Positions 1-64,000 of a stretch of 64,000 nt of DNA are shown one piece after another (positions within the stretch are counted from its first letter, which is position 1; each line of letters opens with the position of its first letter). The notes beneath the pieces were generated by a model that saw nothing but the letters and a program-made list of their open reading frames with translations, searched no databases and had not been told where the DNA came from. The position numbers were made by a program, and so were the translations under genes. This stretch comes from Lunatimonas salinarum (lineage in GTDB: Bacteria; Bacteroidota; Bacteroidia; Cytophagales; Cyclobacteriaceae): the NCBI RefSeq assembly GCF_017811155.1, contig NZ_JACVCV010000005.1, positions 248,001 to 312,000 on the forward strand, read 5' to 3'.

Positions 1-1179
1 GCAGAGGAATCCCTAAAGCGTAACCTGCAGACGCTAGAGGACTACAAGTTTGCTTTAGATCAAGCAGCTATCGTTGCCTTAACGGACAATAGTGGCAATA
101 TTCTTTCGGTAAATGATAAGTTTTGTGAAATTTCCAAATATAGCAGAGAAGAGTTGATTGGCAGTACCCATCAAATCATCAACTCCGGCCATCACCCCAA
201 AGCTTTTTTTGTTGAGATGTGGAAAACATTGGCAAAGGGCGAGGTTTGGCACGGGTCCATCAAAAACAAAGCAAAAGATGGTACCGATTACTGGTTGGAT
301 TCTACCATGGTTCCATTCTTGGATGAAAAGGGTAAACCAAAGCAATACCTATCCATTAGATTCGAAATCACTGACCGGGTAAATGCGACCGAAAAACTTG
401 AAAAAGCCAATCGAGAACTGGAAAACCTAAACCTTGCGCTGGAAGCGCGTGCGCAGGAACTGGCCATTTCCAATTCGGAATTGGAACAATTCGCCTACGT
501 CGCCTCGCATGACCTTCAGGAACCACTCCGCATGGTCACGAGTTTCCTCGCCCAACTAAACAAAAAATATGAAAGCCTTTTTGACGATCGTGCAAAGGAA
601 TATATCCACTTTGCGTTGGATGGTGCCAGCAGGATGCGACAAATCATCTTGGACTTACTGGAATTTTCCAGAGTGGGCAAAAACGACGAAAAAATAACCG
701 AGGTGCCGCTAGAGGAAATCGTCCAGGAAGTTACCATGCTAAACCGAAAATTAATAGAAGAAACGCAGGCAAAAATATCGGTACATGGGCTGCCTCAGAT
801 TAAAGGATACCGTTCACCTATAGTTCAAGTTTTCAACAACCTAATAGGCAATGCGCTAAAATACCGCAAGAATTCGGTATCCCCGGAGATTGAAATTGCA
901 TGCCAAGATCTTGGCCAGCATTACCTATTCAGCGTAAAAGACAATGGAATCGGTATAGAAGCAGAATATTTTCAGAAAATTTTCATTATATTTCAACGAC
1001 TTCATCATAAAAACGAATATTCGGGTACGGGTATTGGCCTGGCTATTGTGAAAAAAATTGTCGAAAACATGGGAGGAAACGTGTGGGTGGAATCTAAAAA
1101 GAATCAAGGCAGCACCTTTTTCTTTACGCTGCCCAAGCAACCTACTAAATCATCAAAAACTACTTCAAATAATACTTAA
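1..1179 (+). CDS. PAS-domain sensor histidine kinase (5' end outside window)
   Basis: The reading frame is open from base 1, so the N-terminus is missing; the internal TTG at 154 lies inside a PAS domain and is not a plausible start. The visible part has a PAS domain with PAC region (roughly residues 10-130), a short coiled coil, a HisKA dimerisation domain with the motif ASHDLQEPLRM (phospho-acceptor His at about residue 170), and a HATPase_c domain with N-box NALKYR, G1 box DNGIGIE and G2 box GTGIGLAIVKK. It should autophosphorylate in response to a signal sensed by the PAS region or by domains upstream of the window. No membrane segment is visible in this part. The SHDLQEPLR box is shared with the next two kinases, marking all three as close paralogues. 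Its partner could be the single-domain receiver at 3995. Confidence 0.93.
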   Translation, partial: AEESLKRNLQTLEDYKFALDQAAIVALTDNSGNILSVNDKFCEISKYSREELIGSTHQIINSGHHPKAFFVEMWKTLAKGEVWHGSIKNKAKDGTDYWLDSTMVPFLDEKGKPKQYLSIRFEITDRVNATEKLEKANRELENLNLALEARAQELAISNSELEQFAYVASHDLQEPLRMVTSFLAQLNKKYESLFDDRAKEYIHFALDGASRMRQIILDLLEFSRVGKNDEKITEVPLEEIVQEVTMLNRKLIEETQAKISVHGLPQIKGYRSPIVQVFNNLIGNALKYRKNSVSPEIEIACQDLGQHYLFSVKDNGIGIEAEYFQKIFIIFQRLHHKNEYSGTGIGLAIVKKIVENMGGNVWVESKKNQGSTFFFTLPKQPTKSSKTTSNNT

Positions 1180-1274
1180 GTAAAACACCTAACCCGGGAG
1201 GATGTGATTTCTAGGTTGGATACCTTTTCTACCTTCACGGCAGGTTATAACTTTAGAGAACAACGTAAAGACAC

Positions 1275-1337
1275 ATGAAATCGAGCACGACGCAAGCGAC
1301 ACACAGAGGGACGACTGTGATTCGTGCGAGATTCCAT
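1275..1337 (+). repeat. Inverted-repeat (hairpin) element, copy A
   Basis: Outer arms ATGAAATC and GATTCCAT pair with one A-C mismatch. After a GA/GA internal mismatch an inner arm GCACGA pairs with TCGTGC. The enclosed loop can itself form CACAG/CTGTG. A related element (copy B, 6311-6362) precedes an unrelated gene, with matching arms but a different and shorter loop. It lies in the 186-base gap between two kinase genes, so it could be a leader RNA structure, an operator or a small dispersed repeat; the sequence alone does not decide. Confidence 0.55.
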
Positions 1338-1346
1338 CTGGCCATT

Positions 1347-1371
1347 AAAAATCAATTATAGACAGATGAAA
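1347..1371 (+). repeat. 18-nt leader block shared with 6394-6418
   Basis: AAAAATCAATTATAGACA occurs here and at 6394, each time followed by one variable base and then ATGAAA, the start of a gene. Thus 24 of 25 positions agree although the two coding sequences are unrelated. This supports ATG 1366 as the real start of the kinase gene and suggests that the whole leader, hairpin included, was copied or is under common selection. Confidence 0.6.
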
Positions 1372-2337
1372 CCGGCTGTAAAAATTACCATCGCTTATTT
1401 ATTGGTGGGATATTGCTGGATTTTTTTCAGCGATAGGGCCTTGTTGTGGATTACGGGCAGCGACACAGTACCGGCACTTATTGGTCTCCAAACGGCTAAG
1501 GGACTGATTTATGTGTCTGTGACCGGAATCTTGCTGTATTTTCTTGTCAGGCATTACTTGGACCAAATCGAAAGCAAAGTAATTGAATTGAAAAAGCTAA
1601 ATCGGCAACTAGAAACCCATGCAGGGCAATTAAAACAGAGTAATGCCGAATTGGAACAATTTGCCTATACCGCTTCCCATGATCTTCAAGAACCGCTTAG
1701 AATGATTTCTGCATTTATGGCCCAACTGGATAAAAAGTATCATGAACAGCTCGATGAAAAAGCACACCAATATATTTACTTTGCCATAGACGGTGCCAAG
1801 CGGATGCGGAAAATCCTCATAGACCTATTGGAATATTCAAGGATAGGTAGAATATACGAAGAAACTTCCCCTATCGATGTGGAGGGCATAGTAAGCGAAT
1901 GCTTAGCGGAGTTGCGTCATAAAATACAAGAAAAGGAAGCGCAAATCCATTTGGATATCACTTGTAGTGGGTTCATTTGGGATGCCAATCTCTTTCGGAT
2001 GATCATTCATCAGCTGCTGGACAATTCGCTGAAATTTGCCAGGCCAGAAGTAGCCCCGGAAATAACTGTCGCTTGCTACGACTCGGACAATGAGTGGGTG
2101 TTAGCCGTAAAAGACAATGGGATTGGCATAGACCGAGAATACTTTGAGAAAATATTCGTAATTTTCCAACGGCTGCATCCCTCATCGGCTTACGAAGGAT
2201 CAGGGATCGGTCTAGCATCTGTCAAAAAGGCAGTGGAATTCCACAAGGGAAAAATACAAGTCACAGCCACTCCGGGCGAAGGCAGTACGTTTACGCTTAT
2301 TTTCCCGAAAAAGATCGCTTCAAGCAGTGCGGCTTAA
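1366..2337 (+). CDS. Membrane sensor histidine kinase
   Basis: A 323-residue kinase with two N-terminal membrane segments (about residues 5-22 and 44-62), a coiled coil (65-98), HisKA with ASHDLQEPLRM (His105), and HATPase_c with N-box LLDNSLKFA, DNGIGID and GSGIGLASVKK. There is no separate sensory domain, and the loop between the helices is short, so it probably senses membrane state or works with a partner. The frame can be extended to a GTG at 1324, but that codon lies inside the hairpin element; ATG 1366, directly after the conserved 18-nt leader block, is preferred. It follows a related kinase by 186 bases and precedes another by about 80-110 bases, consistent with tandem duplication. 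Confidence 0.9.
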   Translation: MKPAVKITIAYLLVGYCWIFFSDRALLWITGSDTVPALIGLQTAKGLIYVSVTGILLYFLVRHYLDQIESKVIELKKLNRQLETHAGQLKQSNAELEQFAYTASHDLQEPLRMISAFMAQLDKKYHEQLDEKAHQYIYFAIDGAKRMRKILIDLLEYSRIGRIYEETSPIDVEGIVSECLAELRHKIQEKEAQIHLDITCSGFIWDANLFRMIIHQLLDNSLKFARPEVAPEITVACYDSDNEWVLAVKDNGIGIDREYFEKIFVIFQRLHPSSAYEGSGIGLASVKKAVEFHKGKIQVTATPGEGSTFTLIFPKKIASSSAA

Positions 2338-2416
2338 GCAACGAACACGCTGGTTATAAGTGAAGCTCCCCTGACAGTATTTATAAACCTAGCAAATATT
2401 AAAATCCAATCATCTA

Positions 2417-3763
2417 TTGACTATCTGGAACAGGTATTCCCTTACGGTGAGTAAAAACTTCCCGGAAATAGCTGACAAGTCCTTTACTATAGGCTATTGG
2501 AGAGACTATTTGTTCTTCATCACGATCTTATACCTGATACCCTTTAGCTTAATCGCGATTATACCAGGGATCATCGCATCACTAGTAGCAGGATTTTACG
2601 AAATCGTCCTCTTCGATGCCGTTTTGGTAGTGGTCCTCTATTTGATTGGATTTCAAAAACGCGTCTCCATACAGGTTAAGAAATCCCTATTTGTACTTAT
2701 TGTTTATTGTTTCGCCCTGATCCTTTTTAAAACCTTGGGAAGCTATGGACCCGGGCTGGTTTATTTATTGGCGGTTACCGTCTTCGGAATCATCATCTTT
2801 CCGGATAAATACGCACTTTACACCTTGGCTGTCAATATCGTTTTTTGTGCATTTTATGGGTTAGTTATTCATCTCAATATAACAGGTCTCCACCCAACGG
2901 ATCAAGATCAGCTTCTTTCTTGGTTTGCGGTGTCTTCCAATTTTTTATTCCTAAACGTATTGTTTGCCATGCTGATTCCCCGGATGTTTGCCGGCATGCA
3001 ACAGACCTTGGACGAGCAAATCCGCCTAAAAGAACAACTAAATCAAGAACAGCAAAAACTACAGGAGTCGCTGAAGCAACTTGAGCAAAAGAATAACGAG
3101 CTTGAACAATTTGCCTACGTAGCTTCCCATGACCTGCAGGAACCGTTACGCATGATTTCGGGCTTTTTGTCCCGCATCGCCTCCAAATATTCGGACATAC
3201 TAGATGAAAAAGGAAAAACCTACATTTCTCTTGCGGTGGATGGTGCGGATCGAATGCGGCAGATTATTTTGGATCTGCTTCAATACGCAAGGATAGGCAA
3301 TGACCCGCAGGAAATCGAACAAATTGACGTTGCCGAATCAATACAGACAGCAATACAGTCCCTTCAGGAAATGGTAACAGCTAAAAAGGCGGAAATTACC
3401 CTAGGTCCACTACCTGTAATAAAAACCCATGAGTCCCAGCTCAGTCAGGTGTTTCAAAACCTTCTTGAAAACGCTTTAAAATATTGCCCGGACAACCGCA
3501 GACCCCGCGTTCATATTTCCTATAAAGAACTTGAAGCCCACCACCAATTCTGCGTAAGAGACAACGGCATCGGCATAGAACCGGCCCATTTTGACAAGAT
3601 CTTTGTCATTTTTAAACGGCTCCACGACCGTAATACCTATCCGGGAAATGGTATCGGGCTGGCCATTGTTAAAAAAATTGTCGATTCACACGATGGAAAA
3701 ATTTGGGTCGAATCTGACTTGGACAACGGTAGTGCGTTCTTTTTTACCCTTAGAAAGGAGTAA
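2417..3763 (+). CDS. Multi-pass membrane sensor histidine kinase
   Basis: The N-terminal ~190 residues hold five or six hydrophobic segments, followed by a strong Gln/Glu/Lys coiled coil (about 200-230), HisKA with ASHDLQEPLRM (His238 from the TTG start) and HATPase_c with LLENALKYC, DNGIGIE and GNGIGLAIVKK. It is a complete membrane-embedded sensor kinase resembling the 7TM-type kinases of Bacteroidota, although the membrane part was not assigned to a named family. No ATG lies near the N-terminus: candidate starts are TTG 2417 and GTG 2447, and neither has a clear ribosome-binding site, so the start is uncertain. It is the third consecutive kinase with an almost identical H-box, and the closest to the receiver genes. 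Confidence 0.88.
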   Translation: MTIWNRYSLTVSKNFPEIADKSFTIGYWRDYLFFITILYLIPFSLIAIIPGIIASLVAGFYEIVLFDAVLVVVLYLIGFQKRVSIQVKKSLFVLIVYCFALILFKTLGSYGPGLVYLLAVTVFGIIIFPDKYALYTLAVNIVFCAFYGLVIHLNITGLHPTDQDQLLSWFAVSSNFLFLNVLFAMLIPRMFAGMQQTLDEQIRLKEQLNQEQQKLQESLKQLEQKNNELEQFAYVASHDLQEPLRMISGFLSRIASKYSDILDEKGKTYISLAVDGADRMRQIILDLLQYARIGNDPQEIEQIDVAESIQTAIQSLQEMVTAKKAEITLGPLPVIKTHESQLSQVFQNLLENALKYCPDNRRPRVHISYKELEAHHQFCVRDNGIGIEPAHFDKIFVIFKRLHDRNTYPGNGIGLAIVKKIVDSHDGKIWVESDLDNGSAFFFTLRKE

Positions 3764-3994
3764 AGACTAATAAACCAATAAAAAGGAATGTTTTCTAAAA
3801 AGGACACAAATTGCGTTTTCGAATCTTGTAAACATGACAAAAAACTCCGTATCTTGCGAAGCAAACGTTTTCGAATACCTAATAGTATAATTTGATTTTT
3901 ACTATTGATCGAAACGATCCGCCGCACATCACCGTCGTTCCGCATTGCACAACGAAAGGCTAAGCAGAACAGTTGCGGCAACTATTTGATATCT

Positions 3995-4444
3995 ATGGGG
4001 AAAAGCATGAGAAGGACACATATCCTATTAGTAGAGGATAATGAAGGGGATATTTTGTTGACCCGTGAAGCATTGGAGGAGGCCAACTTTGAACACATAC
4101 TCAGTGTAGTAAAAGATGGAAAGGATGCAATACAATTTTTACTTCAAGTAGATCCCTTTGAGGGAGTAAAAAGACCAGATCTCGTTCTTTTAGATATCAA
4201 TCTCCCCAAAAAGAGTGGCCATGAGGTGTTACAGTTTATAAAGAGTACAGAGGAGATCAAGCACATTCCGGTAATAATGCTTACGACTTCGTCATCAAAT
4301 GCAGACATTTTAAAAGCTTATAAAAGTCATGCAAACTGTTTTATAACCAAACCCGTAGACGTAGAGGACTTTATGAACACAGTTTCGATGATTGATAGAT
4401 TTTGGATTAGAACTGCGGTATTACCTTCATCCATGCAACCATGA
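3995..4444 (+). CDS. Single-domain response regulator (Rcp1 type)
   Basis: A stand-alone receiver of about 149 residues with the acidic pair in LLVEDNEGD, phospho-acceptor Asp67 in LLDINLPKKSG, Thr-Ser in MLTTSS and the conserved Lys in ITKPVD. There is no output domain, so it should act as a phosphate shuttle or by protein contact, like the cyanobacterial Rcp1 group it resembles (family knowledge). The frame extends back to TTG 3905, but the added residues do not look like receiver sequence; ATG 3995 or ATG 4007 are the likely starts. Its stop overlaps the start of the next gene in ATGA, implying translational coupling. With three kinases upstream and another receiver downstream it is placed as the central relay of the block. 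Confidence 0.9.
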   Translation: MGKSMRRTHILLVEDNEGDILLTREALEEANFEHILSVVKDGKDAIQFLLQVDPFEGVKRPDLVLLDINLPKKSGHEVLQFIKSTEEIKHIPVIMLTTSSSNADILKAYKSHANCFITKPVDVEDFMNTVSMIDRFWIRTAVLPSSMQP

Positions 4445-5463
4445 GAAAGGATAAAGACCCGTATAAGGTACTCATCATTGAAGACAACCTGGGAGATTTT
4501 ATCCTCGTAAGTGACTTCTTGGAAGAGACAATTTTGGCTCCGGAAATCGACCATGCGCCAGATTTCAAACAGGCCGTAGACATACTTAACCAATCGGCAG
4601 CAGGCTCCTACAATGCCATTTTCTTAGACCTCTCCCTACCAGACAAAAGTGGCGAGGACCTTATTATTGAAATCCTAAAAATGGTTCGGCAAACACCGGT
4701 CATTGTGCTTACGGGTTATACCGACGCATCCTTTGCAATCAAGTCCTTGAGTTTGGGTGCCTCTGATTACTTGCTAAAAGATGAACTCTCGGCCACCACG
4801 CTCTACAAAAGCCTGATATACAATATAGAGCGATTTAAGACACTGCTTAGACTGAAAGAGTCCGAATTACGCTACAGTGACCTCTTCCACTTGAGTCCAC
4901 AGGCCATGTTTGTAGTGGATAGAGTATCCAATCAATTCTTGGACATCAACGAAGCAGCCATCAGCCACTACGGGTATTCCAAAGAGGAATTCCTCGAAAT
5001 GACTCTTAACGACATCATGCAGGAGGATGATTTTAAAAAATACGAGTGTAGACCTGCGGAGAAGAATCCCGACCAATCCAGCTTTCAGAATTTATTTCGG
5101 TTTCGACTGAAATCGGGCACTTGGGTGGATGTAGAACTGAGGTGTAACCTGCTACTTTTTAATGGAATTAAAGCAGAGGTAATCCTTGCAAACGACGTGA
5201 CGGAACGACTAACTCACCTAAATATTATTCAGGAGCAAAACCGCCGATTAAAGGAAATAGCCTTTGAACAGTCCCATGTGGTCAGAGCCCCGCTCTCGCG
5301 GATGATGGGTTTGATCAACCTCATTAAAACAACGCAGATTTCCCAAAAAGAAGAGTTGATTCAGCTTTTGGGATACATTGAAGGGTCTGCATACGAAATT
5401 GATGATATCATACGGGAAATCGTACGAAAAACCGAAACCCTTAAGCAGGAGGGAGATCTTTAG
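4441..5463 (+). CDS. REC-PAS protein with dimerisation/His domain, no ATPase
   Basis: 340 residues. An N-terminal receiver (about 8-130) carries IIEDNLGD, Asp63 in FLDLSLPDKSG, VLTGYTD and LLKDE. A PAS/PAC domain follows (about 140-260). The C-terminal ~75 residues are a helical hairpin with the H-box FEQSHVVRAPLSRMMGL (His279), which resembles HisKA-type dimerisation domains of Bacteroidota sensor kinases. The protein stops there: N, G1 and G2 boxes of a HATPase are absent, and the next gene, in another frame, is unrelated and does not supply them. It therefore cannot autophosphorylate by itself. A Spo0B-like phosphotransfer role between the receivers here is an inference. It is translationally coupled to the preceding receiver gene. 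Confidence 0.85.
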   Translation: MRKDKDPYKVLIIEDNLGDFILVSDFLEETILAPEIDHAPDFKQAVDILNQSAAGSYNAIFLDLSLPDKSGEDLIIEILKMVRQTPVIVLTGYTDASFAIKSLSLGASDYLLKDELSATTLYKSLIYNIERFKTLLRLKESELRYSDLFHLSPQAMFVVDRVSNQFLDINEAAISHYGYSKEEFLEMTLNDIMQEDDFKKYECRPAEKNPDQSSFQNLFRFRLKSGTWVDVELRCNLLLFNGIKAEVILANDVTERLTHLNIIQEQNRRLKEIAFEQSHVVRAPLSRMMGLINLIKTTQISQKEELIQLLGYIEGSAYEIDDIIREIVRKTETLKQEGDL

Positions 5464-5494
5464 CATTTTTTCGGAACCAACGCTATTTTCTAAG

Positions 5495-6073
5495 ATGACA
5501 CGACTTACTGAGGTACTTCAAGAAATAGATCGAATAAACGCAGGTGACCCGAATCTGGATCCCGAGGGCATACCAAAAGAGCTTGTATACAGTCGTAGAA
5601 TGACCCAGATGCTGGCAGATTTTCACCCGGAAGCCTCCGAATTATTGCAAATCGCCGCACGTTCACAGCACATCCAACGATGGATTATTCCACGAAATAC
5701 GTTTCCCATGGATCGTATCGGTTACCTGACCTGGAGAACGAAACTGAAAAAACTTCACGCTACCTTAACCGGAGAACTCATGCAAAAGTGTGGGTATCCT
5801 ACAGCGGATATTCGGCGAGTAGACGACTTACTCAACAAACGGCAACTAAAAAAAGATGCGGATGTACAATGTCTGGAGGACGTGACATGCTTGGTATTTC
5901 TGTCATTTTACTTCGAAGATTTTCTGGCCAAGCACGAAGCAGAATCGGAAAAAGTAGTCGATATCCTGCGAAAGACCTGGAAAAAAATGTCTCCGACAGG
6001 GCATTTTGCCGCATTAAACCTTTCCTACTCCGAAGACGCACTTACTTTGATAAAACGAGCAATCGAGGATTAG
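5495..6073 (+). CDS. DUF4202 family protein
   Basis: A soluble protein of about 192 residues that I recognise as DUF4202, a family of unknown function; it has conserved His/Arg/Trp stretches (IQRWIIPRNTFPMDR, YLTWR) and a later acidic segment (LEDVTCLVFLSFYFEDF). The pattern of conserved His and Asp in an all-helical fold could mean an HD-like metal site, but this is only a suggestion. The frame runs back to 5378 inside the preceding gene; ATG 5495, 31 bases after that gene's stop, gives a normal family N-terminus. Whether it belongs functionally to the signalling block or just lies at its end cannot be told. Confidence 0.82.
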   Translation: MTRLTEVLQEIDRINAGDPNLDPEGIPKELVYSRRMTQMLADFHPEASELLQIAARSQHIQRWIIPRNTFPMDRIGYLTWRTKLKKLHATLTGELMQKCGYPTADIRRVDDLLNKRQLKKDADVQCLEDVTCLVFLSFYFEDFLAKHEAESEKVVDILRKTWKKMSPTGHFAALNLSYSEDALTLIKRAIED

Positions 6074-6092
6074 CTTCTGCCTTTATTAAATC

Positions 6093-6109
6093 CACAAAAT
6101 CATTTTGTG
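6093..6109 (+). terminator. Palindromic hairpin after DUF4202 gene
   Basis: CACAAAAT and ATTTTGTG are perfect complements around a single C, 20 bases after the stop codon. No T-run follows, so this is a weak terminator candidate. Confidence 0.3.
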
Positions 6110-6310
6110 CCTGAAGTGGCTGACTATGATACCTGTTTCCGAAATAGACTCGCTTCATTTACACGGATGAACTATTTATCACTTTTCCGCTGTAATGCCC
6201 CCCTTTTTTACGAAATTTGCAACGGAGATACTTTTCGTGATAACTCAAGCATTCTCCGTTTTATCGGAAGTAACCAAAACAAATTTTCTTTATATACAAA
6301 AAATGACATC

Positions 6311-6362
6311 ATGGAATCGGGCACAACACGGAAAGATGACTATCAACCGTGCGCGATTCCAT
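6311..6362 (+). repeat. Inverted-repeat (hairpin) element, copy B
   Basis: ATGGAATCG pairs perfectly with CGATTCCAT, then after one G-G mismatch GCAC pairs with GTGC; the loop is 24 bases. Arms match copy A at 1275-1337 in most positions (GAATCG-type arm, GCAC, GTGCG, GATTCCATC) and a GAyGACTrT stretch in the loop is shared, but loop length differs. It is followed after 31 bases by the shared 18-nt block. Confidence 0.55.
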
Positions 6363-6393
6363 CCCTATAAACCGTAACAGGTTGTGATCATTG

Positions 6394-6418
6394 AAAAATC
6401 AATTATAGACACATGAAA
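6394..6418 (+). repeat. 18-nt leader block shared with 1347-1371
   Basis: Same 18 bases AAAAATCAATTATAGACA, then C, then ATGAAA, the start of the barrel-protein gene. It may include the translation-initiation region. The copy at 1347 precedes a histidine kinase gene. Confidence 0.6.
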
Positions 6419-7750
6419 CTTTTGTCCATGGTGATGCTAAGCGCATTGCCCCTCACAGCAGCTTTTGCACAGTCCCCATTCCTCGGCGTTCAGAATGGTC
6501 CCCGGAAAGGAATGCAAAGTGCCATTATGAACCCAGCAGAAATCGCCTCTCTCACTAAAAAAGTAGAGGCACACGTATTTTCAGCCCAAGCGGTGGTAAG
6601 CAACAATGTATTGAACTTCCAAAACATCATTGACGAGTCCGACCTACTCGACTTTGCCTTGGAAAATGCAGATGGCCCCATCAATTTACGGACGGAGGCC
6701 GCGGTGCTTGGCCCTTCTGTTGGATTTTCGGTAGGCAAATGGGGCTTTGGCATCGCCTCCCAGGGCTTTGTAAAAGCGGACATCATTGACTTGGATGCCG
6801 GCATTGCAGATGGCCTATTTGGTGATTCCGGGAATACCTGGCAATCGGGTTCGCAGACCTTTACGGGATTGTCCAGTTCCAACAACCAGCGTATTCTAGC
6901 GGCGGGATGGGCCGAGTTGGATCTCCTGCTAGGTCGTGAGATTTTGGCAGTAGGCCGCCACCACTTCGCAGGAGGTGCCAACTTTCGATTGATATTCCCG
7001 AGCCTATACACCAACCTGGGACTAGGCCAGTTCAGAGGTACCATCGTTGAAGATGAACAAGGCATATATCTAACCGATGCAAGTGCTGAATTCAATATCG
7101 CCTATTCAGATGCCGCTCTAAACGAAGATTTTAGCTACAACTTGGGGTCATTGGGCGGATTTTCCTTGGACTTGGGAGGTACTTATCAATGGAAAAAATC
7201 AGACGGAAGCTCGTTTATCCATGCAGGACTAGCCGTAAAAAACCTCGGAAGTATGTCCTTTTCCAACAACTCCACTAGTCAATCCTACGCCATGAATATC
7301 CCTGCATCGGAACAATTCCGTATCGACAACCTAGAAGGTGATTTAGAGGATATCGAAGCCCAATTGGTAAACAGCGGCTATTTCGCGATTGACAGAGGAT
7401 CTGAAGGCCTATCCATCAATCTCCCTACCATGGTAAATATTTACGGAGAAATAAGGCCTGCCAAAGCCTTTCAGGCATCCCTCTTTGTGCAAAGGAGGTT
7501 ATCCGATGAGGCCAACAACAACGTAATCACTGCGCAAAACATGATTGTGCTAACCCCCCGCTTGGTACTCGGATCTTTTCAAATTTATTCCCCTTGGGCC
7601 CACAGTCAGGTTTCAGGCTTAACCGGCGGTTTGGGCTTGCAGCTGGGCGGTTTTTTCATTGGGAGCAATGCGATACTTACGGGAACCCTTGCCAATTCCA
7701 TGCAAGCGGACTTCCACATGGGATTTAGCTTCGGAGTAGGCAAAAAATAA
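6413..7750 (+). CDS. Outer-membrane beta-barrel protein (DUF5723-like)
   Basis: 445 residues with an N-terminal signal peptide (cleavage likely after AFAQ, about residue 20). The remainder is rich in alternating Gly/aromatic beta-strand segments and ends in a typical barrel closing strand (HMGFSFGVG). The start of the mature protein (NGPRKGMQSAIMNPAEI) resembles DUF5723/FadL-like Bacteroidota barrels that are often followed by an OmpA domain; that domain is absent here. It likely sits in the outer membrane; no substrate can be given. It has its own leader carrying the inverted-repeat element and is followed by a good terminator, so it appears monocistronic. Confidence 0.6.
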   Translation: MKLLSMVMLSALPLTAAFAQSPFLGVQNGPRKGMQSAIMNPAEIASLTKKVEAHVFSAQAVVSNNVLNFQNIIDESDLLDFALENADGPINLRTEAAVLGPSVGFSVGKWGFGIASQGFVKADIIDLDAGIADGLFGDSGNTWQSGSQTFTGLSSSNNQRILAAGWAELDLLLGREILAVGRHHFAGGANFRLIFPSLYTNLGLGQFRGTIVEDEQGIYLTDASAEFNIAYSDAALNEDFSYNLGSLGGFSLDLGGTYQWKKSDGSSFIHAGLAVKNLGSMSFSNNSTSQSYAMNIPASEQFRIDNLEGDLEDIEAQLVNSGYFAIDRGSEGLSINLPTMVNIYGEIRPAKAFQASLFVQRRLSDEANNNVITAQNMIVLTPRLVLGSFQIYSPWAHSQVSGLTGGLGLQLGGFFIGSNAILTGTLANSMQADFHMGFSFGVGKK

Positions 7751-7774
7751 CGCTGTATTAACTAAAGATGTTGG

Positions 7775-7804
7775 GAGTAGCTCCGAACGGGCTACTCTCT
7801 TTTT
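7775..7804 (+). terminator. Rho-independent terminator of barrel-protein gene
   Basis: GAGTAGC and GCTACTC form a 7-bp stem around an 9-base loop, followed by TCTTTT. It lies 25 bases after the stop codon. Confidence 0.8.
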
Positions 7805-7976
7805 GGGCTTGTCCATCTTGTCCTAGCAAGACTTATTTGGCTGCAACGGCTTGCCAGTTAACAACAGCCTATTGAGGTCTTTCACCCACAGATACCATTC
7901 TAAACAAGAATTCACGGATTCGTTGGCTTTATTAAAAGATTTTTCAAGCATTCATATTACCTTGTTCGTAAGCAGG

Positions 7977-8007
7977 TTGATCTAGTGGTGATTTTATCGT
8001 AACTTTC
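7977..8007 (+). promoter_or_regulatory. Candidate promoter of GH43 gene
   Basis: TTG, 20-base spacer, TAACTTTC, one mismatch from the Bacteroidota -7 consensus TAnnTTTG. Transcription would start about 20 bases before the ATG. Confidence 0.5.
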
Positions 8008-8032
8008 CAGCCAAACCTATTAAGATCCTATT

Positions 8033-9130
8033 ATGAAAAAAACGAATGCCTTTTGCGAAAGAGGCCTAGCGTCAGCTTTGAGCCTGCTGATGGCAGTAGC
8101 CTGTTCAAATCCGCCGCAAGAAACACAGTCCTCTGAAACGGAGTCGACATCCAAAATTTTCGCCCATCCCCCTTTGGTCACCGAGCAATTCACAGCCGAC
8201 CCATCGGCCCATGTCTTTGAAGGTAAAATATACATTTATCCCTCCCACGACATAGATGCCGGCATACCTACGGATGACCTTGGATCGCACTTTGCAATGC
8301 GTGACTATCGCGTATATTCTTTGGAAAAGCCGGGAGCGGAAGTGATCGACCATGGTACGGTGCTTAGTGTAGAGGATGTGCCCTGGGCCTCCAGTCAACT
8401 TTGGGCTCCGGATGCGGCCGAAAAAGACGGATCCTATTACCTGTATTTTCCCGCCAAAGACGAAACCGGCATCTTCAAAATTGGTGTGGCAGTAGGAGAT
8501 AATCCCGCAGGTCCCTTTACGGCGGAAGGCAATCCCATCCCAGGCACCTATTCTATCGACCCATCTGTTTTCAAAGACAAAGACGGTGCCTACTACCTAT
8601 ACTGGGGAGGCATCTGGGGAGGACAACTCCAAAAATACCGGAACAATCAATTTAACCCGGTAGGAGACGGCCCCACAGACGGACTCCCGGCAGACGACGA
8701 GCCCGCTCTTTCCCCCATCGTAGCCAAGCTAAGCGACAATATGAAGGAACTGGCTGAAGAACCCAAAGAGGTGCTAATCGTAGACGCATCAGGATCACCC
8801 ATTCTAAACGGTGACAACGCACGCCGCTTTTTTGAAGCTGCTTGGATACACGAATATGATGGGAGATATTACCTTTCCTACTCCACCGGCGACACGCACT
8901 TCATTGCGTACGCCATAGGTGACAGTCCATATGGTCCTTTCACCTACCAAGGGAACATTTTGGCACCGGTACAAGGCTGGACCACGCATCACTCCATAGT
9001 GCAGTTTGACGGAGCTTGGTATCTATTTTACCACGACACCGAACTTTCTGGAGAAACGCACTTGAGAAACATGAAAATGGCGCCTTTAACGCACCTGGCG
9101 GATGGCACCATTGAACTGATAACTCCTTAA
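8033..9130 (+). CDS. Glycoside hydrolase family 43 lipoprotein
   Basis: 365 residues. A short export signal ends in AVAC (Cys24), a relaxed lipobox, followed by a low-complexity linker. The GH43 five-bladed propeller begins with the catalytic-base Asp in TADPSAHVFEGK (Asp56), continues with the pKa-modulating Asp in SIDPSVF and the catalytic acid Glu in FEAAWIHEYDG, and ends with the His-containing TTHHSIVQFDG. Such enzymes remove arabinofuranosyl or xylosyl residues from plant or algal glycans; which one cannot be told. It would be membrane-anchored in the periplasm or on the surface. It has its own promoter and converges on the TonB receptor gene; no other arabinan/xylan gene is adjacent. 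Confidence 0.9.
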   Translation: MKKTNAFCERGLASALSLLMAVACSNPPQETQSSETESTSKIFAHPPLVTEQFTADPSAHVFEGKIYIYPSHDIDAGIPTDDLGSHFAMRDYRVYSLEKPGAEVIDHGTVLSVEDVPWASSQLWAPDAAEKDGSYYLYFPAKDETGIFKIGVAVGDNPAGPFTAEGNPIPGTYSIDPSVFKDKDGAYYLYWGGIWGGQLQKYRNNQFNPVGDGPTDGLPADDEPALSPIVAKLSDNMKELAEEPKEVLIVDASGSPILNGDNARRFFEAAWIHEYDGRYYLSYSTGDTHFIAYAIGDSPYGPFTYQGNILAPVQGWTTHHSIVQFDGAWYLFYHDTELSGETHLRNMKMAPLTHLADGTIELITP

Positions 9131-9138
9131 GTATAAAA

Positions 9139-9179
9139 GAATGGCGGGAGAATGATTGCTTTTCATGCTCCTGCCATTC
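9139..9179. terminator. Bidirectional hairpin between GH43 and TonB receptor genes
   Basis: A 12-bp stem with one G-U pair (GAATGGCGGGAG with CTCCTGCCATTC) lies between two convergent genes. Read on the minus strand it is followed by TCTTTTAT, so it fits best as the terminator of the receptor gene; on the plus strand the T-run is lacking. Confidence 0.65.
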
Positions 9180-9226
9180 ACTACCCATTTCTGAAAAATC
9201 ATTGCACCCGTTCCAGCTAGATCGGA

Positions 9227-11557
9227 TCAAAAGTTATACCTAGCCGACACAAGGAAAATTCTTGTCTCCTGTTTAGAATAAAACGACTGCGCAAAGGTAC
9301 GGGAGAAGGCACTGCCTGCAAACCGCCTGGTATCAAAGATATCCCTGACACTAATAGACATATTGGCTTTTCCACCCATAAAGCGTCGCTGCACACTTCC
9401 ATCGATGAAATACTGAGATAGGTCACGACCTTGCGCTTCAATTTCCGGCGATTCGTAGTTTGCCACAAATTGTAGCCTGACCCCCCAAGGCAGTTTAAAA
9501 TCCTGAGTAAGCTTGGTGTTCCAGGAAAAGCCCGAATTGGTGAATTCTTCACTGATATTTGAACCGTCAACTGCAATCTGGAAGAGCGTGACTCCTCCAT
9601 TTAGCGAGTACCATGGAGTGATTTCCGCCGTTCCGATCCACTCCACCCCATAGGACTCAGCAGAAAGCAGGTTGTCGGGCTGGGAATAGGAAATACCATC
9701 CTCCACAATCGTAATAAAATCCAATTGGCCGCTCACACTCCTATAAAAAACATTCGTAGTCAAGCTTGTACGTTCGAAATTCGCCATGTGACCCAATTCA
9801 AACGAATTAATCATTTCAGGCTGAAGATTTGGGTTGCCCCTTCTTACACTTAAGCTGTCTGTGATATCCGGAAAGGGATTTAACCTCCAAGCTGTAGGGC
9901 GATCGATGCGACGGCTGTAGGTCGCTTTCACCGCGTGGGCATCGTTAATCGTGTACATCCCCTGCAAACTTGGAAAGGGATTGAAGTATTGCTGCCGGTT
10001 GCGTTCTCCTGTATTTGCCAGATAAGTATCCACTACGGTTAGTTCTCCCCGCAAACCTATCCCATACTCCCATTTGCCAAACGTTCCTGAATAGACCGCA
10101 TAGGCCGCGTGGATTTGGTCCTTGTATGCGAAAAAATTGCTTATTCTCTCGTCGTTCACAAAGTCTTGGCTGGTTTCCTCAAATCGAAAGTATTGGTAAT
10201 CATTATCAAACTTTCGGATGGTGGATTTCAGGCCTGCCTCAAACTTCCCCGATTTCGTGGGTCGGATGTAATCCACCTGAAATACGGAGATATTACGCAC
10301 TTCATCGGTGAGGGCGCGCTCCTGACCTGTAAGATTCTCGGCTACCGGATCCAAGGTATTGTTAAAAATTTCAATGCGCTGGGTTTTATACTGATTTCGA
10401 AACGAGTGGCTAGCCGTAGCACGCAACAAGTGTCCCCCTTCCCCGAGGTTGTGTTCAAAAATCAGGGCGTTATCCAATCCATCATCGGTCTCGTTTTCTG
10501 TATTTCGCCTGACGTAATCGAAGGAATCCAAGGAACCCGCCCGATCCAATTCCGCAAAAAGCGTGTTTGTCTGCCAGTCTTCACTGGTTTGGTACACCCC
10601 TTCATAGCTCAAAACACTGTTTCCAAAGTAAAAATCAAACCCATAATTCACATTATGGCCTGCGTTTCGGCTGCTGCTACGGGTATTTTGATCCAATAGT
10701 TCCTCCCTATCAAACAGTTCCCTGGTAATTCTACGGTCTCCTATTCCCTTCCAATCACGGTAATTATAGCTTGCATACGTATTGAGCTTTGTCGTACGGT
10801 GGTTGATTCTTCCGCCAAGGTTTGTTCTGTTACGGGTACCGTAGGTCAGCTCCAACCCGCCATTTGTCCCCAAATCCTGCCCCTTTTTAAGGATAATATC
10901 GATTACCCCGCCTTCGGCCTCGGCGTCAAACCGTGCGTTGGGGTTGTTGATGATGCGGATCTCCTCCACGGCACTGGCAGGCAATTGGTCTAAATTCTGG
11001 GTAAGGGAGGAGTTTCGCCCGTTGATGAGGACATTGATCCCAGAACTCCCCCGCAGTGATAGGGTACCATCCTCTGCTACCGAAATCGAAGGGGTATTTC
11101 TCAACACGTCGAGCAGCGTACCACCCACATTGGCAATGTTGTTTTCTGGCGTGATGATCAAACCTTCCATGCTGGTCCTTACTGGCATTTTGGTCGTTTC
11201 TACGATGACCTCCTCCAGTCTCGTGCCTTCACTGACCATTTCCAACGTTCCCAAATCCTTCGTAGAACTCAAATCCACACCGGTTACCTCCAAGTCATTG
11301 TAACCGATAAAAAATGCTTTGAATAGGTAATCTCCGGCAGCGGCAGCCAATCGAAATTGCCCATTTTCGTCCGTATCGCCAAATACTACTGGCAAGGAAG
11401 ATTGAGTCGATTCAAAAAGCGCTACTTGCACAAAGGCCAATGGCTCCTTGGTATTTTTATCTACTAGCTTACCACGCACTTGCGCTTGCTGCGCAATCGA
11501 AGGTAGAGTCAGTCCTAATATACCAAAAATTAGAAGTGTATTAATAAATAGTTTCAT
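9227..11557 (-). CDS. TonB-dependent outer-membrane receptor (OMP_b-brl_3 type)
   Basis: 776 residues. Signal peptide (1-22, ending SIAQQ), a carboxypeptidase-regulatory-like domain (about 25-110), a plug domain (about 120-225, with LRGSSGINVLINGR and IRIINNPNARFDAEAEGGVI), then a long beta-barrel ending in the usual aromatic C-terminus RYNF. It lacks the SusC signature and has no SusD partner. Barrels of this type commonly sit next to a two-component system; here the kinase gene ends 60 bases upstream and the response regulator precedes it. Its promoter carries the same operator as the regulator gene, so it is the likely target. Ligand unknown; metal or siderophore-like uptake or envelope sensing are possible. 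Confidence 0.9.
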   Translation of the reverse strand: MKLFINTLLIFGILGLTLPSIAQQAQVRGKLVDKNTKEPLAFVQVALFESTQSSLPVVFGDTDENGQFRLAAAAGDYLFKAFFIGYNDLEVTGVDLSSTKDLGTLEMVSEGTRLEEVIVETTKMPVRTSMEGLIITPENNIANVGGTLLDVLRNTPSISVAEDGTLSLRGSSGINVLINGRNSSLTQNLDQLPASAVEEIRIINNPNARFDAEAEGGVIDIILKKGQDLGTNGGLELTYGTRNRTNLGGRINHRTTKLNTYASYNYRDWKGIGDRRITRELFDREELLDQNTRSSSRNAGHNVNYGFDFYFGNSVLSYEGVYQTSEDWQTNTLFAELDRAGSLDSFDYVRRNTENETDDGLDNALIFEHNLGEGGHLLRATASHSFRNQYKTQRIEIFNNTLDPVAENLTGQERALTDEVRNISVFQVDYIRPTKSGKFEAGLKSTIRKFDNDYQYFRFEETSQDFVNDERISNFFAYKDQIHAAYAVYSGTFGKWEYGIGLRGELTVVDTYLANTGERNRQQYFNPFPSLQGMYTINDAHAVKATYSRRIDRPTAWRLNPFPDITDSLSVRRGNPNLQPEMINSFELGHMANFERTSLTTNVFYRSVSGQLDFITIVEDGISYSQPDNLLSAESYGVEWIGTAEITPWYSLNGGVTLFQIAVDGSNISEEFTNSGFSWNTKLTQDFKLPWGVRLQFVANYESPEIEAQGRDLSQYFIDGSVQRRFMGGKANMSISVRDIFDTRRFAGSAFSRTFAQSFYSKQETRIFLVSARYNF

Positions 11558-11576
11558 GGTTTAGCTTTAACAACAG

Positions 11577-11610
11577 CAAGTATAGCACACAATTTTGAAC
11601 CAAATTTGAA
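11577..11610 (-). promoter_or_regulatory. Operator plus -7 element of TonB receptor gene
   Basis: Read on the minus strand: TTCAAATTTGGTTCAAA, 9 bases, TATACTTG. The hexamer TTCAAA is repeated with 11-base periodicity, the pattern used by OmpR/PhoB-type regulators (family knowledge). TATACTTG is one mismatch from TAnnTTTG, and the distal half of the operator overlies the -33 position, so activation is the likely mode. The same arrangement with the same 9-base spacing occurs at 13870-13903. Confidence 0.65.
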
Positions 11611-11617
11611 GCTAGGT

Positions 11618-12868
11618 TTACCATTCAATCGTTATGGTATGAGTAGCACCTTCTACACCATAATGGAACGAAAAACGATAATGCCTGCAAATTTGCTGTA
11701 CAATAGCGAGGCCTAGACCAATGGAGTCGTGGTGTTTGCTGTCCTTTTTAAAACGTTGAACCAGCATTTCAGGCTTAATGTTTGAAGGTTGACCGGAATT
11801 CTGAATCCACAAATTCGCCTTGGTAAGCCGAACTTCGATCCAGCCTCCTTCCAAATTGTGCTTTATGGCGTTGCCCAGTAAATTATGGACCAATGTTTCT
11901 GCGACAAAGGCATGCATAGGTACATACACCGGCTCGGAAGCGGTAACCTTAATGTCTATTCTCCGGATTTCCGCAATTTCTTTAAGAGAGGCTAGATTTT
12001 CGAGTACCAGGTCAGCAATATTAACGGTCTCCGACGAAGAAAACTCATTATTTTCCAATCGAGCAAGGAATCCGAGCGACCTCACGATTCGATTGATACG
12101 CTCATTGTTTTGATAAATGGAATCAATAAGCCCTGCTTGATCCTCTGTCATTTCCAAGTTCATCAGATGCTCAAGCTTTCCCCTAATGACGGCGGAGGGT
12201 GTCTGCACTTCGTGGCTAATATTTTCCGAAAACTCTTTGATTTGCCGGTAATCGGCAATCATTTTGTCCGACATGCCCTCCAAAAATGAATTTAGCTCGG
12301 CAAACTCATTGATGGCCGAATGATCAAAACGCAAAGGTTGCTGTTGCGTCAGGTCAAAGCGCTGCACCTTGGCGAGTGTAGCGTTAAAGGGTTTTAAGAT
12401 ACGATTGGCAAACGCTCGGAAAAACAGGATGATGAAGCCTAATTGAATCAACAAAACCACCAACATTGTTTGGACCACGGTCTCAGAAATATCCTCTGTC
12501 TCCACCACGAGGTTATAATAGGAAATACGATAGTGCTCTCCGTTGATTTTGTACGACTTACTGGCTTTTAGCTGCTTTTCATGTCGATTCATCGGATCAT
12601 GGTAGGCTATGGTATCCCGCAGATATAGCTCCTCAATTGGTGCATCGAAGGGCAGTTGCGTTATTTCCAGTCGATCACTATTTAGCCCTTCCGGCATCAC
12701 GCCTTGCTCGAGCCTTCCGGCAAAGGCATCTATCTGCCGGTTAAGTTCCCTTCCCAATTCAAAATCAATCTCGGAAACCAGTTTTCGATACACATAAAAC
12801 CCTCCAATGGCCAATGCCAATAATGTGAGGGCTACATAAAGTGCTGTAAGCAGATTTAGAAGTTTCAT
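11618..12868 (-). CDS. Sensor histidine kinase of TonB-receptor operon
   Basis: 416 residues. Two membrane helices (about 7-27 and 133-152) flank a small periplasmic domain of about 105 residues; a HAMP-like linker follows, then HisKA with ENISHEVQTPSAVIRGK (His219), and HATPase_c with LLGNAIKHN and SIGLGLAIVQQ. The G1 box is reduced to QNSGQP (Asn for the usual Asp), a variant common in this Bacteroidota subfamily. It lies 140 bases downstream of the response regulator and 60 bases upstream of the receptor, so the three form a signal-response unit. Confidence 0.92.
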   Translation of the reverse strand: MKLLNLLTALYVALTLLALAIGGFYVYRKLVSEIDFELGRELNRQIDAFAGRLEQGVMPEGLNSDRLEITQLPFDAPIEELYLRDTIAYHDPMNRHEKQLKASKSYKINGEHYRISYYNLVVETEDISETVVQTMLVVLLIQLGFIILFFRAFANRILKPFNATLAKVQRFDLTQQQPLRFDHSAINEFAELNSFLEGMSDKMIADYRQIKEFSENISHEVQTPSAVIRGKLEHLMNLEMTEDQAGLIDSIYQNNERINRIVRSLGFLARLENNEFSSSETVNIADLVLENLASLKEIAEIRRIDIKVTASEPVYVPMHAFVAETLVHNLLGNAIKHNLEGGWIEVRLTKANLWIQNSGQPSNIKPEMLVQRFKKDSKHHDSIGLGLAIVQQICRHYRFSFHYGVEGATHTITIEW

Positions 12869-13008
12869 AGGTGTTTTATGGCTGTTTCCAAGCGCATTAT
12901 TAATCCAAAATGATCAGACTGTAGCCGATGGGGAATCCAGGACATTAGGCTGACCAGGAAGCGGACAGCCATCTCAAGGTGCACGTCTGTTGAGAAATAC
13001 CAAATGGC

Positions 13009-13692
13009 TCATCGTGCGTGCTCGTCTAACTTATAACCCAATCCATAGACCGTACTCAGGTAGTCCGTTCCCCCTGCAGCGCAAATTTTCTTTCGGAGAT
13101 TTTTAACGTGCTGGTATACAAAATCTAAGTTGTCCAAGTCATGTGTATAATCCCCCCATAAGTGTTGTGCAATTGCTTGCTTGCCCAAAACCCTGTTTTT
13201 ATTGGTAATAAAAAAGACTAACAGATCAAACTCCTTGGGGGTTAAATCCACCAAATTATCCTGCACCCTAACCTGCCTGTTTTCGTGGTCAACGCAAATC
13301 TCCCGAAAAACCAACTCGTCCTTCCCATCGAATTTAGACCGGCGTACGATCGCCTTGATCCTCGCCAACAGTTCCGCTAGATGAAAGGGTTTAGGGAGGT
13401 AGTCGTCTGCCCCAAGGTTAAGCCCCATCAGCTTATCTTCCAGCGAATCCTTGGCAGAAATGATCAGAACCGGTGTATTCCCCCCCAATCCCTTGATCTT
13501 TTCAATTAGAGAGAGGCCATTGCCATCCGGCAACATAATATCCAATAAGATACAATCGTATGAATGGATCAGCATACGATCTTCGGCTTCGAATAAATTA
13601 CCCACCGCCTCACAAACGACCCCCTCGTTGGTCAGATAATGGACCACATTTTGTGTAAGCTCAGGATTGTCTTCTACCAAGAGTATCTTCAT
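13009..13692 (-). CDS. OmpR/PhoB-family response regulator
   Basis: 227 residues. N-terminal receiver with LLVEDNPE, phospho-acceptor Asp51 in LLDIMLPDGNG, Ser in IISAKDS and Lys in LPKPFHL; C-terminal winged-helix DNA-binding domain (about 130-225) with the PKEFDLLVFF and VYGLGYKL signatures. It pairs with the kinase just downstream. Upstream of its gene lies a tandem TTCAAA-type site identical in layout to the one before the TonB receptor gene, indicating autoregulation and control of the receptor. Confidence 0.94.
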   Translation of the reverse strand: MKILLVEDNPELTQNVVHYLTNEGVVCEAVGNLFEAEDRMLIHSYDCILLDIMLPDGNGLSLIEKIKGLGGNTPVLIISAKDSLEDKLMGLNLGADDYLPKPFHLAELLARIKAIVRRSKFDGKDELVFREICVDHENRQVRVQDNLVDLTPKEFDLLVFFITNKNRVLGKQAIAQHLWGDYTHDLDNLDFVYQHVKNLRKKICAAGGTDYLSTVYGLGYKLDEHAR

Positions 13693-13869
13693 CTGTCTAT
13701 TATTGTCTTTGAGCGGGCACGCCTTTTCCCGCTTTGGGGGAACACTTCCCTACCAAATATCCGTATTAGATATAACCTATCCGCAACCGATCATCCCCGC
13801 ATGCCTATAGGCAGCGTGTCGGATTGAATTCAAACGATTACAACGCTAGCTGCAATGGTAGTGATCATA

Positions 13870-13903
13870 CAAAGGTAGCCGTGAAACTTGAAGCAAGTTT
13901 GAA
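13870..13903 (-). promoter_or_regulatory. Operator plus -7 element of response regulator gene
   Basis: Read on the minus strand: TTCAAACTTGCTTCAAG, 9 bases, TACCTTTG (a perfect TAnnTTTG). It matches the receptor operator at 14 of 17 positions with identical spacing to the -7 box. The site also contains an inverted repeat AAACTTG/CAAGTTT. The predicted transcript would have a leader of about 170 bases. Confidence 0.65.
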
Positions 13904-13946
13904 ATGCGTTAGAAAGGAATACAAACGTTCATTTACCAGCCCATAA

Positions 13947-15137
13947 TTACTTCTTATCCGCAAGCTCATATAACACAAAACTGAGATAATCTTCGTCATT
14001 GTCGTAATTATCGGGGTGGTTGACGGAGATGTAGAGTCCTTCTTTGGCAACAAAGACATTTTCTGTCACGTAGTTGTAGCCTTTAAATCGGGTCTCACCC
14101 AATACTTGGAGATTCCTATCCAAGATCATGATCGAAAAATCCTTGGCAAATCCCCGAAGCTGTTCCAGCTCCTCTTCGCTTTCGATTTCTATCTTGGGAA
14201 AACAAAATCGGTAAAAAACTTCCCGATAAGGATCGTACAACAGCAATCCGTATCTAGGTTCAGTAAACATATACCGCAAGACTTCGTCCCTTTCCGCAGT
14301 CCTCGAAAGGGTGGGAAATGTCTCGGGAAAAAACCGACTTTTTGCCGGAATAGCATCAAGCAGATCGCCCGCTGAGGACGCTGCGTAAAGATTATGATCC
14401 GCAAGAAAAGAATAAACAACCTGGTCCGGCGAAGCCGCCATACTGTAGTACGGTACCCGCAAGCCATCTGACAGGTAACCTTGCGGATATTTATGGGAAG
14501 TAAGCTCAGTATCTCCCGAATTCATATCCAGTTCAATACTTAATACCTGCTTGGAAAGAACCTTTTCTTCCGTGTCTTTGATATTACCAGGAGCCACTAC
14601 TTTTGCCAATATTTTGTCCCCACGGATAATTGGATAAGAATTAAAAAAAGATGACCTGACTTGCGGGCCGGAATACCCTTCCGGCGATGTAAAGGAAATC
14701 GTTGAGAGGTAGGATTGGTCAATATCCGTCAAATAAATGGATCCCGGATGGGTGGTAAAAAGGAATATGCTGTCGGCAGAATGCACATGAAACCCGAAAA
14801 CCGTACCCACTCCCTGACTTCCTTCTACATCGAATTTCAAGGTTTTTGCAAGCTCTTTTCGATCCATATCGTAAACCTGAATTTCATTACGGGGAGACTG
14901 AATATTGAATAGATAGGACTTCTCTCCGTCGAGATAACCAAGGCCATAACTAAAATTTCCCGTTTGATCATCCAGTGGAATACGGAGTTTATTCTCCGCA
15001 TTTTGGAGTACCTTGTCCGGGACCGCCTGTTCCTGGATTGCTGATCCACAGGCCGCCAAAAGAATGTAGGCTGCAAACAGGAAACAAAAAGTCAAGCTTC
15101 GATGAAAGGATTCGATGGAGATGTGGGAGTAGACCAT
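13947..15137 (-). CDS. DUF4221 family lipoprotein
   Basis: 396 residues with a lipoprotein signal (ILLAAC, Cys30) followed by a beta-propeller-like sequence: repeated segments such as YGLGYLDGEKSYLFN, NEIQVYDMD and YGLLLYDPYREVFY. It matches my recollection of DUF4221, a family common in Cyclobacteriaceae and of unknown function, often found in multiple copies. It would be anchored to a membrane facing the periplasm or outside. It is a single gene with gaps of about 250 bases on both sides; no clear promoter was found. Confidence 0.8.
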   Translation of the reverse strand: MVYSHISIESFHRSLTFCFLFAAYILLAACGSAIQEQAVPDKVLQNAENKLRIPLDDQTGNFSYGLGYLDGEKSYLFNIQSPRNEIQVYDMDRKELAKTLKFDVEGSQGVGTVFGFHVHSADSIFLFTTHPGSIYLTDIDQSYLSTISFTSPEGYSGPQVRSSFFNSYPIIRGDKILAKVVAPGNIKDTEEKVLSKQVLSIELDMNSGDTELTSHKYPQGYLSDGLRVPYYSMAASPDQVVYSFLADHNLYAASSAGDLLDAIPAKSRFFPETFPTLSRTAERDEVLRYMFTEPRYGLLLYDPYREVFYRFCFPKIEIESEEELEQLRGFAKDFSIMILDRNLQVLGETRFKGYNYVTENVFVAKEGLYISVNHPDNYDNDEDYLSFVLYELADKK

Positions 15138-15388
15138 TTCAAAAAAAAAGCGTTAGGTTAAACATTACTGTTCCTGTATATCAATAGGTTTCGGTCTTGA
15201 GGTCTTTCGCAAATTACCTGCCAACCGTTACGATCGGGAATAATAAAGATAGCTGATGAAAAATTGTTTTCCTAAAAAATTAAGATTAAACAAAAAAAGC
15301 AACATGCCTCGTGAATAGGCCCAAGCAAGCTACATACCCACTATCCTAATGGATTCAGCATAGTCAAGAAATGAACCTATTGAATAAC

Positions 15389-16942
15389 TCATTTGTCTCC
15401 ATAATCTCTCCCAGTTAAGCTTTCCAACACCGATTGCTGCCATTGCGACATCTCCGCTTCCATTTTCTCAGCTAACTCCGGCAGGTTTTGGATCACATTG
15501 TGCTGCTCCTCCGGGTCGGCCAACACGTCAAACAATTCCCTTTTGGCCTTTTCACCAGATCCTCCGTGAATCACCAGTTTGTACTGATTGTCCAACCAAA
15601 CCCTCGGGCCACCGAAATCCGCCTCTTGAATGTCCGTATAGCGAAAGTTTTTGAAATTTCGGGTTGCAAGGCCATTCATCAGTTTTACTAGCGGCGTAGT
15701 ACCGGTTTGTTGATCGGCAGCGAGGTAGGGTTCCAATTCCACGCCCTGCCGGTCCCTACCATTCCAAAACCCAATCGGAGACGGACGCTCCATCATCACA
15801 TTATCCAGCATACCGACCAGGCTTACCCCATCTATGGGCCGTTTTGGAAGCGGCTGACCAACAATTTCACAAAGCGTAGGAAGCACGTCGGTGCTGACAC
15901 CGTTTACCGCACTAATCAGAGGGTAACGTACCCTCGCCGGCCATTCCAGCACACTAGGCACGCGAATGCCGCCATCGTAGACCTGTCCTTTCATTCCCCT
16001 AAAGGGAAGAGTGGCAACGCCCTCTTGAGGCGTCCCGTTGTCTCCAAAATACCATAATAATGTATTCCTGCGTAAACCTTCCCCTTCCAAGTAATCTCGA
16101 AGCATGCCGATAGAACGATCCATTGCGGTGATCTCTGCAAATCGCTCGATCAACACCTCCCGTTGATGTCGCTCGACTGTTCCCCCTGTTTCATTGGAAG
16201 TAAGTTTTACCTGCCGATCGCCAAAATCAGCCGGTAGGTTTTGATAAAAATCCAGGTCTTCCTGCAGTGCACTGTACGGCTCGTGGGGCGAGCCATACCA
16301 AATTACCACAAAAAAGGGCTTATTAGCGGCCTTTGCTTGCGCAATAAATCGCATCGCTTCCTTCACCACCACTTCAGAACCTTCTCCTTTAAAGATCACA
16401 GGATCGGCTCCATTCACCGAGAGGGGCGGGTCCATTTCAAAAAAGTTGTCATGGGACACCCATTCGTCAAAGCCCATAGCCCCCGGGTTTGTGGGAGAGG
16501 ACGCCTTCACGGGCCCAAGGTGCCACTTGCCAAAATGGGCGGTGGCATATCCTGCCTTCTGCATGATCTGTGCAATACTCACTTCCTCCGGACGGATGGA
16601 ATGCCCGGGAGTAAACGTTCCATAGCGATTTGGATGCCGTCCGGTGATGATGCTTCCCCGAGTGGGCGAGCATACGGGCGAAGCCGAAAAAAACCGATCC
16701 ATCCGCAAACCCCTCGCTGCCATTTGGTCCAAGACCGGCGTTTTTATGTATGGATGCCCATTATAACCGACCTCATCCCAGCCATGGTCATCGCCCAATA
16801 GTAATACCACATTGGGAAGCTCTACTACCGGGGCTTCGGTGCGCGTTTGCTGACAGGCCACCAAACCCATCCAAATCCAAGATAGCAGGAAGATCCTGGC
16901 TGCCATAAATTCACGGTAACGATTACTAGCTGCTTTGCTCAT
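15389..16942 (-). CDS. Arylsulfatase-type sulfatase lipoprotein
   Basis: Type I sulfatase with the formylglycine motif CSPTRGS (Cys91), metal-binding Asp pair in GDDHGWDE, and typical VYDGGIRVPSVLEWP and FGDNGTPQ segments; about 517 residues. The export signal ends in GLVAC (Cys30). The open frame runs upstream to 17068 inside the PhoD gene; ATG 16942, 37 bases after that gene's stop, is chosen because it leaves the signal peptide near the N-terminus (a second choice is ATG 16906). It requires a formylglycine-generating enzyme or anSME, not in this window. It lies in a minus-strand run with PhoD and a second sulfatase, pointing to degradation of a sulfated glycan. Confidence 0.92.
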   Translation of the reverse strand: MSKAASNRYREFMAARIFLLSWIWMGLVACQQTRTEAPVVELPNVVLLLGDDHGWDEVGYNGHPYIKTPVLDQMAARGLRMDRFFSASPVCSPTRGSIITGRHPNRYGTFTPGHSIRPEEVSIAQIMQKAGYATAHFGKWHLGPVKASSPTNPGAMGFDEWVSHDNFFEMDPPLSVNGADPVIFKGEGSEVVVKEAMRFIAQAKAANKPFFVVIWYGSPHEPYSALQEDLDFYQNLPADFGDRQVKLTSNETGGTVERHQREVLIERFAEITAMDRSIGMLRDYLEGEGLRRNTLLWYFGDNGTPQEGVATLPFRGMKGQVYDGGIRVPSVLEWPARVRYPLISAVNGVSTDVLPTLCEIVGQPLPKRPIDGVSLVGMLDNVMMERPSPIGFWNGRDRQGVELEPYLAADQQTGTTPLVKLMNGLATRNFKNFRYTDIQEADFGGPRVWLDNQYKLVIHGGSGEKAKRELFDVLADPEEQHNVIQNLPELAEKMEAEMSQWQQSVLESLTGRDYGDK

Positions 16943-16979
16943 GGTAAGATTTTTTGCTCTCAAGGGGTCACTTGTTATT

Positions 16980-18452
16980 TTAGGAATGCTTGGTAAAATA
17001 CTCCTCGTGCGTAGGATTTCCGTCCACGTCTCTATGGGTGAAGCGTATACCCGGCACACCATTTTCACGGGCTACCTGTATACTCAAAAAGCCCCCTTTT
17101 ACCCGTAAAAACCGGTGTTCGGGCCGCTTGTCATCCGGATCCCAACCCTGTGCGTGGCAATCGCTGATGGGACCGGAACCAAATTCTATCAACCCCGTCT
17201 CCTCGTCCTTTGAAACATACTGCCAATGTCGGTCTCCGTTCACCACGTACATATGATCGATTTTTGACAGGTATTCTCTCAGCCAATTTCCTTCGGTTTC
17301 GTATACCTTGTTGGCGTGGTTATCCTTTTTATTGTCCCTATCAGGCCCCACTACAGGGGTGGCGGTAAACAGGAGCTTAAAGGTAGCATCCGACTCCTCC
17401 ACCGTACGCTTAAACCATGCTATTTGCTCCTCCCCCCAAATGGACTTTCCAACCCGATCTGGATCATCATTTGGAGATCGGTATTCGCGCCCCTCTACCA
17501 GCCATATTTGTAGATCTTTTCCCTTACGAAACGTACGGTAAGGCTTACCTACTATCGGTACATTTTCGTACCAAAGCTTTAGCCCTTCCAGGTAACTCAG
17601 CTCTCCGTAGGGAGAGGATTGGGGGTGGGCGTCATCCTTAAGCAGGTCATGATCATCTTTTAGCATGTAAATCGGCACATGTTTATACAGATCCTTTATA
17701 CTCTGCCACCCATCCATGGCACGCCATTTATGCCGGGCTTTTTCCAATCCTTTTGCCAATGGACCGGGCTTATCGTAATACACATAATCTCCGGTTTGGA
17801 TGAAAAAGTCGGGATTTAATCTACGCATACTGTCATAGGTTTTGAAACCTCTATCCGGGTCGTCAAAACTCCAAAAATATTGGCAGGTAGAGGTAGTAAC
17901 AAGGATTGGCACAGTACTTTCCGGTAATGGAGAGGTGGTAAAATTGGCCTCCGCTACCGTAACGGAACCATTTACATTCGGCTTTCCAATCAGCTCTATC
18001 CGATAGGTTGTCCCTGGCTTAAGGCCTTCCAGGGGTATTCTAGCCGTAAAGTCGTCGCGCTGAAACACCTGCACCCATGGAGAAACGATCTTATCTGCCC
18101 CTGCATAGGCCTTCACCCGGACAAAACCCGGGCCGGATTCAACGCCCCCATCCATTTGCGCTACCGGTTGGTTCTCATCAAAATCAATGGGATGACGAAA
18201 CACCTTTTCTTCTCGTTCGTGACGTATCGGATTGGGGTGTTCCTGCCGGCAAAGGCGGGTCCAAACCATGGCTGTCGAGTCTGTCACCTCACTGATTTTA
18301 TATCCGGTGGTAAAGAAAACCCGTTCGTCAACTGATTGTGGGAATAACGCTCGGCGTAACCGTGCAAATACCGGCGACTGGGTTAGGAAGGAAATGGTAA
18401 ATATGCCCCACCCTGCCTTTCGAAAAAAAATCCTGCGTGGAAACTTGGACAT
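16980..18452 (-). CDS. PhoD-like alkaline phosphatase
   Basis: 490 residues. N-terminal export signal (about 1-31), a fibronectin-like PhoD N-domain (about 45-170, with LKPGTTYRIELIG), and the metallophosphoesterase domain with IQTGDYVYYD, LKDDHDLLKDD, VVNGDRHWQYV metal ligands. Family members are Ca/Fe-dependent phosphodiesterases/phosphomonoesterases. It lies between two sulfatases on the same strand (gaps 37 and 180 bases), so it may remove phosphate groups from the same glycan or scavenge phosphate; the sequence does not decide. Confidence 0.9.
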   Translation of the reverse strand: MSKFPRRIFFRKAGWGIFTISFLTQSPVFARLRRALFPQSVDERVFFTTGYKISEVTDSTAMVWTRLCRQEHPNPIRHEREEKVFRHPIDFDENQPVAQMDGGVESGPGFVRVKAYAGADKIVSPWVQVFQRDDFTARIPLEGLKPGTTYRIELIGKPNVNGSVTVAEANFTTSPLPESTVPILVTTSTCQYFWSFDDPDRGFKTYDSMRRLNPDFFIQTGDYVYYDKPGPLAKGLEKARHKWRAMDGWQSIKDLYKHVPIYMLKDDHDLLKDDAHPQSSPYGELSYLEGLKLWYENVPIVGKPYRTFRKGKDLQIWLVEGREYRSPNDDPDRVGKSIWGEEQIAWFKRTVEESDATFKLLFTATPVVGPDRDNKKDNHANKVYETEGNWLREYLSKIDHMYVVNGDRHWQYVSKDEETGLIEFGSGPISDCHAQGWDPDDKRPEHRFLRVKGGFLSIQVARENGVPGIRFTHRDVDGNPTHEEYFTKHS

Positions 18453-18632
18453 TTTTTAGATTGATTTTATGACTAATGGTTCTAAGGTAATCGAAAAAAC
18501 CAAAGGCTCAAACATAATTTAATTTGAAGAGAGAATCCAGCGATTAAATTAATTGCTTTTGAAATCCGATGGCGGAACGGGCAATGCTCCGGCCTCTCAG
18601 GAGCTACCTTTATTCTGGAGCATGTAGCGAAC

Positions 18633-20180
18633 CTACTTGAGTTCCAATGCTTCCGTGTCGAGGTACCTATCCCCTCGAATACTAACGAACAACGTAACCA
18701 TTTCTTGGAGCTTTGCTTTATTTTCAGAAGCGAGGTTTCGCTGTTGCCCGATATCACTGTCAAGATCATACAGTTGGAAATCGCCATCGTTTCCAAGTTC
18801 AATATTGACCATTTGGTTTATCGTAGGTCCTTTATAGGGTGGGATCATCACCCAATTTTGATGCCTAAGTGCGGTCCTGGTAGTTGCTTCCAACACCAGC
18901 GTTTCACGGCCTTGATCGCTTTTTCCCATCAACACATCCAGTAACTCTTCCCCATCCTCGCTCCGGTATTCACTTCCGGCAAGTTGGGCCAGCGAGTTAA
19001 GCAAATCGATCTGACTGATCAGGGCACCAGAAACCTTGGGAGCGATAGTTCCTTTCCAGTAGGCCATAAACGGAACCCGGGTGCCTGCCTCAAACAAGCT
19101 ATACTTTCCCCCTCTAAGTGGCCCAGCAGGCTTATGGCTTCCCAAGAGTTCCACTGCATCGTCATAATACCCGTCGTTCAGCACCGGGCCATTATCAGAG
19201 GTAAAAATAACCAGCGTATTCTCCAGCAAACCCTCTTTTTCCAAAGTCTGTAACAGTTCACCGACACACCAATCCGCCTCTAGGATTACATCCCCTCTAG
19301 GTCCCATACCCGAGCTTCCTTCAAAACGGGGATGGGGTGTTCTCGGCACATGGGGCTGTTGAAGTGCATAATAAAGGAAAAATGGCTTATCTGCATGTTG
19401 CCCGATAAACGACTTAGACTTTTCCAAAAAACGATCTGCCATATCTTCGTCCACCCATTTTGCCCTTTCTCCACCTTTCATGTAGCCAATACGGGGAATT
19501 CCGTTTACGATGCTGTTGTTGTGTCCGTGGTGCCAACGAATCCGAAGCAGCTCAGGATTGTCTTTTCCAGTTGGCTCTCCCTCGAAATTTTTTCCATAGT
19601 CCACAAGTATCGGATCTGTCGAATCCAACCCCTCAACGAGGCCATTTTCAAGGTACACCGTAGGCACCCTGTCCTGTGTGGCAGCCATGATATACGAATA
19701 ATCAAATCCAATTTCATTGGGCCCGGGACTTACCCTTTGGTTCCAATCTACCATCCCGTCTCCTAATCCCAAGTGCCACTTACCCACCACCGCCGTAGTA
19801 TATCCCTGCTCCTTCAACATCTTGGGAAGGGTAAGCTCGTCCGTTCCGATCAACAAAGGAGCCGTACCCGGCAAAATCTTCGCATCCGCGTTCCGCCAGG
19901 GATACCTTCCGGTAAGAAGCGCATAACGACTTGGACTGCAAGTGGCGGAGGATGCGTAACCATTGGTAAATCTTACCCCCTCATTCGCTAGCCGATCCAT
20001 ATGGGGCGTCTTTAAACTTTTTGCACCGTATGCACTCATGTCTCCGTAACCTAGATCATCTAGGTATATCACCACGATATTAGGCTTCGATTCAGCTGCT
20101 GATCGGGGATCAGCCGAACTGCATCGTACAAACAAACCAAAGATCCCAGCTAGAATCAGGGTTATATTGGGGTTGCTCAT
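18633..20180 (-). CDS. Arylsulfatase-type sulfatase
   Basis: 515 residues. Export signal with FVRC (Cys20), probably a lipoprotein; formylglycine motif CSPSRYALLTGR (Cys81), metal-binding IYLDDLGYGD at the N-terminus, and VIFTSDNGPV further on. Its sequence differs strongly from the other sulfatase at 15389, so the pair may act on different sulfate positions. It is the first gene of a minus-strand run and is divergent from susC across a 406-base regulatory region. The 180-base gap to PhoD holds an inverted repeat ATGCTCC/GGAGCAT (18584-18623) without a T-run. Confidence 0.92.
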   Translation of the reverse strand: MSNPNITLILAGIFGLFVRCSSADPRSAAESKPNIVVIYLDDLGYGDMSAYGAKSLKTPHMDRLANEGVRFTNGYASSATCSPSRYALLTGRYPWRNADAKILPGTAPLLIGTDELTLPKMLKEQGYTTAVVGKWHLGLGDGMVDWNQRVSPGPNEIGFDYSYIMAATQDRVPTVYLENGLVEGLDSTDPILVDYGKNFEGEPTGKDNPELLRIRWHHGHNNSIVNGIPRIGYMKGGERAKWVDEDMADRFLEKSKSFIGQHADKPFFLYYALQQPHVPRTPHPRFEGSSGMGPRGDVILEADWCVGELLQTLEKEGLLENTLVIFTSDNGPVLNDGYYDDAVELLGSHKPAGPLRGGKYSLFEAGTRVPFMAYWKGTIAPKVSGALISQIDLLNSLAQLAGSEYRSEDGEELLDVLMGKSDQGRETLVLEATTRTALRHQNWVMIPPYKGPTINQMVNIELGNDGDFQLYDLDSDIGQQRNLASENKAKLQEMVTLFVSIRGDRYLDTEALELK

Positions 20181-20424
20181 TGACTATTGGTATTTGGATA
20201 AAACGAAATTCAAAACGGAAGATACGGCATATCCTTCAGACCGAAAAAAAAAGTAGATACCAATTGGCCAAAAGCCCTTATATCATGTTCGGAAACAAAA
20301 ATGGCCGTTTAGATCTTCCATCAAACGCTCCCCTTATACATTAAATCGATTAATTAACTTGAACTTTCGTTGTATGATAGTTGTTTACTTACGAGAATCA
20401 GGCAATGATATCCGATTTTTTGTG

Positions 20425-20443
20425 CAAGAAACCGAGTTTCTTG
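20425..20443. promoter_or_regulatory. Perfect palindrome upstream of susC promoter
   Basis: CAAGAAAC and GTTTCTTG flank a CGA loop. It lies between divergent genes where no terminator is needed, so an operator for a dimeric regulator is a reasonable guess. No regulator gene for it is evident nearby. Confidence 0.4.
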
Positions 20444-20512
20444 ATTAATAAAAGTTAAACTCCCTAATATCCCAATTCCCTTTGATTTCCATTTATTATG
20501 ATCGAAAAATCA

Positions 20513-20543
20513 TTGTAAATATATTAATAAATTACTATTTTTG
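20513..20543 (+). promoter_or_regulatory. Promoter of susC-susD
   Basis: TTG, 20-base spacer, TATTTTTG: a full match to the Bacteroidota -33/-7 consensus, 43 bases before the susC ATG in an AT-rich stretch. Confidence 0.75.
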
Positions 20544-20586
20544 CAAAAATTTTTAAATCTATTCGTACATCATTTAAAATAAGGTT

Positions 20587-23403
20587 ATGAAAAAAACAAT
20601 ACTCACGGCAGTAATTTCATTTGCCTTCGTTTGCATGGGTCTGGCACAGAGTCTGACCATAAGCGGGCGGGTAACCTCAGCGGACGAACCTGGTGGTATA
20701 CCCGGTGCAAATGTTAGTGTGAAGGGTAGTACCTTAGGTACGGTGACCGACCTAGACGGCCGGTATTCGCTCAGTGTTCCACAAGGGTACGAAACGCTTG
20801 TATTCAGTTTTGTCGGTTACACTAGTCAGGAAATTCCTATCTTGAACCGAACGACGATTAATGTGATCTTAGAGACGGATGTTCGTATCCTACAGGAGAT
20901 CGTCATCACGGGTCAAGGCGAGGGTATAGAAAAAAGGCGGCTACCGATAACCGTGGACCGAATGAGTGAGGAGGATATTTACAAAGTGCCAGTGGTGCAA
21001 TTGGATCAGATCCTTCGGTCAAACATGCCAAATGCGCAAATCCGACTTGGATCGGGACAGCCCGGTACAGCGTCTTTCATCCGATCTAGGGGACCAATTT
21101 CTGCTGCAGTAGGAACCACGCCGGTCATCTATGTAGACGGTGTGAGAGTAGATAACCTGAATTCGGCGGCTCAACTTTCGCTTGAAACGGGAGGTGCTCA
21201 AAGTAGCGCCATAGCGGATATTCCGGTAGAAAACATTGAAAGCATTGAGTACGTGAAAGGTGGTGCAGCCACCACACTATATGGTGCGGATGCAGCGAAT
21301 GGCGTGATCCAGATTTTCACCAAAAAAGGAAAACAAGGCCAAGCTAGAGTCAACCTGGAAACACAGCATGGTGCTCAAGTAGGCACACGGGATTACCTAT
21401 TCTACCAAGAAACCGCCGATATTCTGTTTCGTCCGGGCTTGCAGCAAAGCTATCGACTAGGCATTGACGGTGGGACGGAAAATTTAACCTACAGTTTTTC
21501 CGGCAATCTGTACGGGGATGAAAGTTTCCGCTATGGTGTAGGACAGATTCGCCGAAATTTCAGAGGTGGCATCATGGCTAAAGTAAACAATTGGATCACC
21601 TATCAAAGCTCAGCCGGATTTTCGAGCAACCAATTCTCGAGGGATTACAATGCGAACAGTTCCTTTAGTGAGTTTGGCAACTTGGAGACTGTGGCGAGAT
21701 GGGGCGACCTCCGCACCAAATCCCGCGCCCAACTGGACTCGATCAGTCAAGTGGTTCGAAACGTCATTGACCTGACCAATGTTACAGAAAGGGTCAGGAG
21801 GTTCCAAAATTCACATCAATTCAATTTCAAATTTAATGATCAGGTGTCGGCCAGGGCAATCTTTGGGATAGACTCCAGAAATAGCCGACAGCGGGACATC
21901 ACCACAAACCAACAGTTGATTGTGCGTGGAAATGCGCCTGCAGGAACCAACGACCGAGGTACGATAGATGTGTTCGAAAGATCCTTTTTCACCCTTACCG
22001 GTCAGGCTGATGTGACTTGGAAAAAGGATATGAAGGATTTCTCCTTCCTTACCATCGCCGGTGGACAGTTTTTTAGAAACCAAGACGAACAGATTCTGAT
22101 CGAAGCTACCAACGTAACCGAAGGATCCATCTCCATCAATAATGCGGGGGAGAAAAGTGTAGAGGACTTTCTTCTAGCCGTTACCAATTACGGATTTTTC
22201 GTAAAAGAAAACATTGGTATTCGAGATAAGGTCTTTGTAGAAGGTGGAATCAGGGTAGACGGTAACACCGCCTTTGGCTCCGAAATAGGGCTACAGGTAT
22301 TCCCTACCATCGGAGTGGCTTACAATTTATCGGACGAAAAATTCTTCAGGGATGCCTTCTCGATCAATACCCTGTCAACTGTCAAATTCAGGGCGAATCA
22401 TGGGGTGGCTGGCAATTTTCCCGAACCTTTTAGAAACGACCGGTTAATCAACACAAATACCTTTTTGGGAGTCCCAACATACACCTTTGGAAACCCAGGA
22501 GACCCCACCTTAAAGCCTGAGCGCACTGCTACTACCGAAATAGGCGGTGACATTGGTTTTTTTACAGACCGAATCAAACTTCAGGTAACCCGATACCATT
22601 CCCTCACGAGAGATGCCTTGTTTTCGGCACCTTTTGCCCCTTCATTTGGTTTGGGTAATCAACTTAGAAATATCGGTGAAATAGAAAACAAAGGATGGGA
22701 AATCGGTGCAAATTTTGTCGTGGTAGAATCCAACGATTGGAATGTCAATGTGTCGGCATCATACAACACGGTGCAAAACCTGGTCGTTTCGTCCGGCGGA
22801 GCGCCAGAATTTAATGTAGGCGGATTCACTTTTCTCGGTTCTTTCGTAAAAGAAGGAGAACCCCTAGGCTATTTTAGGGCAAATCGTCCTATACTGAATG
22901 GTGAAGGTGACTTAGAAAGTGTCGAGACAAACGCTTCGATTGGCAGTCCGATCGCACCTAATTTCGGGTCGCTCAGTATCAATACTACCTATAAAAGATG
23001 GAACTTATTCGTGACCGGAGACTATCAGACCGGTGGTCAAACGGTGGTTGTAGATGACGTTTTGCGCTACTTTGCGGGTGCATCAACGGTCATCCCGGAT
23101 AACCTTGCAAACGAAAGCTTCTTCGATCTTGCGGCACTTTGGGTTCAAAGTTCCGATTATTTCAAAATCCGAAATATAGCCCTGAGTTACGATGTACCCA
23201 CCGCTGTTATTGGCAATGCGTTTAAGAGATTAAGCGTTGGGTTTAATGTTACCAACCCAATCAATTTCTTCCGGGCCGATGTGGATCCAGAGGTAAGTGG
23301 AGCCGGTTTCGGAACCCAAAACAGCTTCGGTGGAGGTGGATTTGGATTTGGCACCGAATCACTGCCCAGAACGTATTTAGGAACCGTAAGAGTAAGCTTT
23401 TAA
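20587..23403 (+). CDS. susC: SusC/RagA-family TonB-linked outer-membrane protein
   Basis: 938 residues. Signal peptide (1-20, ending GLAQS), carboxypeptidase-regulatory-like domain (about 24-100, GRVTSADEPGGIPGANVSV), plug domain (about 110-235) with VIYVDGVRVDN and ESIEYVKGGAATTLYGADA, then the barrel with the LKPERTATTEIGGD signature of SusC proteins and a C-terminus ending VRVSF. It imports oligosaccharides across the outer membrane with the SusD partner encoded 11 bases downstream. No STN domain, so control by an anti-sigma relay through this protein is not expected. Divergent sulfatases suggest a sulfated glycan substrate. Confidence 0.96.
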   Translation: MKKTILTAVISFAFVCMGLAQSLTISGRVTSADEPGGIPGANVSVKGSTLGTVTDLDGRYSLSVPQGYETLVFSFVGYTSQEIPILNRTTINVILETDVRILQEIVITGQGEGIEKRRLPITVDRMSEEDIYKVPVVQLDQILRSNMPNAQIRLGSGQPGTASFIRSRGPISAAVGTTPVIYVDGVRVDNLNSAAQLSLETGGAQSSAIADIPVENIESIEYVKGGAATTLYGADAANGVIQIFTKKGKQGQARVNLETQHGAQVGTRDYLFYQETADILFRPGLQQSYRLGIDGGTENLTYSFSGNLYGDESFRYGVGQIRRNFRGGIMAKVNNWITYQSSAGFSSNQFSRDYNANSSFSEFGNLETVARWGDLRTKSRAQLDSISQVVRNVIDLTNVTERVRRFQNSHQFNFKFNDQVSARAIFGIDSRNSRQRDITTNQQLIVRGNAPAGTNDRGTIDVFERSFFTLTGQADVTWKKDMKDFSFLTIAGGQFFRNQDEQILIEATNVTEGSISINNAGEKSVEDFLLAVTNYGFFVKENIGIRDKVFVEGGIRVDGNTAFGSEIGLQVFPTIGVAYNLSDEKFFRDAFSINTLSTVKFRANHGVAGNFPEPFRNDRLINTNTFLGVPTYTFGNPGDPTLKPERTATTEIGGDIGFFTDRIKLQVTRYHSLTRDALFSAPFAPSFGLGNQLRNIGEIENKGWEIGANFVVVESNDWNVNVSASYNTVQNLVVSSGGAPEFNVGGFTFLGSFVKEGEPLGYFRANRPILNGEGDLESVETNASIGSPIAPNFGSLSINTTYKRWNLFVTGDYQTGGQTVVVDDVLRYFAGASTVIPDNLANESFFDLAALWVQSSDYFKIRNIALSYDVPTAVIGNAFKRLSVGFNVTNPINFFRADVDPEVSGAGFGTQNSFGGGGFGFGTESLPRTYLGTVRVSF

Positions 23404-23414
23404 CCCCCCTAAAG

Positions 23415-24863
23415 ATGAAATTTCTAAAAAACTATACTCCCATATTTCTGGCCGGGATGATGACTATCTCCGGCTGTGAACTGATTGATCCTACCGAAGT
23501 AATCAATCCCAATCTTACTGAGGACGCCATTCTAAGCACTGCTAACCCAATGGCTCCTTGGGTGAGAGGTGTTAGACGGCAATTGGCCCTAACCACCAAC
23601 GAACATGTGGTACTCACGGAAATCGGCTCAGATAATTACCAGAACGTAATGACGTTCTACAATCAAAACTTAGACCGATTAACCATTCGGCCGGTAGATA
23701 CCGACATCAATGCATTCCAGCGTGAATTGCACCGGCTACGTGAGATGGCAGATTATGGATTGAATATTGTCAGCAATGCTGATGCAGCGACTACTGCGGA
23801 TCAAATCGCTGAGCTAAATTTCCTCAAAGGTTATTCCATGCTATTAAGTGGAGAATATTTTACCTTCTTGCCCATAGCTCCAGGAGGAGAAGCGGTAGGA
23901 TGGCAGGATATCCTAAATGCCTCCATTGCCGCCTTTTCATTGGCCGAAAACTCCACCGACCCCACAATCAGTGCTGCTGCCACCCTCGCAAAAGCACGGG
24001 CATATTACAGGCTAGGGAATAAAACTGAAGCGGTAACCAACGCCCAGGCGGCCATTTCCAAATCTTCAAATTTGCTTTATCAGGTTCAATTTGATCAAGC
24101 CCAAGCCCCGTTAAACCGAGCCCAAACGGCCATGTTTGACCGGGGAAATTTCGATGACCTACAAGCACTCCCTAGACTGGATTTCCTTGATCCAAAATAC
24201 TACTTTCGAGGGGCAAGTGAAGCCAGTCCTGTCACCTTGTTTAAAATTGAAGAAGCCCATTTGATTATCGCCGAAGCACAAGTTTCAGACGGCAATCTCT
24301 CCGGAGCCGAATCCACCTTGAAGAGCCTTCTCGAATTGGTGAACGGACGACCTACCTCCACGTTCAATAACGACCAACAGGACAGAACCCAAAACAATCC
24401 TGGATCTAGACCTGATAAGGCGAACGTAGCCATCGCCGCAAGCCCTCAAGATCCTCTCCGTTCAGGATTAGTCTTGGATCGAAAGACTGGAGATATTACA
24501 GTGCCCACAATATCCGGAACTTCCGTGACATCCCAGCTGATAGAGGAAGCGTTGGATTCCGAGGAAACCGCGCTGGAATTGGTATACTTGCTACGACAAG
24601 AAATATTTATTGGCGAAGGAAGAAGACTGGCTGATATGGGAGTTAGGCTGGTGATAAGTGAAATCGAATACCTTGCCAACGAAAATATCGACGAAGATCA
24701 CCCAGGCACTGTCCCAGTAATTCCCCCGTTTATTCAAAGCATCAATACGGAAATCGACGCCTTTACGTACGATGTAGAAGCGGGTACTGCCATAATTACG
24801 CACAACATCAACCGCATCATCAGCACCAACCGCAATAACGAATGGGTAGCTCCCTTTCACTAG
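23415..24863 (+). CDS. susD: SusD/RagB-family surface glycan-binding lipoprotein
   Basis: 482 residues with a lipoprotein signal (TISGC, Cys21) and TPR-like helical organisation: LNFLKGYSMLLSGEYF, ATLAKARAYYRLGNKTEAV, YFRGASEASPVTLFKIEEAHLIIAEA and a late ELVYLLRQEIFIGEGRRLADMG segment typical of the SusD C-terminal region. It caps the SusC barrel and delivers glycan. It forms an operon with susC and is followed by a strong terminator, so the operon holds just these two genes. Confidence 0.94.
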   Translation: MKFLKNYTPIFLAGMMTISGCELIDPTEVINPNLTEDAILSTANPMAPWVRGVRRQLALTTNEHVVLTEIGSDNYQNVMTFYNQNLDRLTIRPVDTDINAFQRELHRLREMADYGLNIVSNADAATTADQIAELNFLKGYSMLLSGEYFTFLPIAPGGEAVGWQDILNASIAAFSLAENSTDPTISAAATLAKARAYYRLGNKTEAVTNAQAAISKSSNLLYQVQFDQAQAPLNRAQTAMFDRGNFDDLQALPRLDFLDPKYYFRGASEASPVTLFKIEEAHLIIAEAQVSDGNLSGAESTLKSLLELVNGRPTSTFNNDQQDRTQNNPGSRPDKANVAIAASPQDPLRSGLVLDRKTGDITVPTISGTSVTSQLIEEALDSEETALELVYLLRQEIFIGEGRRLADMGVRLVISEIEYLANENIDEDHPGTVPVIPPFIQSINTEIDAFTYDVEAGTAIITHNINRIISTNRNNEWVAPFH

Positions 24864-24907
24864 CCGATGAATACGTCTAGTCAAAAAATAGTCGACTAGG
24901 AATAAGC

Positions 24908-24945
24908 AAGGCCTGTCGGAATTTTGAATTCCGACAGGCCTTTTT
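24908..24945 (+). terminator. Strong terminator after susCD
   Basis: A perfect 16-bp stem with loop TTG, followed by a T-run. It lies between convergent genes (susD and the MFS gene) and can work on both strands because the stem ends in AA/TT. Confidence 0.92.
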
Positions 24946-25017
24946 AGTTTTTTAATGTATGGCTTATAAACGCCGAAATTGCGTCCTGAACCTCTCAGGT
25001 AGCTATTTACGAATCCT

Positions 25018-26175
25018 TTACCTGTTGGAAGGTACTAACACCTCTTGCTTAATACTAACCAACAGGGCGATGGTAAGTCCCATCAGTGAAATGATGGCAA
25101 ATGAAGCCTGTAGATTGAGTAACTCAGCAATAAACCCGATAATTGGGGGACCCAACAGGAACCCGAAAAAGGAAATGGTGGATACCATGGCAATAGCAAT
25201 GCCTGGAGGATAGGTGGTAGACCTTCCTACAATGCTATAGGAAAGGGGCACCACCGCGGCGGTACCTAAACCTACACATGCAAAACCCAATAACGTCAGC
25301 GATAAGTTCGGAAACAGTACCGCTAAACACAGACCGACGAAAATCAGTATACCACTTACTCTCAACACGCCTATTTTTCCGATTCTATTGGCAAATTTAT
25401 CCGCCAAAAAACGCCCGGAAGCCATTGCGCCCATAAATGCGAAGAACCCGAAAGCAACCAACGAGGGATGCGGATTCACCACTTTGGCTATGTATACCCC
25501 GGACCAATCAAACATGCAACCTTCGCACATCATACCACAAAAACCCACCAAACCGATTCGAAAGATTAGACTGTCCGGTTTCCTGAATACAAACCCTCCG
25601 TCAGAATTTGATTTTCCGGATTCATCCGGAAAAATATAAGGCCGAGCGAGCAGTAGCAGCGCAAAACCCAACGCACCAACTACCAGGTAATGCTGTAACG
25701 GTGTCAGCTGAAAGAATACCATCAAGGCACCCAAAGCAGCTCCGGCAAAACCGGCTAGGCTCCAAGAGCCGTGAAAAGAACTCAATATATTCCTTCCATA
25801 GGCTTTTTCGACAGCCAAAGCCTGGGTGTTCAGCGAAATGTTCATAATATTGCCGAGCAGACCAAACAAGACTACCAAAATGGCCAACTGGAAACGGCTA
25901 TCCGCTATCCCCAAACTGATCAATCCGAAAAGATACATACTGGCACCTGCTAGGATTACGCTGCGACTACCGTATCTATACACCGCCCATGCGGCCAATG
26001 GCAGTGCTATAAGTGAACCTGTCGGCATGCCTAATAATAGGGTTCCTAACTGGCCTTCTGAAAGGCTAAAATATTCCTGAAAATCTGGTATTCGGGAAGC
26101 CCAGGATGAAAAGCTCAACCCTGTAATAAAAAATAAACCCGACACAGCCAGTCTTCTTCGACGCAATAGATTCAT
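25018..26175 (-). CDS. MFS transporter
   Basis: 385 residues with about 12 hydrophobic segments and the MFS pattern in the first cytoplasmic loop region (GSLIALPLAAWAVYRYGSRSV). The N-terminal RRRRLAVSGLFFITGL and the central FRIGLVGFCGMMCEGCMFDWSGVY resemble the bacterial MFS group often linked to sugar or drug efflux; the substrate is unknown. It converges on the susCD operon but is on the other strand with its own candidate promoter, so it is not part of that operon. Confidence 0.88.
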   Translation of the reverse strand: MNLLRRRRLAVSGLFFITGLSFSSWASRIPDFQEYFSLSEGQLGTLLLGMPTGSLIALPLAAWAVYRYGSRSVILAGASMYLFGLISLGIADSRFQLAILVVLFGLLGNIMNISLNTQALAVEKAYGRNILSSFHGSWSLAGFAGAALGALMVFFQLTPLQHYLVVGALGFALLLLARPYIFPDESGKSNSDGGFVFRKPDSLIFRIGLVGFCGMMCEGCMFDWSGVYIAKVVNPHPSLVAFGFFAFMGAMASGRFLADKFANRIGKIGVLRVSGILIFVGLCLAVLFPNLSLTLLGFACVGLGTAAVVPLSYSIVGRSTTYPPGIAIAMVSTISFFGFLLGPPIIGFIAELLNLQASFAIISLMGLTIALLVSIKQEVLVPSNR

Positions 26176-26198
26176 ACAGTCAATCGATAAATTTTTAG

Positions 26199-26226
26199 CA
26201 AATTTACATCATTTTTTGCAATCCAA
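26199..26226 (-). promoter_or_regulatory. Candidate promoter of MFS gene
   Basis: On the minus strand TTG, 17-base spacer, TAAATTTG (full -7 match); the spacer is shorter than the usual 19-21. Transcription would start about 17 bases before the ATG. Confidence 0.42.
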
Positions 26227-26337
26227 TTATATTTTTCAAAACAATCGACTTTTTGCTGATAAAAATAACAATTCGGTAACCACAAACCTTTTGGGCTGTA
26301 CAATGGTTTATCCCAACGAATCGTCACGATAGAACAC

Positions 26338-26418
26338 ATGGAATTTGTCATTGCAGGAGTCACCGTCGCATTAGCCATCGGACTTATTTACATCGTCATC
26401 CGGAAAGTGTTTGATTAG
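26338..26418 (+). CDS. Putative 26-residue single-span membrane protein
   Basis: ATG followed by a short acidic/hydrophobic stretch, a 19-residue transmembrane helix (FVIAGVTVALAIGLIYIVI) and a basic end RKVFD, then TAG. The composition follows the positive-inside rule and looks like a real minimal membrane peptide, comparable to the N-terminus of FeoB-associated small membrane proteins but without their Cys-rich tail. It lies 42 bases before the CrtA-like gene on the same strand. Such a short ORF can arise by chance. Confidence 0.4.
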   Translation: MEFVIAGVTVALAIGLIYIVIRKVFD

Positions 26419-26460
26419 TTTTTATATTTGTTGAAAAAAACTCTTTTTTATCCACAGGAA

Positions 26461-27126
26461 ATGGATCAAAGCAAACAGGTAACATCCATCAGTTTTTTTA
26501 GGTATCCAAAAAACCGCAGATGGTGGGCATTTAACCAAATGCAACTGGCCCAAAAGGCTTTGCAACAAACAGAAGGCACGTTATTTGGTAAATTGATGGG
26601 TACGGGAGGTGGTTTTGGTTTTTCGCTTAAGCCGGACTTTAGGACCTACGCCTTGCTGACCGTATGGAAAAACGCTTCCTATGCAGCTCACTATTACACA
26701 AGTGAACTGTTTAAACGCTTTGACCGGCAGGCCGAATCGCAGACTACCCATTGGATGGCTTGTGTACAAAGCCACGGGAGCTGGGGAGGAAAAAATCCTT
26801 TTACAGCGTCCGCGGAATACAAACAGGGCCCATTGATGGTAATCACACGGGCCCGCGTAAGATGGCAAAAAATTCCGGAGTTTTTACTTCAGGTACCCGA
26901 TGCCAGCCGATCTGCCGAAAAAGCGAAGGGCCTGATATATACGAAAGGCATCGGAGAATGGCCCGCTATCGAACAGGCTACCTTCAGCATATGGTCGTCA
27001 GAGGCGGAAATGAGAACCTACGCGTATCGCACCGCTCACCAGCAAATTATCCGCAGAGTGAAAAAGGAACGCTGGTATAAAGAGGAATTGTTTGCCCGGT
27101 TCGTTCCCATCGAAGACCCCTTTTGA
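26461..27126 (+). CDS. CrtA-like (spheroidene monooxygenase family) protein
   Basis: About 221 residues. The pattern RRWWAFNQMQLAQKAL, then GKLMGTGGGFGFSLKPDF, TYALLTVW and a later LIYTKGIGEWP matches the spheroidene monooxygenase (CrtA) family, haem-containing enzymes that oxidise carotenoid end groups. In non-phototrophic Bacteroidota homologues may hydroxylate carotenoids or have another role, so the substrate is open. TTG 26428 would add 11 residues; ATG 26461 after CACAGGAA is preferred. No other carotenoid gene is in the window. The GluQ-RS-like gene follows after 12 bases, probably in one operon. Confidence 0.75.
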   Translation: MDQSKQVTSISFFRYPKNRRWWAFNQMQLAQKALQQTEGTLFGKLMGTGGGFGFSLKPDFRTYALLTVWKNASYAAHYYTSELFKRFDRQAESQTTHWMACVQSHGSWGGKNPFTASAEYKQGPLMVITRARVRWQKIPEFLLQVPDASRSAEKAKGLIYTKGIGEWPAIEQATFSIWSSEAEMRTYAYRTAHQQIIRRVKKERWYKEELFARFVPIEDPF

Positions 27127-27138
27127 TCGCTTCTGCCT

Positions 27139-28020
27139 ATGCTGTCTTTTCAAAAAACCCGAATTGCTCCCACTCCCAGTGGCTTTTTACATTTGGGCAA
27201 TGCCTTTTCTTTTATCCTTACAGCGGCACTTGCTAGACAGCACGGTGCCGCAATATTGCTTCGGATCGACGATTTAGACCAAGCCCGCCTAAAACCGGAG
27301 TACCTTGCTGATATTTTCGAAACATTGACATTTTTGGAAATCCCGTGGGACGAAGGTCCAAAGACGGTGGAAGATATCCGGAAGACGTACAGCCAACACC
27401 GGCGATTGACTATGTACCAAGAGCACCTTTCAGAATTAGAAGTTATGGGAAAGCTTTTTTCTTGTAGTTGTTCACGGAAAGATTTGACCTTAGCGGGGCT
27501 CATCAGCGGATGCACAGGACAGTGCTGCATTAAAAAACCCTTTGCCCTGAAGTTGAAGAAAAGTGCAACAGATGTGGCGGTAAAGCAGTATGCATCCGGT
27601 ACCATTCACTTCCCCTTTCCAAGCACCATGTCCCAATTCATTGTGCAAAAGAAAGATGGATTTCCCTCCTACCATCTTGCCTCGGTGGTGGATGATATCC
27701 ACTTTGGCGTGGATTTGGTGGTTCGCGGTGCAGACCTTTGGGATTCCAGCTTGGCACAGCTACATTTATCCACCCTGACACCCAGCCTTCACCCATACAC
27801 CAAAGCGACCTTCTTTCATCATCCACTTTTGACGGATGCCGGAACCAAACTCTCCAAGTCCGCAGGGCACACCTCAATTCAATACCTCCGAACACAAGGA
27901 ATACATAGGGAAGCGATATACCAGCAGGCGGCGACCTTTTTTGGAATAAAGGAAAAAGTGAACAACCTGAGAGACTTTACACTGGAACTTCAACCTACCC
28001 AAATCATAGACGCCGAATAG
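27139..28020 (+). CDS. gluQ: Glutamyl-Q tRNA(Asp) synthetase-like protein
   Basis: 293 residues, the length of GluQ-RS and lacking the anticodon-binding domain of full GluRS. It has the HIGH-like site TPSGFLHLGNA (18-21 HLGN), the early RIDDLD motif, a Cys-rich zinc-type segment (CSCSRKDL with GCTGQCC later) and a KMSKS-like TKLSKSAGH near residue 236. GluQ-RS attaches glutamate to queuosine at position 34 of tRNA(Asp). The Cys arrangement here is not the textbook one, so a divergent GluRS paralogue with another target is possible. Confidence 0.82.
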   Translation: MLSFQKTRIAPTPSGFLHLGNAFSFILTAALARQHGAAILLRIDDLDQARLKPEYLADIFETLTFLEIPWDEGPKTVEDIRKTYSQHRRLTMYQEHLSELEVMGKLFSCSCSRKDLTLAGLISGCTGQCCIKKPFALKLKKSATDVAVKQYASGTIHFPFPSTMSQFIVQKKDGFPSYHLASVVDDIHFGVDLVVRGADLWDSSLAQLHLSTLTPSLHPYTKATFFHHPLLTDAGTKLSKSAGHTSIQYLRTQGIHREAIYQQAATFFGIKEKVNNLRDFTLELQPTQIIDAE

Positions 28021-28074
28021 TCTAGATAACCGCCTTTCGGGTATATGGATTAATTGAACAAATCTATCCCGCCC

Positions 28075-30312
28075 ATGAAATTCCAATTCCTTGTGTCTGC
28101 TTTGGTGCTTTCTCTGCATGTATTTACCTATGCGCAAACGAAATCTTTCAAACCCTACAAAGACCTCCCCTTCGCACAGGAGACCCATACGGCTCATCCG
28201 CTGTATGTGGACGGGTCGGCAATTGGGGTTAACCAGCTTGCACTAACCAAAGACGGGCACATCTGGGCCGCGACCATGTCCGGCGTATTTGTAAAGAAAC
28301 ATGAGGATGCGACATGGGAATACCCTACTGCAAATGAACGAATAAATGGCCCGGTATTTTCACTCATATACGGAATTGATCAACAAGTATTTGCGGGAAC
28401 GTGGCAGGGGCTCTTTACGGTCAGTGAAACAGGCGCAGTACCATTAGCTGGAATTCCGGAGACGCCTATTTCGATTTTGAGCTATGATTCAAAAGGAAAT
28501 CTGTATGCGTTTGGACCCGACGGAGGCTGGAAATGCGAGGAGCATGGTTGCGAGAAGCTATCCTTTTCACTACCTCAGTCGATACGATCAGCCAAAGTTG
28601 GCCCCGATGGTGCCTGGTGGGTTGCCAGCGATGTGGGGCTTTATCGATTTACCGGCTCGGAAACCCATCATCTATACGAAAAAGGCACCCTGATCAGCGC
28701 CTATCTAAACGGACTGGATTGGGATCGTGATGGCATACTTTGGGTATCCGGATTGGGCGGTGTATCAAAACTTAGGCAGTTGGATGTAATAGATCGGATT
28801 ACCACCGAAAAGGGTCTGCCGACTCCCTATACCACCTGTATAGCTCAATCACCGGATGGTACATTTTGGGTAGGTACGGAGCGGGGTGTGGTAAGGTATT
28901 ATACAGATGGCAGTCATTCCCTACGGTTCAGCAAAAGGTGGTTGGTAAATGATCATGTCACCTCCATTCTATTTGACGAAGCGGGGAATGCCTGGATAGG
29001 CACCCAGAAAGGTGTCAGTTGTATCAAGGCAATTGACATGACCCTGGCAGAAAAGGAAGCCTATTTCTATCAAACCCTGATGGAACGTCATATAAGGGAG
29101 CCTTGGACCGCCGGTCAGGTTCGCTTACTTGAGGCAGGAAACTTGGACACATGGGTGCCCGAAGATGATGATAACGATGGGGAATATACTTCGATGTATC
29201 TGGCTATGGAGAGTTTTCGCTATGCCGCTACCGGTTCTGCGGATGCCCGCGAAAAGGCAGGCAAGGCGTTTCGATTCTTGAAAAAACTGGAAGAAATCAC
29301 CGGAAGAGACGGCTTTTTTGCCCGCAGCATCGTCCCCCCTGACTGGGAACAAGTACACGATCCCAATAGCACGTACACCCCACAGGAAATGGCTATTCGA
29401 AAAGTGAAGGAGCCTCGCTACAAGCCCGTCGAAACCCGATGGCACCTTTCTGCTGATGGAAAATGGAAATGGAAAGGAGACACAAGCAGTGATGAAATGT
29501 GTGGGCACATGTTTGGGTACTTTATTTACTACCAGTTAGTGGCAGATGAAACCGAAAAATCCATCATCCGAAGCCATGTGAGTAAGATCCTTGACCACCT
29601 ACTTAGGCATGACTTTTCGCTTACCGACTTGGATGGAAAGCCAACCCGTTGGGGTGTCTGGTCGCCGGACCAGCTAAACCGAAACCCGGAGTGGCTGCCT
29701 GACAGAGCGCTCAATTCGATGGAAATGCTTGGATTCCTTAAATTCGGTTATTTCATCACCCAAAATCAGCGGTATCAGGACGCTTACCTTCATTTGATCG
29801 AAAAAGAGGGTTACCTTGAAAACATGGGGCAAATCAAGCATCAAAATCCTGCCTGGTTTATCTATTTTGACGTCATGTTGGCCTCCTATATCTATCCCCT
29901 ACTCATTTTTGGAGAGGAGGATCCTGCTCTAAAAAGCTATTACGAGCAGCACATGGATGATTGGTTTGAAGATCGGGAGGGCGACCAAAATCCCCTGATC
30001 AACTTTATTTACAGCTACACCCGCGGCAAACGGGAAGGGTTGGCCGCGAGCGTGGCCTTTTTAAAAGACACCCCACTGGATCTGATCGATTGGGTGATAG
30101 ACCACCGCCAACGGGAGGACATACGATTAACGCGCAGCCCGGTGCTGGAAGATCTACAGGTGGATCCCCTGCAGCCACCCAGCCTGCGGGCAGTGGTGCG
30201 ATGGGACAAAAACCCCTGGGATGCCCTTTCAGGCAATCCCTTTCGTGTCCGCGAGCCGGTATTTTGGCTGCTGCCCTACTGGATGGGGCGGTACCTGCAG
30301 ATGATCGAATAG
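28075..30312 (+). CDS. Secreted propeller protein fused to helical toroid domain
   Basis: 745 residues with a signal peptide (ending TYAQT). The N-terminal half (about 30-320) carries repeats of the two-component-regulator propeller type (DGHIWAATMSGVF, DGTFWVGTERGVVRYY, AGNAWIGTQKGV), as found in the sensor part of hybrid kinases, but no membrane helix, kinase or DNA-binding domain follows. The C-terminal half (about 330-745) is rich in Trp/Tyr helices (DGEYTSMYLAMESFRYAAT, RWGVWSPDQLN), like an alpha/alpha-toroid of the kind seen in glycosidases, lyases and epimerases. TTG 28054 is an alternative start. It ends 4 bases from the convergent oxidoreductase gene. Function unknown; glycan binding or cleavage is inferred. 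Confidence 0.72.
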   Translation: MKFQFLVSALVLSLHVFTYAQTKSFKPYKDLPFAQETHTAHPLYVDGSAIGVNQLALTKDGHIWAATMSGVFVKKHEDATWEYPTANERINGPVFSLIYGIDQQVFAGTWQGLFTVSETGAVPLAGIPETPISILSYDSKGNLYAFGPDGGWKCEEHGCEKLSFSLPQSIRSAKVGPDGAWWVASDVGLYRFTGSETHHLYEKGTLISAYLNGLDWDRDGILWVSGLGGVSKLRQLDVIDRITTEKGLPTPYTTCIAQSPDGTFWVGTERGVVRYYTDGSHSLRFSKRWLVNDHVTSILFDEAGNAWIGTQKGVSCIKAIDMTLAEKEAYFYQTLMERHIREPWTAGQVRLLEAGNLDTWVPEDDDNDGEYTSMYLAMESFRYAATGSADAREKAGKAFRFLKKLEEITGRDGFFARSIVPPDWEQVHDPNSTYTPQEMAIRKVKEPRYKPVETRWHLSADGKWKWKGDTSSDEMCGHMFGYFIYYQLVADETEKSIIRSHVSKILDHLLRHDFSLTDLDGKPTRWGVWSPDQLNRNPEWLPDRALNSMEMLGFLKFGYFITQNQRYQDAYLHLIEKEGYLENMGQIKHQNPAWFIYFDVMLASYIYPLLIFGEEDPALKSYYEQHMDDWFEDREGDQNPLINFIYSYTRGKREGLAASVAFLKDTPLDLIDWVIDHRQREDIRLTRSPVLEDLQVDPLQPPSLRAVVRWDKNPWDALSGNPFRVREPVFWLLPYWMGRYLQMIE

Positions 30313-30316
30313 TTGC

Positions 30317-31519
30317 TTACTTATCGTCAAAATCCGGGATGGCCAAGCGCTCACCATTCCTCAGGGCGGACTGATGGGCTATGATTCCGGGAACGGTATA
30401 CGCCAGCGCTTCGTAGACGTTGACCTCCGGCATCCGATCCTCTACGATGGCTTGTATAAACTCGTGAGTAATAAAGGTGTGGGACCCTTCGTGCCCACTG
30501 TTGTGCCGGAGCGCCTCCGGAAGCATGTCTGTCAGCCACCACTGGGTGGGCGAGTAGTCCTCCACCCTATTGGCAGTATGTTCAAAACCCGCGTCGTCCT
30601 TCCCCAGTTCACCGGCTACCTGCACCTTCACATGCCGGTCACCATGCCCCATCGGCAGGTACAGGCTCATGCGGCTTCCCCTCCATTCGGCCCTCTCGGC
30701 ACTTCGCAGCGCACCCTTCCAGTTAACTTCCACGCGGAAAGGATGCCCCAGGTTGGTCTGAAAGAACGCGGTTTCGTTCCAAAAGGGATTATTATAGGGA
30801 TTGCCCTTGAGCAGCGGACTATCATCGCCCCAGCCCAGGCAACTCACGTGCGTTAGTCGCTCGCCCGTGACGGCGATCAAAAAGGCCGTACAATGGGTTG
30901 GATAATGCATAGGCGCCAGTCCATGGCGCCACGTCGGCTTTCCTCCTTCAAACCATAAGACTTCCAGCCCGGGATGATTATACTCTGCAGCGGCGCTGAA
31001 CAGATGCCCGAATTTACCTTCCTTGAAGTAGCGCTTTGCCGTGATGGTGCTTTGCATATAGGTACTGGTCTCTGCCATCATATAGGTAAGACCAGTTTTA
31101 AGTACCTCTTCTTTCACCATCGCGCACTCTTCCACCGTCATGGCCATAGGTACCGCACATAATACATGCTTACCTGCCCGCAGCGCTGCCAAGCTGTGTG
31201 CGGCATGATCCGGTGCAGGTGTTGCCAAAAACACCGCTTCAACTTTTGGATCCTTCAACAGCTCGGCCAAAGAACTGTAGCTTTTAGAGCAACCATATAC
31301 CTGCATGAGACGCTCCCTCCTATCCTGTCTCAAATCACTTACCGCCTCTACTATGCAATTGGGATGCTCGTGAAAACTAAAGGAAGTACCAAATCTGCCC
31401 CCCACTATACCTACCCTCACTTTTCGATCGGTGGGGGTTGCGAATGTCAAATTGGGAGTTAAGGAAAGGCCCGCCGTGGCCAAACCCATGGCTTTTAGAA
31501 AAGTACGTTTCTTCATCAT
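30317..31519 (-). CDS. Exported Gfo/Idh/MocA-family oxidoreductase
   Basis: 400 residues. N-terminal signal of the Tat-like kind seen in Bacteroidota (KKRTFLKAMGLATAGLSL, no twin Arg), then the Rossmann motif RVGIVGGRFGTSF, the EVLKTGLTYMMAETS region and catalytic-type segment with His and Lys residues (CAVPMAMT instead of the usual EKP). The replacement of the conserved EKP Lys is notable and may change catalysis. Family members oxidise sugars with bound NAD(P), or act as GH109-type glycosidases. It is encoded convergently to the propeller protein and divergently from the cytochrome/isomerase operon. Confidence 0.87.
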   Translation of the reverse strand: MMKKRTFLKAMGLATAGLSLTPNLTFATPTDRKVRVGIVGGRFGTSFSFHEHPNCIVEAVSDLRQDRRERLMQVYGCSKSYSSLAELLKDPKVEAVFLATPAPDHAAHSLAALRAGKHVLCAVPMAMTVEECAMVKEEVLKTGLTYMMAETSTYMQSTITAKRYFKEGKFGHLFSAAAEYNHPGLEVLWFEGGKPTWRHGLAPMHYPTHCTAFLIAVTGERLTHVSCLGWGDDSPLLKGNPYNNPFWNETAFFQTNLGHPFRVEVNWKGALRSAERAEWRGSRMSLYLPMGHGDRHVKVQVAGELGKDDAGFEHTANRVEDYSPTQWWLTDMLPEALRHNSGHEGSHTFITHEFIQAIVEDRMPEVNVYEALAYTVPGIIAHQSALRNGERLAIPDFDDK

Positions 31520-31543
31520 TCTTCTTCAAGGATTATTGCAGGT

Positions 31544-31551
31544 CAAAATTA
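31544..31551 (-). promoter_or_regulatory. Candidate -7 element of oxidoreductase gene
   Basis: TAATTTTG on the minus strand matches TAnnTTTG and would give a leader of about 18 bases; no TTG is found at the expected -33 position. Confidence 0.35.
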
Positions 31552-31774
31552 ATGAAAAAGGAATCGTAAGTACCGTATGATTCACCATTCTTTCTTGGAT
31601 ACACCGCACGTTATCTACCTAAATTGGATCGGCATTACTATTCCCTATGAAGGTACCCCTATTTGGCTAAAAAGACTAACGTCGCCCGCTAAAAAACAAC
31701 TGGAGCCCACCCAAGACCCCATAGGTAGGGAAAAAAGAAAACTACTGACTGTCTGGTAAATTAATCAAAAAGCA

Positions 31775-31802
31775 TTGGTATTATAGGTTAATTTTACCTT
31801 TA
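31775..31802 (+). promoter_or_regulatory. Candidate promoter of CxxCH protein gene
   Basis: TTG, 17-base spacer, TACCTTTA (one mismatch in the -7 box), 42 bases before the ATG. Confidence 0.33.
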
Positions 31803-31843
31803 TTAGGAGGTTAAATAACCCCAAATACAATAACGTACATACC

Positions 31844-34800
31844 ATGAATACGAGCGGCTCGACACTCTTCCTCGCCATGCTACTGGCTGGCACCGTTCTT
31901 TTTTCCTGTAATTCCCATTCAGCTAATCACGATGAAATCCCTTTTGATTCCCTATCTGCGGAAGAAAAGCGCCTTCCTGAAAACGCCTTGAGAGGGATTA
32001 CGGTGCATGAAGACCTAGTAGCAACGCTGTTCGCCTCTGAACCGATGGTTACTAACCCGACCAATATAGACATAGACCAACGTGGGCGCGTGTGGGTTTG
32101 CGAGGCCTACAATTATCGCCCGGCCATCACAGGAAACGACGTGAAATCTGAGGGGGACCGAATTGTCATTTTGGAGGATACCAACGGCGATGGCAAGGCA
32201 GACAAAAGCACGGTTTTTTACCAAGATCCAGCATTGAATGCTCCTTTGGGCATTTGGGTGATGGGCAATCAGGTCATCGTCTCCCAGAGTCCTTACGTAT
32301 GGCTACTAACCGACTCTGATGGAGACGATATGGCTGACAAAAAGGAAATTCTATTTCAGGGTGTCGACGGGGAGCAACATGACCATGGTATGCATGCCTT
32401 TGTTTTTGGGCCTGATGGCAAATTTTATTTTAATTTCGGTAATTCCGGAGGACAGATCAAAGATCGAAACGGACAGATTATTAAAGACCAGAACGGCAAC
32501 CCCATCACCAAGGAACATTATAAAGAAGGACTGGTCTTTAGGTGCAATCCGGACTTCTCAGAGGTTGAGGTTTTAGGTCAAAATTTCCGAAACAACTACG
32601 AAGTTGCTGTCGATTCCTACGGTACCATGTGGCAATCTGATAACGATGACGATGGGAATCAAGGAGTACGTATCAACTTCGTCATGGAGTATGGCAACTA
32701 CGGATATCGAGATGAAATGACCGGTGCTGGGTGGCGAGCTAACCGTACCAACAAAGAAAAGGAGATCCCCTTGCAGCACTGGCACCTGAATGATCCCGGG
32801 GTAGTTCCGAATCTTTTGCAAACCGGTGCAGGATCTCCTACCGGCATGACGGTTTACGAGGGTGACCTCCTGCCCGAGGTGTTTCATGGACAGATGATCC
32901 ACACGGATGCGGGCCCCAATGTGGTGCGGGCCTATCCAGTCCAAAAAGACGGTGCGGGCTATAAAGCCGAAATCGTAAACCTCATGCATGGCGACCGGGA
33001 TCAATGGTTTAGGCCATCCGATGTATGCGTAGCTCCCGATGGATCCCTAATGGTGGCAGACTGGTATGACCCTGGTGTGGGCGGTCACCAAGTAGGTGAT
33101 CTAAACCGGGGACGAATATTTCGTCTTGCTCCCCCTGTGAGTCCCTATAAGGCACCACCGTTTGACTTCAGTTCCGTTGAGGGTGCAGCAAAGGCATTGG
33201 AAAACCCCAATCTTTCCGTTCGATACCTTGCCTGGAAAAAATTACAGGCGGAGGGAACGGCGGCAGAAGGTGTGCTAGCAAAAATCTATGCGAATCATGA
33301 AAACCCACGGGTAAAAGCGCGGGCGTTATGGATTCTGGCAAAGGTACCGGGTATTGGTCCAAAATACGTTGATCAAGCTCTAAAGCATGAAAATCCGGAA
33401 ATCCGCATTGTGGGGCTTCGGGCAGCCCGACAAACCAAACTAGACTTAATACCGATTCTTTCCAAAGTTGTTGAGGACACGGATCCGCATGTTCGCCGGG
33501 AAGCAGCCATTGCCTTACGGAACACGACCGATCTATCTGCTCCTGAACTTTGGGCAAAACTTGCTTCCCAGCACGACGGAAAAGATCGTTGGTACCTGGA
33601 AGCACTGGGAATCGGTGCTGAGGGGCAGTGGGATCGCTTTTATTCGTCATGGCTCAAATTGGCTAAGGATCCCATGAACAGCCCATCCGGCCGGGATATT
33701 GTTTGGCGTTCCCGAACAGCTCAGGCAATCCCGCACCTAGCCTCCTTGGCCTCCGATGAATCGGTTCCCCTAGAAAATAGACTGCGCTATTTTAGAGCAT
33801 TTGATTTTAATCCTGCCAAAGCCGAAAAATCCCGTGCTTTAATAGAAATGCTGGAAAACCCAAAGGTGCAACAAGAGACACCGGAAAATCAAAGTCAGGT
33901 GAAAAAATTGGTACTAACGCACATGGACCCCACGTATTTACCGTCTTCGCCCAGTGCACAGGCCGCCCTAAAGTCCATACTGGATGAAACCTACGGTACA
34001 GAGGCCTATTTGGAAATGGTTCAACGCTTCAAACGATCCGATGAAAACCCCCGATTATTAGCTATGGCCTTGGAGCAGTTTGACAATAACCTGGGAAGGA
34101 CCTCGGCATCAACCTTATTGGAACAAAACGGTAATGAGTTGGTAAGGCAGGTGCTTCGCGGTTCAGACGAAAAGAAGAAAGTGAACATGCTATTGGCCCT
34201 ACGGCAGATCGGATCCAGCGAATCTATCGGATTAATAGAGGCTGTTGCCTTTGATCAGTCTATGCCGCTTGCGATCAGACGTGAGGCAGCGTCGGCAATT
34301 GGAGGGAGCTACAGTGGCGAAGACCGGGTATTGGAATTGTTGAAACAGGGCAAGTTTCCGGAAAACCTAAAAGCCTCTGCAGTCACAGGGGTAAGTAGGG
34401 CTTGGCGAAAGAGTGTCCGCGCAGAGGCAAATACCTACTTGGTGTCGGATAGTGAATCAGATAATCCTCTTCCTCCACTAAACGAGCTATTGGCAAAATC
34501 AGGTGACATAGAAAATGGCCAGCGTATTTTCCGAACCAACTGTGCCGTCTGTCACCAGGTGGGCGATATGGGTATGGATTTTGGTCCCAAATTGACTGAA
34601 ATTGGCAGCAAGCTCTCCAAAGAAGCTCAGTACTTATCCATCCTTCATCCAGACGCTGGTATAAGCTTTGGTTACGAAGGGTACGTGATAGAGATGAAAG
34701 ACGGAAGCACGCTCGGCGGCATCATTGCGAGTCAAACAGAGACGGACATTGATCTGAAAATGCCGGGAGGTATCAGTAGAGCATTAAAAACCAGTGATAT

Positions 34801-34918
34801 CCTCAAGATGACACAGATGGAGTCTTCCATGATGCCTTCTGGATTGGAAAAAGCGATGAGCACCGACGAATTAATAGATCTCGTAGAGTACTTGATGAGT
34901 TTAAAAAGAAATTCTTAA
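31844..34918 (+). CDS. PVC-type haem-binding CxxCH lipoprotein (membrane-bound dehydrogenase)
   Basis: 1024 residues in three parts. A lipoprotein signal (VLFSC, Cys22) is followed by a six-bladed sugar-dehydrogenase-like propeller (about 55-430; VWVCEAYNYRP, ILEDTNGDGKADKS, VVRAYPVQKDG). Next come HEAT repeats (about 440-860; RVKARALWILAKV, HVRREAAIALRN). The C-terminus is a cytochrome c module with CAVCH (Cys900-His904) and DFGPKL, and a distal Met probably serving as ligand. This architecture is the planctomycete/verrucomicrobial-type dehydrogenase that is also common in Cytophagia. It probably oxidises a sugar or polyol and passes electrons to the respiratory chain. It forms an operon with the isomerase 15 bases downstream. 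Confidence 0.92.
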   Translation: MNTSGSTLFLAMLLAGTVLFSCNSHSANHDEIPFDSLSAEEKRLPENALRGITVHEDLVATLFASEPMVTNPTNIDIDQRGRVWVCEAYNYRPAITGNDVKSEGDRIVILEDTNGDGKADKSTVFYQDPALNAPLGIWVMGNQVIVSQSPYVWLLTDSDGDDMADKKEILFQGVDGEQHDHGMHAFVFGPDGKFYFNFGNSGGQIKDRNGQIIKDQNGNPITKEHYKEGLVFRCNPDFSEVEVLGQNFRNNYEVAVDSYGTMWQSDNDDDGNQGVRINFVMEYGNYGYRDEMTGAGWRANRTNKEKEIPLQHWHLNDPGVVPNLLQTGAGSPTGMTVYEGDLLPEVFHGQMIHTDAGPNVVRAYPVQKDGAGYKAEIVNLMHGDRDQWFRPSDVCVAPDGSLMVADWYDPGVGGHQVGDLNRGRIFRLAPPVSPYKAPPFDFSSVEGAAKALENPNLSVRYLAWKKLQAEGTAAEGVLAKIYANHENPRVKARALWILAKVPGIGPKYVDQALKHENPEIRIVGLRAARQTKLDLIPILSKVVEDTDPHVRREAAIALRNTTDLSAPELWAKLASQHDGKDRWYLEALGIGAEGQWDRFYSSWLKLAKDPMNSPSGRDIVWRSRTAQAIPHLASLASDESVPLENRLRYFRAFDFNPAKAEKSRALIEMLENPKVQQETPENQSQVKKLVLTHMDPTYLPSSPSAQAALKSILDETYGTEAYLEMVQRFKRSDENPRLLAMALEQFDNNLGRTSASTLLEQNGNELVRQVLRGSDEKKKVNMLLALRQIGSSESIGLIEAVAFDQSMPLAIRREAASAIGGSYSGEDRVLELLKQGKFPENLKASAVTGVSRAWRKSVRAEANTYLVSDSESDNPLPPLNELLAKSGDIENGQRIFRTNCAVCHQVGDMGMDFGPKLTEIGSKLSKEAQYLSILHPDAGISFGYEGYVIEMKDGSTLGGIIASQTETDIDLKMPGGISRALKTSDILKMTQMESSMMPSGLEKAMSTDELIDLVEYLMSLKRNS

Positions 34919-34932
34919 TCCATAACAACGAT

Positions 34933-35826
34933 ATGAAGCAAACCTCAAAAAACAAACGGAGAAAAGCCCTTAAAACGCTGGCGGGTACAGCTACTCTTGG
35001 ATTAATTGCCCCCGGCTTAACCCAGCGGTTGATGGCCGCAGAAAACAGCCTACCTATGCCCTTAAAAGGAAACATAAACCACTCAGTTTGTCGCTGGTGC
35101 TATAATAACATCGAACTGGAGGATCTTTGTGTGGCTGCGAAGGAAATCGGATTAAAGTCAATAGAGCTTGTGAGCCCCAATGAATGGCCAATTCTGAAAA
35201 AACATGGCCTGGATTGTGCCATGCCCCAAGGCGCTGGTATGGGCATTGAGCGAGGCTTCAACGATCCGAACAACCACGATGCATTGGTAAAAAGCTACGA
35301 AGAAGTAATTCCCCAAGTCGCCGCTGCTGGATTTAAACAAATTATTTGCTTCTCTGGCAATCGACGCGGCATGGACGACGAGACCGGAATAGAAAACTGC
35401 GTAAAAGGACTTAAGCGGTTGATGCCAATCGCCGAAAAACACAACGTTATCATGTGTATGGAGTTGCTGAATAGCAAAGTGAACCACAAGGATTACCACG
35501 CTGACCATACAGCTTGGGGAGCTGAAGTCTGTAAGCGGGTAGCATCCGAAAACATCAAACTGCTTTACGACATTTACCACATGCAGATCATGGAAGGCGA
35601 TGTGATAGCTACTATCCGAGAATTCCATCCATACATATCCCATTATCATACCGGTGGTGTGCCGGGTAGAAACGAAATCGATGAAAGCCAGGAATTGTAT
35701 TATCCTGCCATCATGCAAGCCATTTTGGAAACAGGATATAAGGGCTATGTTGGCCAGGAATTTATTCCAAAAAGGCCGGATAAAATCGCATCTCTCAAAC
35801 AAGGAGTGGAAATCTGTGATATATAG
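34933..35826 (+). CDS. Exported TIM-barrel isomerase (hydroxypyruvate isomerase-like)
   Basis: 297 residues. A Tat-type signal (KRRKALKTLAGTATLGLIAPG, lysine/arginine rich) precedes an AP-endonuclease-2/xylose-isomerase-like barrel with metal ligands in IMCMELLNSKVNH, LLYDIYHMQIMEGD, YHTGGVPGRNEID and VGQEFIP, the pattern of hydroxypyruvate isomerases. Export of such an enzyme is a Bacteroidota/Planctomycete feature; several exported relatives process 3-keto-sugars. It is co-transcribed with the CxxCH dehydrogenase and followed by a strong terminator. Confidence 0.88.
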   Translation: MKQTSKNKRRKALKTLAGTATLGLIAPGLTQRLMAAENSLPMPLKGNINHSVCRWCYNNIELEDLCVAAKEIGLKSIELVSPNEWPILKKHGLDCAMPQGAGMGIERGFNDPNNHDALVKSYEEVIPQVAAAGFKQIICFSGNRRGMDDETGIENCVKGLKRLMPIAEKHNVIMCMELLNSKVNHKDYHADHTAWGAEVCKRVASENIKLLYDIYHMQIMEGDVIATIREFHPYISHYHTGGVPGRNEIDESQELYYPAIMQAILETGYKGYVGQEFIPKRPDKIASLKQGVEICDI

Positions 35827-35840
35827 AGGGGATGCTAGAA

Positions 35841-35884
35841 AAAAAAAGGCGGACCATCTAACAAAGATGGTCCGCCTTTTTTTT
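35841..35884. terminator. Bidirectional terminator
   Basis: A stem of about 19 bp (AAAGGCGGACCATCT with AGATGGTCCGCCTTT plus flanking A/T pairs), loop AACAA, A-run before and T-run after. It serves the isomerase operon on the plus strand and the last gene of the exopolysaccharide locus on the minus strand. Confidence 0.93.
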
Positions 35885-35898
35885 CCTATCGGATGAAA

Positions 35899-37059
35899 TC
35901 AATTCATATTGATTTCATCCTTTCTCAGGATATCATCTGCAATCTGAAATTTCCTTTTTGATTTCATCCGATCCTCCTGCACCTTTTCCAAAACCGGCGG
36001 TGCAGCAAGCGTGAGTACTTTCACCCGCTTTAAAGTCTTAGAATCCATCCAAACACCCAACAGCGCAATCGAAACGACCATTAAAGGGAGTAACACATGG
36101 TCATCTAACCCAGCTAACACAAACGAAGTTAGAATAAAAACCGTCTTGACCCCCCCTAAAATAAGGGCTACCTTGTCATGCCCCAGCCCCATCCGGATCA
36201 AAAAATGATGTACATGACTCTTATCCGGCTTAAGTGGTGATTTCCCTTTGGAAATACGTTTTATAAAAATCCGAACGGTATCATAAACAGGTACTATCAG
36301 CAAAGCCAATCCCGCCGCAATCGGTGCCTCCAACTTATATCCTTCCCAAGAGGCCATGGTCCCATTCTTATCCACAAACAAGATAACCAAAGCGGTCAAA
36401 GCAAAACCGAGACTAAGCGAACCCGTATCCCCCATAAAGATTTTGGCCGGATGCCAGTTGAAAAACAAAAAGGAAAGAATTCCCCCGACTAGGGTAAAAC
36501 TAATCAGGCTATAGGCCTCCATTCCGATATGGTGAAACCAAAAACCCAAGACAGAAAAAGAAATAAAACTCAAGGTCCCCGCCAATCCATCCGCCCCATC
36601 TATTAAGTTAAAGGAATTGGTCAGTACAATCAGCAGAAAAAACGTAAGCGACACACTCAGGAGATAAGGCAACTCGTACACCCCCAAAAAACCATAAAAC
36701 CCCGATATGCGAATATCGGCCATGACAATAACAAAAAACGCTGGAATACATTGACCCAGTAGCTTTTGGAATGCAGATAACTCAATCAGGTCATCCCTAA
36801 GACCCACTGAAAACATGATGGCGAAAGCCACCAGAAAATACCGGGTTTGGTTAATCTGCTCAAACTCCATCCAGGCAAAAATGCCGAAAAAAGCAGCCAA
36901 TACAATCGCCACACCTCCCATCGAAGGTATTTTACCTGTATGGATCCTCCTACCTCCGGGGATGTCGGTAAACTTCGCTCTTTTTAACGCGAGTATGATA
37001 ACCGGCGTGATAAGAAACCCAATAAAAAAAGCGGTAGTAAGGGAGAGAAAAATATTCAT
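35899..37059 (-). CDS. WecA/TagO-type undecaprenyl-phosphate sugar-1-P transferase
   Basis: 386 residues, about 11 membrane helices. Signatures of the polyprenyl-phosphate N-acetylhexosamine-1-phosphate transferase family: GRRIHTGKIPSMGGVAI, NLIDGADGLAG (catalytic Asp), FMGDTGSLSLGF and the His-rich loop KSHVHHFLIRMG. It transfers a HexNAc-1-phosphate to undecaprenyl phosphate and so starts repeat-unit assembly on the inner membrane face. It is the only initiating transferase in the locus and lies at its 3' end with a candidate promoter of its own, so it may serve other polymers also. Confidence 0.93.
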   Translation of the reverse strand: MNIFLSLTTAFFIGFLITPVIILALKRAKFTDIPGGRRIHTGKIPSMGGVAIVLAAFFGIFAWMEFEQINQTRYFLVAFAIMFSVGLRDDLIELSAFQKLLGQCIPAFFVIVMADIRISGFYGFLGVYELPYLLSVSLTFFLLIVLTNSFNLIDGADGLAGTLSFISFSVLGFWFHHIGMEAYSLISFTLVGGILSFLFFNWHPAKIFMGDTGSLSLGFALTALVILFVDKNGTMASWEGYKLEAPIAAGLALLIVPVYDTVRIFIKRISKGKSPLKPDKSHVHHFLIRMGLGHDKVALILGGVKTVFILTSFVLAGLDDHVLLPLMVVSIALLGVWMDSKTLKRVKVLTLAAPPVLEKVQEDRMKSKRKFQIADDILRKDEINMN

Positions 37060-37075
37060 GCGTTTTTAATTTCTA

Positions 37076-37083
37076 CAAATATA
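37076..37083 (-). promoter_or_regulatory. Candidate -7 element of WecA-type gene
   Basis: TATATTTG on the minus strand matches TAnnTTTG, giving a leader of about 10 bases. The -33 position has no TTG, so support is partial. Confidence 0.35.
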
Positions 37084-37155
37084 GACACAATTCAATGGTA
37101 ATTGGAAAAAAACCGTCGAATTTATGCAAATGTTCTACTACATACCGTCAACGTA

Positions 37156-38205
37156 TCAACCATAATACGAATTATACCAATTTATAAATTTTGAAACCCC
37201 TAGCTTAATGGAGGTATTAGGTTTATAGCCAAGCTCCCTTTCCAACGCTTCCGTGTCTGCGTAGGTTGAAGGCACATCACCGGGCTGAATCGGTAACAAC
37301 TCCTTTTTTGCTTCTATTCCCAAGGAGTCCTCTATTGCCTTCACGAAATCCATGAGTTTAACGGGCTTGGAGTTACCTATATTGTACACTCTATACGGTG
37401 CTTTTGCTTTGCTCGGGTCTGAGTTGTCTGATTCTAGGTTTGGATCTGCTTGGGGTGGATTGTCTACTACCCGCACCACTCCTTCGACGATATCATCTAT
37501 GTAGGTGAAATCCCGCTGCATCTCCCCGTAATTATACACTTGAATAGGGTTGCCTTCCTTCATAGCCTTGGTAAACAAAAACAAAGCCATGTCCGGTCTC
37601 CCCCAAGGGCCATATACGGTAAAAAACCGCAGACCCGTTGTCGGAATGCCAAAAAGATGACTGTAGGTATGAGCCATTAATTCATTGGCCTTTTTAGAGG
37701 CTGCATACAAAGATACCGGTTGATCTACATTGTGGCTAGTAGAAAAGGGCATTTGGGTATTTGAACCGTATACAGAGCTAGAAGAGGCATACACCAAATG
37801 CTTAACCATATAATGCCTACAGGCTTCCAAAACATTCAAAAATCCGATGATATTAGCTTCAATGTAAGCATCTGGATTGATCAGAGAGTACCGGACACCA
37901 GCCTGGGCTGCTAAGTTTACTACCTTTTCGATACCTTCCTTGGCAAACAATTCAAACAAGCCATCTTTATCCTCCAGTTTGAGTTGCACAAAACGATAAC
38001 TAGGGTATTTGACACTCTGCGCCACTTTACCATAACTGACGGCTTCCCGAGCTATTCCGGTTTCTTTTAGGCGACTGTACTTGAGGTCCACATCGTAATA
38101 ATCATTGATACTATCCAATCCAACCACTTCATCGCCCCGTTCAAGCAAACGCTTGGCAAGGTGCATTCCGATAAATCCGGCAGTGCCGGTGATTAAAATT
38201 TTCAT
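37156..38205 (-). CDS. NAD-dependent sugar epimerase (UDP-glucuronate 4-epimerase-like)
   Basis: About 349 residues of the extended SDR family: Rossmann motif TGTAGFIGMHLAKRLLERG, the LDSINDYYDVDLKYSRL segment characteristic of UDP-glucuronate/galacturonate 4-epimerases, catalytic YAASKKANE and FFTVYGPWGRPDMA. It would supply UDP-galacturonate for the polymer. The frame extends to 38262, but ATG 38205 puts the Rossmann motif at the N-terminus. A hairpin lies upstream at 38231. Confidence 0.92.
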   Translation of the reverse strand: MKILITGTAGFIGMHLAKRLLERGDEVVGLDSINDYYDVDLKYSRLKETGIAREAVSYGKVAQSVKYPSYRFVQLKLEDKDGLFELFAKEGIEKVVNLAAQAGVRYSLINPDAYIEANIIGFLNVLEACRHYMVKHLVYASSSSVYGSNTQMPFSTSHNVDQPVSLYAASKKANELMAHTYSHLFGIPTTGLRFFTVYGPWGRPDMALFLFTKAMKEGNPIQVYNYGEMQRDFTYIDDIVEGVVRVVDNPPQADPNLESDNSDPSKAKAPYRVYNIGNSKPVKLMDFVKAIEDSLGIEAKKELLPIQPGDVPSTYADTEALERELGYKPNTSIKLGVSKFINWYNSYYG

Positions 38206-38230
38206 TTGTTTTGAGTTAGCTACAGGCAAA

Positions 38231-38257
38231 CGATAGGCACAGCTAAGTGGCCTATCG
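38231..38257. promoter_or_regulatory. Hairpin upstream of epimerase gene
   Basis: CGATAGGC and GCCTATCG form a perfect 8-bp stem with an 11-base loop in the 177-base gap between the last glycosyltransferase and the epimerase. Only three Ts follow on the minus strand, so it may be an attenuator or weak terminator. Confidence 0.35.
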
Positions 38258-38382
38258 ACCACAAATTAGGCACAAACCGAAACTAGTGTGACAAATTTGG
38301 ATTCGCAAAAATCAATATAAAAAGCCAAGAATCTCTGCACTGGAGGACCAAGACAGGTTTCATTTTTACGAAAAACCAAAGA

Positions 38383-39201
38383 CTACCTAAGGAATCCTTT
38401 GTAGAATAGTTTTCGAAATGAATTGGGCAAAAGCCTTACGAACATACGAAGGATTACGTTTCTCACAAACTCTAAGCGATTAATAAAGCCAATTCGCATA
38501 AAGTCTCTTTGCACCGCAAATTCTATCTTTCCATATTTCAACCCACCCCTTCTTTTAAATAGGGCGGTACTTACCCGCATAAACAAAAGGCTTTCTTGAA
38601 TATTTGCCAATTTGTAACCACTCATCAACAACCTTGCCCAAAGTTGATAATCTTGCTGATTTGCGTACGGATCATAATTGCCTACCGCTAACACAGCATC
38701 TTTACGAAACATTACCGTTGGATGATTTAAAGGACACCTTTTTTTGGCAAAAGGAAAGAGGTCTTCCGGATCTGCTGGTAATTTTCGATAGCTAACGATG
38801 TTTTCCGGACTATCCTGAAATTCAGCAATCCAAGACCCTACCACTGCAATTTCAGGATGGCTATCCAAAAAGGACACCTGTTTTTCAAATCGCTCGGGAT
38901 GGCAAATATCGTCTGCATCCATCCTAGCTATTAACCCGTATTCACATAATTGTACACCTAAATTAAGCGACTTTCCTAAACCAATATTTTTATCATTTTT
39001 GATCAAGCGCAACGGTAAAACTTCGCTCCACTTTTCAATAACCTCAGCCAAAGCAGCATTTATCGGGCCGTCTTGTATCAGTAGAATCTCAGCCGCTTTA
39101 AGTGTCTGATTGGAAAGACTTTCAAAGCATTCATTGAAATGATTCGGATCATCCTTATCGTAAACACATAGCAAACAGGAAAACTTAGTAGAATTATGCA
39201 T
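38383..39201 (-). CDS. Glycosyltransferase family 2
   Basis: 272 residues with the GT-A fold: SCLLCVYDKDDPNHFNE at the N-terminus, ILLIQDGPIN, the metal-binding DxD in IARMDADDICHPERF and NHPTVMFRKDAVLAVG with the acceptor-site region. It adds one sugar of the repeat unit at the cytoplasmic membrane face; donor unknown. It follows the ATP-grasp gene by 8 bases. Confidence 0.92.
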   Translation of the reverse strand: MHNSTKFSCLLCVYDKDDPNHFNECFESLSNQTLKAAEILLIQDGPINAALAEVIEKWSEVLPLRLIKNDKNIGLGKSLNLGVQLCEYGLIARMDADDICHPERFEKQVSFLDSHPEIAVVGSWIAEFQDSPENIVSYRKLPADPEDLFPFAKKRCPLNHPTVMFRKDAVLAVGNYDPYANQQDYQLWARLLMSGYKLANIQESLLFMRVSTALFKRRGGLKYGKIEFAVQRDFMRIGFINRLEFVRNVILRMFVRLLPNSFRKLFYKGFLR

Positions 39202-39209
39202 AAAAATTG

Positions 39210-40052
39210 TTAGAATAATACTTCAATTCTATCTCCAAAAAATTTATCAAATTTCTCGGGCTTGAATTTCTCTAAACCATTTCCCGGATAATTCGTCAAC
39301 TCACCAAAGTAAACATGATCATTTACCAAAAATAAATCGACTCTTATAAAGGGAAAATCAGCTGAAAGATCCTCTGCTATAGCCAATGCATGCCGCCATT
39401 CCTTTGGCTTCTCCAATGAACCACCTTTCGGAAAATGAAGCTCGAAATCCAAAGGCTGAAAGTCTCTATTATAAATATTTCGGCGATGATCCTCAAATCT
39501 ATCAAGATCTACTTGAATGAACTCGACTTTGCCATGAAAACAAAAAAACTTAAAATCGGGCGGAACTGCTGCCTTATCAGTCTTAAGCAGCTCTTCTACA
39601 ATTAAATAGCGTTTTAATCCTTTATAATTTCGCTCCCTTCCCCTCACATAATAATCAGTTTTCAACCACTTTGTTGTCAACTCACTCACCTCTTTATACC
39701 CATGAATATCTTTGTCAACTATTTTAACCATTTTTGAGCCATGATTTCCTTTTATTACAAATTTTTGAGGAAGCATTTCGTAAATGGATTGAGAAAAGTC
39801 AACGCCATCCCACAGAAGCGGAATTAAGGAACAAGATGGTGCCTTCTCTGCTACAAATTTTCTAACTTGGATACGATCAGAAACCAATACACGAAGCTGG
39901 TTATCTGAATAAATCTTTATGAAATTTATTTTCTCATTGAACGTTTTGGGTCTTAATAGATTCAACAGTTTTCCATGCTTAAACAAAAAAAGCGTCCAAG
40001 TATACAAACTATCTGGAAACCAACGTAATAAGGAAATAAGTAAATCTCTCAT
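39210..40052 (-). CDS. TupA-like ATP-grasp protein
   Basis: 280 residues. PKTFNEKINFIKIY near the N-terminus, the FVIKGNHGSKMVKIVD ATP-binding strand and FPFIRVDLFLVNDHVYFGELTNYPGNG (metal ligands Asp and Glu with Asn) match the TupA-like ATP-grasp family, named after a teichuronopeptide protein. Such proteins in capsule loci are thought to attach amino acids or related groups to uronic acids. That fits the UDP-uronate epimerase in the same locus, but the link is inference. It overlaps the preceding glycosyltransferase gene by 4 bases. Confidence 0.85.
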   Translation of the reverse strand: MRDLLISLLRWFPDSLYTWTLFLFKHGKLLNLLRPKTFNEKINFIKIYSDNQLRVLVSDRIQVRKFVAEKAPSCSLIPLLWDGVDFSQSIYEMLPQKFVIKGNHGSKMVKIVDKDIHGYKEVSELTTKWLKTDYYVRGRERNYKGLKRYLIVEELLKTDKAAVPPDFKFFCFHGKVEFIQVDLDRFEDHRRNIYNRDFQPLDFELHFPKGGSLEKPKEWRHALAIAEDLSADFPFIRVDLFLVNDHVYFGELTNYPGNGLEKFKPEKFDKFFGDRIEVLF

Positions 40053-40840
40053 CGACTCTTCACTGATTTAATAGTACGAACTAGCCTATCCTCACCTAAT
40101 ACGCTTGTTATCATAACCTTTATCCCAAGTAATCCTAACCTTTTGAAAGCAACCAACAAGCCGAAATATTTTCGGTTAACTTTCCAAGAATCACGGGCTC
40201 TGACCAAAGCAGTATTCAAGTCGGTGTAGGACGTAGAAACGCCTCCCAGCTCAAAAACTGAAATAACCTGGTCCAAAAAAACAAAGGGTATTTGGCTAAT
40301 TTTCTGAGCTTTAAGCTTATAATCAGCATCAGCGCTAATCTTTAGTGTAGTATCGAAAAAACTCTCCTTATAAAAACATTTTGGAAAAAACATTGCCTGA
40401 TGATTGGGCACATTATGTTTAAGCCAAGCAGAAATACTATTTTCGTCAACCGATAGAGGCGGAAAATGCCAGGAATCATCATGGGAAGAAACCAAAGCAC
40501 GACCAAAATAAACCGAATTTCTATCAGCTACAGCAGAAGCAAACGAAGCTAACACTAGATTAGAGGCAAAGTAATCTCCTGCATTCAGAAAGATCACGAA
40601 GTCACCAGTAGCAAGTCGAAGTCCTTTGTTCATGGCATCGTAAATTCCTTCGTCAGGTTCGGAAATAAAACAGGAAACAAATTGATCAAATTGACGAACA
40701 ACATCGACAGTACCATCGGTAGACAGACCGTCTACAATAATCACCTCCGTTTGTCGATAGGTCTGCGAGCTGATGGACGAGAGTGTTGTAAATACACCCT
40801 CCCTATCATTGAATACAACAGTAATAATCGAAATTTTCAT
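40049..40840 (-). CDS. Glycosyltransferase family 2
   Basis: 263 residues; SIITVVFNDREGVFTTLSS, EVIIVDGLSTDGTVDVV, FISEPDEGIYDAMNKGL and FLNAGD are classical for GT2 enzymes of the WcaA type that act on lipid-linked repeat units. The start codon overlaps the stop of the Wzy-like gene by 4 bases, and its own stop overlaps the ATP-grasp gene in the same way, so it is in a translationally coupled chain. Confidence 0.93.
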   Translation of the reverse strand: MKISIITVVFNDREGVFTTLSSISSQTYRQTEVIIVDGLSTDGTVDVVRQFDQFVSCFISEPDEGIYDAMNKGLRLATGDFVIFLNAGDYFASNLVLASFASAVADRNSVYFGRALVSSHDDSWHFPPLSVDENSISAWLKHNVPNHQAMFFPKCFYKESFFDTTLKISADADYKLKAQKISQIPFVFLDQVISVFELGGVSTSYTDLNTALVRARDSWKVNRKYFGLLVAFKRLGLLGIKVMITSVLGEDRLVRTIKSVKSR

Positions 40841-42066
40841 TTCAAAAGCATCAATTTTAGATACCCGCCTAATGGGTAGAGCAGCTCTCCGAAGGCTAAA
40901 TACTGGTAAACGCCGGAACCTGAATTGATTGACGCATAGACTCTATAAATGGCTATAACTACAACCAAACCAATGACCCAAGGAAAATATCTTGTGGGGA
41001 AACGCTTTGCTGCTACACTGCCAAACGACAAAGCAATCATAGGAAGTGAAAAAATAAACAATCGCTCATAAATAATCTGCGCCTCTGGAAGCATTAAAAA
41101 AAATCCAATTACAAAGAAGTTGACCACAAAGGATATTGAAACAAAACGGTCGTAGTTAAAGAATCCAACGTAGCCGATGAACAAGAAAACAATCAATAGC
41201 GATTTAAAATAAAACGCCGTTCGCTCCACGCCATCTCTCTCCAAATAACTCAAAATTTTCGAGAATCCCAATCCGTTGGCCAGAAAGTCAACAAGGGGTT
41301 TAAATAATACAGGAAAAATAACCAGAATACCTAGACAGAAAACAATAAACTTGACTTTAGAGGTGCCTTTATTAACAAACTCAGCATAAAATATAACCAG
41401 AAAAGCAAATGCAAAGGTAACCATCTGAAAAAACGCTGAGATAACCAGCAAAAAGTAGCCTCTATGCTTACTCAATGGTAACTCAGTCAATCCGATACAA
41501 AAGACCAAAAACGACACCTGCGCTCGAAAGAGATGTGCATTGGAATAAGACCCATCTGGAAATAAAAATAGATAGCAAAGGACAACCAAGATAAACCGAC
41601 TCTCATCAATCCTTCTACAAAGGAATATTATTAGAATGGCGGTTAATAAATAATGCGAAAAAATAAAAACTTCATCGCTCCCATTAAAATAGTTTTTCAA
41701 CACCCACCATGGGAGATACCAAAGTGGTTCGTAGTCTCCAAGCCTGGCAAAAAAACGAGAAAATAGCTCGATAAATGAAACGTTGTCGAGCTCGTTATAT
41801 CTTACCAAATATTGGATAACATCATCTCCCGAAGACGCGGTCCAGAAAACTCCATAATCCCTGAAATAAAAGACGAAAACAAGAAATACTAAAACGAAAA
41901 TCTTGCTAAAGAGAGAGAAAAAAGGTAATCCAGAATAGTTATAGAAAAATGCCAGTAAGAATAAAAGGTATAAAGGAGAAAAAAAAAAGCTAACACCGAT
42001 CAACGCATAAGGGACTACAAAAGCATAGCTATACCAGCGACCAATCGTTGGACTATTTGTTGTCAT
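40837..42066 (-). CDS. EpsG/Wzy-like polysaccharide polymerase
   Basis: 409 residues, mostly hydrophobic, with about 11 membrane segments and one large loop (around VIQYLVRYNELDNVSFIEL), the layout of EpsG/Wzy polymerases. It would polymerise flipped repeat units at the periplasmic face. The call rests on topology and position between glycosyltransferases in a locus with Wzx and Wzz; Wzy proteins have little sequence conservation. Confidence 0.82.
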   Translation of the reverse strand: MTTNSPTIGRWYSYAFVVPYALIGVSFFFSPLYLLFLLAFFYNYSGLPFFSLFSKIFVLVFLVFVFYFRDYGVFWTASSGDDVIQYLVRYNELDNVSFIELFSRFFARLGDYEPLWYLPWWVLKNYFNGSDEVFIFSHYLLTAILIIFLCRRIDESRFILVVLCYLFLFPDGSYSNAHLFRAQVSFLVFCIGLTELPLSKHRGYFLLVISAFFQMVTFAFAFLVIFYAEFVNKGTSKVKFIVFCLGILVIFPVLFKPLVDFLANGLGFSKILSYLERDGVERTAFYFKSLLIVFLFIGYVGFFNYDRFVSISFVVNFFVIGFFLMLPEAQIIYERLFIFSLPMIALSFGSVAAKRFPTRYFPWVIGLVVVIAIYRVYASINSGSGVYQYLAFGELLYPLGGYLKLMLLK

Positions 42067-43322
42067 CTAGCTATAGGGTGATTTTTCAGGAAACGGGTAC
42101 TAAAATCCAAATACCTTTTAACTACTACCTCCCCGCTGAAATTCTCCAGTACAAAACGACGTGAACCTTTCCCTAATTCAACAGAATGGTGAATACTCCA
42201 GCTAATCCCCAGGGCCAAATCAATTCCAGACACTTCAGAAGCAAGATATCCGGTCACTTTATGATTTACCATATCCGAATTACCTCCTATGTCAAAGCAA
42301 ACGACTCCAGTTCCCGAAGACATACTTTCCATGATGAAATTTGACAGGTTTTCCTGTAGAGAGGGCACTACAGAAATGTCGGCGGCATTGAAAACGAGGT
42401 TTATGGCCAAGTCATCCTGAAACTTGCCAAGGTAGATTGTCCTATACCGAAAAACAGGGCTGTTGACCGATTGGCTTGCTCCAAGCACCAAAATTTCAAC
42501 CTCTTCCTCGTCAAAATCCAGCCTTTTTATCGCCTCCGCCAAATACGTAAAGCCCTTCCGCTTGTCCGACGTAGCAGACATGGCTCCAAATAGTATATGT
42601 TTTTTGCTTGGGTCCAAACCCATCAAGGACTTTGCAAATCCTTTGTCAATAGGTTTAAAAACATTAGAATCAATGGTATTTGGAATACTTACGACTTCTT
42701 TTCCTTGAAAAACCTTAGATTTTAAAGCTTCATTAGCTATCCATTTACTTAACCCATTAACAATTAAATTGGGATGCCTTTTAACCGCAAACAACTTCCT
42801 GTCAAAATTACGATAGGCTAAATCCTTCAATTTTGAGGACCCAAGCACTGGACATTTTCCACAATGGTTAAGAAACTTGCCGCAAAATTGATCGTAGTGA
42901 CAACCACCGGTAAAAGCCCACATATCATGCAAAGTCCAAATTATCGGCTTCTTTATTTTCGGAATATCTTCAATTCTTAAGAAACCACCCGCAACCCAAT
43001 GAAGGTTAACTATATCAGCATTAGATTCGTTAATATACCGAAGTAATCGGCCCGTAGGCAAAAAGTTTGATGAAAATAATTCATCCTGCCTTTTCCTGTA
43101 AAGCATAAGTGGAATGGAATCTAACGTAGGAACCGTAGCTACAAGACCCTTTTTAAATTTATCTGATCCCGATAGGCAAACAATAGATTCTTCCCCTGAT
43201 TGCTTAAATTGAACAACCATTTGGGAATCAATACCTTGCTTTAAAAACGCGATATGGAGCCGATATGCAGCTTTAGCAGCTCCGCCTAACACGTCCGCAT
43301 TATTAACTATTAATACCCTCAC
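42063..43322 (-). CDS. Glycosyltransferase family 4 (GT-B)
   Basis: 419 residues: N-terminal NNADVLGGAAKAAYRLH, a mid-domain LHDMWAFTGGCHYDQFC with Cys-rich stretch, and the C-terminal donor site QENLSNFIMESMSSGTGVV carrying the E-x7-E type motif. The HDMWxxTGGCHY segment is common in WcaC/WcaL-like transferases of Bacteroidota. It adds a sugar to the lipid-linked unit. The stop overlaps the polymerase start by 4 bases. Confidence 0.92.
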   Translation of the reverse strand: MRVLIVNNADVLGGAAKAAYRLHIAFLKQGIDSQMVVQFKQSGEESIVCLSGSDKFKKGLVATVPTLDSIPLMLYRKRQDELFSSNFLPTGRLLRYINESNADIVNLHWVAGGFLRIEDIPKIKKPIIWTLHDMWAFTGGCHYDQFCGKFLNHCGKCPVLGSSKLKDLAYRNFDRKLFAVKRHPNLIVNGLSKWIANEALKSKVFQGKEVVSIPNTIDSNVFKPIDKGFAKSLMGLDPSKKHILFGAMSATSDKRKGFTYLAEAIKRLDFDEEEVEILVLGASQSVNSPVFRYRTIYLGKFQDDLAINLVFNAADISVVPSLQENLSNFIMESMSSGTGVVCFDIGGNSDMVNHKVTGYLASEVSGIDLALGISWSIHHSVELGKGSRRFVLENFSGEVVVKRYLDFSTRFLKNHPIAR

Positions 43323-43368
43323 TTGAATTCAATTTTTCTATATGACACTGAAACCTAGGCATGTCAAA

Positions 43369-44358
43369 TTAAATCCTAAAACTATTAACAAGCTTTAAAC
43401 ATTTAAATAGAAGATCCCGTCTATAAAACTGAAAAGCAAAAGGAACCACAAAGGGATTATCAATATCCAAAGAATCGAACTTATTCATCAATCTTTTGTA
43501 CGTAGAAATATAATTACTAACTACCAAATCATTTGAAAATCCATTGTAAAATGATTCAAACAAGCAAAATAATTTTTCATTTAAATATATCGAAATAACC
43601 TTACCTTTTACTCTATATCCATTAACATTATTCCTCTTAATAATCTTATTATAACTAACTAAATAGCGACTTTTAAAAACTACTCCACCGATGTTAAAAT
43701 TATCATAAATATCTAAACAATCTAGCAAAATAGAATAATAATTCGCCACCAGATCCTGAATATCAGCCCCATTCAAAGAACCATTAAAATAATTCTCTCT
43801 TGCCTCAGAGCTAACTTTCAAAGCATTATATTTATCAGAAAAATTATCTATCGATTGACAAATATTCTTAAACAATAATAACAAATCTCTATCGGACCTC
43901 TTTCCTTTTATGAAAAAAGACGGAGAAATTGAAATAAGAAAGGTTGCCCAAATTAAATTTAAAAAATTTGAATGTTCCTCACTTTGCAATTTTGGTATAT
44001 AGTTACAAACATTATACTCCAAATTTAAACCATATAGGGTATGCATAAAGGTTAAATCAGGCAAAATAGACTCTGGGATTATCAATGGGTCATGGAAAAA
44101 CAAATACTTTCTAACTGAATCTTGTTCGATATAATTAAGTATCTGTTTCCTCTCTTTGCTAAATTGACTATCCTTTAAACATATCAAAACATCTAGATCT
44201 GAAATAGACGGAAAAGAAGGATTTCCAAACTGTCCATAAAGAACCAAACTTAAATGCTTTTTACAAAACTCTCCGAGATCGTAAAAAGAATCTTGATAAT
44301 CTTCACTTGTTAAAACTCGCAATCCGTGTTTATACATATCTCTTAGACTCAGAAACAA
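43369..44358 (-). CDS. Nucleotidyltransferase-fold protein, second of tandem pair
   Basis: 329 residues of unfamiliar sequence. LVLYGQFGNPSFPSISDLDVLICL (about residues 38-60) has the layout of a minimal nucleotidyltransferase site, a Gly-x-Gly turn and then D-x-D, as in the gene just upstream, but the usual GS is GQFG. The remainder is helical with no named domain, and no membrane helix or signal is present. It overlaps the upstream gene by 29 bases, showing tight coupling. Notably AT-rich compared with flanking genes. It could transfer a nucleotide or phosphate-containing group to a sugar or protein, or have lost activity; the function is unknown. Confidence 0.7.
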   Translation of the reverse strand: MFLSLRDMYKHGLRVLTSEDYQDSFYDLGEFCKKHLSLVLYGQFGNPSFPSISDLDVLICLKDSQFSKERKQILNYIEQDSVRKYLFFHDPLIIPESILPDLTFMHTLYGLNLEYNVCNYIPKLQSEEHSNFLNLIWATFLISISPSFFIKGKRSDRDLLLLFKNICQSIDNFSDKYNALKVSSEARENYFNGSLNGADIQDLVANYYSILLDCLDIYDNFNIGGVVFKSRYLVSYNKIIKRNNVNGYRVKGKVISIYLNEKLFCLFESFYNGFSNDLVVSNYISTYKRLMNKFDSLDIDNPFVVPFAFQFYRRDLLFKCLKLVNSFRI

Positions 44359-45292
44359 AACAATCTACATGTTTCCGCTTCAACGAATTAATACTTAAAT
44401 TAAACAAATTACTAGAATTAACCCTAGGTGAAAATTTCCGAGAGAATAACCGCCATAAAAATGGATCCCGAAAAAAATTTGTCAATCTAGCAAACATCCG
44501 GAATTTATAGGATTCAGTGATTAAACCCCAGTTTTTGCGACAGTCTGTAGCCCATTCAATACAAAACAAAGCATCTCTACTAAAAATCAAATCTGCTTTT
44601 TGAATTGAACTTTTTTTATCTAGATCATTACCGATAGTCTGAAAAATAAACGCAGGCATTAAAGCAAATGATCCAACCAAACATTTCAAATCATATGTAT
44701 TAATTTTATTCCTAATCAACAAATCAAAAAGACGTTCAATATTATCACAGGTCACATAAATATTTCTTCTTAAGCCGAGTAGACTTCTAGTTTTATCAAT
44801 ATTACCCACAAACTTGCTATTTCCTAGGATACGAAAGGAATTCCGCACTACGCTTACTGGCATATAGGAATCATCGTAATGAACCAAATCCTCAGAAAAA
44901 CAACCCCAATGTCCATGGTGCTGCAAAGGATCAATCCGGCAAAACTCCATATCAATTTTAGACAGAATTTTGGATATCGAGGGTAAAACACCATCATTAT
45001 TCGCTTTCTCGAAATTGATTATTACAAAATCATCAATATCAGAAAACGGGGTGGTCGAATCATCTACCCAGCTTCCATGGAGGAACACAGAAACATAATC
45101 CTTGTATTGATCGAGTCCATCAAAAAGAGCGTTAATACTGTCTGCCTTAGAATTCTCTTTGACATCTAATTCAAAAGGGATAAGATTAGTATTATCAGCA
45201 AGGACTGCCTCTTTGTTTTTACTTCTCCTTATTAACGACAAAATCGAAAATACAGTACTATGTGATCGAATAAACCTATTTATATCTCTCAT
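44330..45292 (-). CDS. Nucleotidyltransferase-fold protein, first of tandem pair
   Basis: 320 residues. FLHGSWVDDSTTPFSDIDDFVII (about residues 88-112) is the canonical hG[GS]-x9-13-D[DE]x[DE] signature of the DNA polymerase beta-like nucleotidyltransferase superfamily, with all catalytic acids present. A further conserved HHGHWGCF (around 147) is unusual. The C-terminal half is helical. It starts 4 bases inside the wzx stop and overlaps the second nucleotidyltransferase-like gene. I do not recognise a named family; a role in decorating the repeat unit is inferred from position only. Confidence 0.75.
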   Translation of the reverse strand: MRDINRFIRSHSTVFSILSLIRRSKNKEAVLADNTNLIPFELDVKENSKADSINALFDGLDQYKDYVSVFLHGSWVDDSTTPFSDIDDFVIINFEKANNDGVLPSISKILSKIDMEFCRIDPLQHHGHWGCFSEDLVHYDDSYMPVSVVRNSFRILGNSKFVGNIDKTRSLLGLRRNIYVTCDNIERLFDLLIRNKINTYDLKCLVGSFALMPAFIFQTIGNDLDKKSSIQKADLIFSRDALFCIEWATDCRKNWGLITESYKFRMFARLTNFFRDPFLWRLFSRKFSPRVNSSNLFNLSINSLKRKHVDCFVSESKRYV

Positions 45293-46656
45293 TTATCCCA
45301 AATACCAGTGGCCGTATTATTGACAATTTTAAAATATTGCATCGGTCTTAAAATCACTGAATATCCTAAACAAAAACAAGTGGCTAGCGTAACTCCAGTA
45401 GTACCTAAACCAAGATTTTTAGCAAAAAATATACTAAGAGGAATATTGAGAATAATTGTAATCACACTTGTTACCAATTGAAGCTTAATTTTTCCAACGC
45501 CATTGATAAAATTGACATAAACCATATTAAAAGTAGACAACAATACAAAAAGCGCCATCGCTAAAGATAAACTAGTGGGTACGTAGACCTTTTCACCAAT
45601 CCAAATCAAATAAAACCAATCAGAGATGAATACCATTAAAATTAATATAAAAGGAATTGCAAACCAAATTTTCTGAATGTTATTTACAGATCTCTTTATC
45701 CATTCAAAATCATTATTAGTATATGCTTCGGTAAATGATGACCAATACGGTGAAATCATTATCGTGTAAACCATTGTCAATATAGAAAAATACCTATAAC
45801 TAATATTATAAGGAACAACCTCTTCAGGGGAAAATAGTCTAGCAATTATAAAGTTATCAGTCGAGAAAAGTACTAACGCTGCAATCTGGATTACAAAAAA
45901 CTTAAAACCCAATCCAGAAATATCCTTAACATCGTCCCAACGCCAAAGAGACAGGCGAGGTCTATAGCGTCTATATCTAGAAGAAAATGCAAATAAATTT
46001 ACGCCAAATAGAATTAAACTTGGGAGAGCCGAAAAAATTATTCCAAATGTCAACAGTGAACTATTTGAAAATACAGTCAATAACCAAATCACTAACAACG
46101 AAATCAACTGAATATAAAATTGAACCTTACCCTGTATCGAATGGTGTTGATCTGCTGTATATATCGTCGTTATTAGCTTTGCTACCAATTGGATGCCAAA
46201 AAAACCAAAAAGAATTGGCATCAAGATCTGTAACTGCCCAAGTAGTTGTGGCGAAGTGTTAAATACCTCAGTCCAATCCACAAAATAATTAATCACATAA
46301 AAAAGGAAAAAAAGGACTAAACTGATCGTTGCAATCGTAAAATAGGCTGAACTTACTAGTGATTGTGCTCTGTCATCATATCCTAAAGACTTTGCTTCAG
46401 CAAATTTATTTCTTAGTCCATTTCCTAATCCGATATCAAAAAATGAAAACCAGGACATGAAAGAACTTAAAATAAGCCATATCCCATAATTTTCATTATC
46501 GAGAAAATTAATGGTTAGGGGTACTGTTAAAAAATTAAACAAAATGGTTCCTCCTTTGTAAATAAAGGACCAACCAATGTGCTTAACAATATTTTTAGTT
46601 CTAATACTCTGAACTCCAAGTTTATGAAGCAAAAATACTTTGATCTTTTCTATCAC
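45289..46656 (-). CDS. wzx: Wzx-type polysaccharide flippase
   Basis: 455 residues with about 12-14 membrane helices; the N-terminal FNFLTVPLTINFLDNENYGIWLI and the internal loop segments match the RfbX/MOP-superfamily flippases. It moves the finished undecaprenyl-linked repeat unit across the inner membrane. Strongly AT-rich, like the two genes downstream, and coupled to them by a 4-base overlap. Confidence 0.9.
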   Translation of the reverse strand: MIEKIKVFLLHKLGVQSIRTKNIVKHIGWSFIYKGGTILFNFLTVPLTINFLDNENYGIWLILSSFMSWFSFFDIGLGNGLRNKFAEAKSLGYDDRAQSLVSSAYFTIATISLVLFFLFYVINYFVDWTEVFNTSPQLLGQLQILMPILFGFFGIQLVAKLITTIYTADQHHSIQGKVQFYIQLISLLVIWLLTVFSNSSLLTFGIIFSALPSLILFGVNLFAFSSRYRRYRPRLSLWRWDDVKDISGLGFKFFVIQIAALVLFSTDNFIIARLFSPEEVVPYNISYRYFSILTMVYTIMISPYWSSFTEAYTNNDFEWIKRSVNNIQKIWFAIPFILILMVFISDWFYLIWIGEKVYVPTSLSLAMALFVLLSTFNMVYVNFINGVGKIKLQLVTSVITIILNIPLSIFFAKNLGLGTTGVTLATCFCLGYSVILRPMQYFKIVNNTATGIWDK

Positions 46657-46725
46657 CCTATAGCCTAAAAGTCTTCTATATTAGATAACGTTTTGCTTTT
46701 ATTCATACCCTATATTAAAACACTT

Positions 46726-47841
46726 TTACTTTTCATCCCATTGCCTCCTTATTTCGCTAATGAATTCAATAGCGAATATATATCCAATACCCAATACACC
46801 CCCTAAAAAAGCAAATATAATTATCACAATCGGACGCCTAGGTGCCGATTTTTCAATCGGAATGGTTACCGGCTGAATCACAGAAAAAACAGGGGTATCC
46901 TTGGATACCTGTAACTTGGCCTGTTCCAACTGCTTTGCCAGCTCGGTATAGATGGTGAATGCAAAGTTATATTCTGCCTCTAATCGCTGCAGTTGATTTT
47001 GCGCTGTAGCAGATACTATGTTTTGGTTCCTATCTCTAAAAGTTGCTAGCTTGGACTGAATCTCTTCAAACTCCGTTTTTTTCTCCCTATAGCGCTCCTC
47101 TGTGAATTTCAACTGCTCCTTCGCATTCGTAATCTTATAGGCAATCACTTCTTCCTGCAACAGATTCTGTACATGCGTAGCCATTTGCGCCGCCATTAAC
47201 GGCTCAGGCAATACAAAGGAAATCGTCACAAAACCTTCCTTTTCATTTGGCGTGATAACCAACTGTGATTCTAATCGCTTAAATAAATCAGATTCTTTTT
47301 TTGTTATTACGATCAACCCATTGTTCGACTCAGAAACAGACACTTCTGAATCCCCTGTTACTAACTTTGTAATCATACCAGGCAGCCCGACTATAAAATC
47401 CTTTATCGATCCCACTAGGCCTGGAGAATAAATTTCTTCATAGTATTGTCGATAGGTCACTAACTCAGAGCTTCCAGAAACGGAAATTTTGGACTCTAGC
47501 AAACTCTTTCGAAAGGTCGCCGAACTCACAATCTTGGGGTAAAGTGACGGCGGTATTTCGCTTCCTGCACCTATGTTCCCCAAACTGATGCCTGCCAATG
47601 AGGCAAGTCCACTCAGTGAACCTCCAGCTCGGCCCGACTCAGCGGTTTGAGGCACAAAGGTTGACGAAGCCGTAAATTGCTTCGGCAATACAAAAGCAGC
47701 CACCAATCCCAACACCGCAAAAACACCCACAAAATAATACAGCTGCTTTCGATGTTCCCATATTGTCTTTATCAATGCCAAAAGATCCAACTCACTTCTG
47801 GGGTTGGTCTTGGAATTATCGTCGGTAGGCTGATCCAACAT
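46726..47841 (-). CDS. Wzz-type chain-length determinant
   Basis: 371 residues. Wzz domain with an N-terminal membrane helix (about 35-53), a long periplasmic coiled coil (KFTEERYREKKTEFEEI, RLEAEYNFAFTIYTELAKQLEQA), the P-rich PIEKSAPRRPIVII before the second helix (about 335-357) and a short cytoplasmic tail. No fused or adjacent BY-kinase domain is present. It sets chain length together with the Wza-type protein encoded 25 bases upstream. Confidence 0.93.
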   Translation of the reverse strand: MLDQPTDDNSKTNPRSELDLLALIKTIWEHRKQLYYFVGVFAVLGLVAAFVLPKQFTASSTFVPQTAESGRAGGSLSGLASLAGISLGNIGAGSEIPPSLYPKIVSSATFRKSLLESKISVSGSSELVTYRQYYEEIYSPGLVGSIKDFIVGLPGMITKLVTGDSEVSVSESNNGLIVITKKESDLFKRLESQLVITPNEKEGFVTISFVLPEPLMAAQMATHVQNLLQEEVIAYKITNAKEQLKFTEERYREKKTEFEEIQSKLATFRDRNQNIVSATAQNQLQRLEAEYNFAFTIYTELAKQLEQAKLQVSKDTPVFSVIQPVTIPIEKSAPRRPIVIIIFAFLGGVLGIGYIFAIEFISEIRRQWDEK

Positions 47842-47866
47842 CTGCTATGAAATATTTCGAAATAAG

Positions 47867-50485
47867 CTAATTACTAATCCTATCAATCAATATCACCAAC
47901 GTAGTCAGACTCGTGGCCAACCCAACCCAGCCCTGCACACTCATGGGCTCTCTTTCCGGTTTGGTAGGCACGATAATCTCAGCTCCAGGCTCAATAGGGG
48001 GATACGAATTAATGAACAAAAATTTCTTGGTGCGTTGCACGTCTCCATTGGCATATACCACATAGGACCGACCCCGCCTAGACTTTTCGGTAAAGCCTCC
48101 CGCACGGGATATGTAGTCCTTAAAGCCTGAGTGGACTCTATACCTCGCAGATGTAGGGTACAACACTTCCCCTCGCATCCTGACCGTTTGCAGTTCGCGC
48201 GGAATACTTAGTACATCCCCCTCCCGTAAAATTAGATCTTCGGGGCCATAGGGATTTGCCAAAATGGCCTCTAAGTTAATACCTATCAACTCGGTATCCC
48301 TGATTTGAATCTCACCTACACCTTCTTGTGCCTCTCCAAGATCTATAATGGATTGCTGCCGGAAATCCTCGGTATTCATCGCATCCCTAGCGGCCTCCCC
48401 ACTCCGAATAGACTCCTCTATTTTTTGATCAATACGTGCCGACAAAATCTTCTCTGATTCCGTACGGTCTAAACTATCCCTACTAATATTGGCTTTTACC
48501 TTAGTAAGTGTAGCTGCCTTCAGCTCATCTTCGCTCAAATCACTGTAAAACTCATTCCTTCTGATCAAGGTGGCTCCTTTGGGGTAGGCATATGGATTGA
48601 GTCCACCCGCTCGATTTACCAAATCGGATATTCGTTCGTCTGCACGGGCGATGGCGTATTCACCCGGAAAAAAAGCCTCTCCATCTACACGTACCAGCTG
48701 CTCCCGCTGAAAGCCGGGACTCCTGCGAATGATTACATGGTCAAAGGGCTTCAGCGCCTCTAACGCATCGGTTCCGGTCACTTTTAGGTCTTTATCTATT
48801 TCCAAATGAATAATTTCTGCCAGCTTTCCAGATGTATCGTCCTTTACCCTTCTAGCGATCTCTATATTGGCAGCGGTCGCAGACTCCTTGAATCCCCCTG
48901 CCTTAAGCACCAAATCCGCAACAGTCATGTTCTCGCCAAATGCAAATGCCCCGGGTCGGTTGACTTCCCCGGAAATCTTGACATAATATTCCTCTCTCAG
49001 GTCGTAAATACTCGGTATATGTAACACATCCTCCCTCCTAAGGACGATGTCCTCCTGCGCATCATTTAGAATGGCTTGAATATCTACAGGGAGTATTTCC
49101 AACGAAAAGTCGCCCTTAGTTCTATAAAGTGTAGCACGATTAACGAAGGCATCCTCCCTTAACCCCTGTGCTTTCGACACCAGGTCTCTGATTCCCATTC
49201 CTTCGATAAGCGCAAAGGTTCCCGGCCGCATCAGGGCACCGGTGACTTGCACTCGATTTTCAAACCGATTGAGGATTTCACCTACCCGATACGTGTCTCC
49301 ATCCTGCGGAAAAAAGGTATCAAAATGTTCCGCTACTACATCTTCCACCCGCATTTCATCCCCTGTCATCCGAGTAACTGTCATACGATCTGTAAAGGCC
49401 TGACTGGTAAATCCACCCGCAAATTGAATCAAATGTTCTACAGTCTCTCCTGCCTTCATTTCAAAAAGTCCTTCCCTTCTTACAGGTCCCTGAATTTCAA
49501 CCCTAGACCTGATTGGAGGAACGATAATAACGTCGTTATCCTGTAAATACACTGTACTGGTAAACTCCCCTCGCGTCAAAAAATCATAGACATCTATCTC
49601 CTTTAAGAGCTTGTTGTCCCGATATACCTGAATATGTCTGAATGAACCGTTTTCGTTTGGACCACCGGCTGCAAAAAGGGCATTGAATGGCGAAGCGAAA
49701 GAGGGCAGGGTATAAGTGCCGGGTCGTACCAGCTCTCCAACCATTGAAACGGATACTGTTCGGATATTCCCTAACCGCAGATCCAAAAACGTATTGGGAT
49801 TACTCCCCTCAAGCCCGGCGTAAATCCTACTTAACGCAGCTTTGATTCTGACAGTGGCCGCCGAAATGCTGGAACCTCCTGCCTGAATAGGGCCTACATT
49901 AGGAACAAAAATACTTCCATCCGGATTGATCGTAAGATCATACGATTGCTGGGATGCCCCATACACATCTATCAGCAACTGATCACCGGCTCCCAACACA
50001 TAACCTTGGGGAGTTGGTATATTCAAACTGGGATTAAACGTGAGCTCTCGACTGTGAAAAAGCTTGTAACCAAATATACTTTTTTGCTTTGGGGTGAGGT
50101 CGTAGTAGGGGTCTGATTTACGAAGCGAATCAAACAAATCAACCGGATTTTCGGTACGTTGAAGTTGACGCAACTGATTCCCTCCACCCCTGTTTTGCAG
50201 TTGCTGACCGGATATCCCTCCACTTTGTAGCGAATTGATTCGCTGTCGCAATTTGGCCACTTCGGAGCCTGGCATTCCCCTCTCAGCGGCCATATTAATC
50301 ATCTGCTGCTGGTTCAATCCTTGGGATTCTCCTCGCTTTATCAATTGCTCAATCTGCGCATCGGACAGATTGTCGATTTTCACATGTTGGATCTCCTGCA
50401 AAGACTGCCCGAAGACCAATGCACTAAAAAGAGCCATCAATGCAATCGAAAGGACGAAAACCACCCTTATTCCCGGTTTGATCAT
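47867..50485 (-). CDS. Wza-type SLBB-domain polysaccharide export protein
   Basis: 872 residues, more than twice the length of E. coli Wza. Signal peptide (about 1-27), a Gln-rich helical segment, the poly-export domain (about 155-235: PQGYVLGAGDQLLIDVYG) and then about six SLBB domains beginning with VSMVGELVRPGTY, VEIQGPVRREGLF, VQVTGALMRPGTF, VKISGEVNRPGAF, VRVDGEAFFPGEY and VRMRGEVLYPTSA. A C-terminal hydrophobic helix may anchor it. It forms the outer-membrane/periplasm conduit. Long multi-SLBB forms are usual in Bacteroidota. It is the first gene after a 328-base leader region with its own promoter. Confidence 0.94.
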   Translation of the reverse strand: MIKPGIRVVFVLSIALMALFSALVFGQSLQEIQHVKIDNLSDAQIEQLIKRGESQGLNQQQMINMAAERGMPGSEVAKLRQRINSLQSGGISGQQLQNRGGGNQLRQLQRTENPVDLFDSLRKSDPYYDLTPKQKSIFGYKLFHSRELTFNPSLNIPTPQGYVLGAGDQLLIDVYGASQQSYDLTINPDGSIFVPNVGPIQAGGSSISAATVRIKAALSRIYAGLEGSNPNTFLDLRLGNIRTVSVSMVGELVRPGTYTLPSFASPFNALFAAGGPNENGSFRHIQVYRDNKLLKEIDVYDFLTRGEFTSTVYLQDNDVIIVPPIRSRVEIQGPVRREGLFEMKAGETVEHLIQFAGGFTSQAFTDRMTVTRMTGDEMRVEDVVAEHFDTFFPQDGDTYRVGEILNRFENRVQVTGALMRPGTFALIEGMGIRDLVSKAQGLREDAFVNRATLYRTKGDFSLEILPVDIQAILNDAQEDIVLRREDVLHIPSIYDLREEYYVKISGEVNRPGAFAFGENMTVADLVLKAGGFKESATAANIEIARRVKDDTSGKLAEIIHLEIDKDLKVTGTDALEALKPFDHVIIRRSPGFQREQLVRVDGEAFFPGEYAIARADERISDLVNRAGGLNPYAYPKGATLIRRNEFYSDLSEDELKAATLTKVKANISRDSLDRTESEKILSARIDQKIEESIRSGEAARDAMNTEDFRQQSIIDLGEAQEGVGEIQIRDTELIGINLEAILANPYGPEDLILREGDVLSIPRELQTVRMRGEVLYPTSARYRVHSGFKDYISRAGGFTEKSRRGRSYVVYANGDVQRTKKFLFINSYPPIEPGAEIIVPTKPEREPMSVQGWVGLATSLTTLVILIDRISN

Positions 50486-50653
50486 TCTTTGCAGATTTTT
50501 CTGATTACCATTACGACATTACTAATAAAGAAAGCCATTGACACGGCTTCGCCACGTCAGTCCCAAATAAATCCGAAACCATTAATAAAAAACGTAGACT
50601 ACCGAAAGCGCATAAAGCATGGGATAAACGATGCCTTTGCATAAATCAAGCCA

Positions 50654-50685
50654 CAAAAATACAGATTCTAAATTTAAAAATACAA
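50654..50685 (-). promoter_or_regulatory. Promoter of wza-wzz-wzx operon
   Basis: Minus strand TTG, 21-base spacer, TATTTTTG (full -7 match), placing the start near 50647 and giving a leader of about 160 bases. Confidence 0.6.
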
Positions 50686-50749
50686 TGTATCCAAATTATC
50701 AAACTAAGGAACCGCATTTATTAAGGCACAAAAAAACCACCAACCTAAA

Positions 50750-50779
50750 ATCTGGAAAACCTAAGCTGGATTTCCAGAT
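50750..50779 (-). terminator. Hairpin after gmd
   Basis: ATCTGGAAA pairs with TTTCCAGAT, then after an A-A mismatch CC with GG. On the minus strand the T-run comes only about 16 bases later, so it is a weak terminator or attenuator. Confidence 0.4.
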
Positions 50780-50813
50780 GTTCGATTGATGGCTTGATAT
50801 AGCTTAAAACGGC

Positions 50814-51953
50814 CTATTCTGCCTGATTCAACACCTTGTGACCTCCTTTAATCAAGTGAATGTCCCGTTGAAACAGCCGCACGTCAGAGGAAACCATATC
50901 AGCAACAAGCATAGGAAGGTCGTATTTGGGAGTCCATCCCAATTTTTCCTTTGCCTTAGTTGGATCTCCAATCAGGAGGTCTACTTCCGTTGGGCGAAAA
51001 TACGCAGGATCAATCTTGACCAACACATCTCCCACAGCTACTTTGAAACCTTCCATCTTAAGCACTTCCTTGGCAACCGTATAGTCAATGGAATCGAGAA
51101 TTCCTACTTCATCTATACCCTGCCCTTCAAAACGGACTTTGAAGCCGATTTCCGCAAAAGCCATTCGGATGAAATCCCTTACGGTGGTAGTCACACCGGT
51201 GGCAATGACATAATCTTCCGCTTCATCCTGTTGCAAAATCCTCCACATGGCTTCCACGTAGTCCTTTGCATGTCCCCAGTCCCGTTTGGCATCCAAGTTT
51301 CCCATGTATAGATTTTTTTGAAGTCCCAAACCAATTTTGGCTACCGCACGGGTTATCTTACGAGTGACAAAAGTTTCTCCCCTAAGCGGCGACTCGTGAT
51401 TAAACAGAATGCCATTGCAGGCATACATCCCATAGGCTTCCCGGTAGTTTACGGTGATCCAATATCCGTAGAGTTTAGCCACGGCATACGGTGACCTGGG
51501 ATAAAATGGGGTGGTTTCAGATTGAGGAACCTGCTGAACCAACCCATATAGTTCAGAGGTGGATGCTTGATACACTTTGGTTTTCTTTTCCATCCCCAAT
51601 AATCTGACCGCCTCCAAAATCCGCAAAGTGCCTATCCCATCTGCATTTGCCGTATATTCCGGCGTGTCGAAACTGACCTTTACGTGACTCATCGCCGCCA
51701 AATTATAAATCTCATCCGGCTTAGTCTCCTGAATAATCCGGGTTAGGTTCATTGAATCGGTAAGATCTCCATAGTGCAAAAAAAGATTCTTGTTCTCCTC
51801 ATGCGGATCCTGATAAAGATGATCGATGCGGTCTGTATTAAAAAGCGAAGCCCTACGCTTGATACCGTGAACAATATACCCTTTCTCCAAAAGTAATTCA
51901 GCTAGGTAAGCACCATCCTGCCCTGTGATCCCCGTAATTAATGCTGTCTTCAT
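50814..51953 (-). CDS. gmd: GDP-mannose 4,6-dehydratase
   Basis: 379 residues, normal for Gmd. NADP motif [19 protein letters not shown], substrate region [26 protein letters not shown], catalytic [27 protein letters not shown] and [11 protein letters not shown]. It makes GDP-4-keto-6-deoxymannose, the fucose precursor used by the enzyme encoded 38 bases upstream. Confidence 0.96.
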
Positions 51954-51991
51954 GTTAATCGATTAAATGAAATTGCCGAAAATATAGATTA

Positions 51992-52945
51992 TTAAATTTT
52001 TACTTCCTTTACCCTGTCTACATTAGCCAAAAACCAATCGTAGGTTTCCTTGATACCTTTATCCAATGAGATTGCATACCTCCACCCCTTTTCCGCCATC
52101 TTGGATACATCCATCAGCTTCCTAGGGGTGCCGTCAGGCTTGCTGGAATCCCATACTATCTTCCCCTGGTGCCCTGTCGTTCGCTGTATCAATTCCGCCA
52201 ACTCCTTGATCGTCAGGTCAACTCCGCTGCCCACGTTGTAAAGGTTATCTTCAAATGTATGCTCCATGGCGAAAATTACCGCATCTGCCATGTCATCTAC
52301 GTGCAAAAACTCCCTCATCGGCGTACCCGATCCCCATAATACCACATCGGCATGCCCATTTAATTTTGCCTCATGAAATTTGCGGATCATGGCAGGCAGT
52401 ACATGGCTGGTTTGCAAATCAAAATTATCAAAGGGACCGTACAAATTGGTGGGCATCAGACTGATAAAGTCTTTATCAAACTGCTTCCTAATAGCTTCAC
52501 AAGCCTTTACACCTGATATCTTGGCCAAGGCATACCACTCGTTGGTAGGTTCCAGCGAAGATGTAAGCAAATACTCCTCCTTCAGCGGCTGCGGAGCAAA
52601 TTTCGGATAGATACAGGAACTTCCCAAAAAAATAAACTTCCCCACGCCAGCATGCAGCGAAGAGTCTATCAAATTGTTTTGAATTAACATGTTGTCCATC
52701 AAGAACTGATAGGGATAACTATTGTTAGCCAAGATTCCACCTACCCTCGCGGCCGCATCAATGACAACCTCCGGCCGCTCAGCATTGAAAAAATCCCGGA
52801 CGGCCTGCTGATTTCTAAGATCCAGCTCACTGCTGCTTGACCCGATTAAACGCTTGTAACCTTTTTTTTCAAGCGATCGCCAAATCGCCGCACCCACCAT
52901 TCCATGATGCCCTGCAACGTAAATCTTTGCCTGCTTTTCCACCAT
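51992..52945 (-). CDS. fcl: GDP-L-fucose synthase
   Basis: 317 residues. NADP motif VAGHHGMVGAAIWRSLEKKG, FLGSSCIYPKFAPQPLKEE with the active-site Ser/Cys, catalytic YALAKISGVKACEA and LMPTNLYGPFDNFDL. It is the epimerase/reductase completing GDP-L-fucose. Six bases separate it from manC upstream, so manC, fcl and gmd form one operon. Confidence 0.96.
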   Translation of the reverse strand: MVEKQAKIYVAGHHGMVGAAIWRSLEKKGYKRLIGSSSSELDLRNQQAVRDFFNAERPEVVIDAAARVGGILANNSYPYQFLMDNMLIQNNLIDSSLHAGVGKFIFLGSSCIYPKFAPQPLKEEYLLTSSLEPTNEWYALAKISGVKACEAIRKQFDKDFISLMPTNLYGPFDNFDLQTSHVLPAMIRKFHEAKLNGHADVVLWGSGTPMREFLHVDDMADAVIFAMEHTFEDNLYNVGSGVDLTIKELAELIQRTTGHQGKIVWDSSKPDGTPRKLMDVSKMAEKGWRYAISLDKGIKETYDWFLANVDRVKEVKI

Positions 52946-52951
52946 ATCGAA

Positions 52952-53947
52952 TTATGCTAAAAGTTCTGGACTTTCCTTTTCCAATCGTTCATATATCTTT
53001 TTCACATCCTGCGCTTTCGAACGGTCCAAGACCAAAATTGCATCCGCAGTCTCCACGAGAATGACATTTTCAACCCCTAGAAATTCGACCCGCTTATCGG
53101 AACCAATCACCAAATTAGATCCTTTGCGGGCTGTGCTATCAGAAGGGGTGAACTCATATAATGCATCAAACGACCCCATATCCGACCAACCGAATTTTGA
53201 AGGAACAACTTTGATACGCTTAGAACGTTCCATTACCGCATAATCTACACTAATGGACGGAATTTCCATACTCTCCGGGAGTGGTAAAAAACCCTCCTTA
53301 GATTGCTCAAAAGCCCTTTTTGACGTGGCATAAACCGTCGGTTCATACCGGGCGAGTTCATCCAAAAACACACCCGCAGCAAAGCAGAACATGCCGCTGT
53401 TCCAGAGAAAATTCCCTCTGGCAATAAACTCTTCCGCTAGCGCAAAAGACGGTTTTTCCCGAAAGGACAACACTTCGTTTCCTGTGTACTCAATATAACC
53501 AAAACCCGTTTCAGGCTTGGCGGGTACTAACCCAAAAGTGACTAAATGGTCTTCCTTTGCCAATTCGATTGCCTGATATATCGCATCTGAATACGCCGTA
53601 CCAGCCTGTATCAGGTGATCTGACGGTGTCACCAACAAAATATCCTTAGGATGTACCGATAAAGCCGCGAAGGCAATCGCTGCCGCTGTATTTCTGGGAG
53701 CGGCTTCAATCACCTCTTGGTATTCGCTTGCATCAAGCCCCTTGAGTGAGTCTCTCGACAATAAATAATTATCCTTTCCCCCAACTACCACTACCTTTTC
53801 ACAGAAAGGCTGATTCCGCTGTACGGTAAGTTCAAACAAAGATCTGCCTTCAAACAGGGGCAGATACTGCTTCGGTCTAGATTTTCTTGATAAGGGCCAA
53901 AGCCTACTCCCAACGCCTCCAGATAAAATTACGTTAATCACACTCAT
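52952..53947 (-). CDS. manC: Mannose-1-phosphate guanylyltransferase
   Basis: 331 residues. Nucleotidyltransferase signature SGGVGSRLWPLSRKSRPKQYLPL, then TPSDHLI, GYIEYTG and FREKP substrate segments, and the FGWSDMGSFDALYE end of the catalytic domain. It lacks the C-terminal phosphomannose-isomerase domain of bifunctional enzymes. It makes GDP-mannose from mannose-1-P and GTP and is the first gene of the GDP-fucose operon. Confidence 0.95.
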   Translation of the reverse strand: MSVINVILSGGVGSRLWPLSRKSRPKQYLPLFEGRSLFELTVQRNQPFCEKVVVVGGKDNYLLSRDSLKGLDASEYQEVIEAAPRNTAAAIAFAALSVHPKDILLVTPSDHLIQAGTAYSDAIYQAIELAKEDHLVTFGLVPAKPETGFGYIEYTGNEVLSFREKPSFALAEEFIARGNFLWNSGMFCFAAGVFLDELARYEPTVYATSKRAFEQSKEGFLPLPESMEIPSISVDYAVMERSKRIKVVPSKFGWSDMGSFDALYEFTPSDSTARKGSNLVIGSDKRVEFLGVENVILVETADAILVLDRSKAQDVKKIYERLEKESPELLA

Positions 53948-54036
53948 TTCAGAAAGTAAAAGTTTTTGGTCAGCAAAATACGATCAGATCAAATGATAAA
54001 CCGGGTAAAGTTAAGAAAACCCCCGCTATCTCGGCG

Positions 54037-54044
54037 CAAATCTA
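54037..54044 (-). promoter_or_regulatory. Candidate -7 element of manC operon
   Basis: TAGATTTG matches TAnnTTTG, with a leader of about 80 bases to manC; the -33 region lacks a clear TTG. Confidence 0.42.
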
Positions 54045-54217
54045 ATAAAAAATAATGAGTTACATTTATTATTATTCAAAATACATTTATTTAGTGTTTT
54101 AATCACCTAAATAGCTACCAAGTATCAGACGGTGAATAGGTGAGGTGAATAATCTAAATGGGCCAAAGGATTTAAATATTTGACTGGAATACGTTCGGAA
54201 ATCGGTGTTCAATTGAA

Positions 54218-54225
54218 TATTTTTG
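54218..54225 (+). promoter_or_regulatory. Candidate -7 element of UpxY-like gene
   Basis: TATTTTTG matches TAnnTTTG; the -33 position 21 bases upstream reads TTC rather than TTG. The leader would be about 20 bases. Confidence 0.45.
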
Positions 54226-54251
54226 TCAGAGTCAACTAAATACCCTACCGT

Positions 54252-54758
54252 ATGAGTGAAAACAACCGTTGGTTTGTGATGTATACTGCGCCTCGGGCAG
54301 AAAAGAAAGTGGCGGAACGACTTTCCGAAAAAGGAGTCGAGGTATACCTCCCTATGGTAGAACAGGTTAGGCAATGGAGTGATCGAAAAAAAAAGGTAGT
54401 TGTGCCACTTTTTAACGGCTATTTATTTGTGAAAATACCCAAAGACCGTCTTTGGGAAGCACTGCAAGTCAACGGTGCCGTGAAGTTTGTTAATTTTTCA
54501 GGCGAGCATGCCTCGGTGCCGCAAACAGAAATAGATACGATTCGTAGGATAATAGAAACGGGCGTGTCTGTGGAGGTAAATACAGATCCCATCGAAAAAG
54601 GTGAAAAAGTGAGAATCCTAGGTGGACCACTAGAGGGCTTTGAGGGCGAGTGTGTACAGAAATCCAACCAAGACTATTTTATTATACGAATTCCCGGAAT
54701 AAACCAAAACATGCTGATCAATGTTGCCAGGAAATATTTGGATGTAATCAAAGACTGA
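54252..54758 (+). CDS. UpxY/NusG-like transcription antiterminator
   Basis: 168 residues with an N-terminal NGN domain (RWFVMYTAPRAEKKVAERL, VEVYLPMVEQVRQWSDRKK, PLFNGYLFVKI) and a C-terminal KOW domain (GEKVRILGGPLEGFEGECV). It is the UpxY-type NusG paralogue that in Bacteroides lets RNA polymerase read through capsule operons. In Bacteroides it is the first gene of the operon it regulates; here it is divergent from manC, with the GH15 gene next on its own strand, so it probably acts in trans on the exopolysaccharide locus. Confidence 0.9.
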   Translation: MSENNRWFVMYTAPRAEKKVAERLSEKGVEVYLPMVEQVRQWSDRKKKVVVPLFNGYLFVKIPKDRLWEALQVNGAVKFVNFSGEHASVPQTEIDTIRRIIETGVSVEVNTDPIEKGEKVRILGGPLEGFEGECVQKSNQDYFIIRIPGINQNMLINVARKYLDVIKD

Positions 54759-54790
54759 TTGATCTAATCCCGTTAAGCATTCGGTGAGAG

Positions 54791-54840
54791 GGTTTTCGAT
54801 GCAACTTTTTATTTTATATATTGGCTGCTTATCGAAAACC
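54791..54840 (+). promoter_or_regulatory. Long-loop inverted repeat before GH15 gene
   Basis: GGTTTTCGAT and ATCGAAAACC are perfect 10-bp arms around a 30-base AT-rich loop, ending 28 bases before the GH15 ATG. No T-run follows, so it may be an operator or a leader structure rather than a terminator of the preceding gene. Confidence 0.45.
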
Positions 54841-54868
54841 ACTTTGTTAAACCAAACGCAAATTTTGC

Positions 54869-56656
54869 ATGGAAAAGCACCTATATGGAACGGGATTGAT
54901 TGGAAACTGCTCCTACATTGCCCACATCGAGAAAAATTCAAACATCAGTTGGCTATGCCTGCCCCGGTTCGATAGTGATTTTATCTTTGGTTCCATGCTA
55001 GATAAAGAAAAAGGGGGCGAATTCACCATCCTTCCCCAAAATGGCGGCTTTGAATCGGAACAAAGCTACCTAGAAAATACCAATGTACTCCAGACAGTAA
55101 TCACCAATACAGCAGGTGAATCCTACTCGGTCACTGATTTTGCACCACGATTCGAAAATTACGATCGGCATTACAAACCTTTGATGCTCGTCCGTAAAGT
55201 AGAACCGATTAAGGGAGAACCAAAAATCAAGATTAAATGCGCACCTGTTAGCAATTATGGTAGTGAATTTCTGATTCCCTCGCAGGGAAGCAACCACATC
55301 CGGTTTGCAGGAGCTGCACAACAAATACGACTTACGACGAATTGTTCCATCTCTTACATTTTGGAAGAAAAGGAATTTAGGCTGAACCGCCCTATCTACT
55401 TGGTATTTACTTATGGAAGTCCCTTAGAAGCCCCCATAGAGAGTACGATAGATCGGTTTTTGATGGAAACCATCATGTATTGGCGAAAATGGATCAAGTC
55501 TACCAGCATTCCAAATTTCCACCAGACCCTTGTGGTACGATCTGCATTGGCGTTAAAGATTCACCAATACGAAGATACCGGAGCAATCATTGCTTCTTCG
55601 ACTACCAGCTTACCCGAATCTCCCGGATCTACCAGAAATTGGGATTATCGGTATTGTTGGATGAGGGATACTTTTTACACACTGAATGTTTTTAACCATT
55701 TAGGCCATTTTGAAGAGCTGGAGCGTTACTTTGAATACATCCAAAACCTACCCACCGATAAGGAAGGGCGGTACCAGCCCCTTTATTCCATCACCGGGTC
55801 TGCTCTCTTGGAGGAACGAGTCTGTGACCTTGAGGGCTATTTGGGTAATCAGCCGGTGAGATTTGGAAACCAAGCGTATACCCATATTCAGAACGACCTC
55901 TACGGGCAGGTATTGGTCAGTTTACTCCCCCTGTATGCGGACAAACGATTTACTGAATCCGAGAAAAGCCATTCGAGGCCCTTTATAAACAACTTGCTTC
56001 ACAAAATAGAACAAACCATGGACGAAAAAGACGCCGGACTATGGGAATTTCGAAGGCTTCAACAACAACATTGTTACACATTTTTATTTCACTGGGCTGG
56101 GGCTTCCGCTGCTATTAAAATAGCTGACCGGTTAAAGGACGGCAATATGAAAGAAAAGGCTGTCTATCTCAAAAATCTGGCAGCCGAAAAAATCGAGCAA
56201 TGTTATGTGCCCGACCTAAAAGCCTATGCACAGGCAATCGGTAGTAGAAACATGGACGCAAGCACGCTCCAATTGATCACCATGGGTTACTTCGGCGATG
56301 ATTGCGAACGGGCAAATAATCATTTGAAAATGCTGGAAAAAGACTTACTTGCCAAAGACTACCTTTTCTACCGCTACAAACATTCAGACGATTTTGGTGA
56401 ACCAGAGACGACCTTCCTCATATGTGCTTTTTGGTACATCGAAGCCTTGGCCTGTGTCAATCGCTTGGACGAAGCGATCGAAGGCTTTGAAAAATTGACC
56501 CAATACTGCAATCACCTCAAGCTTTTCAGCGAGGACGTAGACCATCTCACCGGAAGTCAATGGGGCAATTTCCCTCAAACATACAGTCATGTGGGGCTAA
56601 TGAACGCAGCCTACAGAATTGGCCAAAAAATCAACAAACCTGATTTTCTGGTCTAA
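54869..56656 (+). CDS. Glycoside hydrolase family 15 (glucoamylase-like)
   Basis: 595 residues, no signal peptide, so cytoplasmic. The N-terminal beta-domain begins IGNCSYIAHIEKNSNISWLCLPRFDS; the (alpha/alpha)6 catalytic domain has GSTRNWDYRYCWMRDTFYTL, the general acid Glu in EERVCDLEGYLG and the base Glu in FGEPETTFLICAFWYIEAL. Family members release glucose from alpha-glucans or split trehalose. A cytoplasmic trehalase or glucoamylase role is likely. It lies 110 bases after the antiterminator gene and is followed by a bidirectional terminator. Confidence 0.92.
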   Translation: MEKHLYGTGLIGNCSYIAHIEKNSNISWLCLPRFDSDFIFGSMLDKEKGGEFTILPQNGGFESEQSYLENTNVLQTVITNTAGESYSVTDFAPRFENYDRHYKPLMLVRKVEPIKGEPKIKIKCAPVSNYGSEFLIPSQGSNHIRFAGAAQQIRLTTNCSISYILEEKEFRLNRPIYLVFTYGSPLEAPIESTIDRFLMETIMYWRKWIKSTSIPNFHQTLVVRSALALKIHQYEDTGAIIASSTTSLPESPGSTRNWDYRYCWMRDTFYTLNVFNHLGHFEELERYFEYIQNLPTDKEGRYQPLYSITGSALLEERVCDLEGYLGNQPVRFGNQAYTHIQNDLYGQVLVSLLPLYADKRFTESEKSHSRPFINNLLHKIEQTMDEKDAGLWEFRRLQQQHCYTFLFHWAGASAAIKIADRLKDGNMKEKAVYLKNLAAEKIEQCYVPDLKAYAQAIGSRNMDASTLQLITMGYFGDDCERANNHLKMLEKDLLAKDYLFYRYKHSDDFGEPETTFLICAFWYIEALACVNRLDEAIEGFEKLTQYCNHLKLFSEDVDHLTGSQWGNFPQTYSHVGLMNAAYRIGQKINKPDFLV

Positions 56657-56688
56657 TCAGGTAATTCCCTATTCCTAAAAAAACTCAA

Positions 56689-56719
56689 AGAGGCTGCTTC
56701 ATTCGTGGAAGCAGCCTCT
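56689..56719. terminator. Bidirectional terminator after GH15
   Basis: A perfect 12-bp stem AGAGGCTGCTTC/GAAGCAGCCTCT with a 7-base loop; an A-run before and a T-run after allow use by GH15 and by the convergent DUF6600-like gene. Confidence 0.85.
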
Positions 56720-56735
56720 CTAAACTACCTTTTTT

Positions 56736-58274
56736 TCAATTACCTCTGCGACCTTGGGAAGTGGAGGTTCTCCCGCTACTACTTGGTGCAGCTGCAGAAC
56801 CACCTCGGGAGGATCCGCCTGAACTTACCCTTGGTGGCGATGATTGCCTCCTAGGGGCGGAACTCGTTGATACACGGGAATTTTGCGAACCTCTGTTGCT
56901 CGGAGGAGCAACCCGGTTTGGCTGCTGAGTCCTTGCTGGAGGTGAAGCCACCCGGTTTTGGCTTGTTCTAGGCGGAGTGGCTACCCGGCTGGTAGATCTC
57001 GTGGCTGCCCTTAGCTGCTGCTGTCGCTCACCCTGACGGGGCTGAACGGTAGTAGATTGCCGGTTAGAAGGTGTCATTTGCTGTCCTACTCTCTGCTGTC
57101 GTTGTTCGTTGGAGGCTCGGGAACCATCACCTATACGATTTCCCAACGGGGCGTTTCTAGGCTGGGATGCTACCCGTGGTACCGAAGTATTTGACCTCTG
57201 CTCCGCGCTCCCCTGCCGAGCTTCTGCACTGCCTGTAGCTTGCGGACGATAGGCAGGCGCTGCCGATCTCGATTCAGTAGTCGGACTTGTGACCGTTGCT
57301 CTCGCAGACCTCGCAGATTCTCCTCCCAATTCATTACCTGAAGATAACCGTGGGTTTCTGCCAGACGGAACTGCTGCCGTTGAGGCTTGCCGTTGGTGGA
57401 CAGAAGACCTGCTATTTTCGACCATCGCCGGTACCGGCACGGTTGACCTCCTACGCTCTTGGAATTCACTGGAAGTATACGCTCTCGATGGCCTTGCATC
57501 TGCTGCATTTGCTCGGTTACTCACCGGGGAAACTTCCGGTCTATAAACGGTGATCTGATTGTTTTCCAAATTGGCCCGGCCAGGTCGCCGGCCATCCCGT
57601 ACATCGTATACAGGCACTCGACTTCTGGTTACTCGCTGCAACTCGGACCTACTCGGGCCGGCTATGTAGGTACGGTTATCATACACGTAGGTATTGTTAA
57701 TAATGGTCGTTTGATTATAGATGACAGCGACATTTCTAGGTGGAATGTAGTAGTTATATATATTTCTGGCCAGAAAACGCCGTCTTGGAACAAACACCCA
57801 ATAGTTTACCGGAAAGCCTACCGACACATGTACTCCAACCCGAGGCCACATGGGAGCCCATCCATAATAACCCCTTCCGGTCCTCCATTCGACCCAGGCA
57901 GGCCCCCATTCATACCCAGGTACCCAAGCCCACCCATAAAAGTCCGTGTAAAACCACCTTCCGTAGTGAAACGGTGCCCACCCCCAATCATACAAGGATA
58001 CCCATGTATTACCAAAACGGGAATTGACCCAATAACCATTGGTTCGGTAGGGTTGAAAGCCCGCCTCTACATACGGAATCCAAATATAACCATGCGTGGG
58101 ATCCTGAACCCAGTCTCCGTAAGGAGCCAGTCCATCATAAAAGACTTGAAACGAAACACCAATGGTATTAATTTTTGCTTCTGCCGGCTGACTAACCGAA
58201 AAAACCAAAAGTACCATTGCCATACATACACCTAAGATGGTGTTCGAAAGCCGAATATTCATTGACGTTTTCAT
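56736..58274 (-). CDS. DUF6600-like secreted protein with disordered tail
   Basis: 512 residues. Signal peptide (about 1-32), then a Trp/Tyr/Gly-rich domain (about 45-165; YDGLAPYGDWVQDPTHGYIW, WGWAPFHYGRWFYTD, GYEWGPAWVEWR) matching DUF6600 in pattern. The C-terminal 280 residues are Ser/Arg/Gln/Pro-rich and low in complexity (RTQQPNRVAPPSNRG), with few hydrophobic residues, likely disordered. The basic tail could bind a polyanion such as the acidic exopolysaccharide. Function unknown. Confidence 0.72.
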   Translation of the reverse strand: MKTSMNIRLSNTILGVCMAMVLLVFSVSQPAEAKINTIGVSFQVFYDGLAPYGDWVQDPTHGYIWIPYVEAGFQPYRTNGYWVNSRFGNTWVSLYDWGWAPFHYGRWFYTDFYGWAWVPGYEWGPAWVEWRTGRGYYGWAPMWPRVGVHVSVGFPVNYWVFVPRRRFLARNIYNYYIPPRNVAVIYNQTTIINNTYVYDNRTYIAGPSRSELQRVTRSRVPVYDVRDGRRPGRANLENNQITVYRPEVSPVSNRANAADARPSRAYTSSEFQERRRSTVPVPAMVENSRSSVHQRQASTAAVPSGRNPRLSSGNELGGESARSARATVTSPTTESRSAAPAYRPQATGSAEARQGSAEQRSNTSVPRVASQPRNAPLGNRIGDGSRASNEQRQQRVGQQMTPSNRQSTTVQPRQGERQQQLRAATRSTSRVATPPRTSQNRVASPPARTQQPNRVAPPSNRGSQNSRVSTSSAPRRQSSPPRVSSGGSSRGGSAAAPSSSGRTSTSQGRRGN

Positions 58275-58390
58275 AGCTTTTCAGGTTTGGTTACTTGGTT
58301 TATTTTACGAAACAACAAACATAATGTTCTAAAAAAATGAATTATTTTATTATTTAAATTGGAAATAAAGTCATATTTAAAAATTTTATA

Positions 58391-58424
58391 AATAAAAAAT
58401 GCCTATAATTAAAATTATAGGCAT
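58391..58424 (-). terminator. Terminator of Lacal_2735-family gene
   Basis: ATGCCTATAATT and AATTATAGGCAT pair over 12 bp with a 2-base nominal loop; on the minus strand the stem is followed by TTTTTATTT. It lies 31 bases after the stop codon. Confidence 0.75.
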
Positions 58425-58454
58425 GTGTCACGACGATACATTTATCCGTGTTGC

Positions 58455-58619
58455 TTAGGTCAATTTTTCGATTTTTTGTGCTACCTGCTCTGCTTCTGCC
58501 ATTAGCTCATCTGCAGCCTTTCGATTTGTATGCGACATTTTATGTGCTTTCTCCATCAACTGCCTATACTCATCGGCTAACCGTTCCTTTTCTGTCTTTT
58601 TCTTAAATAATCCAAACAT
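58455..58619 (-). CDS. Lacal_2735/DUF6435 family small protein
   Basis: A 54-residue, highly charged helical protein beginning MFGLFKKKTEKERL and continuing YRQLMEKAHKMSHTNRKAA. The start, length and the TNRKA segment fit the small Lacal_2735 family of Bacteroidota, which has no known function. It is monocistronic between the MORN-repeat gene and the DUF6600-like gene on the same strand, with its own terminator. Confidence 0.8.
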   Translation of the reverse strand: MFGLFKKKTEKERLADEYRQLMEKAHKMSHTNRKAADELMAEAEQVAQKIEKLT

Positions 58620-58664
58620 AGCTTTTTATTGAAGAAACCTGTTGCCTAAGAAGGTTGTTTTCAA

Positions 58665-60251
58665 TTAATTGAAATTCTCAAACATCAGGTCGTCTTGATC
58701 TTCATCCTCTTCCACTACCTCATCTCCTTTGAAGTTAATTATGTCCTCAAGCGTGCCTGAACGTGTGTAATATTTCCACGCTCCTTCTTTCTTACCTTCT
58801 TCCATTTTACCCTCAGAAGCGGTTCGACCATTGTCGTGAAAATACTTCCACTGTCCTTCAGCCTGCCCATTTTTATAAATGCCCTCCGATTCCTTTACCC
58901 CATCGACATAATAGGTTATCCTCGATCCATTTCCATCCTTCAAAGTACCCGGATCAAGCGTCTTTGACCCATCGTAACTGTAATACTCACTGACATTCAT
59001 GAGGCGTCCAAATCGCCAAGTTTCTTCTTGTGTAAGTTGCTTATTATCATAAAACAGCCCCCACACGCCATCTTCTTGACCTAGGAAGTAACTCCCCACA
59101 GATTTCAACTGACCACCGTCGTAATAATAAAACCACTGCCCATCCTCACTGCCTAGCTTGTATTCACCTTCTGCAACAAGTATGCCGATTTTATTGAAAT
59201 ACTTCCAAAGACCGTGTTTTAAATCACTTCGGTACTCGCCAATCGAATATAATGTACCCTCTGGAAAGAAGCTCCGCCAAACTCCTACCTTCATCCCATT
59301 CTCGTATTGACCTGTGACAGAGGGATTTCCATTGCTATGATTTTCGACGTATTTTCCTACCGGCACACCAAGTTGGTATTCCATTCGCTTGGAGAGATTT
59401 TTATTTGGAAAAAATTCCTCCCATACGCCTATGGGAATATCGTTTTCATATTGTTCCTTGCGGGCAGTACGCCTATTCTCGTAAAAAAACTCCCAGTTTC
59501 CAGTTTTATTTCCAGCTGAATCGTATTCCTTTTCCGATTCAACTATATTGGTCTCCGGAAAATACGTAATCCATTTACCCACCCTTCGACCGTTGTCATA
59601 GGTACCTTCCTCCATCACACGCTTATTCATGCTATACCTCTTAAATTCGCCATGGGGACGATTATTGCGGTAACTAGCCTCTACTGCTAGCACGCCGTAG
59701 GGTGTGTATTCCAAGTAGGTCCCTTCCTTCAGATTCGCCTTAAAAGTCTGCCTAACGGCCAATTGCCCATTTTCGTAGTAGGTAAGCCAATCACCGTCCT
59801 TTTTCCCGTCCACAAAACGCCCTTCCTGCTTCACTTGCTTTGGATCAACATAATCCGGACGCCCACTCTTTCCATAATATTCTTTATAGGGCCCTACTAA
59901 TACACTATCCTGAAACACCGCCTCCTTTACCAACGCCCCGTTTCTATCAAATTCCATATAGGCTCCATTCAAAAGATTATTCTTGTAGCCCGCTACAATA
60001 TGCCGCTGATTATTACTATGATAGGTAGCCCACTGCCCCTCCTTTATCCCATTCTGAAACGTCCCCTGCTGAATCATTCGATTGGACCTTGGATCGACAA
60101 ATTTCCAAAGACCGTCCATTCTGTTGTTGACCATCACCCCCGACCCCATCAAGGTAGAGTCGGCATTATAGATGTTTACTGCTTGACTTTGGGCAAAAAC
60201 GTCGTGCATCAAACACACACCTATCACTAGAGAAAAAAGGAATTTCATCAT
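58665..60251 (-). CDS. MORN-repeat secreted protein (YwqK-like)
   Basis: 528 residues. After a signal peptide (1-20, ending VFAQS) there are about 17 clear repeats of the form G-x-W-x-x-[YF]-x-x-x-G (GQWATYHSNNQ, GDWLTYYENGQ, GVWRSFFPEG, GQWKYFHDNGR) and one degenerate copy. The C-terminus is strongly acidic (EEDEDQDD). Databases name similar proteins YwqK-family antitoxins from a Bacillus locus, but the repeat number and the export signal argue against an antitoxin role. No toxin gene is adjacent. A surface or periplasmic structural/binding role is more likely. Confidence 0.85.
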   Translation of the reverse strand: MMKFLFSLVIGVCLMHDVFAQSQAVNIYNADSTLMGSGVMVNNRMDGLWKFVDPRSNRMIQQGTFQNGIKEGQWATYHSNNQRHIVAGYKNNLLNGAYMEFDRNGALVKEAVFQDSVLVGPYKEYYGKSGRPDYVDPKQVKQEGRFVDGKKDGDWLTYYENGQLAVRQTFKANLKEGTYLEYTPYGVLAVEASYRNNRPHGEFKRYSMNKRVMEEGTYDNGRRVGKWITYFPETNIVESEKEYDSAGNKTGNWEFFYENRRTARKEQYENDIPIGVWEEFFPNKNLSKRMEYQLGVPVGKYVENHSNGNPSVTGQYENGMKVGVWRSFFPEGTLYSIGEYRSDLKHGLWKYFNKIGILVAEGEYKLGSEDGQWFYYYDGGQLKSVGSYFLGQEDGVWGLFYDNKQLTQEETWRFGRLMNVSEYYSYDGSKTLDPGTLKDGNGSRITYYVDGVKESEGIYKNGQAEGQWKYFHDNGRTASEGKMEEGKKEGAWKYYTRSGTLEDIINFKGDEVVEEDEDQDDLMFENFN

Positions 60252-60416
60252 TTCGCTTTTTGGATTCGGTTAATCTTACGGTCAGTCATCAAACTTGGTT
60301 CCAAGTTAAGTCTTAAACCCAAAAAAATGTATAGTTTTTCCATATAATTTATAGTAAATGACCTCAATTCCATCGGGTACAAGAATTTTTTACGCTGTTA
60401 CTTACCGTTTAAGAAA

Positions 60417-61001
60417 TCAAACTGAAAACAACCCCGTTAGTTCATCAACACAATCAATCAACTGTGCTTCTGCATCGCATTTTTCCCCCTCCAAAACAAC
60501 CTGACGGAAAACATGAAAAAGCCGCTCTTGGCTACCTACCCTGTCTGACTTAGAACGCTTGGATAAGGCTCGGTGACGACCCTGATCGATGATTAGCTCA
60601 TATTGCCAGCGTGATTCTGTATCAACCAACCGGTATCCCCTCGCTTTCAACTTCCCAAAAAAATATTTATCCCAGACCAGCGAATACCGCGGATGATCCG
60701 ATCCGACAAACAAAAACACAAAAGTGCCCCTGCCCCACCAGTGAAGAATACGGATATTCAGACCGCTCTTGGCATCGAAATCCCGACCAATATCCAATAC
60801 CTGATAGGGGCAATGCACCAATTCATTACCTTTAGAGATTTTACACCCCCTGAATCCCTTCCACCCTTGATTCCTTGCATTTACCATCACCCGGTTGGCG
60901 ACACCAGATAGGATATCCTCATAAAGCGATTTGAAGCGGTGAATCTCTTCGAAGAGACCCCGCTTACCTGCTACCTCCCAAGCACGCTCCAACTCCCCCA
61001 T
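60417..61001 (-). CDS. Hypothetical protein downstream of FabH-like gene
   Basis: 194 residues, soluble, Trp/Arg-rich (FKSLYEDILSGVANRVMV, NIRILHWWGRGTFVFLFVG, RYSLVWDKYFFGKLKARGY). I do not recognise a family. Cys residues in GCKISKG and HCPYQV could hint at metal binding, but no full motif is present. It starts 7 bases after the FabH-like gene on the same strand, so it is almost certainly co-transcribed and may act with that enzyme. Confidence 0.75.
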   Translation of the reverse strand: MGELERAWEVAGKRGLFEEIHRFKSLYEDILSGVANRVMVNARNQGWKGFRGCKISKGNELVHCPYQVLDIGRDFDAKSGLNIRILHWWGRGTFVFLFVGSDHPRYSLVWDKYFFGKLKARGYRLVDTESRWQYELIIDQGRHRALSKRSKSDRVGSQERLFHVFRQVVLEGEKCDAEAQLIDCVDELTGLFSV

Positions 61002-61008
61002 GATCCAA

Positions 61009-62007
61009 TCACCACTTGATCAACGCCGATCCCCAGGCAAAACCGCTGCCGAATGCCGCCAAACACACAATATCACCTTCTTTCATTCGCCCCGCTGCCC
61101 ACGCCTCGCTGATGGCTATCGGAATCGTAGCCGCGGTCGTATTACCATACTCGGTGATATTGTTGTATACTTTACTGTCCGGTAAACCAAATTTTTGCTG
61201 AATATATTGACTAATCCTAAGGTTCGCTTGGTGGGGAATGAGAAGGTCAAGATCGGAAACATCCATTTCGTTTGCTTTAAGCGCCTCCAGAATGACTTCG
61301 TAAAAACGGACCACTGCATGCTTGAAGACTGCATTTCCATTCATGTATAAATTAAATCCTCCCGCATCGATCATTTCTTGGGAAATACGAACCTCCCTAC
61401 TGCTGCCCGGATCCTTCACAAAAAGCTCCTCGGCAAAATCTCCGTCCGCATGCAAATGAGTGGAAAGGATTCCAGAATCGCTCTCTTGATTAGCCTGTAC
61501 GATGACCGCTCCGGCTCCATCAGCAAAAATCACCGCGCTCGATCTACCCTGATCACTCTTATCCAACGCGGAAGACTGAATTTCAGCACCAACCACCAAG
61601 ATGGTCCTATACATGCCTGACCTGATATATTGGTCAGCAATAGAAATTGCATAGACAAAACCCGAGCACGCATTACGAATATCTAGGGCACCAATACCCT
61701 GCAGTCCCAGCTCACGTTGAAGAAGTACGCCATTGCCCGGAATAAAATAGTCCGGCGTAATGGTGGCAAAAATGATGAAATCTATGTCAGCTGTCTCAAT
61801 ACCTGCGTGCAGGACGGCCCTTTTGGATGCTTCCAATGACATACTCGTGACAGAATCCTTACCGGGTACAAACCACCTTCTCCGCTCTATACCAGTTCTC
61901 TCCACAATCCACTCGTGGTTTGTGTTCATCATCTTTGACAGGTCATCATTGGTAACTACACGCTCAGGCAAATAATGCCCTGCGCCTATTATCTTGGATT
62001 TATTCAT
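61009..62007 (-). CDS. 3-oxoacyl-ACP synthase III (FabH-like)
   Basis: 332 residues of the thiolase superfamily. Active-site Cys114 in IRNACSGFVYA, His in LLIPHQANLRI and Asn in EYGNTTAATIP complete the KAS III triad; GSGFAWGSALIKW is the usual C-terminus. It condenses an acyl-CoA with malonyl-ACP, either initiating fatty acid synthesis or making a specialised acyl chain. It is not in the plsX-rpmF-fab context of the housekeeping gene, so a second copy with another role is plausible (the rest of the genome is not visible). Confidence 0.93.
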   Translation of the reverse strand: MNKSKIIGAGHYLPERVVTNDDLSKMMNTNHEWIVERTGIERRRWFVPGKDSVTSMSLEASKRAVLHAGIETADIDFIIFATITPDYFIPGNGVLLQRELGLQGIGALDIRNACSGFVYAISIADQYIRSGMYRTILVVGAEIQSSALDKSDQGRSSAVIFADGAGAVIVQANQESDSGILSTHLHADGDFAEELFVKDPGSSREVRISQEMIDAGGFNLYMNGNAVFKHAVVRFYEVILEALKANEMDVSDLDLLIPHQANLRISQYIQQKFGLPDSKVYNNITEYGNTTAATIPIAISEAWAAGRMKEGDIVCLAAFGSGFAWGSALIKW

Positions 62008-62448
62008 TCCTTGTTACGTCATACGATTGGTAAGACAAAGTTCCGATTTATCATCAGATTTGCAAGTCGGTTCCCTTGGATGGTTTTTTTTTGTAGTCCG
62101 AAATAAAAATTTCCATCTTTTTTTAAAAATACTACTGGATTTTTTTTGATTAGCCCGGTCTCATGTTTTTTGTCCCTCAAATTAATAAAAACGAATTTCA
62201 ATTCGAATTCAGATAAAAGTCAACTATTCCCTGCTAAGTGCAAAATCAAAAAAAACACTCAAATCCTTTTTTGTTAAAATAGTTTGTAATTAATTATCGA
62301 AAACATAATCAAATAGCAAATGTTGTTAAAGTTATTCTGTAAAACGTTTACTTATATTCTAAATAACAAAAGGCAATAAAATAGATTTGAGGTTCAAATT
62401 TGCACTTATCAAATTAGGCATGTTATCACGAAAAAACCAACCTAAGCT
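62008..62448. other. 441-base intergenic region
   Basis: Very AT-rich, with homopolymer tracts and the small palindrome AATTCGAATT near 62202. A -7 match TAGATTTG for the T9SS gene lies at 62382-62389. A 60-codon open frame on the minus strand (62019-62201) looks accidental. No RNA gene was recognised, and no promoter for the FabH-like gene was found. Confidence 0.55.
62382..62389 (+). promoter_or_regulatory. Candidate -7 element of T9SS cargo gene
   Basis: TAGATTTG matches TAnnTTTG; no TTG occurs at the -33 distance. Leader of about 55 bases. Confidence 0.35.
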
Positions 62449-63069
62449 ATGATCCAACGCTACAATGTATCGACACTGTTTTTAATTCTGGGACTTTCCC
62501 TGGTGGTATTCACCAAAGTTCAGGGAGCTAACACAAAATCCAACGGCCATTTGCAGTCAATCAACGAAACTGACTCGCTCTCCGGGTCACGGCTGCGAGA
62601 GACCGCTACATTCCCAAAACCCTCCGTTAAAATCACACCCATCGTCACCGCAAATAGATCGGGAATCCTTTACGGAGACCCAATCCATACGGTTCCCGAA
62701 ACCTACGCCCCGTCAATCAGTCGCCTTCGTGGATACCGGGAAATGATACGCGGATTCAGAGAGATGGAACAAGACGAACTACTAGCTCAGCCCCAAATCA
62801 ATCCCGAGGTTGCATTTACGCTTCAAGCGTATCCGAACCCTGCCTCCCATGTGGTCAAACTAAAAGTCGGAAGTGCGTTAGCGATACAAAAAGTGGAGAT
62901 TTATGATGCCTCAGGCACGTTAAAAAACACCTGGGACGTAGATGCCGGGCCTTGGCAAAAAGAGGTGCTCGAACTCAATACCGGAAACTTGGGCTCCGGA
63001 AGCTACACGATACGGGCATACAGCAACGGTATCCCTTTGAAGCCCACCCGAATTATCATCAGCAGATAG
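62449..63069 (+). CDS. Small T9SS-sorted protein
   Basis: 206 residues. N-terminal signal (about 1-27, VQGAN), an unstructured middle of about 90 residues, and a C-terminal type A sorting domain (about 122-206; FTLQAYPNPASHVVKLKV, KVEIYDASGTLKNTW, LGSGSYTIRAYSNG) recognised by the type IX secretion machinery. Little is left for function besides the linker, so it may be a surface peptide. It converges on the MBL-fold gene with a gap of 3 bases. Confidence 0.85.
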   Translation: MIQRYNVSTLFLILGLSLVVFTKVQGANTKSNGHLQSINETDSLSGSRLRETATFPKPSVKITPIVTANRSGILYGDPIHTVPETYAPSISRLRGYREMIRGFREMEQDELLAQPQINPEVAFTLQAYPNPASHVVKLKVGSALAIQKVEIYDASGTLKNTWDVDAGPWQKEVLELNTGNLGSGSYTIRAYSNGIPLKPTRIIISR

Positions 63070-63072
63070 ATC

Positions 63073-63975
63073 TTAGAGCCTACCTTGGGCCTTTAATTTC
63101 CAATAGCGCATCAACCCAGCCACGGACATCCAACTGGGGTTTGCGTATTCATAGAGAGACTGAACATCCTCGGAAATCCTGAGGATGTTCATTTGGGAAC
63201 GCGTAAATTCCATAAAACGAGGTGTCGTATCGTCTACAGTTGCCCCCTTGTCAAACTCATTCTTCATCCATTTCGCCCAGGAATCAATCGAAAGCTCCAA
63301 CTCAGATAGGTGCGAACCTACCTCGTCCACTACGCCAAAATGAGTCAAAAAAAGACGGGAAGGGGCAATTTTCCGAATCAACCCCAAGGATGCGGCCCAT
63401 GCTTCCAAATGTATATCGGGCGGTGGGCAGGGTGGCACCACAGGCCCTCCGCAAATCTTGACTCCCCCGACGTCGCCGGCAAAAAGCCCCCCTTCAAACT
63501 CCCAAGCAATGTGATGTGAAGCATGTCCAGGCGTGTGCCAAGCGGTAAATACCACATCTCCAAAAACGAAGGATTCTCCGTGGGCTGCTTCGGTGATAGC
63601 ATGTTGGGAGATCGGCTCCATCCTACCCCACAGTTTTTCCATATTCTCCTTCCCATAGATCAGTGAAGCAGAATTCCAAAGTCGCTCAGGCGATGCCAAA
63701 TGAGGAGACCCCACCGGGTGTACGTATATTTGGGCACCACCTTTTGCCAACTTCCAAGCAGCACCGGCATGGTCAAAGTGAATGTGAGTCAGCAAAACGT
63801 GACGTATATCGGAAATCTGATATCCTAATGCTGCAACTTTATGTTTCAGCATAGAAAACGTACTCTCAGGTCCTGTCTCTATCAGAATAAGCCCTTCGCT
63901 ACTTTCCACCAAAAATGCGCCTATGGTTTCGTTGGCGTCCTGAAATTGAAGATCTAGGATTTCTACCTTTCGCAT
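63073..63975 (-). CDS. MBL-fold metallo-hydrolase
   Basis: 300 residues with the zinc-binding THIHFDHAG (63-71), a downstream His in AWHTPGHASHH, Asp in LFAGDVGGVKI and His in LFLTHFG. This is the glyoxalase-II/beta-lactamase fold. The C-terminal helical extension (about 215-300) is not assigned. The substrate is unknown; lactone or thioester hydrolysis are common for the family. The gene begins 25 bases from the window edge. Confidence 0.92.
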   Translation of the reverse strand: MRKVEILDLQFQDANETIGAFLVESSEGLILIETGPESTFSMLKHKVAALGYQISDIRHVLLTHIHFDHAGAAWKLAKGGAQIYVHPVGSPHLASPERLWNSASLIYGKENMEKLWGRMEPISQHAITEAAHGESFVFGDVVFTAWHTPGHASHHIAWEFEGGLFAGDVGGVKICGGPVVPPCPPPDIHLEAWAASLGLIRKIAPSRLFLTHFGVVDEVGSHLSELELSIDSWAKWMKNEFDKGATVDDTTPRFMEFTRSQMNILRISEDVQSLYEYANPSWMSVAGLMRYWKLKAQGRL

Positions 63976-64000
63976 ATACTTTACCCAAATAGGGTATAAT

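Follow-up and report, generated by a model that had tools for sequence, protein, structure and literature searches.

A response regulator of Lunatimonas salinarum, its sensor kinase and the outer-membrane receptor encoded behind them appear to form a real, conserved and apparently closed autoregulatory circuit, which is of a plain OmpR/PhoB-type kind and in which the operator and the regulator clade seem to be new. Judging from the DNA sequence, the regulator probably binds upstream of the -7 box at two promoters and thereby activates its own operon as well as the receptor gene; we infer the regulator as the binder, activation as its mode and the receptor as its output. The three genes run in one direction, in the order regulator, kinase and receptor, and the elements of the circuit lie as follows in the window (the whole stretch of 64,000 nucleotides that was analysed).

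13909..13914, minus strand: possible third half-site TTCTAA, one more 11-base step upstream of the regulator operator (sequence reading)
13887..13903, minus strand: tandem operator TTCAAACTTGCTTCAAG of the regulator-kinase promoter (direct reading and pattern search; leave-one-out score 25.9 bits)
13870..13877, minus strand: -7 box TACCTTTG, 9 bases past the operator and 177 nt before the regulator ATG (direct reading; N9 conserved)
13009..13692, minus strand: response regulator, 227 aa, receiver and OmpR/PhoB-type winged helix (PF00072 89.8 bits, PF00486 66.7 bits, both above their cut-offs)
11618..12868, minus strand: sensor histidine kinase, 416 aa, HisKA and HATPase_c (NF052314 PorY-family kinase, a subfamily-level model, 371.1 bits, cut-off 350)
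11594..11610, minus strand: tandem operator TTCAAATTTGGTTCAAA of the receptor promoter (direct reading and pattern search; leave-one-out 34-base composite 25.2 bits, largest null 9.7)
11577..11584, minus strand: -7 box TATACTTG, 9 bases past the operator and 19 nt before the receptor ATG (direct reading; N9 conserved)
9227..11557, minus strand: TonB-dependent receptor, 776 aa, OMP_b-brl_3 family (PF14905 354.5 bits, PF00593, PF13715)

The regulator promoter carries the composite TTCAAACTTGCTTCAAG-N9-TACCTTTG at 13870-13903, and the receptor promoter the composite TTCAAATTTGGTTCAAA-N9-TATACTTG at 11577-11610, between the kinase and receptor genes and 7 nt past the kinase stop (both on the minus strand). 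An earlier note on this DNA had described tandem operators exactly 9 bases from their -7 boxes, and direct reading together with a pattern search confirmed them. The agreement it gave for the two 17-mers (14 of 17 bases) is exact, the mismatches falling at positions 7, 11 and 17, and the hexamers of both operators are indeed direct repeats with an 11-base period. The sites also precede the regulator and receptor genes as described, to which we add the 177-nt distance of the regulator site from its ATG and the possible third half-site. The regulator has the receiver followed by Trans_reg_C that is expected of the OmpR/PhoB type, in keeping with tandem direct half-sites at a period of about 11 bases, and reached the cut-off of no NCBIfam equivalog among the 25 matches listed; the receptor combines a TonB-type beta-barrel with a regulatory domain (PF14905, PF00593, PF13715). 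Upstream of the regulator lies the gene of a DUF4221 protein (13947-15137 of the window, minus strand).

Related regulators were gathered from two sources, 39 genomes screened by protein search and 291 genomes of the order screened by alignment, and the stretches read comprise 18 places from the former and 120 from the latter, which are part of the matches listed, together with 4 named Bacteroidota loci taken from 80 (76 were left out). A named locus to which the clade can be traced is L121 of Chitinophaga filiformis, and a receptor homologue is present in 7 of the 18 places from the protein search. The earlier note had proposed comparing the upstream regions of orthologues, and there the repeats are conserved at both places, distant relatives included. 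In many loci they can be made out by eye upstream of both genes, and a de novo search by expectation-maximisation, with the window excluded and 62 representatives under 80% identity, returned the motif TTCAAAATTTCTTCAaAA from 61 regulator upstream regions (log-likelihood 426.6 versus 90-112 in three shuffles) and cTTCAaAaTTtCTTCAaA from 56 post-kinase regions (365.1 versus 84-86 in three shuffles). The spacing is likewise fixed: at sites picked by the 17-mer alone, the mean box score at N9, out of a maximum of 9, is 6.94 versus 2.78 at other offsets before the regulator (31 sites, z 10.1) and 6.16 versus 2.68 after the kinase (32 sites, z 7.2), and a score of at least 7 is reached at N9 by 22/31 and 19/32 sites versus about 2% at other offsets. 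A model trained on clade members, not on paralogues, found a site at 14 bits before the regulator in 31 of 62 clade members, in none of 16 paralogous regulators and in 3 of 1240 shuffles, within a range of 160 bp that the window's own regulator site falls outside, so that it is scored as a miss. About half of the wider clade, and 9/30 in the window's subclade, show no regulator-promoter site. The two sites of one locus are only slightly more alike than sites of different loci (13.1 versus 12.57 of 17 bases; p 0.027, 21 loci). The post-kinase regions of L067, L225 and L251 carry four consecutive half-sites at intervals of 11 bases.

The recognition helix NLDFVYQHVKNLRKK assigns the window's regulator to a group of 30 that share Gln194-His195, on one side of a branch with a support of 89. 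When each locus of this subclade was scored by a 34-base model trained without that locus, and sites above the largest null (9.7 bits) were counted, the composite was found at 21/30 regulator promoters and 24/29 post-kinase promoters, the window's two included. The distance from the end of the -7 box to the ATG is 5-8 nt in 13 of the 21 regulator sites (L062, L063, L065, L066, L068, L225-L228, L233, L242, L247 and L258). In F. johnsoniae, transcription begins 4-5 nt downstream of the -7 box, and leaders longer than 10 nt make up 87% of the total, according to the accessible part of the study (PMC6847099). By the F. johnsoniae rule the transcripts of these 13 regulators would be nearly leaderless, with about 0-4 nt ahead of the ATG, whereas the window's regulator would have a long leader.

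Downstream of the kinase, a receptor homologue follows in 16 of the 26 subclade loci for which 1.5 kb or more was read, the window included. A neighbour scan of 20 proteins, two of which come from elsewhere, shows what may stand there otherwise: PepSY_like proteins (L070, L071, L075, L255, L276, L280, L283), Omp85 with DUF5982 (L073, L241), a trypsin-PDZ protease (L251), MFS proteins (L271 and, as second gene, L067), a sigma-70-type (ECF-like) factor (L236, 3622-4197, plus strand, with the operator in the post-kinase region), a peptidase M16 (L242, whose post-kinase region yielded no site) and proteins with no family (the first gene of L067; L257). Since the proteins after the kinase in relatives are mostly envelope proteins, we infer that the signal of the circuit would come from the cell envelope.

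The kinase encoded alongside would phosphorylate the response regulator, and the phosphorylated form would bind the tandem TTCAAA-N5-TTCAAA head to tail, as is the habit of OmpR/PhoB-type winged-helix proteins on tandem sites. Because 9 bases separate the near half-site from the TAnnTTTG box, the regulator bound one turn upstream of the -7 box would most likely touch or recruit RNA polymerase and switch the promoter on. One site would drive the regulator and kinase genes, amounting to positive feedback, and the other the receptor gene behind the kinase; with sites at both promoters, a single signal would therefore raise the regulator-kinase pair and the receptor.

Among known systems, PhoB and PmrA/BasR are OmpR/PhoB-family regulators with tandem operators. 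The window's system resembles them in domain make-up, in its 11-base direct repeats and in a near half-site about one turn before the -10/-7 box, but it differs in its half-site TTCAAA and its Bacteroidota-type TAnnTTTG box, and its regulator scores far below the cut-offs of the PmrA and PhoB models (166.1 of 330 and 148.8 of 296.2, respectively). HaeSR of Porphyromonas gingivalis is a two-component system that binds its own promoter and those of TonB-dependent receptors, much as is predicted for binding in the window, but its target set is far larger: its sites precede 57 genes, and a repeat operator is not among the features given in the accessible part of the report (PMC3764172). PhoPR of Riemerella anatipestifer is likewise of the OmpR family, autoregulated and bound at promoters of receptor and beta-barrel genes, again a parallel to predicted binding, whereas its motif is another one (core TTTAACA) and its targets are far more numerous, with 583 peaks in the part of the article available (PMC9603813). 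A literature search, with most subscription journals outside its coverage, found no description of the operator reported here. A predicted operator, promoter geometry and target are now given for a regulator clade present in 129 of the 291 genomes sampled from the order (E at most 1e-75), and both a residue-to-base specificity rule and the activator-dependent use of an unusual Bacteroidota promoter are made directly testable.

The kinase might also serve a second partner. It is the only one of the 41 kinase matches in the genome to exceed the PorY cut-off, and the genome encodes PorX on another contig (G000:C22:43528-44085; L355 1195-2751, minus strand; 518 aa, 836 bits, cut-off 300), which would fit a kinase that acts on both the adjacent regulator and the distant PorX, the receptor circuit being one branch of type IX secretion control. 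We consider this a minor possibility, which does not exclude activation by the adjacent regulator. The system shares with PorX/PorY of P. gingivalis a kinase above the PorY subfamily cut-off, but its partner is of the OmpR type and carries Trans_reg_C, unlike the 518-aa receiver-PglZ protein PorX, whose sites are given as ATT-N8-AAT in the excerpt available (PMC8050853). The PorY label is a subfamily name and may be over-wide, being carried by 6/6 relatives' kinases with OmpR-type partners.

Sites next to a -7 box can also block the polymerase, and the same regulator might use the same sites to repress both promoters until the signal relieves them. Such behaviour would have a parallel in R. 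anatipestifer, where deletion of phoP raises 34 of 50 genes to which the OmpR-type PhoP binds, as far as the available text goes (PMC9603813). Repression is nevertheless improbable here: N9 is fixed at both promoters, as polymerase contact needs, whereas a repressor should tolerate shifts. The lack of TTTG at a spacing of 19-21 in all 45 subclade sites argues only weakly in favour of activation, since F. johnsoniae likewise has a faint -33 element, at least in the portion of the study at hand (PMC6847099).

Activation by the neighbouring regulator presupposes that it is the binder. The genome holds 22 regulator-like matches, and another regulator might own the operator and control both promoters, with the neighbouring regulator a mere target. 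This is very improbable, since the sites accompany this regulator-kinase pair across the clade, are missing before paralogues and change with the recognition helix of the adjacent regulator itself. The last point comes from 143 loci handled, of which 142 were kept and 40 of these remained without an operator label, and from two models applied to all, a TTCA model trained on the Gln-His group only and a TTCC model trained on the Ser-Gln and Tyr-Gln groups only. The half-site type (TTCA or TTCC) tracks residue 194 of the recognition helix in 98 of the 102 labelled loci: Ser or Tyr at this residue accompanies TTCC in 38 loci and TTCA in 2, and other residues accompany TTCC in 2 and TTCA in 60. 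At the regulator promoters of the Ser-His group, on which neither model was trained, TTCC was found in 17/25, TTCA in 2 and no site in 6; the Thr-His group has TTCA in 14/41 and TTCC in none, and the Ala-His group has TTCA in 7/19 and TTCC in 1. A loose site model had tied TTCC to Gln195, which was discarded, as the Ser-His group had been read in a shifted register and residue 194 predicts better. The link between residue 194 and the operator hints that the adjacent regulator does the binding. The tree, built by a quick method and with long branches flagged, requires 6 residue changes and 8 operator changes; independent changes are few, and its well-supported branches hold only 2 independent residue-operator pairs, both mostly in the expected direction and too few for significance.

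We tentatively suggest, at somewhat less than even confidence, that a large Bacteroidota regulator clade carries a readable specificity code, in which the layout (tandem half-sites, N9, TAnnTTTG) would be fixed, residue 194 and the half-site would change together (Gln, Thr or Ala with TTCA; Ser or Tyr with TTCC), the single neighbouring target would be swapped among envelope genes and the regulator in much of the subclade would be translated from an almost leaderless transcript starting at its own ATG. This reading became slightly likelier because the retrained models gave a cleaner match of residue to operator.

In the window, the only exact matches of TTCAAAYTTGSTTCAAR are the two operators; at 3 mismatches 5 places are found with 2.75 expected, which is not unusual (21/100 shuffles reach 5). 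The earlier note had raised the prospect of many random hits genome-wide, and for the half-site pattern alone it proved justified (159 places at up to 3 mismatches versus 92 for the reversed control), whereas the composite with the -7 box at N9 withstood it, with 8 places in the 5.46-Mb genome at up to 3 mismatches versus 5 in the control, of which the window's two have 1 mismatch and the other six have 3, with no place at 2. A second composite pattern, drawn up with the window's two sites in view and thus matching them at zero mismatches by construction, gave 4 places versus 3 in the control. That the two sites are a chance resemblance is a negligible prospect: at 3 mismatches the 17-mer by itself is frequent, and 17-mer models score three places in coding frames of the window (21308, 55510 and 59728) near real sites, but the composite search and the conservation with the window left out speak against it.

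As a tool for finding other members, the motif did not deliver, no further convincing composite site being found in the 5.46-Mb genome. The self-controlled regulon proposed with the receptor as target is accordingly upheld for the shared OmpR/PhoB-type operator at both promoters and not for a wider membership, which leaves the interpretation as a whole partly supported. Because the composite search found no other clear target in its own genome, the system looks like a closed local circuit and not a regulon. The six additional composite places, considered as signs of a wider regulon, all carry 3 mismatches and were treated as chance, with reserve for L085 and L087: L083, L084 and L088 fall within long open frames, L085 and L086 between frames, and L087 within a 95-aa frame on the opposite strand and also just ahead of a 185-aa frame. 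A near-copy of the 17-mer, TTCAAACTTGATTCAAA (1 mismatch; G000:C144:215226-215242, minus strand), which is without a -7 box at N9, lies immediately ahead of a frame of 679 aa that matches Beta_helix and NosD weakly.
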